Shown here piece after piece: positions 1-64,000 of a DNA stretch of 64,000 bases. Source of the DNA: Agelas oroides (taxonomy: Eukaryota; Porifera; Demospongiae; Agelasida; Agelasidae); NCBI GenBank assembly GCA_949130485.1, contig OX422193.1, positions 2,606,371 through 2,670,370 on the forward strand, written 5' to 3'. Below the pieces are notes generated by a model. That model did no database searches, had not been told where the DNA came from, and was given only the letters and a program-made list of their open reading frames with translations. Both the position numbers and the translations under genes were made by a program. The number at the start of each line of letters is the position of its first letter. Within the stretch, counting starts at the first letter, position 1.

Positions 1-1815
1 CACACTCTACCTTGGCTAGACCCGACTCTACCTCACTGTACCACACTCTACCCAGGCTAGACCCGAATCTACCTCACTCTCCCACACTCCACCCCGACTC
101 TACCTCACTCTACCACTCTCTACCCTGGCTCAAACCGTCTCTACCTAACTCTACCACATTCTACCCTGTCTCGACCCGACTCTACCTCACTCTACCACAC
201 TCTGCCCTGGCTCGACCCGACTCTACCTCACCCTACCTCACTCTACCCAATCTGCCCTCGCTCGACCCGGCTCTACCTCACTCTACCACACTCTACCACG
301 ACTCTACCTCACTCTACCACACTCTACCCTGGCTCGACCCGACACTACCTCACTCTACCTCACTCTACCCTGGCTCAAACCGACTCTACCACATTCTACC
401 CTGGATCGACCCGACTCTACCTCACCCTACCTCACTCTACCACACTCTACCCTGGGTCGACCCCACTCTACCTCACTCCACCACACTCTACCGTGGCTCG
501 AACAGACTCTACCTCACGCTACCATACTCTACCCTGACTCTACCTCACTCTCCCACTCTCTATCCTGGCTCGACACGACTCTACCTCACTCTACCACACT
601 CTACCACACTCTACACCGACTCTACCTCACTCTACCACTCTCTTCCCCGACTCTACCTCACTCTGCCACACTCTACCCTGGCTCGACCAGACACACCCTC
701 ACTCTACCACACTCTGCCATGGCTCGACACGACTCTACCTCACTCTACCACACTCTACCCCGACTCTACCTCACTCTACCTCACTCTACCACACTCTACC
801 CTGGCTCTACCCGAGTCTACCTCACTCTGCCACAATCTACCCTGGCTCAACCTGACTCTACCTCATTCTACAGCCTTCTACCCTGGCTCGACCCAACTCT
901 ACCGCAATCTACCCGACTCTACCTCACGCTAACCCACCCTACCCCAACTCTACCTCACACTACCACACTCTACCCTGGCTCGAACCGGCTCCACCTCAGT
1001 CTACCACACTCTACCCTGGCTCGACCTGACTCTACCTCACTCTACCACACTCTATCCTGACTCAAGCCTACTCTACCTCACCCTACCTCACCCTACCCAA
1101 TCTGCCCTCGCTCGACCCGGCTCTACCTCACTCTACCACACTCTACCACGACTCTACCTCACTCTACCACACTCTACCCTGGCTCGACCCGACACTACCT
1201 CACTCTACCTCATTCTACCCTGGCTCAAACCGACTCTACCACACTCTACAACATTCTACCCTGGATCGACCCGACTCTACCTCACTGTACCACACTCTAC
1301 CCAGGCTAGACCCGAATCTACCTCACTCTCCCACACTCCACCCCGACTCTACCTCACTCTACCACTCTCTACCCTGGCTCAAACTGACTCTACCTCACTC
1401 TACCACATTCTACCCTGTCTCGACCCGACTCTACCTCACTCTACCACACTCTGCCCGGGCTCGACCCGACTCTACCTCACCCTACCTCACTCTACCCAAT
1501 CTGCCCTCGCTCGACCCGGCTCTACCTCACTCTACCACACTCTACCACGACTCTACCTCACTCTACCACACTTTACCCTGGCTCGACCTGACACTACCTC
1601 ACTCTACCTCACTCTACCCTGGCTCAAACCGACTCTACCACACTCTAACACATTCTACCCTGGATCGACCCGACTCTACCTCTCTCTACCACACTCTACC
1701 ATGGATCGACCAGACTCTACCTCACCCTACCTCACTCTACCACACTCTACCCTGGCTCAAACCGACTCTACCACACTCTAACACATTCTACCCTGGATCG
1801 ACCCGACTCTACCTG

Positions 1816-4800
1816 AGTCGACCCCACTCTACCTCACTCTACCACACTCTACCCTGGCTCGACCCGACTCTACGTCACTCTACCACACTCTACCCTGTCT
1901 TGACCCGATTCTACCTCATTCTACCACATCCTACCCTGGCTCGACCCGACTTTACCTCACTCTACCATACTCTACCCTGGCTAAACCAGGCTCTACCTCA
2001 CTCTACCACACTCTACCCTTCCTCGACCCGACTCTACCTCACTCTACCCCACTCTACCACACTCTACCCTGGCTCGACCCGACTCTGCCTCACTCTACCA
2101 CACTCTACCCTTGCTCTGCCCGACTCTTCCTCACTCTACCACAATCTACCCTGGCTCAACCCGACTCTACCTCACTCTACCACCTTCTACCCTGGCTCGA
2201 CCCGACCCTACCACACTCTACCCGACTCTACCTCACTCTAACACACTCCACCCCGACTCTACCTCACTCTACCACACTCTACCCTGGGTCGAACCGATTC
2301 TACCTCAGTCTACCACACTCTACCCTGGATCGACCCGACTCTACCTCACTCTATCACACTCTACCCTGGCTCGACCCGACTCTACCTCACTCTAACACTC
2401 TCTACCCTGGCTCAAACCGACTCTACCTCACTCTACCACATTTTACCCTGGCTCGACCCGACTCTACCTCACTCTACCACACTCTGCCCTGGCTCGACCC
2501 GACTCTACCTCACTTTACCACATTCTACCCTGGCTCGACCCGACTCTACCTCTCTCTACCACACTCTACCCTGGCTCGACCCGACTCTCCCTCACACTAC
2601 CTCACTCTACCACCCTCTACCTTGGGTCGACCCGACTCTACCTCACTCTACCACACTCTACCCAGGCTCGACCCGACTCTACCTCACTCTACCACACTCT
2701 ACCCTGGCTCGACCCGACTCCACCTCACTGTACCACACTCTACCCCGACTCTATATCACTCTACCTCACTCTACCTTGACTCTACCTCACTCTACCACAC
2801 TCTACCCAGGCTCGACACGACTCTACCTCACTCTACCACACTCTACCTTGGCTCCACCCGACTCTACCTCACTCTACCACACTCTATTCTGGCTCGACGA
2901 GACCCTACAACACTCTACCACACTTTCCCCTAGCTCAACCCGACTCTACCTCACTCTACCACGCTCTACCCCGACTCTACCTCACTCTACCACACTCTAC
3001 CCTTACTCTACCTCACTCTACCCTTACTCTACCTCAATCTACCTCACTCTACCCTGGCTCAACCCGACTCTCTATCACTCTACCACACTCTACCCTTGCT
3101 CCACCCGACTCTACCTCACTCTACCACACTCTACCACACTCTACACCGACTCTACATCACTCTACCACTCTCTTCCCCGACTCTACCTCACTCTGCCACA
3201 CTCTACCCTGGCTCGACCAGACACACCCTCACTCTACCACACTCTGCCATGGCTCGACACGACTCTACCTCACTCTACCACACTCTACCCCGACTCTACC
3301 TCTCTCTACCTCACTCTACCTTGACTCTACCTCACTCTACCACACTCTACCCTGGCTCTACCCGAGTCTACCTCACTCTGCCACAATCTACCCTGGCTCA
3401 ACCTGACTCTACCTCATTCTACAGCCTTCTACCCTGGCTCGACCCAACTCTACCGCACTCTACCCGACTCTACCTCACGCTAACCCACTCTACCCCAACT
3501 CTACCTCACACTACCACACTCTATCCTGGCTCGAACCGGCTCCACCTCAGTCTACCACACTCTACCCTGGCTCGACCTGACTCTACCTCACTCTACCACA
3601 CTCTATCCTGGCTCAAGCCGACTCTACCTCACTCTACCACATTCTACCCTCGCTCGACCCGACTCTACCTCACTCTACCACACTCTACCGCGACTCTACC
3701 TCACTCTACCACACTCTACCCTGGCTCATCCCAACTCTAACCCACTCTACCACACTCTACCCTGGCTCGACCCGACTCTACGTCACTCTACCACACTCTA
3801 CCCTGGCTCGACCCGATTCTACCTCATTCTACCACATCCTACCCTGGCTCGACCCGACTCTACCTCACTCTACCACACTCTACCCTGGCTCAACCCGGCT
3901 CTACCCCACTCTACCACACTCTACCCTTCCTCGACCCGACTCTACCTCACTCTACCCCAATCTACCCTGGCTCGACCTGACACTACCTCACTCTACCTCA
4001 CTCTACCCTGGCTCAAACCGACTCTACCACACTCTACCACATTCTACCCTGGATCGACCCGACTCTACCTTTCTCTAACACACTCTACCATGGATCGACC
4101 CGACTCTACCTCACCCTACCTCACTCTACCACACTCTACCCTGGGTCGACCCAACTCTACCTCACTCTACCACACTCTACCCTGGCTCGACCCGACTCTA
4201 CGTCACTCTACCACACTCTACCCTGGCTCGACCCGATTCTACCTCATTCTACCACATCCTACCCTGGCTCGACCCGACTCTACCTCACTCTACCACACTC
4301 TACCCTGGCTCAACCCGGCTCTACCCCACTCTACCACACTCTACCCTTCCTCGACCCGACTCTACCTCACTCTACCCCACTCTACCCTGGCTCGACCTGA
4401 CACTACCTCACTCTACCTCACTCTACCCTGGCTCAAACCGACTCTACCACACTCTACCACATTCTACCCTGGATCGACCCGACTCTACCTCTCTCTAACA
4501 CACTCTACCATGGATCGACCCGACTCTACCTCACCCTACCTCACTCTACCACACTCCACCCTGGGTCGACCCCACTCTACCTCACTCTACCACACTCTAC
4601 CCTGGCTCGACCCGACTCTACGTCACTCTACCACACTCTACCCTGTCTCGACCCGATTCTACCTCATTCTATCACATCCTACACTGGCTCGACTCGACTC
4701 TACCTCACTCTACCACACTCTACCCTGGCTCAACCAGGCTCTACCTCACTCTACCACACTCTACCCTTCCTCAACCCGACTCTACCTCACTCTACCCCAC

Positions 4801-6049
4801 TCTACCACACTCTACCCTGGCTCGACCCGACTCTGCCTCACTCTAACACCGTCTACCCTTGCTCTGCCCGACCCTACCTCACTCTACCACAATCTACCCT
4901 GGCTCAACCCGACTCTACCTCACTCTACCACCTTCTACCCAGGCTCGACCCGACCCTACCACACTCTACCCGACTCTACCTCACTCTAACACACTCCACC
5001 CCGACTCTACCTCACTCTACCACACTCTACCCTGGGTCGAACCGATTCTACCTCAGTCTACCACACTCTACCCTGGATCGACCCGACTCTACCTCACTCT
5101 ATCACACTCTACCCTGGCTCGACCCGACTCTACCTCACTCTAACACTCTCTACCCTGGCTCAAACCGACTCTACCTCACTCTACCACATTCTACCCTGGC
5201 TCGACCCGACTCTACCTCACTCTACCACACTCTGCCCTGGCTCGACCCGACTCTACCTCACTTTACCACATTCTACCCTGGCTCGACCCGACTCTACCTC
5301 TCTCTACCACACTCTACCCTGGCTCGACCCGACTCTCCCTCACACTACCTCACTCTACCACCCTCTACCTTGGGTCGACCTGACTCTACCTCACTCTACC
5401 ACACTCTACCCAGGCTCGACCCGACTCTACCTCACTCTACCACACTCTACCCTGGCTCGACCCGACTCTACCTCACTGTACCACACTCTACCCCGACTCT
5501 ATATCACTCTACCTCACTCTACCTTGACTCTACCTCACTCTACCACACTCTACCCAGGCTCGACACGACTCTACCTCACTCTACCACACTCTACCTTGGC
5601 TCCACCCGACTCTACCTCACTCTACCACACTCTATTCTGGCTCGACGAGACCCTACAACACTCTACCACACTTTCCCCTAGCTCAACCCGACTCTACCTC
5701 ACTCTACCACGCTCTACCCCGACTCTACCTCACTCTACCACACTCTACCCTTACTCTACCTCACTCTACCCTTACTCTACCTCAATCTACCTCACTCTAC
5801 CCTGGCTCAAACCCGACTCTCTATCACTCTACCACACTATACCCTTGCTCCACCCGACTCTACCTCACTCTACCACACTCTACCACACTCTACACCGACT
5901 CTACCTCACTCTACCACTCTCTTCCCCGACTCTACCTCACTCTGCCACACTCTACCCTGGCTCGACCAGACACACCCTCACTCTACCACACTCTGCCATG
6001 GCTCGACACGACTCTACCTCACTCTACCACACTCTACCCCGACTCTACC
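1816..6049 (+). repeat. 2,748-bp nested duplication inside unit A
   Basis: Blocks from about 1,816 to 3,300 reappear 2,748 bp downstream, at about 4,564 to 6,049. Examples are 2,111 to 4,859, 2,622 to 5,370 and 2,776 to 5,524. Beyond about 5,810 the offset becomes 2,749, because one extra A sits in the variant GGCTCAAACCCG near 5,809. This is a rare single-base indel; it also shifts the forward open frame. The same 2,748-bp pair exists in unit B (15,055 to 17,803). Confidence 0.8.
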
Positions 6050-6379
6050 TCACTCTACCACACTCTACCCTTACTCTACCTCACTCTACCCTTACTCTAC
6101 CTCAATCTACCTCACTCTACCCTGGCTCAACCCGACTCTCTATCACTCTACCACACTCTACCCTTGCTCCACCCGACTCTACCTCACTCTACCACACTCT
6201 ACCACACTCTACACCGACTCTACCTCACTCTACCACTCTCTTCCCCGACTCTACCTCACTCTGCCACACTCTACTCTGGCTCGACAAGACACACCCTCAC
6301 TCTACCACACTCTGCCATGGCTCGACACGACTCTACCTCACTCTACCACACTCTACCCCGACTCTACCTCTCTCTACCT
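5741..6379 (+). repeat. ~319-bp local tandem duplication
   Basis: The block starting CACTCTACCCTTACTC at 5,741 is repeated at 6,061. The offset is 320, or 319 after the single extra base near 5,809. A duplication of the same length and content lies at 11,836/12,155 and again in unit B near 23,790/24,110. The end coordinate is approximate because the neighbouring sequence is also repetitive. Confidence 0.65.
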
Positions 6380-7406
6380 CACTCTACCTTGAGTCTACCT
6401 CACTCTACCACACTCTACCCTGGCTCTACCCGAGTCTACCTCACTCTGCCACAATCTACCCTGGTTCAACCTGACTCTACCTCATTCTACAGCCTTCTAC
6501 CCTGGCTCGACCCAACTCTACCGCACTCTACCTGACTCTACCTCACGCTAACCCACCCTACCCCAACTCTACCTCACACTACCACACTCTACCCTGGCTC
6601 GAACCAGCTCCACCTCAGTCTACCACACTCTACCCTGGCTCGACCTGACTCTACCTCACTCTACCACTCTCTACCCAGGCTCGACACGACTCTACCTCAC
6701 TCTACCACACTCTACCTTGGCTCCACCCGACTCTACCTCACTCTACCACACTCTATTCTGGCTCGACGAGACCCTACAACACTCTACCACACTTTCCCCT
6801 AGCTCAACCCGACTCTACCTCACTCTACCACGCTCTACCCCGACTCTACCTCACTCTACCACACTCTACCCTTACTCTACCTCACTCTACCCTTACTCTA
6901 CCTCAATCTACCTCACTCTACCCTGGCTCAACCCGACTCTCTATCACTCTACCACACTATACCCTTGCTCCACCCGACTCTACCTCACTCTACCACACTC
7001 TACCACACTCTACACCGACTCTACCTCACTCTACCAATCTCTTCCCCGACTCTACCTCACTCTGCCACACTCTACCCTGGCTCGACCAGACACACCCTCA
7101 CTCTACCACACTCTGCCATGGCTCGACACGACTCTACCTCACTCTACCACACTCTACCCCGACTCTACCTCTCTCTACCTCACTTTACTTTGACTCTACC
7201 TCACTCTACCACACTCTACCCTGACTCTACACCGACTCTACCTCACTCTAACACTCTCTTCCCCGACTCTACCTCACTCTACCACACTCTACCCTGGCTC
7301 ATCCCGACTCTGCCTCACTCTACCTCACTCTACCCTGGCTCGAACCGACTCTACCTCACTCTACCACACTCTACCCCGACTCTACCTTTCTCTACCACAC
7401 TCTACC

Positions 7407-7913
7407 TTGGATAGACCCGACTCTACCTCACTCCACCATACCCTACCCAGCCTAGACCAGAATCTACCTCACTCTACCACACTCTACCCTGTCTCGACCC
7501 GACTCCACCTCACTCTACCACACTCTACCCCGACTCTACCTCACTCTACCACACTCTACCCTGGCTCAACCCGACTCTACCTCACTCTACCACACTCTAC
7601 CCTGGCTTCAGACATCTCTACCTCACTCTACCACACTCTACCCTTGCTGCACCCGACTCTACCTCACTCTACCACGCTCTACCCCGACTCTACGTCACTC
7701 TACCACACTCTACCCTTACTCAACCTCAATCTACCGCACACTACCAAAGCTCAACCAGACTCTCTACCACACTACCACACTCTACCCTGCCTCCACCAGA
7801 CTCTACCTCACTCTACCACACTCTACCCTGGCTCGATCCGACTCTACCTCAATCTACCACACTCTACCCTGGGTCGACCGGACTCTACCTCACTCTACCA
7901 CACTCTACCCTAG
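7407..7913 (+). repeat. Variant block Q (GGATAGACCCG / GGCTTCAGAC type)
   Basis: This stretch carries distinctive monomer variants: CTTGGATAGACCCG, CCAGCCTAGACCAG and CTGGCTTCAGAC. It recurs at 19,363, 32,816 and 35,959 in the left array and at 60,783 and 63,618 in the right array. It therefore links the two arrays and serves as a mapping marker. Its forward frame is open for about 168 codons but starts at TTG and only encodes the generic repeat polypeptide, so it is not called a gene. Confidence 0.7.
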
Positions 7914-10900
7914 CTCGGCCCGACACTACCTCACTCTACCACACTCTACCATGGTTCGACCCAACTCTCCCTCACTCTACCACACTCTACACTGGCTCGA
8001 CCCGACTCTACCTCACTCTACCACACCCTACCCTTACTATACTTCAATCTACCACAATCTACCCTGGCTCAACCCGACTCTACTTCACTCTACCACCATC
8101 TAACCTGGCACGACCCGACTCTCCTCCACACTCAACCCGACTCTACCTCACTCTACCACACTCTACCCTGGCTCGATCCGACTCTACCTCACTCTACCAC
8201 ACTCTACCCTAGCTCGACCTGACTCTACCTAACTCTACCACACTCTTCCATGGTTCAACCCGACTCTCCCTCACTCTACCACACTCTACCCTGGCTCGAC
8301 CCAACTCTACCTCACTCTACCATGCTCTACCCCGACTCTACCTCACTTTACCACACTCTACACTTACTCTACCTCAATCTACCACACTCTACCCTGGCTC
8401 AACCCGACTCTCTACGACTCTACCACACTCTGCCCTGACTCGACCCGACTCTACCTCAATCTACCACACTCTACCCTGGCTCAACCCGACTCTCTATCAC
8501 TCTACCACACTCTGCCCTGACTCGACCCGACTCTACCTCAATCTACCACACTCTACCCTGGGTCGACCGGACTCTACCTCACTCTACCACACTCTACCCT
8601 AGCTCGGCCCGACACTACCTCACTCTACCACACTCTACCATGGTTCGACCCAACTCTCCCTCACTCTACCACACTCTGCCCTGACTCGACCCGACTCTAC
8701 CTCACTCTACCACACTCTACCCTAGCACGACCCGACACTACCTCACTCTACCACACTCTACCATGGTTCAACCCAACTCTCCCTCACTCTACCACACTCT
8801 ACACTGGCTCGACCCGACTCTACCTCACTCTACCACGCTCTAACCCGACTCTACCTCACTCTACCACACCCTACCCTTACTATACTTCAATCTACCACAA
8901 TCTACCCTGGCTCAACCCGACTCTACTTCACTCTACCACCATCTAACCTGGCTCGACTCGACTCTCTTCCACACTCTACCCGACTCTACCTCACTCTAAC
9001 ACACTCTACCCCGACTCTATCTCACTCTAAAACACCCTACCCTGGCTCGACCAGACTCTACCTCAGTATACCACACTATACCCTGGCTCGACCCGACTCT
9101 ACTTCACTCTACCACTCTCTACCCTGGCTCGACCCGACTCTACCTCATTCTATCACACACTACCCCGACTCTACATCAATCTACCCCACTCTACCCTGGC
9201 TCATCCCGACTCTACCTAACTCTACCACACTCTACCCTGGCTCGACCCGACTCTACCTCACTCTACCACACTCTTCCCCGACTCTACCTCACTCTACCAC
9301 ACTCTAATCTGGCTCGACCCGACTCTACCTCACTCTACCACAATCTACCCTGGATCGAGATGACTCTACCTCACTCCACCACACTCTACCGTGGCTCGAA
9401 CACACTCTACCTCACTCTACCATACTCTACCCTGACTCTACCTCACTCTCCCACTGTCTATCCTGGCTCGACACGACTCTACCTCACTCTACCACACTCT
9501 ACCCTGGCTCGATCCGACTCTACCTCACTCTACCACACTCTACCACACTCTACACCGACTCTACCTCACTCTACCACACTCTACCCTGGCTCTACCAGAC
9601 ACACCCTCACTCTACCACACTCTACCATGGCTCGACACGACTCTACCTCACTCTACCACACTCTACCCCGACTCTATATCACTCTACCTCACTCTACCGC
9701 ACTCTACCCTCCCTAGACACGATTCTACCTCACTCTACCACACTCTACCTTGGCTCCACCCGACTCTACCTCACTCTACCACACTCTATTCTGGCTCAAC
9801 GAGACCCTACCACACTCTACCACACTCTCCCCTAGCTCAACCCTACTCTACCTCACTCTACCACACTCTACCCTTACTCTACCTCAATCTACCTCACTCT
9901 ACCCTGGCTCAACCCGACTCTCAATCACTCTACCACACTCTACCCTTGCTCCACCCGACTCTACCTCACTCTACCACACTCTACCTCACTCTACACTGAC
10001 TCTACCTCACTCTACCACCCTCTACCCCAACTCTACCTCTCTCTACCTCACTCTACCTTGACTCTACCTCACTCTACCACACTCTACCCTGGCTCTACCC
10101 GAGTCTACCTCACTCTGCCACAATCTACCCTGGCTAAACCTGACTCTACCTCATTATACAGCCTTCTACCCTGGCTCGACCCAACTCAACCACACTCTAC
10201 CCGACTCTGCCTCACGCTAACCCACTCTACCCCAATTCTACCTCACACTACCACACTCTACCCTGGCTCGACCCGACTCTACCTCACTCTACCACACTCT
10301 GCCCTGGCTCGACCCGACTCTACCTCACTTTACAACATTCTACTCTGGCTCGACCCGACTCTACCTCTCTCTACCACACTCTACCCTGGCTCGACCCGAC
10401 TCTCCCTCACACTACCTCACTCTACCACCCTCTACCTTGGGTCGACTCGACTCTACCTCACTCTACCACACTCTACCCAGGCTCGACCCGACTCTACCTC
10501 ACTCTACCACACTCTACCCAGGCTCGACCCGACTCTACCTCACTCTACCACACTCTACCCTGGCTCGACCCGACTCTACCTCACTGTACCACACTCTACC
10601 CCGACTCTATATCACTCTACCTCACTCTACCTTGACTCTACCTCACTCTACCACACTCTACCCAGGCTCGACACGACTCTACCTCACTCTACCACACTCT
10701 ACCTTGGCTCCACCCGACTCTACCTCACTCTACCACACTCTATTCTGGCTCGACGAGACCCTACAACACTCTACCACACTTTCCCCTAGCTCAACCCGAC
10801 TCTACCTCACTCTACCACGCTCTACCCCGACTCTACCTCACTCTACCACACTCTACCCTTACTCTACCTCACTCTACCCTTACTCTACCTCAATCTACCT

Positions 10901-12995
10901 CACTCTACCCTGGCTCAACCCGACTCTCTATCACTCTACCACACTATACCCTTGCTCCACCCGACTCTACCTCACTCTACCACACTCTACCACACTCTAC
11001 ACCGACTCTACCTCACTCTACCACTCTCTTCCCCGACTCTACCTCACTCTGCCACACTCTACCCTGGCTCGACCAGACACACCCTCACTCTACCACACTC
11101 TGCCATGGCTCGACACGACTCTACCTCACTCTACCACACTCTACCCCGACTCTACCTCTCTCTACCTCACTCTATCTTGACTCTACCTCACTCTACCACA
11201 CTCTACCCTGGCTCTACCCGAGTCTACCTCACTCTAACACTCTCTACCCTGGCTCAAACCGACTCTACCTCACTCTACCACATTCTACCCTGGCTCGACC
11301 CGACTCTATCTCACTCTACCACACTCTGCCCTGGCTCGACCCGACTCTACCTCACTTTACCACATTCTACCCTGGCTCGACCCGACTCTACCTCTCTCTA
11401 CCACACTCTACCCTGGCTCGACCCGACTCTCCCTCACACTACCTCACTCTACCACCCTCTACCTTGGGTCGACCCGACTCTACCTCACTCTACCACACTC
11501 TACCCAGGCTCGACCCGACTCTACCTCACTCTACCACACTCTACCCTGGCTCGACCCGACTCTACCTCAATGTACCACACTCTACCCCGACTCTATATCG
11601 CTCTACCTTGACTCTACCTTGACTCTACCTCACTCTACCACACTCTACCCAGGCTCGACACGACTCTACCTCACTCTACCACACTCTACCTTGGCTCCAC
11701 CCGACTCTACCTCACTCTACCACACTCTATTCTGGCTCGACGAGACCCTACAACACTCTACCACACTTTCCCCTAGCTCAACCCGACTCTACCTCACTCT
11801 ACCACGCTCTACCCCGACTCTACCTCACTCTACCACACTCTACCCTTACTCTACCTCACTCTACCCTTACTCTACCTCAATCTACCTCACTCTACCCTGG
11901 CTCAACCCGACTCTCTATCACTCTACCACACTCTACCCTTGCTCCACCCGACTCTACCTCACTCTACCACACTCTACCACACTCTACACCGACTCTACCT
12001 CACTCTACCACTCTCTTCCCCGACTCTACCTCACTCTACCACACTCTACCCTGGCTCGACCAGACACACCCTCACTCTACCACACTCTGCCATGGCTCGA
12101 CACGACTCTACCTCACTCTACCACACTCTACCCCGACTCTACCTCACTCTACCACACTCTACCCTTACTCTACCTCACTCTACCCTTACTCTACCTCAAT
12201 CTACCTCACTCTACCCTGGCTCAACCCGACTCTCTATCACTCTACCACACTCTACCCTTGCTCCACCCGACTCTACCTCACTCTACCACACTCTACCACA
12301 CTCTACACCGACTCTACCTCACTCTACCACTCTCTTCCCCGACTCTACCTCACTCTGCCACACTCTACTCTGGCTCGACAAGACACACCCTCACTCTACC
12401 ACACTCTGCCATGGCTCGACACGACTCTACCTCACTCTACCACACTCTACCCCGACTCTACCTCTCTCTACCTCACTCTACCTTGAGTCTACCTCACTCT
12501 ACCACACTCTACCCTGGCTCTACCCGAGTCTACCTCACTCTGCCACAATCTATCCTGGCTCAACCTGACTCTACCTCATTCTACAGCCTTCTACCCTGGC
12601 TCGACCCAACTCTACCGCACTCTACCCAACTCTACCTCACGCTAACCCACTCTACCCCAACTCTACCTCACACTACCACACTCTACCCTGGCTCGAATCG
12701 GCTCCACCTCAGTCTACCACACTCTACCCTGGCTCGACCTGACTCTACCTCACTCTACCACACTCTATCCTGGCTCAAGCCGACTCTACCTCACTCTACC
12801 ACATTCTACCCTCGCTCGACCCGACTCTACCTCACTCTACCACACTCTACCGCGACTCTACCTCACTCTACCACACTCTACCCTGGCTCATCCCAACTCT
12901 AACTCACTCTACCACACTCTACCCTGGCTCGACCCGACTGTACCTCACTCTACCATACTCTACCCCGTCTCTACCTCACTTTACCACACTCTACC

Positions 12996-15900
12996 TTGGC
13001 TAGACCCGACTCTAACTCACTGTACCACACTCTACCCAGGCTAGACCCGAATCTACCTCACTCTCCCACACTCCACCCCGACTCTACCTCACTCTACCAC
13101 TCTCTACCCTGGCTCAAACCGACTCTACCTAACTCTACCACATTCTACCCTGTCTCGACCCGACTCTACCTCACTCTACCACACTCTGCCCTGGCTCGAC
13201 CCGACTCTACCTCACCCTACCTCACTCTACCCAATCTGCCCTCGCTCGACCCGGCTCTACCTCACTCTACCACACTCTACCACGACTCTACCTCACTCTA
13301 CCACACTCTACCCTGGCTTGACCCGACACTACCTCACTCTACCTCACTCTACCCTGGCTCAAACCGACTCTACCACATTCTACCCTGGATCGACCCGACT
13401 CTACCTCACCCTACCTCACTCTACCACACTCTACCCTGGGTCGACCCCACTCTACCTCACTCCACCACACTCTACCGTGGCTCGAACAGACTCTACCTCA
13501 CGCTACCATACTCTACCCTGACTCTACCTCACTCTCCCACTCTCTATCCTGGCTCGACACGACTCTACCTCACTCTACCACACTCTACCACACTCTACAC
13601 CGACTCTACCTCACTCTACCACTCACTTCCCCGACTCTACCTCACTCTGCCACACTCTACCCTGGCTCGACCAGACACACCCTCACTCTACCACACTCTG
13701 CCATGGCTCGACACGACTCTACCTCACTCTACCACACTCTACCCCGACTCTACCTCTCTCTACCTCACTCTACCTTGACTCTACCTCACTCTACCACACT
13801 CTACCCTGGCTCTACCCGAGTCTACCTCACTCTGCCACAATCTACCCTGGCTCAACCTGACTCTACCTCATTCTACAGCCTTCTACCCTGGCTCGACCCA
13901 ACTCTACCGCAATCTACCCGACTCTACCTCACGCTAACCCACCCTACCCCAACTCTACCTCACACTACCACACTCTACCCTGGCTCGAACCGGCTCCACC
14001 TCAGTCTACCACACTCTACCCTGGCTCGACCTGACTCTACCTCACTCTACCACACTCTATCCTGACTCAAGCCTACTCTACCTCACCCTACCTCACCCTA
14101 CCCAATCTGCCCTCGCTCGACCCGGCTCTACCTCACTCTACCACACTCTACCACGACTCTACCTCACTCTACCACACTCTACCCTGGCTCGACCCGACAC
14201 TACCTCACTGTACCTCACTCTACCCTGGCTCAAACCGACTCTACCACACTGTACAACATTCTACCCTGGATCGACCCGACTCTACCTCACTGTACCACAC
14301 TCTACCCAGGCTAGACCCGAATCTACCTCACTCTCCCACACTCCACCCCGACTCTACCTCACTCTACCACTCTCTACCCTGGCTCAAACTGACTCTACCT
14401 CACTCTACCACATTCTACCCTGTCTCGACCCGACTCTACCTCACTCTACCACACTCTGCCCGGGCTCGACCCGACTCTACCTCACCCTACCTCACTCTAC
14501 CCAATCTGCCCTCGCTCGACCCGGCTCTACCTCACTCTACCACACTCTACCACGACTCTACCTCACTCTACCACACTTTACCCTGGCTCGACCTGACACT
14601 ACCTCACTCTACCTCACTCTACCCTGGCTCAAACCGACTCTACCACACTCTAACACATTCTACCCTGGATCGACCCGACTCTACCTCTCTCTACCACACT
14701 CTACCATGGATCGACCAGACTCTACCTCACCCTACCTCACTCTACCACACTCTACCCTGGGTCGACCCCACTCTACCTCACTCTACCACACTCTACCCTG
14801 GCTCGACCCGACTCTACGTCACTCTACCACACTCTACACTGTCTTGACCCGATTCTACCTCATTCTACCACATCCTACCCTGGCTCGACCCGACTTTACC
14901 TCACTCTACCACACTCTACCCTGGCTCAACCAGGCTCTACCTCACTCTACCACACTCTACCCTTCCTCGACCCGACTCTACCTCACTCTACCCCACTCTA
15001 CCACACTCTACCCTGGCTCGACCCGACTCTGCCTCACTCTACCACCGTCTACCCTTGCTCTGCCCGACTCTACCTCACTCTACCACAATCTACCCTGGCT
15101 CAACCCGACTCTACCTCACTCTACCACCTTCTACCCTGGCTCGACCCGACCCTACCACACTCTACCCGACTCTACCTCACTCTAACACACTCCACCCCGA
15201 CTCTACCTCACTCTACCACACTCTACCCTGGGTCGAACCGATTCTACCTCAGTCTACCACACTCTACCCTGGATCGACCCGACTCTACCTCACTCTATCA
15301 CACTCTACCCTGGCTCGACCCGACTCTACCTCACTCTAACACTCTCTACCCTGGCTCAAACCGACTCTACCTCACTCTACCACATTTTACCCTGGCTCGA
15401 CCCGACTCTACCTCACTCTACCACACTCTGCCCTGGCTCGACCCGACTCTACCTCACTTTACCACATTCTACCCTGGCTCGACCCGACTCTACCTCTCTC
15501 TACCACACTCTACCCTGGCTCGACCCGACTCTCCCTCACACTACCTCACTCTACCACCCTCTACCTTGGGTCGACCCGACTCTACCTCACTCTACCACAC
15601 TCTACCCAGGCTCGACCCGACTCTACCTCACTCTACCACACTCTACCCTGGCTCGACCCGACTCCACCTCACTGTACCACACTCTACCCCGACTCAATAT
15701 CACTCTACCTCACTCTACCTTGACTCTACCTCACTCTACCACACTCTACCCAGGCTCGACACGACTCTACCTCACTCTACCACACTCTACCTTGGCTCCA
15801 CCCGACTCTACCTCACTCTACCACACTCTATTCTGGCTCGACGAGACCCTACAACACTCTACCACACTTTCCCCTAGCTCAACCCGACTCTACCTCACTC

Positions 15901-18900
15901 TACCACGCTCTACCCCGACTCTACCTCACTCTACCACACTCTACCCTTACTCTACCTCACTCTACCCTTACTCTACCTCAATCTACCTCACTCTACCCTG
16001 GCTCAACCCGACTCTCTATCACTCTACCACACTCTACCCTTGCTCCACCCGACTCTACCTCACTCTACCACACTCTACCACACTCTACACCGACTCTACC
16101 TCACTCTACCACTCTCTTCCCCGACTCTACCTCACTCTGCCACACTCTACCCTGGCTCGACCAGACACACCCTCACTCTACCACACTCTGCCATGGCTCG
16201 ACACGACTCTACCTCACTCTACCACACTCTACCCCGACTCTACCTCTCTCTACCTCACTCTACCTTGACTCTACCTCACTCTACCACACTCTACCCTGGC
16301 TCTACCCGAGTCTACCTCACTCTGCCACAATCTACCCTGGCTCAACCTGACTCTACCTCATTCTACAGCCTTCTACCCTGGCTCGACCCAACTCTACCGC
16401 ACTCTACCCGACTCTACCTCACGCTAACCCACTCTACCCCAACTCTACCTCACACTACCACACTCTACCCTGGCTCGAACCGGCTCCACCTCAGTCTACC
16501 ACACTCTACCCTGGCTCGACCTGACTCTACCTCACTCTACCACACTCTATCCTGGCTCAAGCCGACTCTACCTCACTCTACCACATTCTACCCTCGCTCG
16601 ACCCGACTCTACCTCACTCTACCACACTCTACCGCGACTCTACCTCACTCTACCACACTCTACCCTGGCTCATCCCAACTCTAACTCACTCTACCACACT
16701 CTACCCTGGCTCGACCCAACTCTACGTCACTCTACCACACTCTACCCTGGCTCGACCCGATTCTACCTCATTCTACCACATCCTACCCTGGCTCGACCCG
16801 ACTCTACCTCACTCTACCACACTCTACCCTGGCTCAACCCGGCTCTACCCCACTCTACCACACTCTACCCTTCCTCGACCCGACTCTACCTCACTCTACC
16901 CCACTCTACCCTGGCTCGACCTGACACTACCTCACTCTACCTCACTCTACCCTGGCTCAAACCGACTCTACCACACTCTACCACATTCTACCCTGGATCG
17001 ACCCGACTCTACCTTTCTCTAACACACTCTACCATGGATCGACCCGACTCTACCTCACCCTACCTCACTCTACCACACTCTACCTTGGGTCGACCCAACT
17101 CTACCTCACTCTACCACACTCTACCCTGGCTCGACCCGACTCTACGTCACTCTACCACACTCTACCCTGGCTCGACCCGATTCTACCTCATTCTACCACA
17201 TCCTACCCTGGCTCGACCCGACTCTACCTCACTCTACCACACTCTACCCTGGCTCAACCCGGCTCTACCCCACTCTACCACACTCTACCCTTCCTCGACC
17301 CGACTCTACCTCACTCTACCCCACTCTACCCTGGCTCGACCTGACACTACCTCACTCTACCTCACTCTACCCTGGCTCAAACCGACTCTACCACACTCTA
17401 CCACATTCTACCCTGGATCGACCCGACTCTACCTCTCTCTAACACACTCTACCATGGATCGACCCGACTCTACCTCACCCTACCTCACTCTACCACACTC
17501 CACCCTGGGTCGACCCCACTCTACCTCACTCTACCACACTCTACCCTGGCTCGACCCGACTCTACGTCACTCTACCACACTCTACCCTGTCTCGACCCGA
17601 TTCTACCTCATTCTACCACATCCTACACTGGCTCGACTCAACTCTACCTCACTCTACCACACTCTACCCTGGCTCAACCAGGCTCTACCTCACTCTACCA
17701 CACTCTACCCTTCCTCGACCCGACTCTACCTCACTCTACCCCACTCTACCACACTCTACCCTGGCTCGACCCGACTCTGCCTCACTCTACCACCGTCTAC
17801 CCTTGCTCTGCCCGACTCTACCTCACTCTACCACAATCTACCCTGGCTCAACCCGACTCTACCTCACTCTACCACCTTCTACCCTGGCTCGACCCGACCC
17901 TACCACACTCTACCCGACTCTACCTCACTCTAACACACTCCACCCCGACTCTACCTCACTCTACCACACTCTACCCTGGGTCGAACCGATTCTACCTCAG
18001 TCTACCACACTCTACCCTGGATCGACCCGACTCTACCTCACTCTATCACACTCTACCCTGGCTCGACCCGACTCTACCTCACTCTAACACTCTCTACCCT
18101 GGCTCAAACCGACTCTACCTCACTCTACCACATTCTACCCTGGCTCGACCCGACTCTACCTCACTCTACCACACTCTGCCCTGGCTCGACCCGACTCTGC
18201 CTCACTTTACCACATTCTACCCTGGCTCGACCCGACTCTACCTCTCTCTACCACACTCTACCCTGGCTCGACCCGACTCTCCCTCACACTACCTCACTCT
18301 ACCACCCTCTACCTTGGGTCGACCCGACTCTACCTCACTCTACCACACTCTACCCAGGCTCGACCCGACTCTACCTCACTCTACCACACTCTACCCTGGC
18401 TCGACCCGACTCTCCCTCACACTACCTCACTCTACCACCCTCTACCTTGGGTCGACCCGACTCTACCTCACTCTACCACACTCTACCCAGGCTCGACCCG
18501 ACTCTACCTCACTCTACCACACTCTACCCTGGCTCGACCCGACTCTACCTCACTGTACCACACTCTACCCCGACTCTATATCACTCTACCTCACTCTACC
18601 TTGACTCTACCTCACTCTACCACACTCTACCCAGGCTCGACACGACTCTACCTCACTCTACCACACTCTACCTTGGCTCCACCCGACTCTACCTCACTCT
18701 ACCACACTCTATTCTGGCTCGACGAGACCCTACAACACTCTACCACACTTTCCCCTAGCTCAACCCGACTCTACCTCACTCTACCACGCTCTACCCCGAC
18801 TCTACCTCACTCTACCACACTCTACCCTTACTCTACCTCACTCTACCCTTACTCTACCTCAATCTACCTCACTCTACCCTGGCTCAACCCGACTCTCTAT

Positions 18901-21900
18901 CACTCTACCACACTATACCCTTGCTCCACCCGACTCTACCTCACTCTACCACACTCTACCACACTCTACACCGACTCTACCTCACTCTACCACTCTCTTC
19001 CCCGACTCTACCTCACTCTGCCACACTCTACCCTGGCTCGACCAGACACACCCTCACTCTACCACACTCTGCCATGGCTCGACACGACTCTACCTCACTC
19101 TACCACACTCTACCCCGACTCTACATCTCTCTACCTCACTCTACCTTGACTCTACCTCACTCTACCACACTCTACCCTGACTCTACACCGACTCTACCTC
19201 ACTCTAACACTCTCTTCCCCGACTCTACCTCACTCTACCACACTCTACCCTGGCTCATCCCGACTCTGCCTCACTCTACCTCACTCTACCCTGGCTCGAA
19301 CCGACTCTACCTCACTCTACCACACTCTACCCCGACTCTACCTTTCTCTACCACACTCTACCTTGGATAGACCCGACTCTACCTCACTCCACCATACCCT
19401 ACCCAGCCTAGACCAGAATCTACCTCACTCTACCACACTCTACCCTGTCTCGACCCGACTCCACCTCACTCTACCACACTCTACCCCGACTCTACCTCAC
19501 TCTACCACACTCTACCCTGGCTCAACCCGACTCTACCTCACTCTACCACACTCTACCCTGGCTTCAGACATCTCTACCTCACTCTACCACACTCTACCCT
19601 TGCTGCACCCGACTCTACCTCACTCTACCACGCTCTACCCCGACTCTACGTCACTCTACCACACTCTACCCTTACTCAACCTCAATCTACCGCACACTAC
19701 CAAAGCTCAACCAGACTCTCTACCACACTACCACACTCTACCCTGCCTCCACCAGACTCTACCTCACTCTACCACACTCTACCCTGGCTCGATCCGACTC
19801 TACCTCAATCTACCACACTCTACCCTGGGTCGACCGGACTCTACCTCACTCTACCACACTCTACCCTAGCTCGGCCCGACACTACCTCACTCTACCACAC
19901 TCTACCATGGTTCGACCAACTCTCCCTCACTCTACCACACTCTACACTGGCTCGACCCGACTCTACCTCACTCTACCACACCCTACCCTTACTATACTTC
20001 AATCTACCACAATCTACCCTGGCTCAACCCGACTCTACTTCACTCTACCACCATCTAACCTGGCACGACCCGACTCTCCTCCACACTCAACCCGACTCTA
20101 CCTCACTCTACCACACTCTACCCTGGCTCGATCCGACTCTACCTCACTCTACCACACTCTACCCTAGCTCGACCTGACTCTACCTAACTCTACCACACTC
20201 TTCCATGGTTCAACCCGACTCTCCCTCACTCTACCACACTCTACCCTGGCTCGACCCAACTCTACCTCACTCTACCATGCTCTACCCCGACTCTACCTCA
20301 CTTTACCACACTCTACACTTACTCTACCTCAATCTACCACACTCTACCCTGGCTCAACCCGACTCTCTACGACTCTACCACACTCTGCCCTGACTCGACC
20401 CGACTCTACCTCAATCTACCACACTCTACCCTGGCTCAACCCGACTCTCTATCACTCTACCACACTCTGCCCTGACTCGACCCGACTCTACCTCAATCTA
20501 CCACACTCTACCCTGGGTCGACCGGACTCTACCTCACTCTACCACACTCTACCCTAGCTCGGCCCGACACTACCTCACTCTACCACACTCTACCATGGTT
20601 CGACCCAACTCCCCCTCACTCTACCACACTCTGCCCTGACTCGACCCGACTCTACCTCACTCTACCACACTCTACCCTAGCACGACCCGACACTACCTCA
20701 CTCTACCACACTCTACCATGGTTCAACCCAACTCTCCCTCACTCTACCACACTCTACACTGGCTCGACCCGACTCTACCTCACTCTACCACGCTCTAACC
20801 CGACTCTACCTCACTCTACCACACCCTACCCTTACTATACTTCAATCTACCACAATCTACCCTGGCTCAACCCGACTCTACTTCACTCTACCACCATCTA
20901 ACCTGGCTCGACTCGACTCTCTTCCACACTCTACCCGACTCTACCTCACTCTAACACACTCTACCCCGACTCTATCTCACTCTAAAACACCCTACCCTGG
21001 CTCGACCAGACTCTACCTCAGTATACCACACTATACCCTGGCTCGACCCGACTCTACTTCACTCTACCACTCTCTACCCTGGCTCGACCCGACTCTACCT
21101 CATTCTATCACACACTACCCCGACTCTACATCAATCTACCCCACTCTACCCTGGCTCATCCCGACTCTACCTAACTCTACCACACTCTATCCTGGCTCGA
21201 CCCGACTCTACCTCACTCTACCACACTCTTCCCCGACTCTACCTCACTCTACCACACTCTAATCTGGCTCGACCCGACTCTACCTCACTCTACCACAATC
21301 TACCCTGGATCGAGATGACTCTACCTCACTCCACCACACTCTACCGTGGCTCGAACACACTCTACCTCACTCTACCATACTCTACCCTGACTCTACCTCA
21401 CTCTCCCACTGTCTATCCTGGCTCGACACGACTCTACCTCACTCTACCACACTCTACCCTGGCTCGATCCGACTCTACCTCACTCTACCACACTCTACCA
21501 CACTCTACACCGACTCTACCTCACTCTACCACACTCTACCCTGGCTCTACCAGACACACCCTCACTCTACCACACTCTACCATGGCTCGACACGACTCTA
21601 CCTCACTCTACCACACTCTACCCCGACTCTATATCACTCTACCTCACTCTACCACACTCTACCCTGCCTAGACACGACTCTACCTCACTCTACCACACTC
21701 TACCTTGGCTCCACCCGACTCTACCTCACTCTACCACACTCTATTCTGGCTCAACGAGACCCTACCACACTCTACCACACTCTCCCCTAGCTCAACCCTA
21801 CTCTACCTCACTCTACCACACTCTACCCTTACTCTACCTCAATCTACCTCACTCTACCCTGGCTCAACCCGACTCTCAATCACTCTACCACACTCTACCC

Positions 21901-24900
21901 TTGCTCCACCCGACTCTACCTCACTCTACCACACTCTACCTCACTCTACACTGACTCTACCTCACTCTACCACCCTCTACCCCAACTCTACCTCTCTCTA
22001 CCTCACTCTACCTTGACTCTACCTCACTCTACCACACTCTACCCTGGCTCTACCCGAGTCTACCTCACTCTGCCACAATCTACCCTGGCTAAACCTGACT
22101 CTACCTCATTATACAGCCTTCTACCCTGGCTCGACCCAACTCAACCACACTCTACCCGACTCTGCCTCACGCTAACCCACTCTACCCCAATTCTACCTCA
22201 CACTACCACACTCTACCCTGGCTCGACCCGACTCTACCTCACTCTACCACACTCTGCCCTGGCTCGACCCGACTCTACCTCACTTTACCACATTCTACTC
22301 TGGCTCGACCCGACTCTACCTCTCTCTACCACACTCTACCCTGGCTCGACCCGACTCTCCCTCACACTACCTCACTCTACCACCCTCTACCTTGGGTCGA
22401 CTCGACTCTACCTCACTCTACCACACTCTACCCAGGCTCGACCCGACTCTACCTCACTCTACCACACTCTACCCAGGCTCGACCCGACTCTACCTCACTC
22501 TACCACACTCTACCCTGGCTCGACCCGACTCTACCTCACTGTACCACACTCTACCCCGACTCTATATCACTCTACCTCACTCTACCTTGACTCTACCTCA
22601 CTCTACCACACTCTACCCAGGCTCGACACGACTCTACCTCACTCTACCACACTCTACCTTGGCTCCACCCGACTCTACCTCACTCTACCACACTCTATTC
22701 TGGCTCGACGAGACCCTACAACACTCTACCACACTTTCCCCTAGCTCAACCCGACTCTACCTCACTCTACCACGCTCTACCCCGACTCTACCTCACTCTA
22801 CCACACTCTACCCTTACTCTACCTCACTCTACCCTTACTCTACCTCAATCTACCTCACTCTACCCTGGCTCAACCCGACTCTCTATCACTCTACCACACT
22901 ATACCCTTGCTCCACCCGACTCTACCTCACTCTACCACACTCTACCACACTCTACACCGACTCTACCTCACTCTACCACTCTCTTCCCCGACTCTACCTC
23001 ACTCTGCCACACTCTACCCTGGCTCGACCAGACACACCCTCACTCTACCACACTCTGCCATGGCTCGACACGACTCTACCTCACTCTACCACACTCTACC
23101 CCGACTCTACCTCTCTCTACCTCACTCTACCTTGACTCTACCTCACTCTACCACACTCTACCCTGGCTCTACCCGAGTCTACCTCACTCTAACACTCTCT
23201 ACCCTGGCTCAAACCGACTCTACCTCACTCTACCACATTCTACCCTGGCTCGACCCGACTCTACCTCACTCTACCACACTCTGCCCTGGCTCGACCCGAC
23301 TCTACCTCACTTTACCACATTCTACCCTGGCTCGACCCGACTCTACCTCTCTCTACCACACTCTACCCTGGCTCGACCCGACTCTCCCTCACACTACCTC
23401 ACTCTACCACCCTCTACCTTGGGTCGACCCGACTCTACCTCACTCTACCACACTCTACCCAGGCTCGACCCGACTCTACCTCACTCTACCACACTCTACC
23501 CTGGCTCGACCCGACTCTACCTCAATGTACCACACTCTACCCCGACTCTATATCACTCTACCTTGACTCTACCTTGACTCTACCTCACTCTACCACACTC
23601 TACCCAGGCTCGACACGACTCTACCTCACTCTACCACACTCTACCTTGGCTCCACCCGACTCTACCTCACTCTACCACACTCTATTCTGGCTCGACGAGA
23701 CCCTACAACACTCTACCACACTTTCCCCTAGCTCAACCCGACTCTACCTCACTCTACCACGCTCTACCCCGACTCTACCTCACTCTACCACACTCTACCC
23801 TTACTCTACCTCACTCTACCCTTACTCTACCTCAATCTACCTCACTCTACCCTGGCTCAACCCGACTCTCTATCACTCTACCACACTCTACCCTTGCTCC
23901 ACCCGACTCTACCTCACTCTACCACACTCTACCACACTCTACACCGACTCTACCTCACTCTACCACTCTCTTCCCCGACTCTACCTCACTCTACCACACT
24001 CTACCCTGGCTCGACCAGACACACCCTCACTCTACCACACTCTGCCATGGCTCGACACGACTCTACCTCACTCTACCACACTCTACCCCGACTCTACCTC
24101 ACTCTACCACACTCTACCCTTACTCTACCTCACTCTACCCTTACTCTACCTCAATCTACCTCACTCTACCCTGGCTCAACCCGACTCTCTATCACTCTAC
24201 CACACTCTACCCTTGCTCCACCCGACTCTACCTCACTCTACCACACTCTACCACACTCTACACCGACTCTACCTCACTCTACCACTCTCTTCCCCGACTC
24301 TACCTCACTCTGCCACACTCTACTCTGGTTCGACAAGACACACCCTCACTCTACCACACTCTGCCATGGCTCGACACGACTCTACCTCACTCTACCACAC
24401 TCTAACCCGACTCTACCTCTCTCTACCTCACTCTACCTTGACTCTACCTCACTCTACCACACTCTACCCTGGCTCTACCCGAGTCTACCTCACTCTGCCA
24501 CAATCTATCCTGGCTCAACCTGACTCTACCTCATTCTACAGCCTTCTACCCTGGCTCGACCCAACTCTACCGCACTCTACCCAACTCTACCTCACGCTAA
24601 CCCACTCTACCCCAACTCTACCTCACACTACCACACTCTACCCTGGCTCGAACCGGCTCCACCTCAGTCTACCACACTCTACCCTGGCTCGACCTGACTC
24701 TACCTCACTCTACCACACTCTATCCTGGCTCAAGCCGACTCTACCTCACTCTACCACATTCTACCCTCGCTCGACCCGACTCTACCTCACTCTACCACAC
24801 TCTACCGCGACTCTACCTCACTCTACCACACTCTACCCTGGCTCATCCCAACTCTAACTCACTCTACCACACTCTACCCTGGCTCGACCCGACTGTACCT

Positions 24901-24950
24901 CACTCTACCATACTCTACCCCGTCTCTACCTCACTTTACCACACTCTACC
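12996..24950 (+). repeat. ~12 kb higher-order repeat unit B
   Basis: This is the second long HOR copy. The offset to unit C is 11,955 bp over most of its length (12,996 to 24,951; 13,703 to 25,658; 14,706 to 26,661). It drops by exactly 41, one monomer, to 11,914 from about 15,720 onward (15,720 to 27,634; 17,034 to 28,948). It then drops by 133 to 11,781 where unit B alone carries a 133-bp duplication (18,447 to 30,228). Its second half, from about 19,363, matches unit A at an offset of 11,955-11,956. Confidence 0.85.
18314..18579 (+). repeat. 133-bp duplication private to unit B
   Basis: Two adjacent 133-bp copies start at 18,314 and 18,447, each beginning TTGGGTCGACCCGACTC. The corresponding places in unit A (5,370) and unit C (30,228) carry a single copy. 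The length equals three 41-bp monomers plus one 10-bp box. This suggests unequal exchange between monomers after the long units had duplicated. Confidence 0.75.
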
Positions 24951-27900
24951 TTGGCTAGACCCGACTCTACCTCACTGTACCACACTCTACCCAGGCTAGA
25001 CCCGAATCTACCTCACTCTCCCACACTCCACCCCGACTCTACCTCACTCTACCACTCTCTACCCTGGCTCAAACCGACTCTACCTAACTCTACCACATTC
25101 TACCCTGTCTCGACCCGACTCTACCTCACTCTACCACACTCTGCCCTGGCTCGACCCGACTCTACCTCACCCTACCTCACTCTACCCAATCTGCCCTCGC
25201 TCGACCCGGCTCTACCTCACTCTACCACACTCTACCACGACTCTACCTCACTCTACCACACTCTACCCTGGCTTGACCCGACACTACCTCACTCTACCTC
25301 ACTCTACCCTGGCTCAAACCGACTCTACCACATTCTACCCTGGATCGACCCGACTCTACCTCACCCTACCTCACTCTACCACACTCTACCCTAGGTCGAC
25401 CCCACTCTACCTCACTCCACCACACTCTACCGTGGCTCGAACAGACTCTACCTCACGCTACCATACTCTACCCTGACTCTACCTCACTCTCCCACTCTCT
25501 ATCCTGGCTCGACACGACTCTACCTCACTCTACCACACTCTACCACACTCTACACCGACTCTACCTCACTCTACCACTCTCTTCCCCGACTCTACCTCAC
25601 TCTGCCACACTCTACCCTGGCTCGACCAGACACACCCTCACTCTACCACACTCTGCCATGGCTCGACACGACTCTACCTCACTCTACCACACTCTACCCC
25701 GACTCTACCTCTCTCTACCTCACTCTACCTTGACTCTACCTCACTCTACCACACTCTACCCTGGCTCTACCCGAGTCTACCTCACTCTGCCACAATCTAC
25801 CCTGGCTCAACCTGACTCTACCTCATTCTACAGCCTTCTACCCTGGCTCGACCCAACTCTACCGCAATCTACCCGACTCTACCTCACGCTAACCCACCCT
25901 ACCCCAACTCTACCTCACACTACCACACTCTACCCTGGCTCGAACCGGCTCCACCTCAGTCTACCACACTCTACCCTGGCTCGACCTGACTCTACCTCAC
26001 TCTACCACACTCTATCCTGACTCAAGCCTACTCTACCTCACCCTACCTCACCCTACCCAATCTGCCCTCGCTCGACCCGGCTCTACCTCACTCTACCACA
26101 CTCTACCACGACTCTACCTCACTCTACCACACTCTACCCTGGCTCGACCCGACACTACCTCACTGTACCTCACTCTACCCTGGCTCAAACCGACTCTACC
26201 ACACTCTACAACATTCTACCCTGGATCAACCCGACTCTACCTCACTGTACCACACTCTACCCAGGCTAGACCCGAATCTACCTCACTCTCCCACACTCCA
26301 CCCCGACTCTACCTCACTCTACCACTCTCTACCCTGGCTCAAACTGACTCTACCTCACTCTACCACATTCTACCCTGTCTCGACCCGACTCTACCTCACT
26401 CTACCACACTCTGCCCGGGCTCGACCCGACTCTACCTCACCCTACCTCACTCTACCCAATCTGCCCTCGCTCGACCCGGCTCTACCTCACTCTACCACAC
26501 TCTACCACGACTCTACCTCACTCTACCACACTTTACCCTGGCTCGACCTGACACTACCTCACTCTACCTCACTCTACCCTGGCTCAAACCGACTCTACCA
26601 CACTCTAACACATTCTACCCTGGATCGACCCGACTCTACCTCTCTCTACCACACTCTACCATGGATCGACCAGACTCTACCTCACCCTACCTCACTCTAC
26701 CACACTCTACCCTGGGTCGACCCCACTCTACCTCACTCTACCACACTCTACCCTGGCTCGACCCGACTCTACGTCACTCTACCACACTCTACACTGTCTT
26801 GACCCGATTCTACCTCATTCTACAACATCCTACCCTGGCTCGACCCGACTTTACCTCACTCTACCACACTCTACCCTGGCTCAACCAGGCTCTACCTCAC
26901 TCTACCACACTCTACCCTTTCTCGACCCGACTCTACCTCACTCTACCCCACTCTACCACACTCTACCCTGGCTCGACCCGACTCTGCCTCACTCTACCAC
27001 CGTCTACCCTTGCTCTGCCCGACTCTACCTCACTCTACCACCTTCTACCCTGGCTCGACCCGACCCTACCACACTCTACCCGACTCTACCTCACTCTAAC
27101 ACACTCCACCCCGACTCTACCTCACTCTACCACACTCTACCCTGGGTCGAACCGATTCTACCTCAGTCTACCACACTCTACCCTGGATCGACCCGACTCT
27201 ACCTCACTCTATCACACTCTACCCTGGCTCGACCCGACTCTACCTCACTCTAACACTCTCTACCCTGGCTCAAACCGACTCTACCTCACTCTACCACATT
27301 TTACCCTGGCTCGACCCGACTCTACCTCACTCTACCACACTCTGCCCTGGCTCGACCCGACTCTACCTCACTTTACCACATTCTACCCTGGCTCGACCCG
27401 ACTCTACCTCTCTCTACCACACTCTACCCTGGCTCGACCCGACTCTCCCTCACACTACCTCACTCTACCACCCTCTACCTTGGGTCGACCCGACTCTACC
27501 TCACTCTACCACACTCTACCCAGGCTCGACCCGACTCTACCTCACTCTACCACACTCTACCCTGGCTCGACCCGACTCCACCTCACTGTACCACACTCTA
27601 CCCCGACTCAATATCACTCTACCTCACTCTACCTTGACTCTACCTCACTCTACCACACTCTACCCAGGCTCGACACGACTCTACCTCACTCTACCACACT
27701 CTACCTTGGCTCCACCCGACTCTACCTCACTCTACCACACTCTATTCTGGCTCGACGAGACCCTACAACACTCTACCACACTTTCCCCTAGCTCAACCCG
27801 ACTCTACCTCACTCTACCACGCTCTACCCCGACTCTACCTCACTCTACCACACTCTACCCTTACTCTACCTCACTCTACCCTTACTCTACCTCAATCTAC

Positions 27901-30900
27901 CTCACTCTACCCTGGCTCAACCCGACTCTCTATCACTCTACCACACTCTACCCTTGCTCCACCCGACTCTACCTCACTCTACCACACTCTACCACACTCT
28001 ACACCGACTCTACCTCACTCTACCACTCTCTTCCCCGACTCTACCTCACTCTACCACACTCTACCCTGGCTCGACCAGACACACCCTCACTCTACCACAC
28101 TCTGCCATGGCTCGACACGACTCTACCTCACTCTACCACACTCTACCCCGACTCTACCTCTCTCTACCTCACTCTACCTTGACTCTACCTCACTCTACCA
28201 CACTCTACCCTGGCTCTACCCGAGTCTACCTCACTCTGCCACAATCTACCCTGGCTCAACCTGACTCTACCTCATTCTACAGCCTTCTACCCTGGCTCGA
28301 CCCAACTCTACCGCACTCTACCCGACTCTACCTCACGCTAACCCACTCTACCCCAACTCTACCTCACACTACCACACTCTACCCTGGCTCGAACCGGCTC
28401 CACCTCAGTCTACCACACTCTACCCTGGCTCGACCTGACTCTACCTCACTCTACCACACTCTATCCTGGCTCAAGCCGACTCTACCTCACTCTACCACAT
28501 TCTACCCTCGCTCGACCCGACTCTACCTCACTCTACCACACTCTACCGCGACTCTACCTCACTCTACCACACTCTACCCTGGCTCATCCCAACTCTAACT
28601 CACTCTACCACACTCTACCCTGGCTCGACCCAACTCTACGTCACTCTACCACACTCTACCCTGGCTCGACCCGATTCTACCTCATTCTACCACATCCTAC
28701 CCTGGCTCGACCCGACTCTACCTCACTCTACCACACTCTACCCTGGCTCAACCCGGCTCTACCCCACTCTACCACACTCTACCCTTCCTCGACCCGACTC
28801 TACCTCACTCTACCCCACTCTACCCTGGCTCGACCTGACACTACCTCACTCTACCTCACTCTACCCTGGCTCAAACCGACTCTACCACACTCTACCACAT
28901 TCTACCCTGGATCGACCCGACTCTACCTTTCTCTAACACACTCTACCATGGATCGACCCGACTCTACCTCACCCTACCTCACTCTACCACACTCTACCCT
29001 GGGTCGACCCAACTCTACCTCACTCTACCACACTCTACCCTGGCTCGACCCGACTCTACGTCACTCTACCACACTCTACCCTGGCTCGACCCGATTCTAC
29101 CTCATTCTACCACATCCTACCCTGGCTCGACCCGACTCTACCTCACTCTACCACACTCTACCCTGGCTCAACCCGGCTCTACCCCACTCTACCACACTCT
29201 ACCCTTCCTCGACCCGACTCTACCTCACTCTACCCCACTCTACCCTGGCTCGACCTGACACTACCTCACTCTACCTCACTCTACCCTGGCTCAAACCGAC
29301 TCTACCACACTCTACCACATTCTACCCTGGATCGACCCGACTCTACCTCTCTCTAACACACTCTACCATGGATCGACCCGACTCTACCTCACCCTACCTC
29401 ACTCTACCACACTCCACCCTGGGTCGACCCCACTCTACCTCACTCTACCACACTCTACCCTGGCTCGACCCGACTCTACGTCACTCTACCACACTCTACC
29501 CTGTCTCGACCCGATTCTACCTCATTCTACCACATCCTACACTGGCTCGACTCGACTCTACCTCACTCTACCACACTCTACCCTGGCTCAACCAGGCTCT
29601 ACCTCACTCTACCACACTCTACCCTTCCTCGACCCGACTCTACCTCACTCTACCCCACTCTACCACACTCTACCCTGGCTCGACCCGACTCTGCCTCACT
29701 CTACCACCGTCTACCCTTGCTCTGCCCGACTCTACCTCACTCTACCACAATCTACCCTGGCTCAACCCGACTCTACCTCACTCTACCACCTTCTACCCTG
29801 GCTCGACCCGACCCTACCACACTCTACCCGACTCTACCTCACTCTAACACACTCCACCCCGACTCTACCTCACTCTACCACACTCTACCCTGGGTCGAAC
29901 CGATTCTACCTCAGTCTACCACACTCTACCCTGGATCGACCCGACTCTACCTCACTCTATCACACTCTACCCTGGCTCGACCCGACTCTACCTCACTCTA
30001 ACACTCTCTACCCTGGCTCAAACCGACTCTACCTCACTCTACCACATTCTACCCTGGCTCGACCCGACTCTACCTCACTCTACCACACTCTGCCCTGGCT
30101 CGACCCGACTCTACCTCACTTTACCACATTCTACCCTGGCTCGACCCGACTCTACCTCTCTCTACCACACTCTACCCTGGCTCGACCCGACTCTCCCTCA
30201 CACTACCTCACTCTACCACCCTCTACCTTGGGTCGACCCGACTCTACCTCACTCTACCACACTCTACCCAGGCTCGACCCGACTCTACCTCACTCTACCA
30301 CACTCTACCCTGGCTCGACCCGACTCTACCTCACTGTACCACACTCTACCCCGACTCTATATCACTCTACCTCACTCTACCTTGACTCTACCTCACTCTA
30401 CCACACTCTACCCAGGCTCGACACGACTCTACCTCACTCTACCACACTCTACCTTGGCTCCACCCGACTCTACCTCACTCTACCACACTCTATTCTGGCT
30501 CGACGAGACCCTACAACACTCTACCACACTTTCCCCTAGCTCAACCCGACTCTACCTCACTCTACCACGCTCTACCCCGACTCTACCTCACTCTACCACA
30601 CTCTACCCTTACTCTACCTCACTCTACCCTTACTCTACCTCAATCTACCTCACTCTACCCTGGCTCAACCCGACTCTCTATCACTCTACCACACTATACC
30701 CTTGCTCCACCCGACTCTACCTCACTCTACCACACTCTACCACACTCTACACCGACTCTACCTCACTCTACCACTCTCTTCCCCGACTCTACCTCACTCT
30801 GCCACACTCTACCCTGGCTCGACCAGACACACCCTCACTCTACCACACTCTGCCATGGCTCGACACGACTCTACCTCACTCTACCACACTCTACCCCGAC

Positions 30901-30930
30901 TCTACCTCTCTCTACCTCACCCTACCTTGA
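24951..30930 (+). repeat. Partial third ~12 kb HOR unit C
   Basis: This block follows unit B's order of variants from 24,951 to about 30,930 and then departs from it. It joins a block that in unit A lies near 6,300-6,600, with the CTACCTTGAGTCTACC variant. The junction is itself satellite, so the break is visible only as a change in offset. It indicates a rearrangement within the array rather than an insertion of foreign DNA. Confidence 0.7.
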
Positions 30931-31206
30931 GTCTACCTCACTCTACCACACTCTACCCTGGCTCTACCCGAGTCTACCTCACTCTGCCACAATCTACCCT
31001 GGCTCAACCTGACTCTACCTCATTCTACAGCCTTCTACCCTGGCTCGACCCAACTCTACCGCACTCTACCTGACTCTACCTCACGCTGACCCACCCTACC
31101 CCAACTCTACCTCACACTACCACACTCTACCCTGGCTCGAACCAGCTCCACCTCAGTCTACCACACTCTACCCTGGCTCGACCTGACTCTACCTCACTCT
31201 ACCACA

Positions 31207-34200
31207 CTCTATCCTGGCTCAAGCCGACTCTACCTCACTCTACCACACTCTACCCTGGCTCAACCAGGCTCTACCTCACTCTACCACACTCTACCCTTCC
31301 TCGACCCGACTCTACCTCACTCTACCCCACTCTACCACACTCTACCCTGGCTCGACGCGACTCTGCCTCACTCTACCACCGTCTACCCTTGCTCTACCCG
31401 ACTCTACCTCACTCTACCACAATCTACCCTGGCTCAACCCGACTCTACCTCACTCTACCACCTTCTACCCTGGCTCAACCCGACCCTACCACACTCTACC
31501 CGACTCTACCTCACTCTAACACACTCCACCCCGACTCTACCTCACTCTACCACACTCTACCCTGGGTCGAACCGATTCTACCTCAGTCTACCACACTCTA
31601 CCCTGGATCGACCCGACTCTACCTCACTCTATCACACTGTACCCTGGCTCGACCCGACTCTACCTCACTCTAACACTCTCTACCCTGGCTCAAACCGACT
31701 CTACCTCACTCTACCACATTCTACCCTGGCTCGACCCGACTCTACCTCACTCTACCACACTCTGCCCTGGCTCGACCTGACTCTACCTCACTTTACCACA
31801 TTCTACCCTGGCTCGACCCGACTCTACCTCTCTCTACCACACTCTACCCTGGCTCGACCCGACTCTCCCTCACACTACCTCACTCTACCACCCTCTACCT
31901 TGGGTCGACCCGACTCTACCTCACTCTACCACACTCTACCCAGGCTCGACCCGACTCTACCTCACTCTACCACACTCTACCCTGGCTCGACCCGACTCTA
32001 CCTCACTGTACCACACTCTACCCCGACTCTATATCACTCTACCTCACTCTACCTTGACTCTACCTCACTCTACCACACTCTACCCAGGCTCGACACGACT
32101 CTACCTCACTCTACCACACTCTACCTTGGCTCCACCCGACTCTACCTCACTCTACCACACTCTATTCTGGCTCGACGAGACCCTACAACACTCTACCACA
32201 CCTTCCCCTAGCTCAACCCGACTCTACCTCACTCTACCACGCTCTACCCCGACTCTACCTCACTCTACCACACTCTACCCTTACTCTACCTCACTCTACC
32301 CTTACTCTACCTCAATCTACCTCACTCTACCCTGGCTCAACCCGACTCTCTATCACTCTACCACACTATACCCTTGCTCCACCCGACTCTACCTCACTCT
32401 ACCACACTCTACCACACTCTACACCGACTCTACCTCACTCTACCAATCTCTTCCCCGACTCTACCTCACTCTGCCACACTCTACCCTGGCTCGACCAGAC
32501 ACACCCTCACTCTACCACACTCTGCCATGGCTCGACACGACTCTACCTCACTCTACCACACTCTACCCCGACTCTACCTCTCTCTACCTCACTCTACCTT
32601 GACTCTACCTCACTCTACCACACTCTACCCTGACTCTACACCGACTCTACCTCACTCTAACACTCTCTTCCCCGACTCTACCTCACTCTACCACACTCTA
32701 CCCTGGCTCATCCCGACTCTGCCTCACTCTACCTCACTCTACCCTGGCTCGAACCGACTCTACCTCACTCTACCACACTCTACCCCGACTCTACCTTTCT
32801 CTACCACACTCTACCTTGGATAGACCCGACTCTACCTCACTCCACCATACCCTACCCAGCCTAGACCAGAATCTACCTCACTCTACCACACTCTACCCTG
32901 TCTCGACCCGACTCCACCTCACTCTACCACACTCTACCCCGACTCTACCTCACTCTACCACACTCTACCCTGGCTCAACCCGACTCTACCTCACTCTACC
33001 ACACTCTACCCTGGCTTCAGACATCTCTACCTCACTCTACCACACTCTACCCTTGCTGCACCCGACTCTACCTCACTCTACCACGCTCTACCCCGACTCT
33101 ACGTCACTCTACCACACTCTACCCTTACTCAACCTCAATCTACCGCACACTACCAAAGCTCAACCAGACTCTCTACCACACTACCACACTCTACCCTGCC
33201 TCCACCAGACTCTACCTCACTCTACCACACTCTACCCTGGCTCGATCCGACTCTACCTCACTCTACCACACTCTACCCTAGCTCGACCTGACTCTACCTA
33301 ACTCTACCACACTCTACCATGGTTCGACCCGACTCTCCCTCACTCTACCACACTCTACCCTGGCTCGACCCAACTCTACCTCACTCTACCATGCTCTACC
33401 CCGACTCTACCTCACTTTACCACACTCTACACTTACTCTACCTCAATCTACCACACTCTACCCTGGCTCAACCCGACTCTCTACGACTCTACCACACTCT
33501 GCCCTGACTCGACCCGACTCTACCTCAATCTACCACACTCTACCCTGGCTCAACCCGACTCTCTATCACTCTACCACACTCTGCCCTGACTCGACCCGAC
33601 TCTACCTCAATCTACCACACTCTACCCTGGGTCGACCGGACTCTACCTCACTCTACCACACTCTACCCTAGCTCGGCCCGACACTACCTCACTCTACCAC
33701 ACTCTACCATGGTTTGACCCAACTCTCCCTCACTCTACCACACTCTACACTGGCTCGACCCGACTCTACCTCACTCTACCACACCCTACCCTTACTATAC
33801 TTCAATCTACCACAATCTACCCTGGCTCAACCCGACTCTACTTCACTCTACCACCATCTAACCTGGCTCGACCCGACTCTCCTCCACACTCAACCCGACT
33901 CTACCTCACTCTACCACACTCTACCCTGGCTCGATCCGACTCTACCTCACTCTACCACACTCTACCCTAGCTCGACCTGACTCTACCTAACTCTACCACA
34001 CTCTACCATGGTTCAACCCGACTCTCCCTCACTCTACCACACTCTACCCTGGCTCGACCCAACTCTACCTCACTCTACCATGCTCTACCCCGACTCTACC
34101 TCACTTTACCACACTCTACACTTACTCTACCTCAATCTACCACACTCTACCCTGGCTCAACCCGACTCTCTACGACTCTACCACACTCTGCCCTGACTCG

Positions 34201-34390
34201 ACCCGACTCTACCTCAATCTACCACACTCTACCCTGGCTCAACCCGACTCTCTATCACTCTACCACACTCTGCCCTGACTCGACCCGACTCTACCTCAAT
34301 CTACCACACCCTACCCTGGGTCGACCGGACTCTACCTCACTCTACCACACTCTACCCTAGCTCGGCCCGACACTACCTCACTCTACCACA
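31207..34390 (+). repeat. 3,184-bp HOR unit, first copy
   Basis: The unit starts CTCTATCCTGGCTCAAGCCG at 31,207 and ends exactly where its second copy begins at 34,391. The offset between copies is 3,184 in the first part and falls by one 41-bp monomer to 3,143 further on (31,900 to 35,043; 32,816 to 35,959; 34,008 to 37,151). The content resembles unit B from about 17,700 to 20,500. Confidence 0.8.
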
Positions 34391-37300
34391 CTCTATCCTG
34401 GCTCATGCCGACTCTACCTCACTCTACCACACTCTACCCTGGCTCAACCAGGCTCTACCTCACTCTACCACACTCTACCCTTCCTCGACCCGACTCTACC
34501 TCACTCTACCCCACTCTACCACACTCTACCCTGGCTCGACCCGACTCTGCCTCACTCTACCACCGTCTACCCTTGATCTGCCCGACTCTACCTCACTCTA
34601 CCACAATCTACCCTGGCTCAACCCGACTCTACCTCACTCTACCACCTTCTACCCTGGCTCGACCCGACCCTACCACACTCTACCCGACTCTACCTCACTC
34701 TAACACACTCCACCCCGACTCTACCTCACTCTACCACACTCTACCCTGGGTCGAACCGATTCTACCTCAGTCTACCACACTCTACCCTGGATCGACCCGA
34801 CTCTACCTCACTCTATCACACTCTACCCTGGCTCGACCCGACTCTACCTCACTCTAACACTCTCTACCCTGGCTCAAACCGACTCTACCTCACTCTACCA
34901 CATTCTACCCTGGCTCGACCCGACTCTACCTCACTCTACCACACTCTGCCCTGGCTCGACCTGACTCTACCTCACTTTACCACACTCTACCCTGGCTCGA
35001 CCCGACTCTCCCTCACACTACCTCACTCTACCACCCTCTACCTTGGGTCGACCCGACTCTACCTCACTCTACCACACTCTACCCAGGCTCGACCCGACTC
35101 TACCTCACTCTACCACACTCTACCCTGGCTCGACCCGACTCTACCTCACTGTACCACACTCTACCCCGACTCTATATCACTCTACCTCACTCTACCTTGA
35201 CTCTACCTCACTCTACCACACTCTACCCAGGCTCGACACGACTCTACCTCACTCTACCACACTCTACCTTGGCTCCACCCGACTCTACCTCACTCTACCA
35301 CACTCTATTCTGGCTCGACGAGACCCTACAACACTCTACCACACTTTCTCCTAGCTCAACCCGACTCTACCTCACTCTACCACGCTCTACCCCGACTCTA
35401 CCTCACTCTACCACACTCTACCCTTACTCTACCTCACTCTACCCTTACTCTACCTCAATCTACCTCACTCTACCCTGGCTCAACCCGACTCTCTATCACT
35501 CTACCACACTATACCCTTGCTCCACCCGACTCTACCTCACTCTACCACACTCTACCACACTCTACACCGACTCTACCTCACTCTACCAATCTCTTCCCCG
35601 ACTCTACCTCACTCTGCCACACTCTACCCTGGCTCGACCAGACACACCCTCACTCTACCACACTCTGCCATGGCTCGACACGACTCTACCTCACTCTACC
35701 ACACTCTACCCCGACTCTACCTCTCTCTACCTCACTCTACCTTGACTCTACCTCACTCTACCACACTCTACCCTGACTCTACACCGACTCTACCTCACTC
35801 TAACACTCTCTTCCCCGACTCTACCTCACTCTACCACACTCTACCCTGGCTCATCCCGACTCTGCCTCACTCTACCTCACTCTACCCTGGCTCGAACCGA
35901 CTCTACCTCACTCTACCACACTCTACCCCGACTCTACCTTTCTCTACCACACTCTACCTTGGATAGACCCGACTCTACCTCACTCCACCATACCCTACCC
36001 AGCCTAGACCAGAATCTACCTCACTCTACCACACTCTACCCTGTCTCGACCCGACTCCACCTCACTCTACCACACTCTACCCCGACTCTACCTCACTCTA
36101 CCACACTCTACCCTGGCTCAACCCGACTCTACCTCACTCTACCACACTCTACCCTGGCTTCAGACATCTCTACCTCACTCTACCACACTCTACCCTTGCT
36201 GCACCCGACTCTACCTCACTCTACCACGCTCTACCCCGACTCTACGTCACTCTACCACACTCTACCCTTACTCAACCTCAATCTACCGCACACTACCAAA
36301 GCTCAACCAGACTCTCTACCACACTACCACACTCTACCCTGCCTCCACCAGACTCTACCTCACTCTACCACACTCTACCCTGGCTCGATCCGACTCTACC
36401 TCACTCTACCACACTCTACCCTAGCTCGACCTGACTCTACCTAACTCTACCACACTCTACCATGGTTCGACCCGACTCTCCCTCACTCTACCACACTCTA
36501 CCCTGGCTCGACCCAACTCTACCTCACTCTACCATGCTCTACCCCGACTCTACCTCACTTTACCACACTCTACACTTACTCTACCTCAATCTACCACACT
36601 CTACCCTGGCTCAACCCGACTCTCTACGACTCTACCACACTCTGCCCTGACTCGACCCGACTCTACCTCAATCTACCACACTCTACCCTGGCTCAACCCG
36701 ACTCTCTATCACTCTACCACACTCTGCCCTGACTCGACCCGACTCTACCTCAATCTACCACACTCTACCCTGGGTCGACCGGACTCTACCTCACTCTACC
36801 ACACTCTACCCTAGCTCGGCCCGACACTACCTCACTCTACCACACTCTACCATGGTTCGACCCAACTCTCCCTCACTCTACCACACTCTACACTGGCTCG
36901 ACCCGACTCTACCTCACTCTACCACACCCTACCCTTACTATACTTCAATCTACCACAATCTACCCTGGCTCAACCCGACTCTACTTCACTCTACCACCAT
37001 CTAACCTGGCTCGACCCGACTCTCCTCCACACTCAACCCGACTCTACCTCACTCTACCACACTCTACCCTGGCTCGATCCGACTCTACCTCACTCTACCA
37101 CACTCTACCCTAGCTCGACCTGACTCTACCTAACTCTACCACACTCTACCATGGTTCAACCCGACTCTCCCTCACTCTACCACACTCTACCCTGGCTCGA
37201 CCCAACTCTACCTCACTCTACCATGCTCTACCCCGACTCTACCTCACTTTACCACACTCTACACTTACTCTACCTCAATCTACCACACTCTACCCTGGCT

Positions 37301-37533
37301 CAACCCGACTCTCTACGACTCTACCACACTCTGCCCTGACTCGACCCGACTCTACCTCAATCTACCACACTCTACCCTGGCTCAACCCGACTCTCTATCA
37401 CTCTACCACACTCTGCCCTGACTCGACCCGACTCTACCTCAATCTACCACACTCTACCCTGGGTCGACCGGACTCTACCTCACTCTACCACACTCTACCC
37501 TAGCTCGGCCCGACACTACCTCACTCTACCACA
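34391..37533 (+). repeat. 3,143-bp HOR unit, second copy
   Basis: This is the tandem copy of 31,207-34,390. It is shorter because a monomer present near 31,800-31,840 is missing near 34,980. Downstream of about 37,150 the sequence follows unit B at an offset of 16,946 (20,205 to 37,151; 21,315 to 38,261), so a ~5 kb difference in array length separates the two contexts. Confidence 0.8.
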
Positions 37534-40500
37534 CTCTACCATGGTTCGACCCAACTCTCCCTCACTCTACCACACTCTGCCCTGACTCGACCCGACTCTA
37601 CCTCACTCTACCACACTCTACCCTAGCACGACCCGACACTACCTCACTCTACCACACTCTACCATGGTTCAACCCAACTCTCCCTCACTCTACCACACTC
37701 TACACTGGCTCGACCCGACTCTACCTCACTCTACCACGCTCTAACCCGACTCTACCTCACTCTACCACACCCTACCCTTACTATACTTCAATCTACCACA
37801 ATCTACCCTGGCTCAACCCGACTCTACTTCACTCTACCACCATCTAACCTGGCTCGACTCGACTCTCTTCCACACTCTACCCGACTCTACCTCACTCTAA
37901 CACACTCTATCCCGACTCTATCTCACTCTAAAACACTCTACCCTGGCTCGACCAGACTCTACCTCAGTATACCACACTATACCCTGGCTCGACCCGACTC
38001 TACTTCACTGTACCACTCTCTACCCTGGCTCGACCCGACTCTACCTCATTCTATCACACACTACCCCGACTCTACATCAATCTACCCCACTCTACCCTGG
38101 CTCATCCCGACTCTACCTAACTCTACCACACTCTACCCTGGCTCGACCCGACTCTACCTCACTCTACCACACTCTTCCCCGACTCTACCTCACTCTACCA
38201 CACTCTAATCTGGCTCGACCCGACTCTACCTCACTCTACCACAATCTACCCTGGATCGAGATGACTCTACCTCACTCCACCACACTCTACCGTCGCTCGA
38301 ACACACACTACCTCACTCTACCATACTCTACCCTGACTCTACCTCACTCTCCCACTGTCTATCCTGGCTCGACACGACTCTACCTCACTCTACCACACTC
38401 TACCCTGGCTCGATCCGACTCTACCTCACTCTACCACACTCTACCACACTCTACACCGACTCTACCTCACTCTACCACACTCTACCCTGGCTCTACCAGA
38501 CACACCCTCACTCTACCACACATTACCATGGCTCGACACGACTCTACCTCACTCTACCACACTCTACCCCGACTCTATATCACTCTACCTCACTCTACCT
38601 TGACTCTACCTCACTCTACCACACTCTACCCTGCCTAGACACGACTCTACCTCACTCTACCACACTCTACCTTGGCTCCACCCGACTCTACCTCACTCTA
38701 CCACACTCTATTCTGGCTCAACGAGACCCTACCACACTCTACCACACTCTCCCCTAGCTCAACCCTACTCTACCTCACTGTACCACACTCTACCCCGACT
38801 CTACCTCACTCTACCACACTCTACCCTTACTCTACCTCAATCTACCTCACTCTACCCTGGCTCAACCCGACTCTCAATCACTCTACCACACTCTACCCTT
38901 GCTCCACCCGACTCTACCTCACTCTACCACACTCTACCTCACTCTACACTGACTCTACCTCACTCTACCACACTCTACCCCAACTCTACCTCTCTCTACC
39001 TCACTCTACCTTGACTCTACCTCACTCTACCACACTCTACCCTGGCTCTACCCGAGTCTACCTCACTCTGCCACAATCTACCTTGGCTAAACCTGACTCT
39101 ACCTCATTATACAGCCTTCTACCCTGGCTCGACCCAACTCAACCACACTCTACCCGACTCTGCCTCACGCTAACCCACTCTACCCCAATTCTACCTCACA
39201 CTACCACACCCTACCCTGGCTCGAACCGGCTCCACCTCAGTCTACCACACTCTACCCTGGCTCCACCTGACTCAACCTCACTCTACCACACTCTACCCTG
39301 GCTCAAGCCGACTCTACCTCACTCTACCACACTCTACCCCGTCTCTACCTCACTTTACCACACTCTACCTTGGCTAGACCCGACTCTACCTCACTGTAAC
39401 ACACTCTACCCAGGCTAGACCCGAATCTACCTCACTCTCCCACACTCCACCCCGACTCTACCTCATTCTACCACTCTCTACCCTGGCTCAAACCGACTCT
39501 ACCTCACTCTACCACATTCTACCCTGGCTCGACCCGACTCTACCTCACTATACCACACTCTGCCCTGGCTCGACCCGACTCTACCTCACCCTACCTCACT
39601 CTACCCAATCTGCCCTCGCTCGACCCGGCTCTACCTCACTCTACCACACTCTACCACGACTCTACCTCACTCTACCACACTCTACCCAGGTTCGACCCGA
39701 CACTACCTCACTCTACCTCACTCTACCCTGGCTCAAACCGACTCTACCTCACTCTACCACATTCTACCCTGGATCGACCCGACTCTACCTCACCCTACCT
39801 CACTCTACCACACTCTACCCAGGTTCGACCCGACACTACCTCACTCTACCTCACTCTACCCTGGCTCAAACCGACTCTACCTCACTCTACCACACTCTAC
39901 CCTGGATCGACCCGACTCTACCTCACCCTACCTCACTCTACCACACTCTACCCTGGGTCGACCCGACTCTACCTCACTCTATCACACTCTACCCTGGCTC
40001 GACCCGACTCTACCTCACTCTAACACTCTCTACCCTGGCTCAAACCGACTCTACCTCACTCTACCACATTCTACCCTGGCTCGACCCGACTCTACCTCAC
40101 TCTACCACACTCTGCCCTGGCTCGACCCGACTCTACCTCACTTTACCACATTCTACCCTGGCTCGACCCGACTCTACCTCTCTCTACCACACTCTACCCT
40201 GGCTCGACCCGACTCTCCCTCACACTACCTCACTCTACCACCCTCTACCTTGGGTCGACCCGACTCTACCTCACTCTACCACACTCTACCCAGGCTCGAC
40301 CCGACTCTACCTCACTCTACCACACTCTACCCTGGCTCGACCCGACTCTACCTCACTGTACCACACTCTACCCCGACTCTATATCACTCTACCTCACTCT
40401 ACCACACTCTACCCAGGCTCGACACGACTCTACCTCACTCTACCACACTCTACCTTGGCTCCACCCGACTCTACCTCACTCTACCACACTCTATTCTGGC

Positions 40501-42427
40501 TCGACGAGACCCTACAACACTCTACCACACTTTCCCCTAGCTCAACCCGACTCTACCTCACTCTACCACGCTCTACCCCGACTCTACCTCACTCTACCAC
40601 ACTCTACCCTTACTCTACCTCACTCTACCCTTACTCTACCTCAATCTACCTCACTCTACCCTGGCTCAACCCGACTCTCTATCACTCTACCACACTATAC
40701 CCTTGCTCCACCCGACTCTACCTCACTCTACCACACTCTACCACACTCTACACCGACTCTACCTCACTCTACCACTCTCTTCCCCGACTCTACCTCACTC
40801 TGCCACACTCTACCCTGGCTCGACCAGACACACCCTCACTCTACCACACTCTGCCATGGCTCGACACGACTCTACCTCACTCTACCACACTCTACCCCGA
40901 CTCTACCTCTTTCTACCTCACTCTACCTTGACTCTACCTCACTCTACCACACTCTACCCTGGCTCTACCCGAGTCTACCTCACTCTAACACTCTCTACCC
41001 TGGCTCAAACCGACTCTACCTCACTCTACCACATTCTACCCTGGCTCGACCCGACTCTACCTCACTCTACCACACTCTGCCCTGGCTCGACCCGACTCTA
41101 CCTCACTTTACCACATTCTACCCTGGCTCGACCCGACTCTACCTCTCTCTACCACACTCTACCCTGGCTCGACCCGACTCTCCCTCACACTACCTCACTC
41201 TACCACCCTCTACCTTGGGTCGACCCGACTCTACCTCACTCTACCACACTCTACCCAGGCTCGACCCGACTCTACCTCACTCTACCACACTCTACCCTGG
41301 CTCGACCCGACTCTACCTCAATGTACCACACTCTACCCCGACTCTATATCACTCTACCTTGACTCTACCTTGACTCTACCTCACTCTACCACACTCTACC
41401 CAGGCTCGACACGACTCTACCTCACTCTACCACACTCTACCTTGGCTCCACCCGACTCTACCTCACTCTACCACACTCTATTCTGGCTCGACGAGACCCT
41501 ACAACACTCTACCACACTTTCCCCTAGCTCAACCCGACTCTACCTCACTCTACCACGCTCTACCCCGACTCTACCTCACTCTACCACACTCTACCCTTAC
41601 TCTACCTCACTCTACCCTTACTCTACCTCAATCTACCTCACTCTACCCTGGCTAAACCCGACTCTCTATCACTCTACCACACTCTACCCTTGCTCCACCC
41701 GACTCTACCTCACTCTACCACACTCTACCACACTCTACACCGACTCTACCTCACTCTACCACTCTCTTCCCCGACTCTACCTCACTCTGCCACACTCTAC
41801 TCTGGCTCGACAAGACACACCCTCACTCTACCACACTCTGCCATGGCTCGACACGACTCTACCTCACTCTACCACACTCTACCCCGACTCTACCTCTCTC
41901 TACCTCACTCTACCTTGACTCTACCTCACTCTACCACACTCTACCCTGGCTCTACCCGAGTCTACCTCACTCTGCCACAATCTACCCTGGCTCAACCTGA
42001 CTCTACCTCATTCTACAGCCTTCTACCCTGGCTCGACCCAACTCTACCGCACTCTACCCGACTCTACCTCACGCTAACCCACTCTACCCCAACTCTACCT
42101 CACACTACCACACTCTACCCTGGCTCGAACCGGCTCCACCTCAGTCTACCACACTCTACCCTGGCTCGACCTGACTCTACCTCACTCTACCACACTCTAT
42201 CCTGGCTCAAGCCGACTCTACCTCACTCTACCACATTCTACCCTCGCTCGACCTGACTCTACCTCACTCTACCACACTCTACCGCGACTCTACCTCACTC
42301 TACCACACTCCACCCTGGCTCATCCCAACTCTAACTCACTCTACCACACTCTACCCTGGCTCGACCCGACTGTACCTCACTCTACCATACTCTACCCCGT
42401 CTCTACCTCACTTTACCACACTCTACC
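37534..42427 (+). repeat. Satellite, rearranged copy of unit B segments
   Basis: This stretch follows unit B at changing offsets: 16,946 near 37,151-38,261, 16,967 near 38,672 and 17,796 near 40,703-41,370. A local re-ordering lies at about 39,370-40,000. There, monomers with CCCAGGTTCGACCCGACAC appear twice about 125 bp apart. No non-satellite sequence is seen. Confidence 0.65.
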
Positions 42428-45400
42428 TTGGCTAGACCCGACTCTACCTCACTGTACCACACTCTACCCAGGCTAGACCCGAATCTACCTCACTCTCCCA
42501 CACTCCACCCCGACTCTACCTCACTCTACCACTCTCTACCCTGGCTCAAACCGACTCTACCTAACTCTACCACATTCTACCCTGTCTCGACCCGACTCTA
42601 CCTCACTCTACCACACTCTGACCTGGCTCGACCCGACTCTACCTCACCCTACCTCACTCTACCCAATCTGCCCTCACTCGACCCGGCTCTACCTCACTCT
42701 ACCACACTCTACCACGACTCTACCTCACTCTACCACACTCTACCCTGGCTCGACCCGACACTACCTCACTCTACCTCACTCTACCCTGGCTCAAACCGAC
42801 TCTACCACATTCTACCCTGGATCGACCCGACTCTACCTCACCCTACCTCACTCTACCACACTCTATCCTGGGTCGACCCCACTCTACCTCACTCCACCAC
42901 ACTCTACCGTGGCTCGAACAGACTCTACCTCACGCTACCATACTCTACCCTGACTCTACCTCACTCTCCCACTCTCTATCCTGGCTCGACACGACTCTAC
43001 CTCACTCTACCACACTCTACCACACTCTACACCGACTCTACCTCACTCTACCACTCTCTTCCCCGACTCTACCTCACTCTGCCACACTCTACCCTGGCTC
43101 GACCAGACACACCCTCACTCTACCACACTCTGCCATGGCTCGACACGACTCTACCTCACTCTACCACACTCTACCCCGACTCTACCTCTCTCTACCTCAC
43201 TCTACCTTGACTCTACCTCACTCTACCACACTCTACCCTGGCTCTACCAGAGTCTACCTCACTCTGCCACAATCTACCCTGGCTCAACCTGACTCTACCT
43301 CATTCTACAGCCTTCTACCCTGGCTCGACCCAACTCTACCGCAATCTACCCGACTCTACCTCACGCTAACCCACCCTACCCCAACTCTACCTCACACTAC
43401 CACACTCTACCCTGGCTCGAACCGGCTCCACCTCAGTCTACCACACTCTACCCTGGCTCGACCTGACTCTACCTCACTCTACCACACTCTATCCTGACTC
43501 AAGCCTACTCTACCTCACCCTACCTCACCCTACCCAATCTGCCCTCGCTCGACCCGGCTCTACCTCACTCTACCACACTCAACCACGACTCTACCTCACT
43601 CTACCACACTCTACCCTGGCTCGACCCGACACTACCTCACTCTACCTCACTCTACCCTGGCTCAAACCGACTCTACCACACTCTACAACATTCTACCCTG
43701 GATCGACCCGACTCTACCTCACTCTACCACACTCTACCCAGGCTAGACCCGAATCTACCTCACTCTCCCACACTCCACCCCGACTCTACCTCACTCTACC
43801 ACTCTCTACCCTGGCGCAAACTGACTCTACCTCACTCTACCACATTCTACCCTGTCTCGACCCGACTCTACCTCACTCTACCACACTCTGCCCGGGCTCG
43901 ACCCGACTCTACCTCACCCTACCTCACTCTACCCAATCTCCCCTCGCTCGACCCGGCTCTACCTCACTCTACCACACTCTACCACGACTCTACCTCACTC
44001 TACCACACTCTACCCTGGCTCGACCTGACACTACCTCACTCTACCTCACTCTACCCTGGCTCAAACCGACTCTACCACACTCTAACACATTCTACCCTGG
44101 ATCGACCCGACTCTACCTCTCTCTACCACACTCTACCATGGATCGACCAGACTCTACCTCACCCTACCTCACTCTACCACACTCTACCCTGGGTCGACCC
44201 CACTCTACCTCACTCTACCACACTCTACCATGGCTCGACCCGACTCTACGTCACTCTACCACACTCTACCCTGTCTCGACCCGATTCTACCTCATTCTAC
44301 CACATCCTACCCTGGCTCGACCCGACTCTACCTCACTCTACCACACTCTACCCTGGCTCAACCAGGCTCTACCTCACTCTACCACACTCTACCCTTCCTC
44401 GACCCGACTCTACCTCACTCTACCCCACTCTACCACACTCTACCCTGGCTCGACCCGACTCTGCCTCACTCTACCACCGTCTACCCTTGCTCTGCCCGAC
44501 TCTACCTCACTCTACCACAATCTACCCTGGCTCAACCCGACTCTACCTCACTCTACCACCTTCTACCCTGGCTCGACCCGACCCTACCACACTCTACCAG
44601 ACTCTACCTCACTCTAACACACTCCACCCCGACTCTACCTCACTCTACCACACTCTACCCTGGGTCGAACCGATTCTACCTCAGTCTACCACACTCTACC
44701 CTGGATCGACCCGACTCTACCTCACTCTATCACACTCTACCCTGGCTCGACCCGACTCTACCTCACTCTAACACTCTCTACCCTGGCTCAAACCGACTCT
44801 ACCTCACTCTACCACATTTTACCCTGGCTCGACCCGACTCTACCTCACTCTACCACACTCTGCCCTGGCTCGACCCGACTCTACCTCACTTTACCACATT
44901 CTACCCTGGCTCGACCCGACTCTACCTCTCTCTACCACACTCTACCCTGGCTCGACCCGACTCTCCCTCACACTACCTCACTCTACCACCCTCTACCTTG
45001 GGTCGACCCGACTCTACCTCACTCTACCACACTCTACCCAGGCTCGACCCGACTCTACCTCACTCTACCACACTCTACCCTGGCTCGACCTGACTCCACC
45101 TCACTGTACCACACTCTACCCCGACTCTATATCACTCTACCTCACTCTACCTTGACTCTACCTCACTCTACCACACTCTACCCAGGCTCGACACGACTCT
45201 ACCTCACTCTACCACACTCTACCTTGGCTCCACCCGACTCTACCTCACTCTACCACACTCTATTCTGGCTCGACGAGACCCTACAACACTCTACCACACT
45301 TTCCCCTTGCTCAACCCGACTCTACCTCACTCTACCACGCTCTACCCCGACTCTACCTCACTCTACCACACTCTACCCTTACTCTACCTCACTCTACCCT

Positions 45401-46209
45401 TACTCTACCTCAATCTACCTCACTCTACCCTGGCTCAACCCGACTCTCTATCACTCTACCACACTCTACCCTTGCTCCACCCGACTCTACCTCACTCTAC
45501 CACACTCTACCACACTCTACACCGACTCTACCTCACTCTACCACTCTCTTCCCCGACTCTACCTCACTCTGCCACACTCTACCCTGGCTCGACCAGACAC
45601 ACCCTCACTCTACCACACTCTGCCATGGCTCGACACGACTCTACCTCACTCTACCACACTCTAACCCGACTCTACCTCTCTCTACCTCACTCTACCTTGA
45701 GTCTACCTCACTCTACCACACTCTACCCTGGCTCTACCCGAGTCTACCTCACTCTGCCACAATCTACCCTGGCTCAACCTGACTCTACCTCATTCTACAG
45801 CCTTCTACCCTGGCTCGACCCAACTCTACCGCACTCTACCCGACTCTACCTCACGCTAACCCACTCTACCCCAACTCTACCTCACACTACCACACTCTAC
45901 CCTGGCTCGAACCGGCTCCACCTCAGTCTACCACACTCTACCCTGGCTCGACCTGACTCTACCTCACTCTACCACACTCTATCCTGGCTCAAGCCGACTC
46001 TACCTCACTCTACCACATTCTACCCTCGCTCGACCCGACTCTACCTCACTCTACCACACTCTACCGCGACTCTACCTCACTCTACCACACTCTACCCTGG
46101 CTCATCCCAACTCTAACTCACTCTACCACACTCTACCCTGGCTCGACCCGACTGTACCTCACTCTACCATACTCTACCCCGTCTCTACCTCACTTTACCA
46201 CACTCTACC
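42428..46209 (+). repeat. ~3.8 kb HOR unit
   Basis: The unit begins with the TTGGCTAGACCCG marker block, which also starts units A-C. The next marker is 3,782 bp on, at 46,210. The first part matches unit C at an offset of 17,477 (24,951 to 42,428; 26,661 to 44,138), becoming 17,518, again plus 41, at 45,152. Confidence 0.7.
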
Positions 46210-49200
46210 TTGGCTAGACCCGACTCTACCTCACTGTACCACACTCTACCCAGGCTAGACCCGAATCTACCTCACTCTCCCACACTCCACCCCGACTCTA
46301 CCTCACTCTACCACTCTCTACCCTGGCTCAAACCGACTCTACCTAACTCTACCACATTCTACCCTGTCTCGACCCGACTCTACCTCACTCTACCACACTC
46401 TGCCCTGGCTCGACCCGACTCTACCTCACCCTACCTCACTCTACCCAATCTGCCCTCGCTCGACCCGGCTCTACCTCACTCTACCACACTCTACCACGAC
46501 TCTACCTCACTCTACCACACTCTACCCTGTCTCGACCCGACACTACCTCACTCTACCTCACTCTACCCTGGCTCAAACCGACTCTACCACATTCTACCCT
46601 GGATCGACCCGACTCTACCTCTCTCTACCACACTCTACCCTGGATCGACCCGACTCTACCTCACCCTACCTCACTCTACCACACTCTACCCTGGGTCGAC
46701 CCAACTCTACCTCACTCTACCACACTCTACCCTGGCTAGACCCAACTCTACGTCACTCTACCACACTCTACCCTGGCTCGACCCGATTCTACCTCATTCT
46801 ACCACATCCTACCCTGGCTCGACCCGACTCTACCTCACTCTACCACACTCTACCCTGGCTCAACCCGGCTCTACCCCACTCTACCACACTCTACCCTTCC
46901 TCGACCCGACTCTACCTCACTCTACCCCACTCTACCCTGACTCGACCTGACACTACCTCACTCTACCTCACTCTACCCTGGCTCAAACCGACTCTACCAC
47001 ACTCTACCACATTCTACCCTGGATCGACCCGACTCTACCTCTCTCTAACACACTCTACCATGGATCGACCCGACTCTACCTCACCCTACCTCACTCTACC
47101 ACACTCCGCCCTGGGTCGACCCCACTCTACCTCACTCTACCACACTCTACCCTGGCTCGACCCGACTCTACGTCACTCTACCACACTCTACCCTGTCTCG
47201 ACCCGATTCTACCTCATTCCACCACATCCTACCCTGGCTCGACTCGACTCTACCTCACTCTACCACACTCTACCCTGGCTCAACCAGGCTCTACCTCACT
47301 CTACCACACTCTACCCTTCCTCGACCCGACTCTACCTCACTCTACCCCACTCTACCATACTCTACCCTGGCTCGACCCGACTCTGCCTCACTCTACCACC
47401 GTCTACCCTTGCTCTGCCCGACTCTGCCCGACTCTACCTCACTCTACCACAATCTACCCTGGCTCAACCCGACTCTACCTCACTCTACCACCTTCTACCC
47501 TGGCTCGACCCGACCCTACCACACTGTACCACACTCTACCCCGACTCTATATCACTCTACCTCACTCTACCTTGACTCTACCTCACTCTACCACACTCTA
47601 CCCAGGCTCGACACGACTCTACCTCACTCTACCACACCCTACCTTGGCTCCACCCGACTCTACCTCACTCTACCACACTCTATTCTGGCTCGACGAGACC
47701 CTACAACACTCTACCACACTTTCCCCTAGCTCAACCCGACTCTACCTCACTCTACCACGCTCTACCCCGACTCTACCTCACTCTACCACACTCTACCCTT
47801 ACTCTACCTCACTCTACCCTTACTCTACCTCAATCTACCTCACTCTACCCTGGCTCAACCCGACTCTCTATCACTCTACCACACTATACCCTTGCTCCAC
47901 CCGACTCTACCTCACTCTACCACACTCTACCACACTCTACACCGACTCTACCTCACTCTACCACTCTCTTCCCCGACTCTACCTCACTCTGCCACACTCT
48001 ACCCTGGCTCGACCAGACACACCCTCACTCTACCACACTCTGCCATGGCTCGACACGACTCTACCTCACTCTACCACACTCTACCCCGACTCTACCTCTC
48101 TCTACCTCACTCTACCTTGAGTCTACCTCACTCTACCACACTCTACCCTGGCTCTACCCGAGTCTACCTCACTCTGCCACAATCTACCCTGGCTCAACCT
48201 GACTCTACCTCATTCTACAGCCTTCTACCCTGGCTCGACCCAACTCTACCGCACTCTACCCGACTCTACCTCACGCTAACCCACTCTACCTCAACTCTAC
48301 CTCACACTACCACACTCTACCCTGGCTCGAACCAGCTCCACCTCAGTCTACCACACTCTACCCTGTCTCGACCCGATTCTACCTCATTCTACCACATCCT
48401 ACCCTGGCTCGACCCGACTCTACCTCACTCTACCACACTCTACCCTGGCTCAACCAGGCTCTACCTCACTCTACCACACTCTACCCTTCCTCGACCCGAC
48501 TCTACCTCACTCTACCCCACTCTACCACACTCTACCCTGGCTCGACCCGACTCTGCCTCACTCTACCACCGTCTACCCTTGCTCTGCCCGACTCTACCTC
48601 ACTCTACCACAATCTACCCTGGCTCAACCCGACTCTACCTCACTCTACCACCTTCTACCCTGGCTCGACCCGACCCTACCACACTCTACCCGACTCTACC
48701 TCACTCTAACACACTCCACCCCGACTCTACCTCACTCTACCACACTCTACCCTGGGTCGAACCGATTCTACCTCAGTCTACCACACTCTACCCTGGATCG
48801 ACCCGACTCTACCTCACTCTATCACACTCTACCCTGGCTCGACCCGACTCTACCTCACTCTAACACTCTCTACCCTGGCTCAAACCGACTCTACCTCACT
48901 CTACCACATTCTACCCTGGCTCGACCCGACTCTACCTCACTCTACCACACTCTGCCCTGGCTCGACCTGACTCTACCTCACTTTACCACATTCTACCCTG
49001 GCTCAACCCGACTCTACCTCTCTCTACCACACTCTACCCTGGCTCGACCCGACTCTCCCTCACACTACCTCACTCTACCACCCTCTACCTTGGGTCGACC
49101 CGACTCTACCTCACTCTACCACACTCTACCCAGGCTCGACCCGACTCTACCTCACTCTACCACACTCTACCCTGGCTCGACCCGACTCTACCTCACTGTA

Positions 49201-50188
49201 CCACACTCTACCCCGACTCTATATCACTCTACCTCACTCTACCTTGACTCTACCTCACTCTACCACACTCTACCAAGGCTCGACACGACTCTACCTCACT
49301 CTACCACACTCTACCTTGGCTCCACCCGACTCTACCTCACTCTACCACACTCTATTCTGGCTCGACGAGACCCTACAACACTCTACCACACTTTCCCCTA
49401 GCTCAACCCGACTCTACCTCACTCTACCACGCTCTACCCCGACTCTACCTCACTCTACCACACTCTACCCTTACTCTACCTCACTCTACCCTTACTCTAC
49501 CTCAATCTACCTCACTCTACCCTGGCTCAACCCGACTCTCTATCACTCTACCACACTATACCCTTGCTCCACCCGACTCTACCTCACTCTACCACACTCT
49601 ACCACACTCTACACCGACTCTACCTCACTCTACCACTCTCTTCCCCGACTCTACCTCACTCTGCCACACTCTACCCTGGCTCGACCAGACACACCCTCAC
49701 TCTACCACACTCTGCCATGGCTCGACACGACTCTACCTCACTCTACCACACTCTACCCCGACTCTACCTCTCTCTACCTCACTCTACCTTGACTCTACCT
49801 CACTCTACCACACTCTACCCTGGCTCTACCCGAGTCTACCTCACTCTGCCACAATCTACCCTGGCTCAACCTGACTCCACCTCATTCTACAGCCTTCTAC
49901 CCTGGCTCGACCCAACTCTACCGCACTCTACCCGACTCTACCTCACGCTAACCCACTCTACCCCAACTCTACCTCACACTACCACACTCTACCCTGGCTC
50001 GAACCGGCTCCACCTCAGTCTACCACACTCTACCCTGGCTCGACCTGACTCTACCTCACTCTACCACACTCTATCCTGGCTCAAGCCGACTCTACCTCAC
50101 TCTACCACATTCTACCCTGGCTCGACCCGACTGTACCTCACTCTACCACACTCTACCCCGTCTCTACCTCACTTTACCACACTCTACC
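46210..50188 (+). repeat. ~4.0 kb HOR unit
   Basis: The marker block at 46,210 recurs 3,979 bp later at 50,189. Internally the unit joins a ~4,500-type block to a ~5,500-type block near 47,520, where CACACTGTACCACAC directly follows CGACCCTACC. This looks like a deletion junction between related monomers. Confidence 0.65.
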
Positions 50189-51205
50189 TTGGCTAGACCC
50201 GACTCTACCTCACTGTACCACACTCTACCCAGGCTAGACCCGAATCTACCTCACTCTCCCACACTCCACCCCGACTCTACCTCACTCTACCACTCTCTAC
50301 CCTGGCTCAAACCGACTCTACCTAACTCTACCACATTCTACCCTGTCTCGACCCGACTCTACCTCACTCTACCACACTCTGCCCTGGCTCGACCCGACTC
50401 TACCTCACCCTACCTCACTCTACCCAATCTGCCCTCGCTCGACCCGGCTCTACCTCACTCTACCACACTCTACCACGACTCTACCTCACTCTACCACACT
50501 CTACCCTGGCTCGACCCGACACTACCTCACTCTACCTCACTCTACCCTGGCTCAAACCGACTCTACCACATTCTACCCTGGATCGACCCGACTCTACCTC
50601 TCTCTACCACACTCTACCCTGGATCGACCCGACTCTACCTCACCCTACCTCACTCTACCATACTCTACCCTGGGTCGACCCAACTCTACCTCACTCTACC
50701 ACACTCTACCCTGGCTCGACCCGACTCTACGTCACTCTACCACACTCTCCCCTGGCTCGACCCGATTCTACCTCATTCTACCACATCCAACCCTGGCTCG
50801 ACCCGACTCTACCTCACTCTACCACACTCTACCCTGGCTCAACCCGGCCCTACCTCACTCTACCACACTCTACCCTTCCTCGACCCGACTCTACCTCACT
50901 CTACCCCACTCTACCACACTCTACCCTGGCTCGACCCGACTCTGCCTCACTCTACCACCGTCTACCCTTGCTCTGCCCGACTCTACCTCACTCTACCACA
51001 ATCTACCCTGGCTCAACCCGACTCTACCTCACTCTACCACCTTCTACCCTGGCTCGACCCGACCCTACCACACTCTACCCGACTTTACCTCACTCTAACA
51101 CACTCCACCCCGACTCTACCTCACTCTACCACACTCTACCCTGGGTCGAACCGATTCTACCTCAGTCTACCACACTCTACCCTGGATCGACCCGACTCTA
51201 CCTGA
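50189..51205 (+). repeat. Partial HOR unit at left-array end
   Basis: This is the third occurrence of the 42,428/46,210 marker block in the right part of the left array. It follows unit order for about 1 kb and then passes into the less regular edge zone. Confidence 0.6.
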
Positions 51206-53937
51206 CTCTATCACACTCTACCCTGGCTCGGCCAGACTCTACCTCACTCTACCACACTCTACTCTGGCTCGAGACGACTCGACCTCACTCTAACACTCTC
51301 TACCCTGGCTCAAACCGACTCTACCTCACTCTACCACATTCCACCCTGGCTCGACACGACTCTATCTCACTCTACCACACTCTGCCCTGGCTCAACCCGA
51401 CTCTACCTCACCCTACCTCACTATACCACACTCTACCCTCGCTCGACCCGACTCTACCTCACTCTACCACACTCTACCATGGTTCGACCCGACTCTCCCT
51501 CAATCTACCACACTCTACCCTGGCTCGACCCAACTCTACCTCACTCTACCATGCTCTACCCCGACTCTACCTCACTCTACCACACTCTATCCTTACTCTA
51601 CCTCAATTTACCCCACTCTACCCTGGCTAAACCCGACTCTCTATCACTCTACCACACTCTGCCCTGACTCGACCCAACTCTACCTCAATCTACCACACTC
51701 TACCCTGGGTCGACCGGACTCTACCTCACTCTACCACACTCTACCCTAGCTCGATCCGACACTACCTCACTCTACCACACTCTACCATGGTTCGACCCAA
51801 CTCTCCCTCACTCTACCACACTCTACACTGGCTCGACCCGACTCTACCTCACTCTACCATGCTCTAACCCGACTCTACCTCACTCAACCACACCCTACCT
51901 TTACTATACTTCAATCTACCACAATCTACTCTGGCTCAACCCGACTCTACTTCACTCTACCACCATCTAACCTGGCTCGACCCGACTCTCCTCCACACTC
52001 AACCCGACTCTACCTCACTCTACCACACTCTACCCTGGCTCGACCCGACTCTACCTCAGTATACCACACTTTACCCTGGCTCGACCCGACTCTACCTCAT
52101 TCCACCACACTCTACCCTGGCTCGACCCGACTCTACCTCACCCTACCACACTCTTCCCCGACTCTACCTCACTCTACAACACTCTAATCTGGCTCGACCC
52201 GACTCTACCTCACTCTACCACACTCTACCCTGGCTCGAGACGACTCTACCTCACTCCACCACACTCTACCGTGGTTCGAACAGACTCTACCTCACTCTAC
52301 CACACTCTACCCTGAATCTACCTCACTCTAACACTCTCTTCCCCGACTCTACCTCACTCTACCACACTCTACCCTGGCTCATCCCGACTCTGCCTCACTC
52401 TACCTCACTCTACCCTGGCTCTGCCCGACTCTACCTCACTCTACCACAATCTACCCTGGCTCAACCCAACTCTACCTCACTCTACCCGACTCTACCTCAC
52501 TCTAACACACTCCACCCCGACTCTACCTCACTCTACCACACTCTACCCTGGGTCGAACCGATTCTACCTCAGTCTACCACACTCTACCCTGGATCGACCC
52601 GACTCTACCTCACCCTATCACACTCTACCCTGACTCGACCCGACTCTACCTCACTCTAACACTCTCTACACTGGCTCAAACCGACTCTACCTCACTCTAC
52701 CACATTCTACCCTGGCTCGACCCGACTCTACCTCACTCTACCACACTCTGCCCTGGCTCGACCCGACTCTACCTCACTCTACCACACTGTACCCTGGCTC
52801 AAACCGACTCTACCTCACTCTACCACAATCTACCCTGGCTCGACCCGACTCTACCTCTCTCAACCACACTCTACCCTGGGTCGACCCGACTCTACCTCAC
52901 TCTACCACACTCTACCCTGGTTCGACCCGACTCTACGTCAGTCTACCACACTCTATCCTGGCTGGACCCGACTCTACCTGAATCTACCACACTCTACCCA
53001 GGCTCGACCCGACACTACCTCACTCTACCACACTCTACCCTGGCTCGACCCGACTCTACCTCACTCTACCACACTCTACCCGGACTCTACCTCACTCTAC
53101 CACACTCTACCCTGGCTCATCCCAACTCTAACTCACTCTACCACACTCTACCCTGTCTCGACCCAACTCTACCTCAATCTACCACACTCTACCCCGACTC
53201 TACCTCACTCTACCACATTCTACCTTGGCTAGACCCGACTCTACCTCACTCTACCACACTCTACCCTGGCTCAAGCCGACTCTACCTCACTCTACCACAT
53301 TCTACCCTCGCTCGACCCGACTCTACCTCACTCTACCTCACACTACCCCACTCTATTCTGGCTCGACCTGACCCTACCACACTCTACCCTTACTCTACCT
53401 CAATCTACCTCACTCTACCCTGGCTCAACCCGACTCTCTATCACTCTACCACACTCTACCCTTGCTCCACTCGACTCTACCTCACTCTACCACACTCTAC
53501 CCCGACTCTACCTCACTCTACCACACTATACCCTGGCTCGACCCGACTCTACCTCATTCTATCACACTCTACCACACTCTACACCGACTCTACCTCACTC
53601 TACCACACTCTACCCCGACTCTACCTCACTCTACCACACTATACCCTGGCTCGACCCGACTCTACCTCACTCTACCACACTCTACTCTGGCTCGACCCGA
53701 GTCTACCTCACTCTACCACACTCCACCACACTCTACACCGACTCTACCTCACTCTACCACTCTCTTCCCCGACTCTACCTCACTCTACCACACTCTACCC
53801 TGGCTCGACCAGACACACCCTCACTCTACCACACTCTACCATGGCTCGACACGACTCTACCTCACTCTACCACACTCTACCCTGGCTCGACCAGACACAC
53901 CCTCACTCTACCAACGACAACACCCTCACTCTACAAC
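51206..53937 (+). repeat. Edge zone of the left satellite array
   Basis: The monomers are still recognisable, but I see no kilobase-scale copy of this stretch elsewhere in the window. Variant blocks from different HOR classes are mixed: an ATGGTTCGACCCG block near 51,479, GGTCGAACCGATTC near 52,550 and TTGGCTAGACCCG near 53,224. The last monomers decay into CCAACGACAACACCC before the island. Confidence 0.6.
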
Positions 53938-53940
53938 CCC

Positions 53941-54108
53941 CAGCCCCATTCCCATTTTCGAAAGTTAACCATAGGATACCCCCTTGGTGAAGAGATAATT
54001 GAGCCGGAGGCTGAGGTGGTGGATAGTGAGAGTATCCGCTCAGGCAATGTGCTTGTACAGTCAACCCACCCAGGCCCGCAACCCCATCCGCAGGGGATCT
54101 CCACCTAG
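53941..54108 (+). other. Possible decayed C-terminal coding segment (55 codons plus TAG)
   Basis: From 53,941 a frame reads 55 codons to a TAG at 54,106-54,108. The product is unlike the satellite polypeptide. It starts QPHSHFRKLTIG, has an acidic middle (GEEIIEPEAEVVDSE) and a Pro/His/Gln-rich tail ending PQGIST. The same frame stays open upstream through the array edge back to a TAG at 53,230-53,232, but that part is repeat. I see no ATG that would start the non-repeat part. It could be the end of a gene or of a mobile-element polyprotein whose upstream part was replaced by satellite, or chance. An antisense frame covers the same bases. I do not recognise the family. Confidence 0.25.
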
Positions 54109-54243
54109 CTACCACAGTGTATTTAATTGCGAAAGGAAGGACAGCTGTAGTCAAAAAGACCCCGTCTTTATCCATCTCCACATAGATACATGTGTATAAA
54201 GTATAAAGCCCTCATCCTAACACACTCACACTCGTAATTTAAA
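54109..54243. other. Unique spacer, no gene seen
   Basis: This is non-repetitive sequence between the short open frame and the hairpin array. It contains TATAAAGTATAAAG near 54,194, which resembles a TATA element, but nothing downstream supports a promoter. No RNA gene is recognised. Confidence 0.4.
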
Positions 54244-54779
54244 ATGCGAATGAGCTTCACACCCATAATGTAACTGTAGTAACTCAAGTGTGAATGAGCT
54301 TCAGACTCGTAACGTAACTGTAAGTGAACCTCACAGTAGTAACTCAAGTGTGAATGAACTTCACACTCGTAACGGTGAATGAGCCTCACAGTAGTACATG
54401 TAACTGAAGTGTGAATGAGCTTCACACTCATAATTTAAAAATGTGAATGAGCTTCACACTCGTAACATAACGGTGAATGAGCCTCACAGTGGTAACTCAA
54501 GTGTGAATGAGCTTCACACTCATAACGTAACTGTGAGTGAGCCTCACAGTAGTAACTCAAGTGTGAGTGAGCCTCACACTCGTAATTTTTAATGTGAATG
54601 AGCTTCACACTCGTAACATAACGGTGAATAAGCCTCACAGTGGTAACTCAAGTGTGAATGAGCCTCACACCCGTAGCGTAACTGTGAGTGAGCCTCACAG
54701 TAGTAACTCAAGTGTGAGTGAGCCTCACACTCGTAATTTTTAATGTGAATGAGCTTCACACTGTGAGTGAGCCTCGCAG
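54244..54779. repeat. 30-bp hairpin tandem array (18 units)
   Basis: Each unit is a 7-bp inverted repeat around a 5-nt loop plus an 11-13-nt linker containing GTAAC or GTAAT. Units start at 54244, 54288, 54318, 54348, 54373, 54409, 54441, 54471, 54501, 54531, 54561, 54592, 54622, 54652, 54682, 54712, 54743 and 54761. The spacing is mostly 30 bp. Perfect stems occur as GTGTGAA/TTCACAC (54348, 54409, 54501), CTGTGAG/CTCACAG (54531, 54682) and GTGTGAG/CTCACAC (54561, 54712). The loop is TGAGC in nearly all units. A five-unit, 151-bp higher-order period is visible (54,441 to 54,592 to 54,743). Short minus-strand open frames here are by-products of the repeat. Confidence 0.9.
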
Positions 54780-54981
54780 ATAACGCAGAGCAGCCCCAAC
54801 CCCTAGCTCAGCCTTATGGAACCGACTACAGCCCTAGGCGTACCGTTACTATAGTAAAGCACACGCCATAACTAGCGTAACAATGCCGTTACTAGGATAG
54901 GTACGCCGTTACTAAGAGAAGCACGCTCCCATTTAAAGCCCGTCGACCGAGTATCACGCACAAACAACTAATAATACTCAC
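54780..54981. other. Unique segment with three CCGTTACTA copies
   Basis: This is non-satellite sequence. The 9-mer CCGTTACTA occurs at about 54,843, 54,886 and 54,906. The first and third copies are each followed within a few bases by AAGCAC. No gene is recognised. If the candidate exon at 54,982-55,119 is real, this stretch would be its intron. Confidence 0.45.
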
Positions 54982-55119
54982 CGTGAGATGGTCGCCGCAG
55001 TACTGACCCGAATTATCTTCGGTACAGGAGCGCCTACCAGCGAAGAACAAGCCTCCCAGACGTTCCACCAAGACGACACGATAGCGAGCCAGAATCCCGT
55101 ACGTTAACCGTTCGCCCAT
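54982..55119 (-). CDS. Candidate first coding exon ending in a consensus splice donor
   Basis: On the minus strand an ATG at 55,119 opens 46 codons and ends at a strong donor, ACG followed by GTGAGTATT, with the exon end at 54,982 and the intron starting at 54,981. The bases around the ATG (GGGATGG, with G at -3 and +4) fit a good eukaryotic start context. The peptide begins MGERLTYGILARYR, has a short hydrophobic patch (GGLFFAG) and ends in a polar stretch with two cysteines. The frame reads 29 codons past the donor to a stop, so splicing is not required to keep it open. I do not recognise the protein and cannot place a following exon. A chance open frame is quite possible. Confidence 0.22.
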
Positions 55120-55410
55120 CCCCCTAGTTATTATAAGTTAATATGATAACTCCACCCATTGAGCCCCACCCCCAATTTGTTTAGTAATTTGAATATTTAT
55201 AGCACTGTGAATGCCCATAGCACTATGTGCCAACCAAAAGCTGGGCTCCTCAAAGCAAACCTTAGGCGGGGAGTGGTCCCGCCCTTTCTGTAATAGGCCA
55301 CGGGTCGGGAGTTCAAAGGGACCGAAACCCGTGGTCATGCGCGGACCGGAAAGGGTACTCCCCTGAAGACCAGTATTTTTTGAGCATATCTCCCAAAAAC
55401 AGTAACTAAC
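55120..55410. other. Unique segment, no supported gene
   Basis: This is mixed-composition sequence between the candidate exon and the 24-bp repeat. A minus-strand open frame of 102 codons spans most of it, but its start lies inside the tandem repeat and it shows no recognisable domain. A short partly inverted pair, ACGGGTCGGGAGTTC and GGACCGAAACCCGTGG, is visible near 55,309-55,338. Nothing else is supported. Confidence 0.4.
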
Positions 55411-55575
55411 CGCCCCATCCATTTGAGCCATAAATGCCCCACCCATTTAAGTCATAAATACCACACCCATTTAAGCCATAAAATGCCCCACCCATTTAAG
55501 CCATAAATGCCCCACCCACCCATTTAAGCCATAAAATGCCCCATCCATCTAAGCCATAAATGCCCCATCCCCATC
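55411..55575. repeat. 24-25-bp minisatellite, ~6.5 units
   Basis: The unit reads GCCCCACCCATTTAA followed by GCCATAAAT, with small variants (ATTTGAGCC, ATTTAAGTC, ATCTAAGCC) and 24- or 25-bp spacing depending on AAAT or AAAAT. One unit has an extra CACC. It is unrelated to the satellite monomer. Confidence 0.85.
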
Positions 55576-55588
55576 TCTATGTTTTAAC

Positions 55589-55611
55589 TTCACACTTTAT
55601 GTATGTGTGAA
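55589..55611. other. Isolated inverted repeat TTCACAC-9-GTGTGAA
   Basis: A perfect 7-bp inverted repeat has arms TTCACAC and GTGTGAA and a 9-nt spacer. The arm heptamer is the same as in the hairpin array 1 kb upstream, but here the arms are in the opposite order. It may be a chance palindrome or a binding site. Confidence 0.5.
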
Positions 55612-55663
55612 ATTTTGAACATCGATGTGCCAGCGGTGTTGGTGCTCCCCCACTCGACATACA

Positions 55664-55703
55664 ACTCTACACCGACTCTACTTCACTCTACCACTCTCTT
55701 CCA
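55664..55703 (+). repeat. 40-bp satellite remnant left of the transposon
   Basis: The sequence ACTCTACACCGACTC, then a TTCACTC variant, then TACCACTCTCTTCCA matches the last 40 bp before the boundary of each 1,221-bp HOR unit (57,407-57,446 and 58,628-58,667), with one mismatch seen. It shows that the transposon landed in satellite DNA and that the island-satellite junction lies just to its left. Confidence 0.85.
55697..55703. other. Target-site duplication, left copy (TCTTCCA)
   Basis: TCTTCCA directly precedes the element and is repeated at 56,219-56,225 directly after it. Uninterrupted sites CTCTTCCACGACTC occur at about 57,439 and 58,660. Depending on whether the element begins at CATAGG (55,702) or TAGG (55,704), the duplication is 5 or 7 bp. 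Confidence 0.8.
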
Positions 55704-55971
55704 TAGGCGTAGGAAGCAAAGTGGAAGTGTAGAGGCCGTGCGAAGCGCCGCTGAAAATTTTGTAGTTGATGATTTCTCCGCGCGTAGCGCGGCGGCAAAT
55801 TTATCAAAAGTGCGCACCTTTAGACTACAAAATAAAGCATTTTTTTCAAGGGTATATAATATCCCCGCCTCGTTCTCAGACCTTCCCAACTGTCTCAAGA
55901 CTCAATTTACGTGGAAATCAGTAAGATCATAAATTCACTGTCGTCCCTGGAGACCGCCCAGCTTTTCGTCG

Positions 55972-56035
55972 CTAGCCATAGTGGTCAGTGCTCATTAGCC
56001 TCCTGCTAAGGCCGCTCCACCGGCAAGATTTGACA
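55972..56035 (+). other. tRNA-like segment within the element (weak)
   Basis: GCTAGCCATAGTGGTCAGTG resembles the D-arm/A-box region of a tRNA, and a possible anticodon-arm stem TTAGC-CTCCT-GCTAA follows. A convincing B-box (GGTTCGA-type) is absent. If real, this is a decayed tRNA-derived (SINE-like) piece inside the element, not a functional tRNA. Confidence 0.25.
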
Positions 56036-56059
56036 GTGTACCTTTTAAGTGTAAATGTA

Positions 56060-56077
56060 CGCATGCTACTGCATGCG
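56060..56077. other. Perfect hairpin CGCATGC-TACT-GCATGCG
   Basis: A 7-bp perfect stem with a 4-nt loop lies inside the transposon-like element. It is immediately followed by two 17-bp direct repeats (ACTGCTCCAACGAAGAG and its one-base variant) at 56,080-56,113. Confidence 0.8.
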
Positions 56078-56173
56078 AGACTGCTCCAACGAAGAGACTG
56101 CTACAACGAAGAGGCTGCTGAGCTATAAGTAACTTATAGCAGGTTATGAATATTAATTTTTGGCCTAAAAAGT

Positions 56174-56193
56174 GTAGCGGCCAAAGCCGCTAC
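56174..56193. other. Subterminal hairpin GTAGCGGC-CAAA-GCCGCTAC
   Basis: An 8-bp perfect stem with a 4-nt loop lies about 25 bp inside the right end of the element. It is followed by the short direct repeat CCGCTACGG. Such subterminal palindromes are common in non-autonomous DNA elements. Confidence 0.8.
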
Positions 56194-56218
56194 GGCCGCT
56201 ACGGTTCCTACGCCACTG

Positions 56219-56225
56219 TCTTCCA
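56219..56225. other. Target-site duplication, right copy (TCTTCCA)
   Basis: This is the second copy of the 7-bp duplication. It begins directly after the terminal CACTG of the element and continues into normal satellite, CGACTCTACC. Confidence 0.8.
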
Positions 56226-57439
56226 CGACTCTACCTCACTCTACCACACTCTACCCTGGCTCGACCAGACTCTACCTCACTCTACCACACTCTACCATGG
56301 CTCGCCATGACTCTACCTCACTCTACCACACCCTATTCTGGCTCGACCCGACTCTACCTCACTCTACCACAATCTACCCTGGCTCGACCCGACTCTACCT
56401 CACTCTACCACACTCTACCCTGGCTCGACCCGACTCTACCTCACTCTTCCACACTCTACCCTTGCTGCACCCGACTCTACCTCACTCTACCTCACTCTAC
56501 CACACTCTACCATGGCTCGCCATGACTCTACCTCACTCTACCACACCCTATTCTGGCTCGACCCGACTCTACCTCACTCTACCACACTCTACCCTGGCTC
56601 CACCCGACTCTACCTCACTCTACCACACTCTACCCTATTTTCACCCGACTCTCCCTCACTCTACCACACTCTACCCTTGCTGCACCCGACTCTACCTCAC
56701 TCTACCACGCTCTACCCCGACTCTACCTCACTCTACCACACTCTACCCTTACTCTACCTCAATCTACCACACTCTACCCTGGTTCAACCAGACTCTCTAT
56801 CACACTACCACACTCTACCCTGCCTCCACCCGACTCTACCTCACTCTACCACACTCTAACCTAGCTCGACCCGACTCTACCTCACTCTACCACACTCTAC
56901 CATGGTTCGACCCGACTCTCCCTCACTCTACCAAACTCTACCCTGGCTCGACCCAACTCTACCTCACTCTACCATGCTCTACCCCGACTCTACCTCACTC
57001 TACCACACTCTACCCTTACTCTACCTCAATCTACCACACTCTACCCTGGCTCAACCCGACTCTCTATCACTCTACCACACTCTGCCCTGACTCGACCCGA
57101 CTCTACCTCAATCTACCACACTCTACCCTGGGTCGACCGGACTCTACCTCACTCTACCACACTCTACCCTAGCTCGACCCGACACTACCTCACTATACCA
57201 CCTTCTACCCTGGCTCGACCCGACCCTACCACACTCTACCCGACTTTACCTCACTCTAACACACTCCACCCCGACTCTACCTCACTCTACCACGCTCTAA
57301 CCCGACTCTACCTCACTCTACCACACCATACCCTGGCTCGACCCGACTCTACCTCACTCTACCACTCTCTACCCTGGCTCGACCCGACTCTACCTCACTC
57401 TACCACACTCTACACCGACTCTACCTCACTCTACCACTC
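56219..57439 (+). repeat. 1,221-bp HOR unit, copy 1
   Basis: This copy begins TCTTCCACGACTC just after the transposon. Landmarks at 56,297, 56,512 and 56,902 recur exactly 1,221 and 2,442 bp later. Only a few substitutions separate it from copy 2, for example GGCTCCACCCG near 56,595 against GGCTCGACCCG. Confidence 0.92.
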
Positions 57440-58660
57440 TCTTCCACGACTCTACCTCACTCTACCACACTCTACCCTGGCTCGACCAGACTCTACCTCA
57501 CTCTACCACACTCTACCATGGCTCGCCATGACTCTACCTCACTCTACCACACCCTATTCTGGCTCGACCCGACTCTACCTCACTCTACCACAATCTACCC
57601 TGGCTCGACCCGACTCTACCTCACTCTACCACACTCTACCCTGGCTCGACCCGACTCTACCTCACTCTTCCACACTCTACCCTTGCTGCACCCGACTCTA
57701 CCTCACTCTACCTCACTCTACCACACTCTACCATGGCTCGCCATGACTCTACCTCACTCTACCACACCCTATTCTGGCTCGACCCGACTCTACCTCACTC
57801 TACCACACTCTACCCTGGCTCGACCCGACTCTACCTCACTCTACCACACTCTACCCTATTTTCACCCGACTCTCCCTCACTCTACCACACTCTACCCTTT
57901 CTGCACCCGACTCTACCTCACTCTACCACGCTCTACCCCGACTCTACCTCACTCTACCACACTCTACCCTTACTCTACCTCAATCTACCACACTCTACCC
58001 TGGTTCAACCAGACTCTCTATCACACTACCACACTCTACCCTGCCTCCACCCGACTCTACCTCACTCTACCACACTCTAACCTAGCTCGACCCGACTCTA
58101 CCTCACTCTACCACACTCTACCATGGTTCGACCCGACTCTCCCTCACTCTACCACACTCTACCCTGGCTCGACCCAACTCTACCTCACTCTACCATGCTC
58201 TACCCCGACTCTACCTCACTCTACCACACTCTACCCTTACTCTACCTCAATCTACCACACTCTACCCTGGCTCAACCCGACTCTCTATCACTCTACCACA
58301 CTCTGCCCTGACTCGACCCGACTCTACCTCAATCTACCACACTCTACCCTGGGTCGACCGGACTCTACCTCACTCTACCACACTCTACCCTAGCTCGACC
58401 CGACACTACCTCACTATACCACCTTCTACCCTGGCTCGACCCGACCCTACCACACTCTACCCGACTTTACCTCACTCTAACACACTCCACCCCGACTCTA
58501 CCTCACTCTACCACGCTCTAACCCGACTCTACCTCACTCTACCACACCATACCCTGGCTCGACCCGACTCTACCTCACTCTACCACTCTCTACCCTGGCT
58601 CGACCCGACTCTACCTCACTCTACCACACTCTACACCGACTCTACCTCACTCTACCACTC
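57440..58660 (+). repeat. 1,221-bp HOR unit, copy 2
   Basis: This is an exact-length tandem copy of 56,219-57,439. Its left boundary is an uninterrupted version of the transposon target site (CTCTCTTCCACG). Confidence 0.92.
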
Positions 58661-59840
58661 TCTTCCACGACTCTACCTCACTCTACCACACTCTACCCTG
58701 GCTCGACCAGACTCTACCTCACCCTACCACACTCTACCATGGCTCGCCATGACTCTACCTCACTCTACCACACCCTATTCTGGCTCGACCCGACTCTACC
58801 TCACTCTACCACAATCTACCCTGGCTCGACCCGACTCTACCTCACTCTACCACACTCTACCCTGGCTCGACCCGACTCTACCTCACTCTTCCACACTCTA
58901 CCCTTGCTGCACCCGACTCTACCTCACTCTACCTCACTCTACCACACTCTACCATGGCTCGCCATGACTCTACCTCACTCTACCACACCCTATTCTGGCT
59001 CGACCCGACTCTACCTCACTCTACCACACTCTACCCTGGCTCGACCCGACTCTACCTCACTCTACCACACTCTACCCTATTTTCACCCGACTCTCCCTCA
59101 CTCTACCACACTCTACCCTTTCTGCACCCGACTCTACCTCACTCTACCACGCTCTACCCCGACTCTACCTCACTCTACCACACTCTACCCTTACTCTACC
59201 TCAATCTACCACACTCTACCCTGGTTCAACCAGACTCTCTATCACACTACCACACTCTACCCTGCCTCCACCCGACTCTACCTCACTCTACCACACTCTA
59301 ACCTAGTTCGACCCGACTCTACCTCACTCTACCACACTCTACCATGGTTCGACCCGACTCTCCCTCACTCTACCACACTCTACCCTGGCTCGACCCAACT
59401 CTACCTCACTCTACCATGCTCTACCCCGCCTCAACCTCACTCTACCACACTCTACCCTTACTCTACCTCAATCTACCACACTCTACCCTGGCTCAACCCG
59501 ACTCTCTATCACTCTACCACACTCTGCCCTGACTCGACCCGACTCTACCTCAATCTACCACACTCTACCCTGGGTCGACCGGACTCTACCTCACTCTACC
59601 ACACTCTACCCTAGCTCGACCCGACACTACCTCACTATACCACCTTCTACCCTGGCTCGACCCGACCCTACCACACTCTACCCGACTCTACCTCACTCTA
59701 ACACACTCCACCCCGACTCTACCTCACTCTACCACGCTCTAACCCGACTCTACCTCACTCTACCACACCATACCCTGGCTCGACCCGACTCTACCTCACT
59801 CTACCACTCTCTACCCTGGCTCGACCCGACTCTACCTCAT
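58661..59840 (+). repeat. 1,221-bp HOR unit, copy 3 (end replaced)
   Basis: This copy matches copy 2 with a handful of substitutions until about 59,840. There it switches to CTCATTCTATCACAC monomers instead of completing the final ~40 bp. Its left boundary is a second empty transposon site. Confidence 0.88.
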
Positions 59841-62333
59841 TCTATCACACACTACCCCGACTCTACCCCGACTCTACCTCACTCTACCACACTCTACCCT
59901 GGCTCGACCCGACTCTACCTCACTCTACCACTCTCTACCCTTGCTCGACCCGACTCTACCTCATTCTATCACACACTACCCCGACTCTACCCTGGCTCGA
60001 CCAGACACACCCTCACTCTACCACACTCTACCATGGCTCGACACGACTCTACCTCACTCTACCACACTCTACCCCGACTCTATATCACTCTACCTCACTC
60101 TACCTTGACTCTACCTCACTCTACCACACTCTAATCTGGCTCGACCCGACTCTACCTCACTCTACCACACTCTACCTTGGCTCCACCCGACTCTACCTCA
60201 CTCTACCACACTCTACCCTGGCTCGATCCGACTCTACCTCACTCTACCACACTCTACCACACTCTACACCGACTATACCTCACTCTACCACTCTCTTCCC
60301 CGACTCTACCTCACACTACCACACTCTACCCTGGCTTGACCAGACACACCCTCACTCTACCACACTCTACCATGGCTCGACACGACTCTACCTCACTCTA
60401 CCACACTCTACCCGGGCTCGAGACGACTCTACCTCACTCCACCACACTCTACCGTGGCTCGAACAGACTCTACCTCACTCTACCACACTCTACCCTGACT
60501 CTACCTCACTCTGCCACATTCTACCCTGGCTCGACACGAATCTACCTCACTCTACCACACTCTACCCTAGCTCGACCCGACTCTACCTCACTCTACCACA
60601 CTCTACACCGACTCTACCTCACTCTAACACTCTCTTCCCCGACTCTACCTCACTCTACCACACTCTACCCTGGCTCATCCCGACTCTGCCTCACTCTACC
60701 TCACTCTACCCTGGCTTGAACCGACTCTACCTCACTCTACCACACTCTACCCCGACTCTACCTCACTCTACCACACTCTACCTTGGATAGACCCGACTCT
60801 ACCTCACTCCACCATACCCTACCCAGCCTAGACCAGAATCTACCTGACTCTACCACACTCTACCCTGTCTCGACCCGACTCCACCTCACTCTACCACAAT
60901 CTACCCCGACTCTACCTCACTCTACCACACTCTACCCTGGATCAACCCGACTCTACCTCACTCTACCACACTCTACCCTGGCTTCAGACGACTCTACCTC
61001 ACTCTACCACACTCTACCGTGGTTCGACCCGACTCTACCTCACTCTACCACACTCTACCCTGACTCTACCTCACTCTGCCACACTCTACCCTGGCTCGAC
61101 ACGATTCTCCCTCACTCTACCACACTCTACCCTGGCTCGACCCGACTCTACCTCACTCTACCACACTCTACACCGACTCTACCTCACTCTACCACTCTCT
61201 TCCACGACTCTACCTCACTCTACCACACTCTACCCTGGCTCGACCAGACTCTACCTCAGTCTACCACACTCTACCATGGCTCGACACCACTCTACCTCAC
61301 TCTACCACACTCTACCCTGACTCTACCTCACTGTAACTCACTCTACCTTCAGTCTACCTCACTCTACTACACTCTACCCTGGCTCGACCCGACTCTACCT
61401 CACTCTACCACACACTACCCTGCCTCCACCCTACTCTACCTCACTCTACCACACCCTATTCTGGCTCGACCCGACTCTACCTCACTCTACCACACTCTAC
61501 CCTGGCTCGACCCGACTCTACCTCACTCTTCCACACTCTACCCTTGCTGCACCCGACTCTACCTCACTCTACCACACTCTACCTCACTCTACCACACTCT
61601 ACCCTTACTCTACCTCAATCTACCGCACTCCACCCTGGCTCAACCAGACTCTCTATCACACTACCACACTCTACCCTGCCTCCACCAGATTCTACCTCAC
61701 TCTACCACACTCTACCCTGGCTCGACCCGACTCTACCTCACTCTACCACACTCTACCCTAGCTCGACCCGACTCTACCTCACTCTACCACTCTCTACCCT
61801 GGATCGACCGGACTCTACCTCACTCTACCACACTCTACCCTGCCTCCACCCGACTCTACCTCACTCTACCACACTCTAACCTAGCTCGAGCCGACTCTAC
61901 CTCACTCTACCACACTCTACCATGGTTCGACCCGACTCTCCCTCACTCTACCACACTCTACCCTGGCTCGACCCAACTCTACCTCACTCTACCATGCTCT
62001 ACCCCGCCTCTACCTCACTCTACCACACTCTACCCTTACTCTACCTCAATCTACCACACTCTACCCTGGCTCAACCCGACTCTCTATCACTCTACCACAC
62101 TCTGCCCTGACTCGACCCGACTCTACCTCAATCTACCACACTCTACCCTGGTTCAACCAGACTCTCTATCACACTACCACACTCTACCCTGCCTCCACCC
62201 GACTCTACCTCACTCTACCACACTCTAACCTAGCTCGACCCGACTCTACCTCACTCTACCACACTCTACCATGGTTCGACCCGACTCTCCCTCACTCTAC
62301 CACACTCTACCCTGGCTCGACCCGACTCTACCT
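59838..62333 (+). repeat. ~2.5 kb HOR unit, copy 1
   Basis: The unit starts CATTCTATCACACACTACC at 59,838, and the same junction recurs at 62,334. Offsets between copies are 2,496 at the start, 2,465 after a 31-bp loss (60,177 to 62,642) and 2,835 after a ~370-bp gain in copy 2 (60,783 to 63,618). Confidence 0.75.
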
Positions 62334-64000
62334 CATTCTATCACACACTACCCCGACTCTACCCCGACTCTACCTCACTCTACCACACTCTACCCTGGCT
62401 CGACACGACTCTACCTCACTCTACCACTCTCTACCCTTGCTCGACCCGACTCTACCCTGGCTCGACCAGACACACCCTCACTCTACCACACTCTACCATG
62501 GCTCGACACGACTCTACCTCACTCTACCACACTCTACCCCGACTCTATATCACTCTACCTCACTCTACCTTGACTCTACCTCACTCTACCACAGTCTAAT
62601 CTGGCTCGACCCGACTCTACCTCACTCTACCACACTCTACCTTGGCTCCACCCGACTCTACCTCACTCTACCACACTCTACCCTGGCTCGATCCGACTCT
62701 ACCTCACTCTACCACACTCTACCACACTCTACACCGACTATACCTCACTCTACCACTCTCTTCCCCGACTCTACCTCACTCTACCACACTCTACCCTGGC
62801 TTGACCAGACACACCCTCACTCTACCACACTCTACCATGGCTCGACACGACTCTACCTCACTCTACCACACTCTACCCCGACTCTATATCAATCTACCTC
62901 ACTCAACCTTGACTCTACCTCACTCTACCACACTCTACCCTGGCTCGACACGACTCTACCTCACTCTACCACACTCTACCTTGGCCCCACCCGACTCTAC
63001 CTCACTCTACCACTCTCTACCCTTGCTTGACCCGACTCTACCTCATTCCACCACACACTACCCCGACTCTACATCAATCTATCCCACTCTACCCTGGCTC
63101 ATCCCGATTCTACCTCACTCTACCACACTCTACCATGGTTCGACTCGACTCTACCTCACTCTACCACACTCTTCCCCGACTCTACCTCACTCTACCACAC
63201 TCTAATCTGGCTCGACCCGACTCTACCTCACTCTACCACACTCTACCCGGGCTCGAGACGACTCTACCTCACTCCACCACACTCTACCGTGGCTCGAACA
63301 GACTCTACCTCACTCTACCACACTCTACCCTGACTCTACCTCACTCTGCCACATTCTACCCTGGCTCGACACGAATCTACCTCACTCTACCACACTCTAC
63401 CCTAGCTCGACCCGACTCTACCTCACTCTACCACACTCTACACCGACTCTACCTCACTCTAACACTCTCTTCCCCGACTCTACCTCACTCTACCACACTC
63501 TACCCTGGCTCATCCCGACTCTGCCTCACTCTACCTCACTCTACCCTGGCTCGAACCGACTCTACCTCACTCTACCACACTCTACCCCGACTCTACCTCA
63601 CTCTACCACACTCTACCTTGGATAGACCCGACTCTACCTCACTCCACCATACCCTACCCAGCCTAGACCAGAATCTACCTGACTCTACCACACTCTACCC
63701 TGTCTCGACCCGACTCCACCTCACTCTACCACAATCTACCCCGACTCTACCTCACTCTACCACACTCTACCCTGGATCAACCCGACTCTACCTCACTCTA
63801 CCACACTCTACCCTGGCTTCAGACGACTCTACCTCACTCTACCACACTCTACCGTGGTTCGACCCGACTCTACCTCACTCTACCACACTCTACCCTGACT
63901 CTACCTCACTCTGCCACACTCTACCCTGGCTCGACACGATTCTCCCTCACTCTACCACACTCTACCCTGGCTCGACCCGACTCTACCTCACTCTACCACA
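62334..64000 (+). repeat. ~2.5 kb HOR unit, copy 2 (cut by window end)
   Basis: This copy follows 59,838 onward. It has one ~31-bp shorter stretch near 62,440 and about 370 bp of extra satellite at roughly 62,875-63,245, then continues in register with copy 1 to the end of the window. Confidence 0.75.

Follow-up and report, generated by a model that had tools for sequence, protein, structure and literature searches.

Is a tandem array of 30-bp hairpins, in which three different fully paired stems occur side by side, a palindrome that has been maintained for its own sake, or do its matched arms have another origin? The array lies in a 64-kb stretch of contig C11 (positions 2606371-2670370; hereafter the window) of a 259-Mb eukaryotic genome assembled in 141 contigs. 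Tandem repeat analysis showed that a ACTCTACC-based satellite makes up almost the entire window. The satellite is broken at about 53.93-56.22 kb by two interruptions, a copy of a dispersed element (53929-55665) followed by another repeat (about 55702-56218). The features are as follows.

1-53881 and 56227-64000: host satellite, very long, of ACTCTACC repeats, with periods of 10, 41, 72 and 113 bp and a strong GC skew
53929-55665, + strand: dispersed element, one copy that lacks its 5' part and covers positions 608-2342 of the 2342-bp unit; it matches the unit of locus L036 at 97.7% identity
53939-54224, + strand: segment present twice, some 410 bp apart, in copies that are less truncated (self match of 286 bp, 98%, in L036); the window retains the second copy only
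54244-54779, + strand: array of 18 hairpin units with a spacing of mostly 30 bp, GTGTGAA/CTGTGAG-TGAGC-TTCACAC/CTCACAG (from the unit listing)
54289-54762, + strand: 151-bp higher-order period of five units (TRF: 3.1 copies, 89% matches)
55412-55567, + strand: second internal tandem repeat of the element, with a 24/53-bp period (tandem repeat analysis)
55638-55665, + strand: fixed 3' end of the element, GTTGGTGCTCCCCCACTCGACATACAAC, an insertion edge or unit junction at the loci read
55702-56218, no strand assigned: separate repeat, roughly 517 bp long, whose terminal inverted repeats (TAGGCGTAGGAA...TTCCTACGCCA) are imperfect; it lies directly downstream of the element and outside it

The separate repeat has relatives elsewhere in the genome at 70-99% identity; the search scored 40 places out of 1411 candidates, with matches spanning all or part of it.

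The palindrome array is genuine, and its pairing is above chance. Exactly 18 units start between 54244 and 54761, and a search allowing up to 4 mismatches found no hairpin units in the remainder of the 64-kb window. The unit listing bears out the first-pass annotation, which had described 7-bp inverted repeats around a TGAGC loop and three stem types (GTGTGAA/TTCACAC, CTGTGAG/CTCACAG and GTGTGAG/CTCACAC). Its counts are also correct; seven of the 18 units (4, 6, 9, 10, 11, 15 and 16) pair over the full 7 bp and three (7, 12 and 17) over the inner 6 bp, while unit 14 pairs over the outer six. Fixed mismatches occur in consensus units 1, 2, 5, 7, 8, 12, 13 and 17. The five-unit, 151-bp period that had been noted was found by TRF alongside the 30-bp period. 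Of all cells in the window array, 88.1% are paired, compared with 80.4% after shuffling of the 3' letters across the 12 distinct units; sliding the partners gave 53.3% at most. The outer and inner pairs do vary on both arms, as had been stated, but the number of such pairs is at the level of the shuffles (2 vs 1.9), and further pair types are not in excess either (3 vs 3.9). Cells changed on both sides number 9 against 4.4 in the shuffles, a value reached in 0/500, although these shuffles take no account of relatedness.

The first-pass annotation had proposed searching the genome for other loci with this unit. Such searches place the array within a dispersed element whose 28-base right end occurs at 652 places (331 + 321; up to 2 mismatches, control 0), a count of units and not of insertions. 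The array is a minisatellite carried by a mobile element that is present in hundreds of copies, not a structure confined to one locus. Using the array as a query gave 57 matches from the best 40 of 412 candidates, and the 621 bases adjoining it gave 43 matches from the best 40 of 1195. We took the 2342-bp element unit from L036 and fetched 20 loci with their flanks, in addition to the window. Right ends agree across loci (...CGACATACAAC), often with a T next, and L025 stops one base sooner. Left ends, by contrast with this fixed end, are scattered along the unit; of the 16 that were read, two (L025 and L041) are fragment edges, and the one closest to position 1 lies at 36. Among the right ends listed, some recur at a constant distance, for example 2258 over three intervals on C12 and 2413 over three on C1. 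A dimer of the element unit has a longest stop-to-stop frame of 122 codons and no coding frame for a reverse transcriptase or GIY-YIG domain. A second family sharing the 3' tail was considered and rejected; the last 15 bases occur exactly at 121 places, and most of the 100 listed are already known element ends.

More diverged relatives of the array exist as well. A genome-wide search for exact matches to the core TGTGARTGAGCYTCACA gave 2141 (control 0). One array (L090) has a 44-bp spacing, another (L089) is dominated by a single 30-bp unit, and a subfamily at L099, which includes L094, carries 8 units at the corresponding place in the element, with about 91% identity in the part preceding the array and 75% over the remainder, array included. 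Element flanks are common to L089, L090, L092, L093 and L096 (matches of 15-54 bases). In the short stretches fetched, L091, L094 and L097 gave no element-flank match, and L095 and L098 gave only 14-18 bases. At L100 (C2:14156060-14157260), sequence unlike the element is followed by 37 units and a cut one, arranged as a 60-bp A-B dimer, and element flanks are absent from the stretch read. Prokaryote and virus contigs gave 36 and 3 stretches with a single hairpin match each, which is no more than chance by rough reckoning; a hairpin common to these groups was set aside.

Because both the outer and the inner pair covary, it had been proposed that the palindrome itself is maintained. We examined the outer pair according to the repeat phase, using 141 distinct 31-mers and two spacer classes (A and B) that were defined after the arrays had been seen. 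In units between unlike spacers (in phase), 72/80 outer pairs are paired, whereas in units between like spacers (out of phase) only 2/11 are; 50 further units with spacers outside both classes were left out, of which 13 are paired. The outer pair covaries because each arm's outer base goes with the adjacent spacer, and the alternation of A and B makes the match. Outer-pair covariation is a product of repeat order, not of selection for the hairpin. This removes one of the two covarying pairs, and what remains of the proposal concerns the inner stem.

Genome-wide, 2077 of the 2141 cores have a Watson-Crick inner pair, the others being 35 A.C and 29 G.T. When both inner letters were left free, 1652 places were found; the 100 listed, all on C1, are all A-T or G-C, and outer mismatches are present among them. 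This agreement may stem from two old haplotypes, as the two letters are 6 bp apart. Selection on the hairpins as a structure that the element needs, either as a fold of RNA or single-stranded cDNA or as half-sites for a dimeric DNA-binding protein, is possible but on balance unlikely, and the evidence points both ways. We compared 32 array sequences, some of which are one place fetched twice, leaving 21 distinct copies of 17 to 23 units each. These show the same succession of pairing states, save for single changes and units gained or lost; the array of L041 exceeds others by exactly 151 bp (723 vs 572). Among the 21 copies, 18/126 pair sites vary, and 0/18 have changed on both sides. Stems are less variable than loops and spacers outside CpG (16/241 vs 36/263 columns; Fisher p 0.012), although this p value is generous since the columns share ancestry and are not independent. 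CpG columns themselves vary in 14/32 cases compared with 52/504 for the others, as expected of a methylated genome.

We also placed 488 units (the 21 arrays plus L089-L098; 110 distinct 27-mers) on a FastTree tree built from 27 columns. Compensated double changes on one branch occur 3 times, against 0.79 expected under this tree-aware null, a number reached in 44/1000 simulations; one of them is at pair 3 in L094. Taking all joint changes together, there is no excess (5 vs 3.47, reached in 257/1000). Changes that break a pair far outnumber those that restore one (42 vs 5, with 17 between unmatched states). At the tips, 653/770 cells match against 483 under the null (reached in 0/1000), to which we give little weight because the null scatters changes over old branches. 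Further against selection stand the fixed mismatches in eight consensus units and a run of outer mismatches, G.G and G.A, in L089. In favour of it, pairs 2-6 are unchanged across the 37 units of L100, where the additional, incomplete unit at the edge of the stretch starts with CGGTGAG. The covariation tests give a mixed answer, with an excess of compensated changes on the tree but no paired change between the 21 copies. Constraint is weakly favoured by the lower variability of stems outside CpG and the compensated excess; we regard additional selection for the inner stem (pairs 2 to 7) as a tentative possibility.

Folding adds a further consideration. With pair spans of up to 30, the window array outperformed its 40 shuffled versions on either strand (z -4.7 and -10.6), whereas the flanking parts of the element folded like shuffled sequence. 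All six arrays folded under this limit (the window, L089-L092 and L099) outperformed their 40 shuffles on either strand, and in 6/6 the better fold was the antisense one. Folded over its full length, L090 in the sense orientation showed no advantage over shuffled sequence (z 0.8). The antisense advantage arises because, of the 13 non-matching cells (pairs 1-7) in the 18 consensus units, 8 read A.C or C.A in the sense orientation and hence G.U in the antisense; among the 110 distinct units, there are likewise 46 A.C and 23 G.T cells. The better antisense folding can be read in favour of selection on structure, but the evidence for a kept stem is weaker on the strand expected to be RNA than on the other.

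The arms could also have been matched by a mutational process without selection, such as template switching within a quasi-palindrome while DNA is copied, or exchange among units, which we consider rather unlikely. L100, a homogeneous array, contains both intermediates of the inner pair (A.C in 4/37 units, G.T in 1/37) side by side with both matched states, and CGGTGAA/CTCACAG resembles a within-loop junction of two types. However, the fixed mismatches persist, and the present data do not tell a mutational process from selection.

On C2, arrays lie on opposite strands at 13545374-13545630 (-) and 13569733-13570289 (+), and again at 14134145-14134643 (-) and 14156166-14157232 (+), the members of each pair being 22-25 kb apart. 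The hairpin could be a binding site common to several kinds of mobile element, with these inverted arrays forming the ends of a large one. The L100 array, with no element flanks in the stretch read, would suit this explanation, as would the two opposite-strand pairs. There are only two such pairs, though, taken from listings of two mismatch variants, and we consider the explanation very unlikely.

How, then, is the element that carries the array copied? Exact head-to-tail unit junctions occur 10 times, in 9 of the 20 loci. At three loci, the upstream unit is more similar to its downstream neighbour than to any other locus compared: at L029 they are identical over 2095 bases (best other locus 99.62%), at L040 99.91% identical (best other 99.37%) and at L033 99.89% (best other 99.66%). 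Elsewhere the picture is less uniform; neighbouring units of L028 are 100% identical over only 386 bases, with ties, those of L034 tie with another locus (99.79%), and those of L026 are unlike (98.82% vs 99.17% to another locus). One template is therefore not required for every multimer. Since units are mostly near-identical within loci and none of the left ends read lies at the unit start, we infer that most multimers came from a multimeric or circular template, although later DNA exchange could have had the same effect.

Flanks were compared for 15 loci plus L099, and a target duplication was counted if it reached both junctions within 8 bp. By this measure, 3 of the 16 loci have one: L038 (59 bp), L037 (108 bp) and L040 (168 bp, with a few differences between the two copies). 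In the other 13 a clean target duplication is absent, and nine of the loci tested show nothing at the junctions. The flanks of L029 and L033 are satellite-like, with repeats that look related to the window satellite, and the 43-bp repeat of L035 lies at a distance from the junctions. For the window copy, a flank match cannot be read as a target duplication, as 96/200 random satellite stretches match as well.

This dispersed element, with its fixed right end, variable left ends, multimers of mostly near-identical units and, in some insertions, long target duplications, is probably a non-coding, non-autonomous retroelement copied from multimeric or circular RNA, with the array as its internal minisatellite. 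A multimeric or circular transcript of the shown strand would serve as the template for an enzyme supplied by another element, with reverse transcription at a staggered nick. Synthesis would begin at a fixed internal site (...CATACAAC), proceed for a variable distance, past the unit boundary, and then halt. The hairpin array would be carried along during this copying, and its unit number would rise and fall by slippage or unequal exchange; periods of 30, 44, 60 and 151 bp are all seen among the arrays. The three stem types could then derive from a 60-bp A-B dimer and a few later changes, with the outer pair tracking the dimer phase.

Several other element classes were considered. A short LTR retrotransposon (TRIM), for which tandem copies are known, would account for the 122-bp direct repeats at both ends of L036 (98.4% identical), but it can be set aside as almost certainly wrong: the left repeat is simply a truncated upstream unit, left ends differ among loci, which rules out an LTR reading of these repeats, the duplications are 59-168 bp and not 4-6, and the repeat neither begins with TG nor ends with CA. 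A Helitron is rejected since the 3' end is CATACAAC, not CTRR, and long target duplications are present. A SINE with a tRNA head was also discarded, as no tRNA gene was called in L036, L029 or L099, though a diverged tRNA head could escape such detection. Rfam searches of L036 and L029 were negative for ribozymes up to E 5, and neither Rfam nor a core-motif scan found a hammerhead, type I included, in the unit. Two weak microRNA matches in L029 reach no further than the left edge.

The proposed retroelement would have to borrow its enzyme, and candidate sources are present in the genome. There are at least 150 reverse transcriptase matches (150 scored of 2738 candidates) and at least 70 GIY-YIG matches (150 scored of 297 candidates); among those scored, 12 GIY-YIG matches lie in open frames of 881-1061 codons (29.6-30.3 bits). 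One of these, L088 (C11:2442500-2448700), is a tandem in which 155 bases are repeated exactly, 3558 bases apart. It contains an 835-residue open frame with a Pfam GIY-YIG match towards the N-terminus (residues 148-237). In the Pfam scan, with a threshold of E 0.01, this frame gave GIY-YIG alone and no reverse transcriptase; we take the remainder of the frame to be a putative Penelope-type reverse transcriptase, and L088 to be probably a Penelope-like element. Within the tandem lies a candidate HH9 hammerhead (3499-3569; E 0.027, 23.2 bits, below the gathering score of 52). The Rfam scan can therefore reveal a hammerhead candidate in this genome, whereas our element gives none. Sequence does not mark L088 as the partner, as it and the unit have no common match above 22 bases.

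Minisatellites internal to transposable elements are known from SVA and from elements of Drosophila virilis. Like these, the present element has a variable number of short repeats and higher-order periods; here, however, most units are palindromic around a nearly fixed loop. Among non-LTR elements, rotifer R9 also has a target duplication above 100 bp, but R9 is coding and rDNA-specific, whereas the element described here is non-coding and dispersed.

By analogy, the element fits a non-autonomous retroelement resembling Penelope-like elements (PLEs) and retrozymes. For one PLE, reverse transcription is described as starting inside the RNA template (PMC11167929). A 5'-truncated upstream copy in a partial tandem is also described, and target duplications of 8-10 bp are given for rotifer Penelope copies (PMC3846280). 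Our element shares the partial head-to-tail tandems with a truncated upstream unit (the 10 junctions in 9/20 loci). Unlike PLEs, it has no coding frame and no detected hammerhead, its duplications are 59-168 bp compared with the 8-10 bp given for the rotifer copies, and it has no sequence in common with L088, the one probable PLE copy read here. Metazoan non-LTR retrozymes are described as non-coding, forming tandem multimers and having longer target duplications than plant retrozymes (PMC7229834), in all of which the element resembles them; its unit is 2342 bp compared with about 170-400, however, and the Rfam and core-motif scans gave no type I hammerhead.

A more specific version would join all of these points: circular or concatemeric RNA multimers made without a hammerhead, a fixed internal start, long staggered target duplications, an obligatory hairpin array acting as the enzyme's recognition site, and a spread of the hairpin into other repeats as a 60-bp dimer satellite. 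Taken as a whole, we regard this joint reading as quite unlikely.

The locus illustrates that repeat phase can mimic compensatory evolution: alternating unlike units give matched arms without selection for pairing. The element itself, gene-less, multimeric, without a known ribozyme, with hundreds of 3' ends and with duplications of 59-168 bp, would offer a tractable case for studying how multimeric retroelement copies originate.
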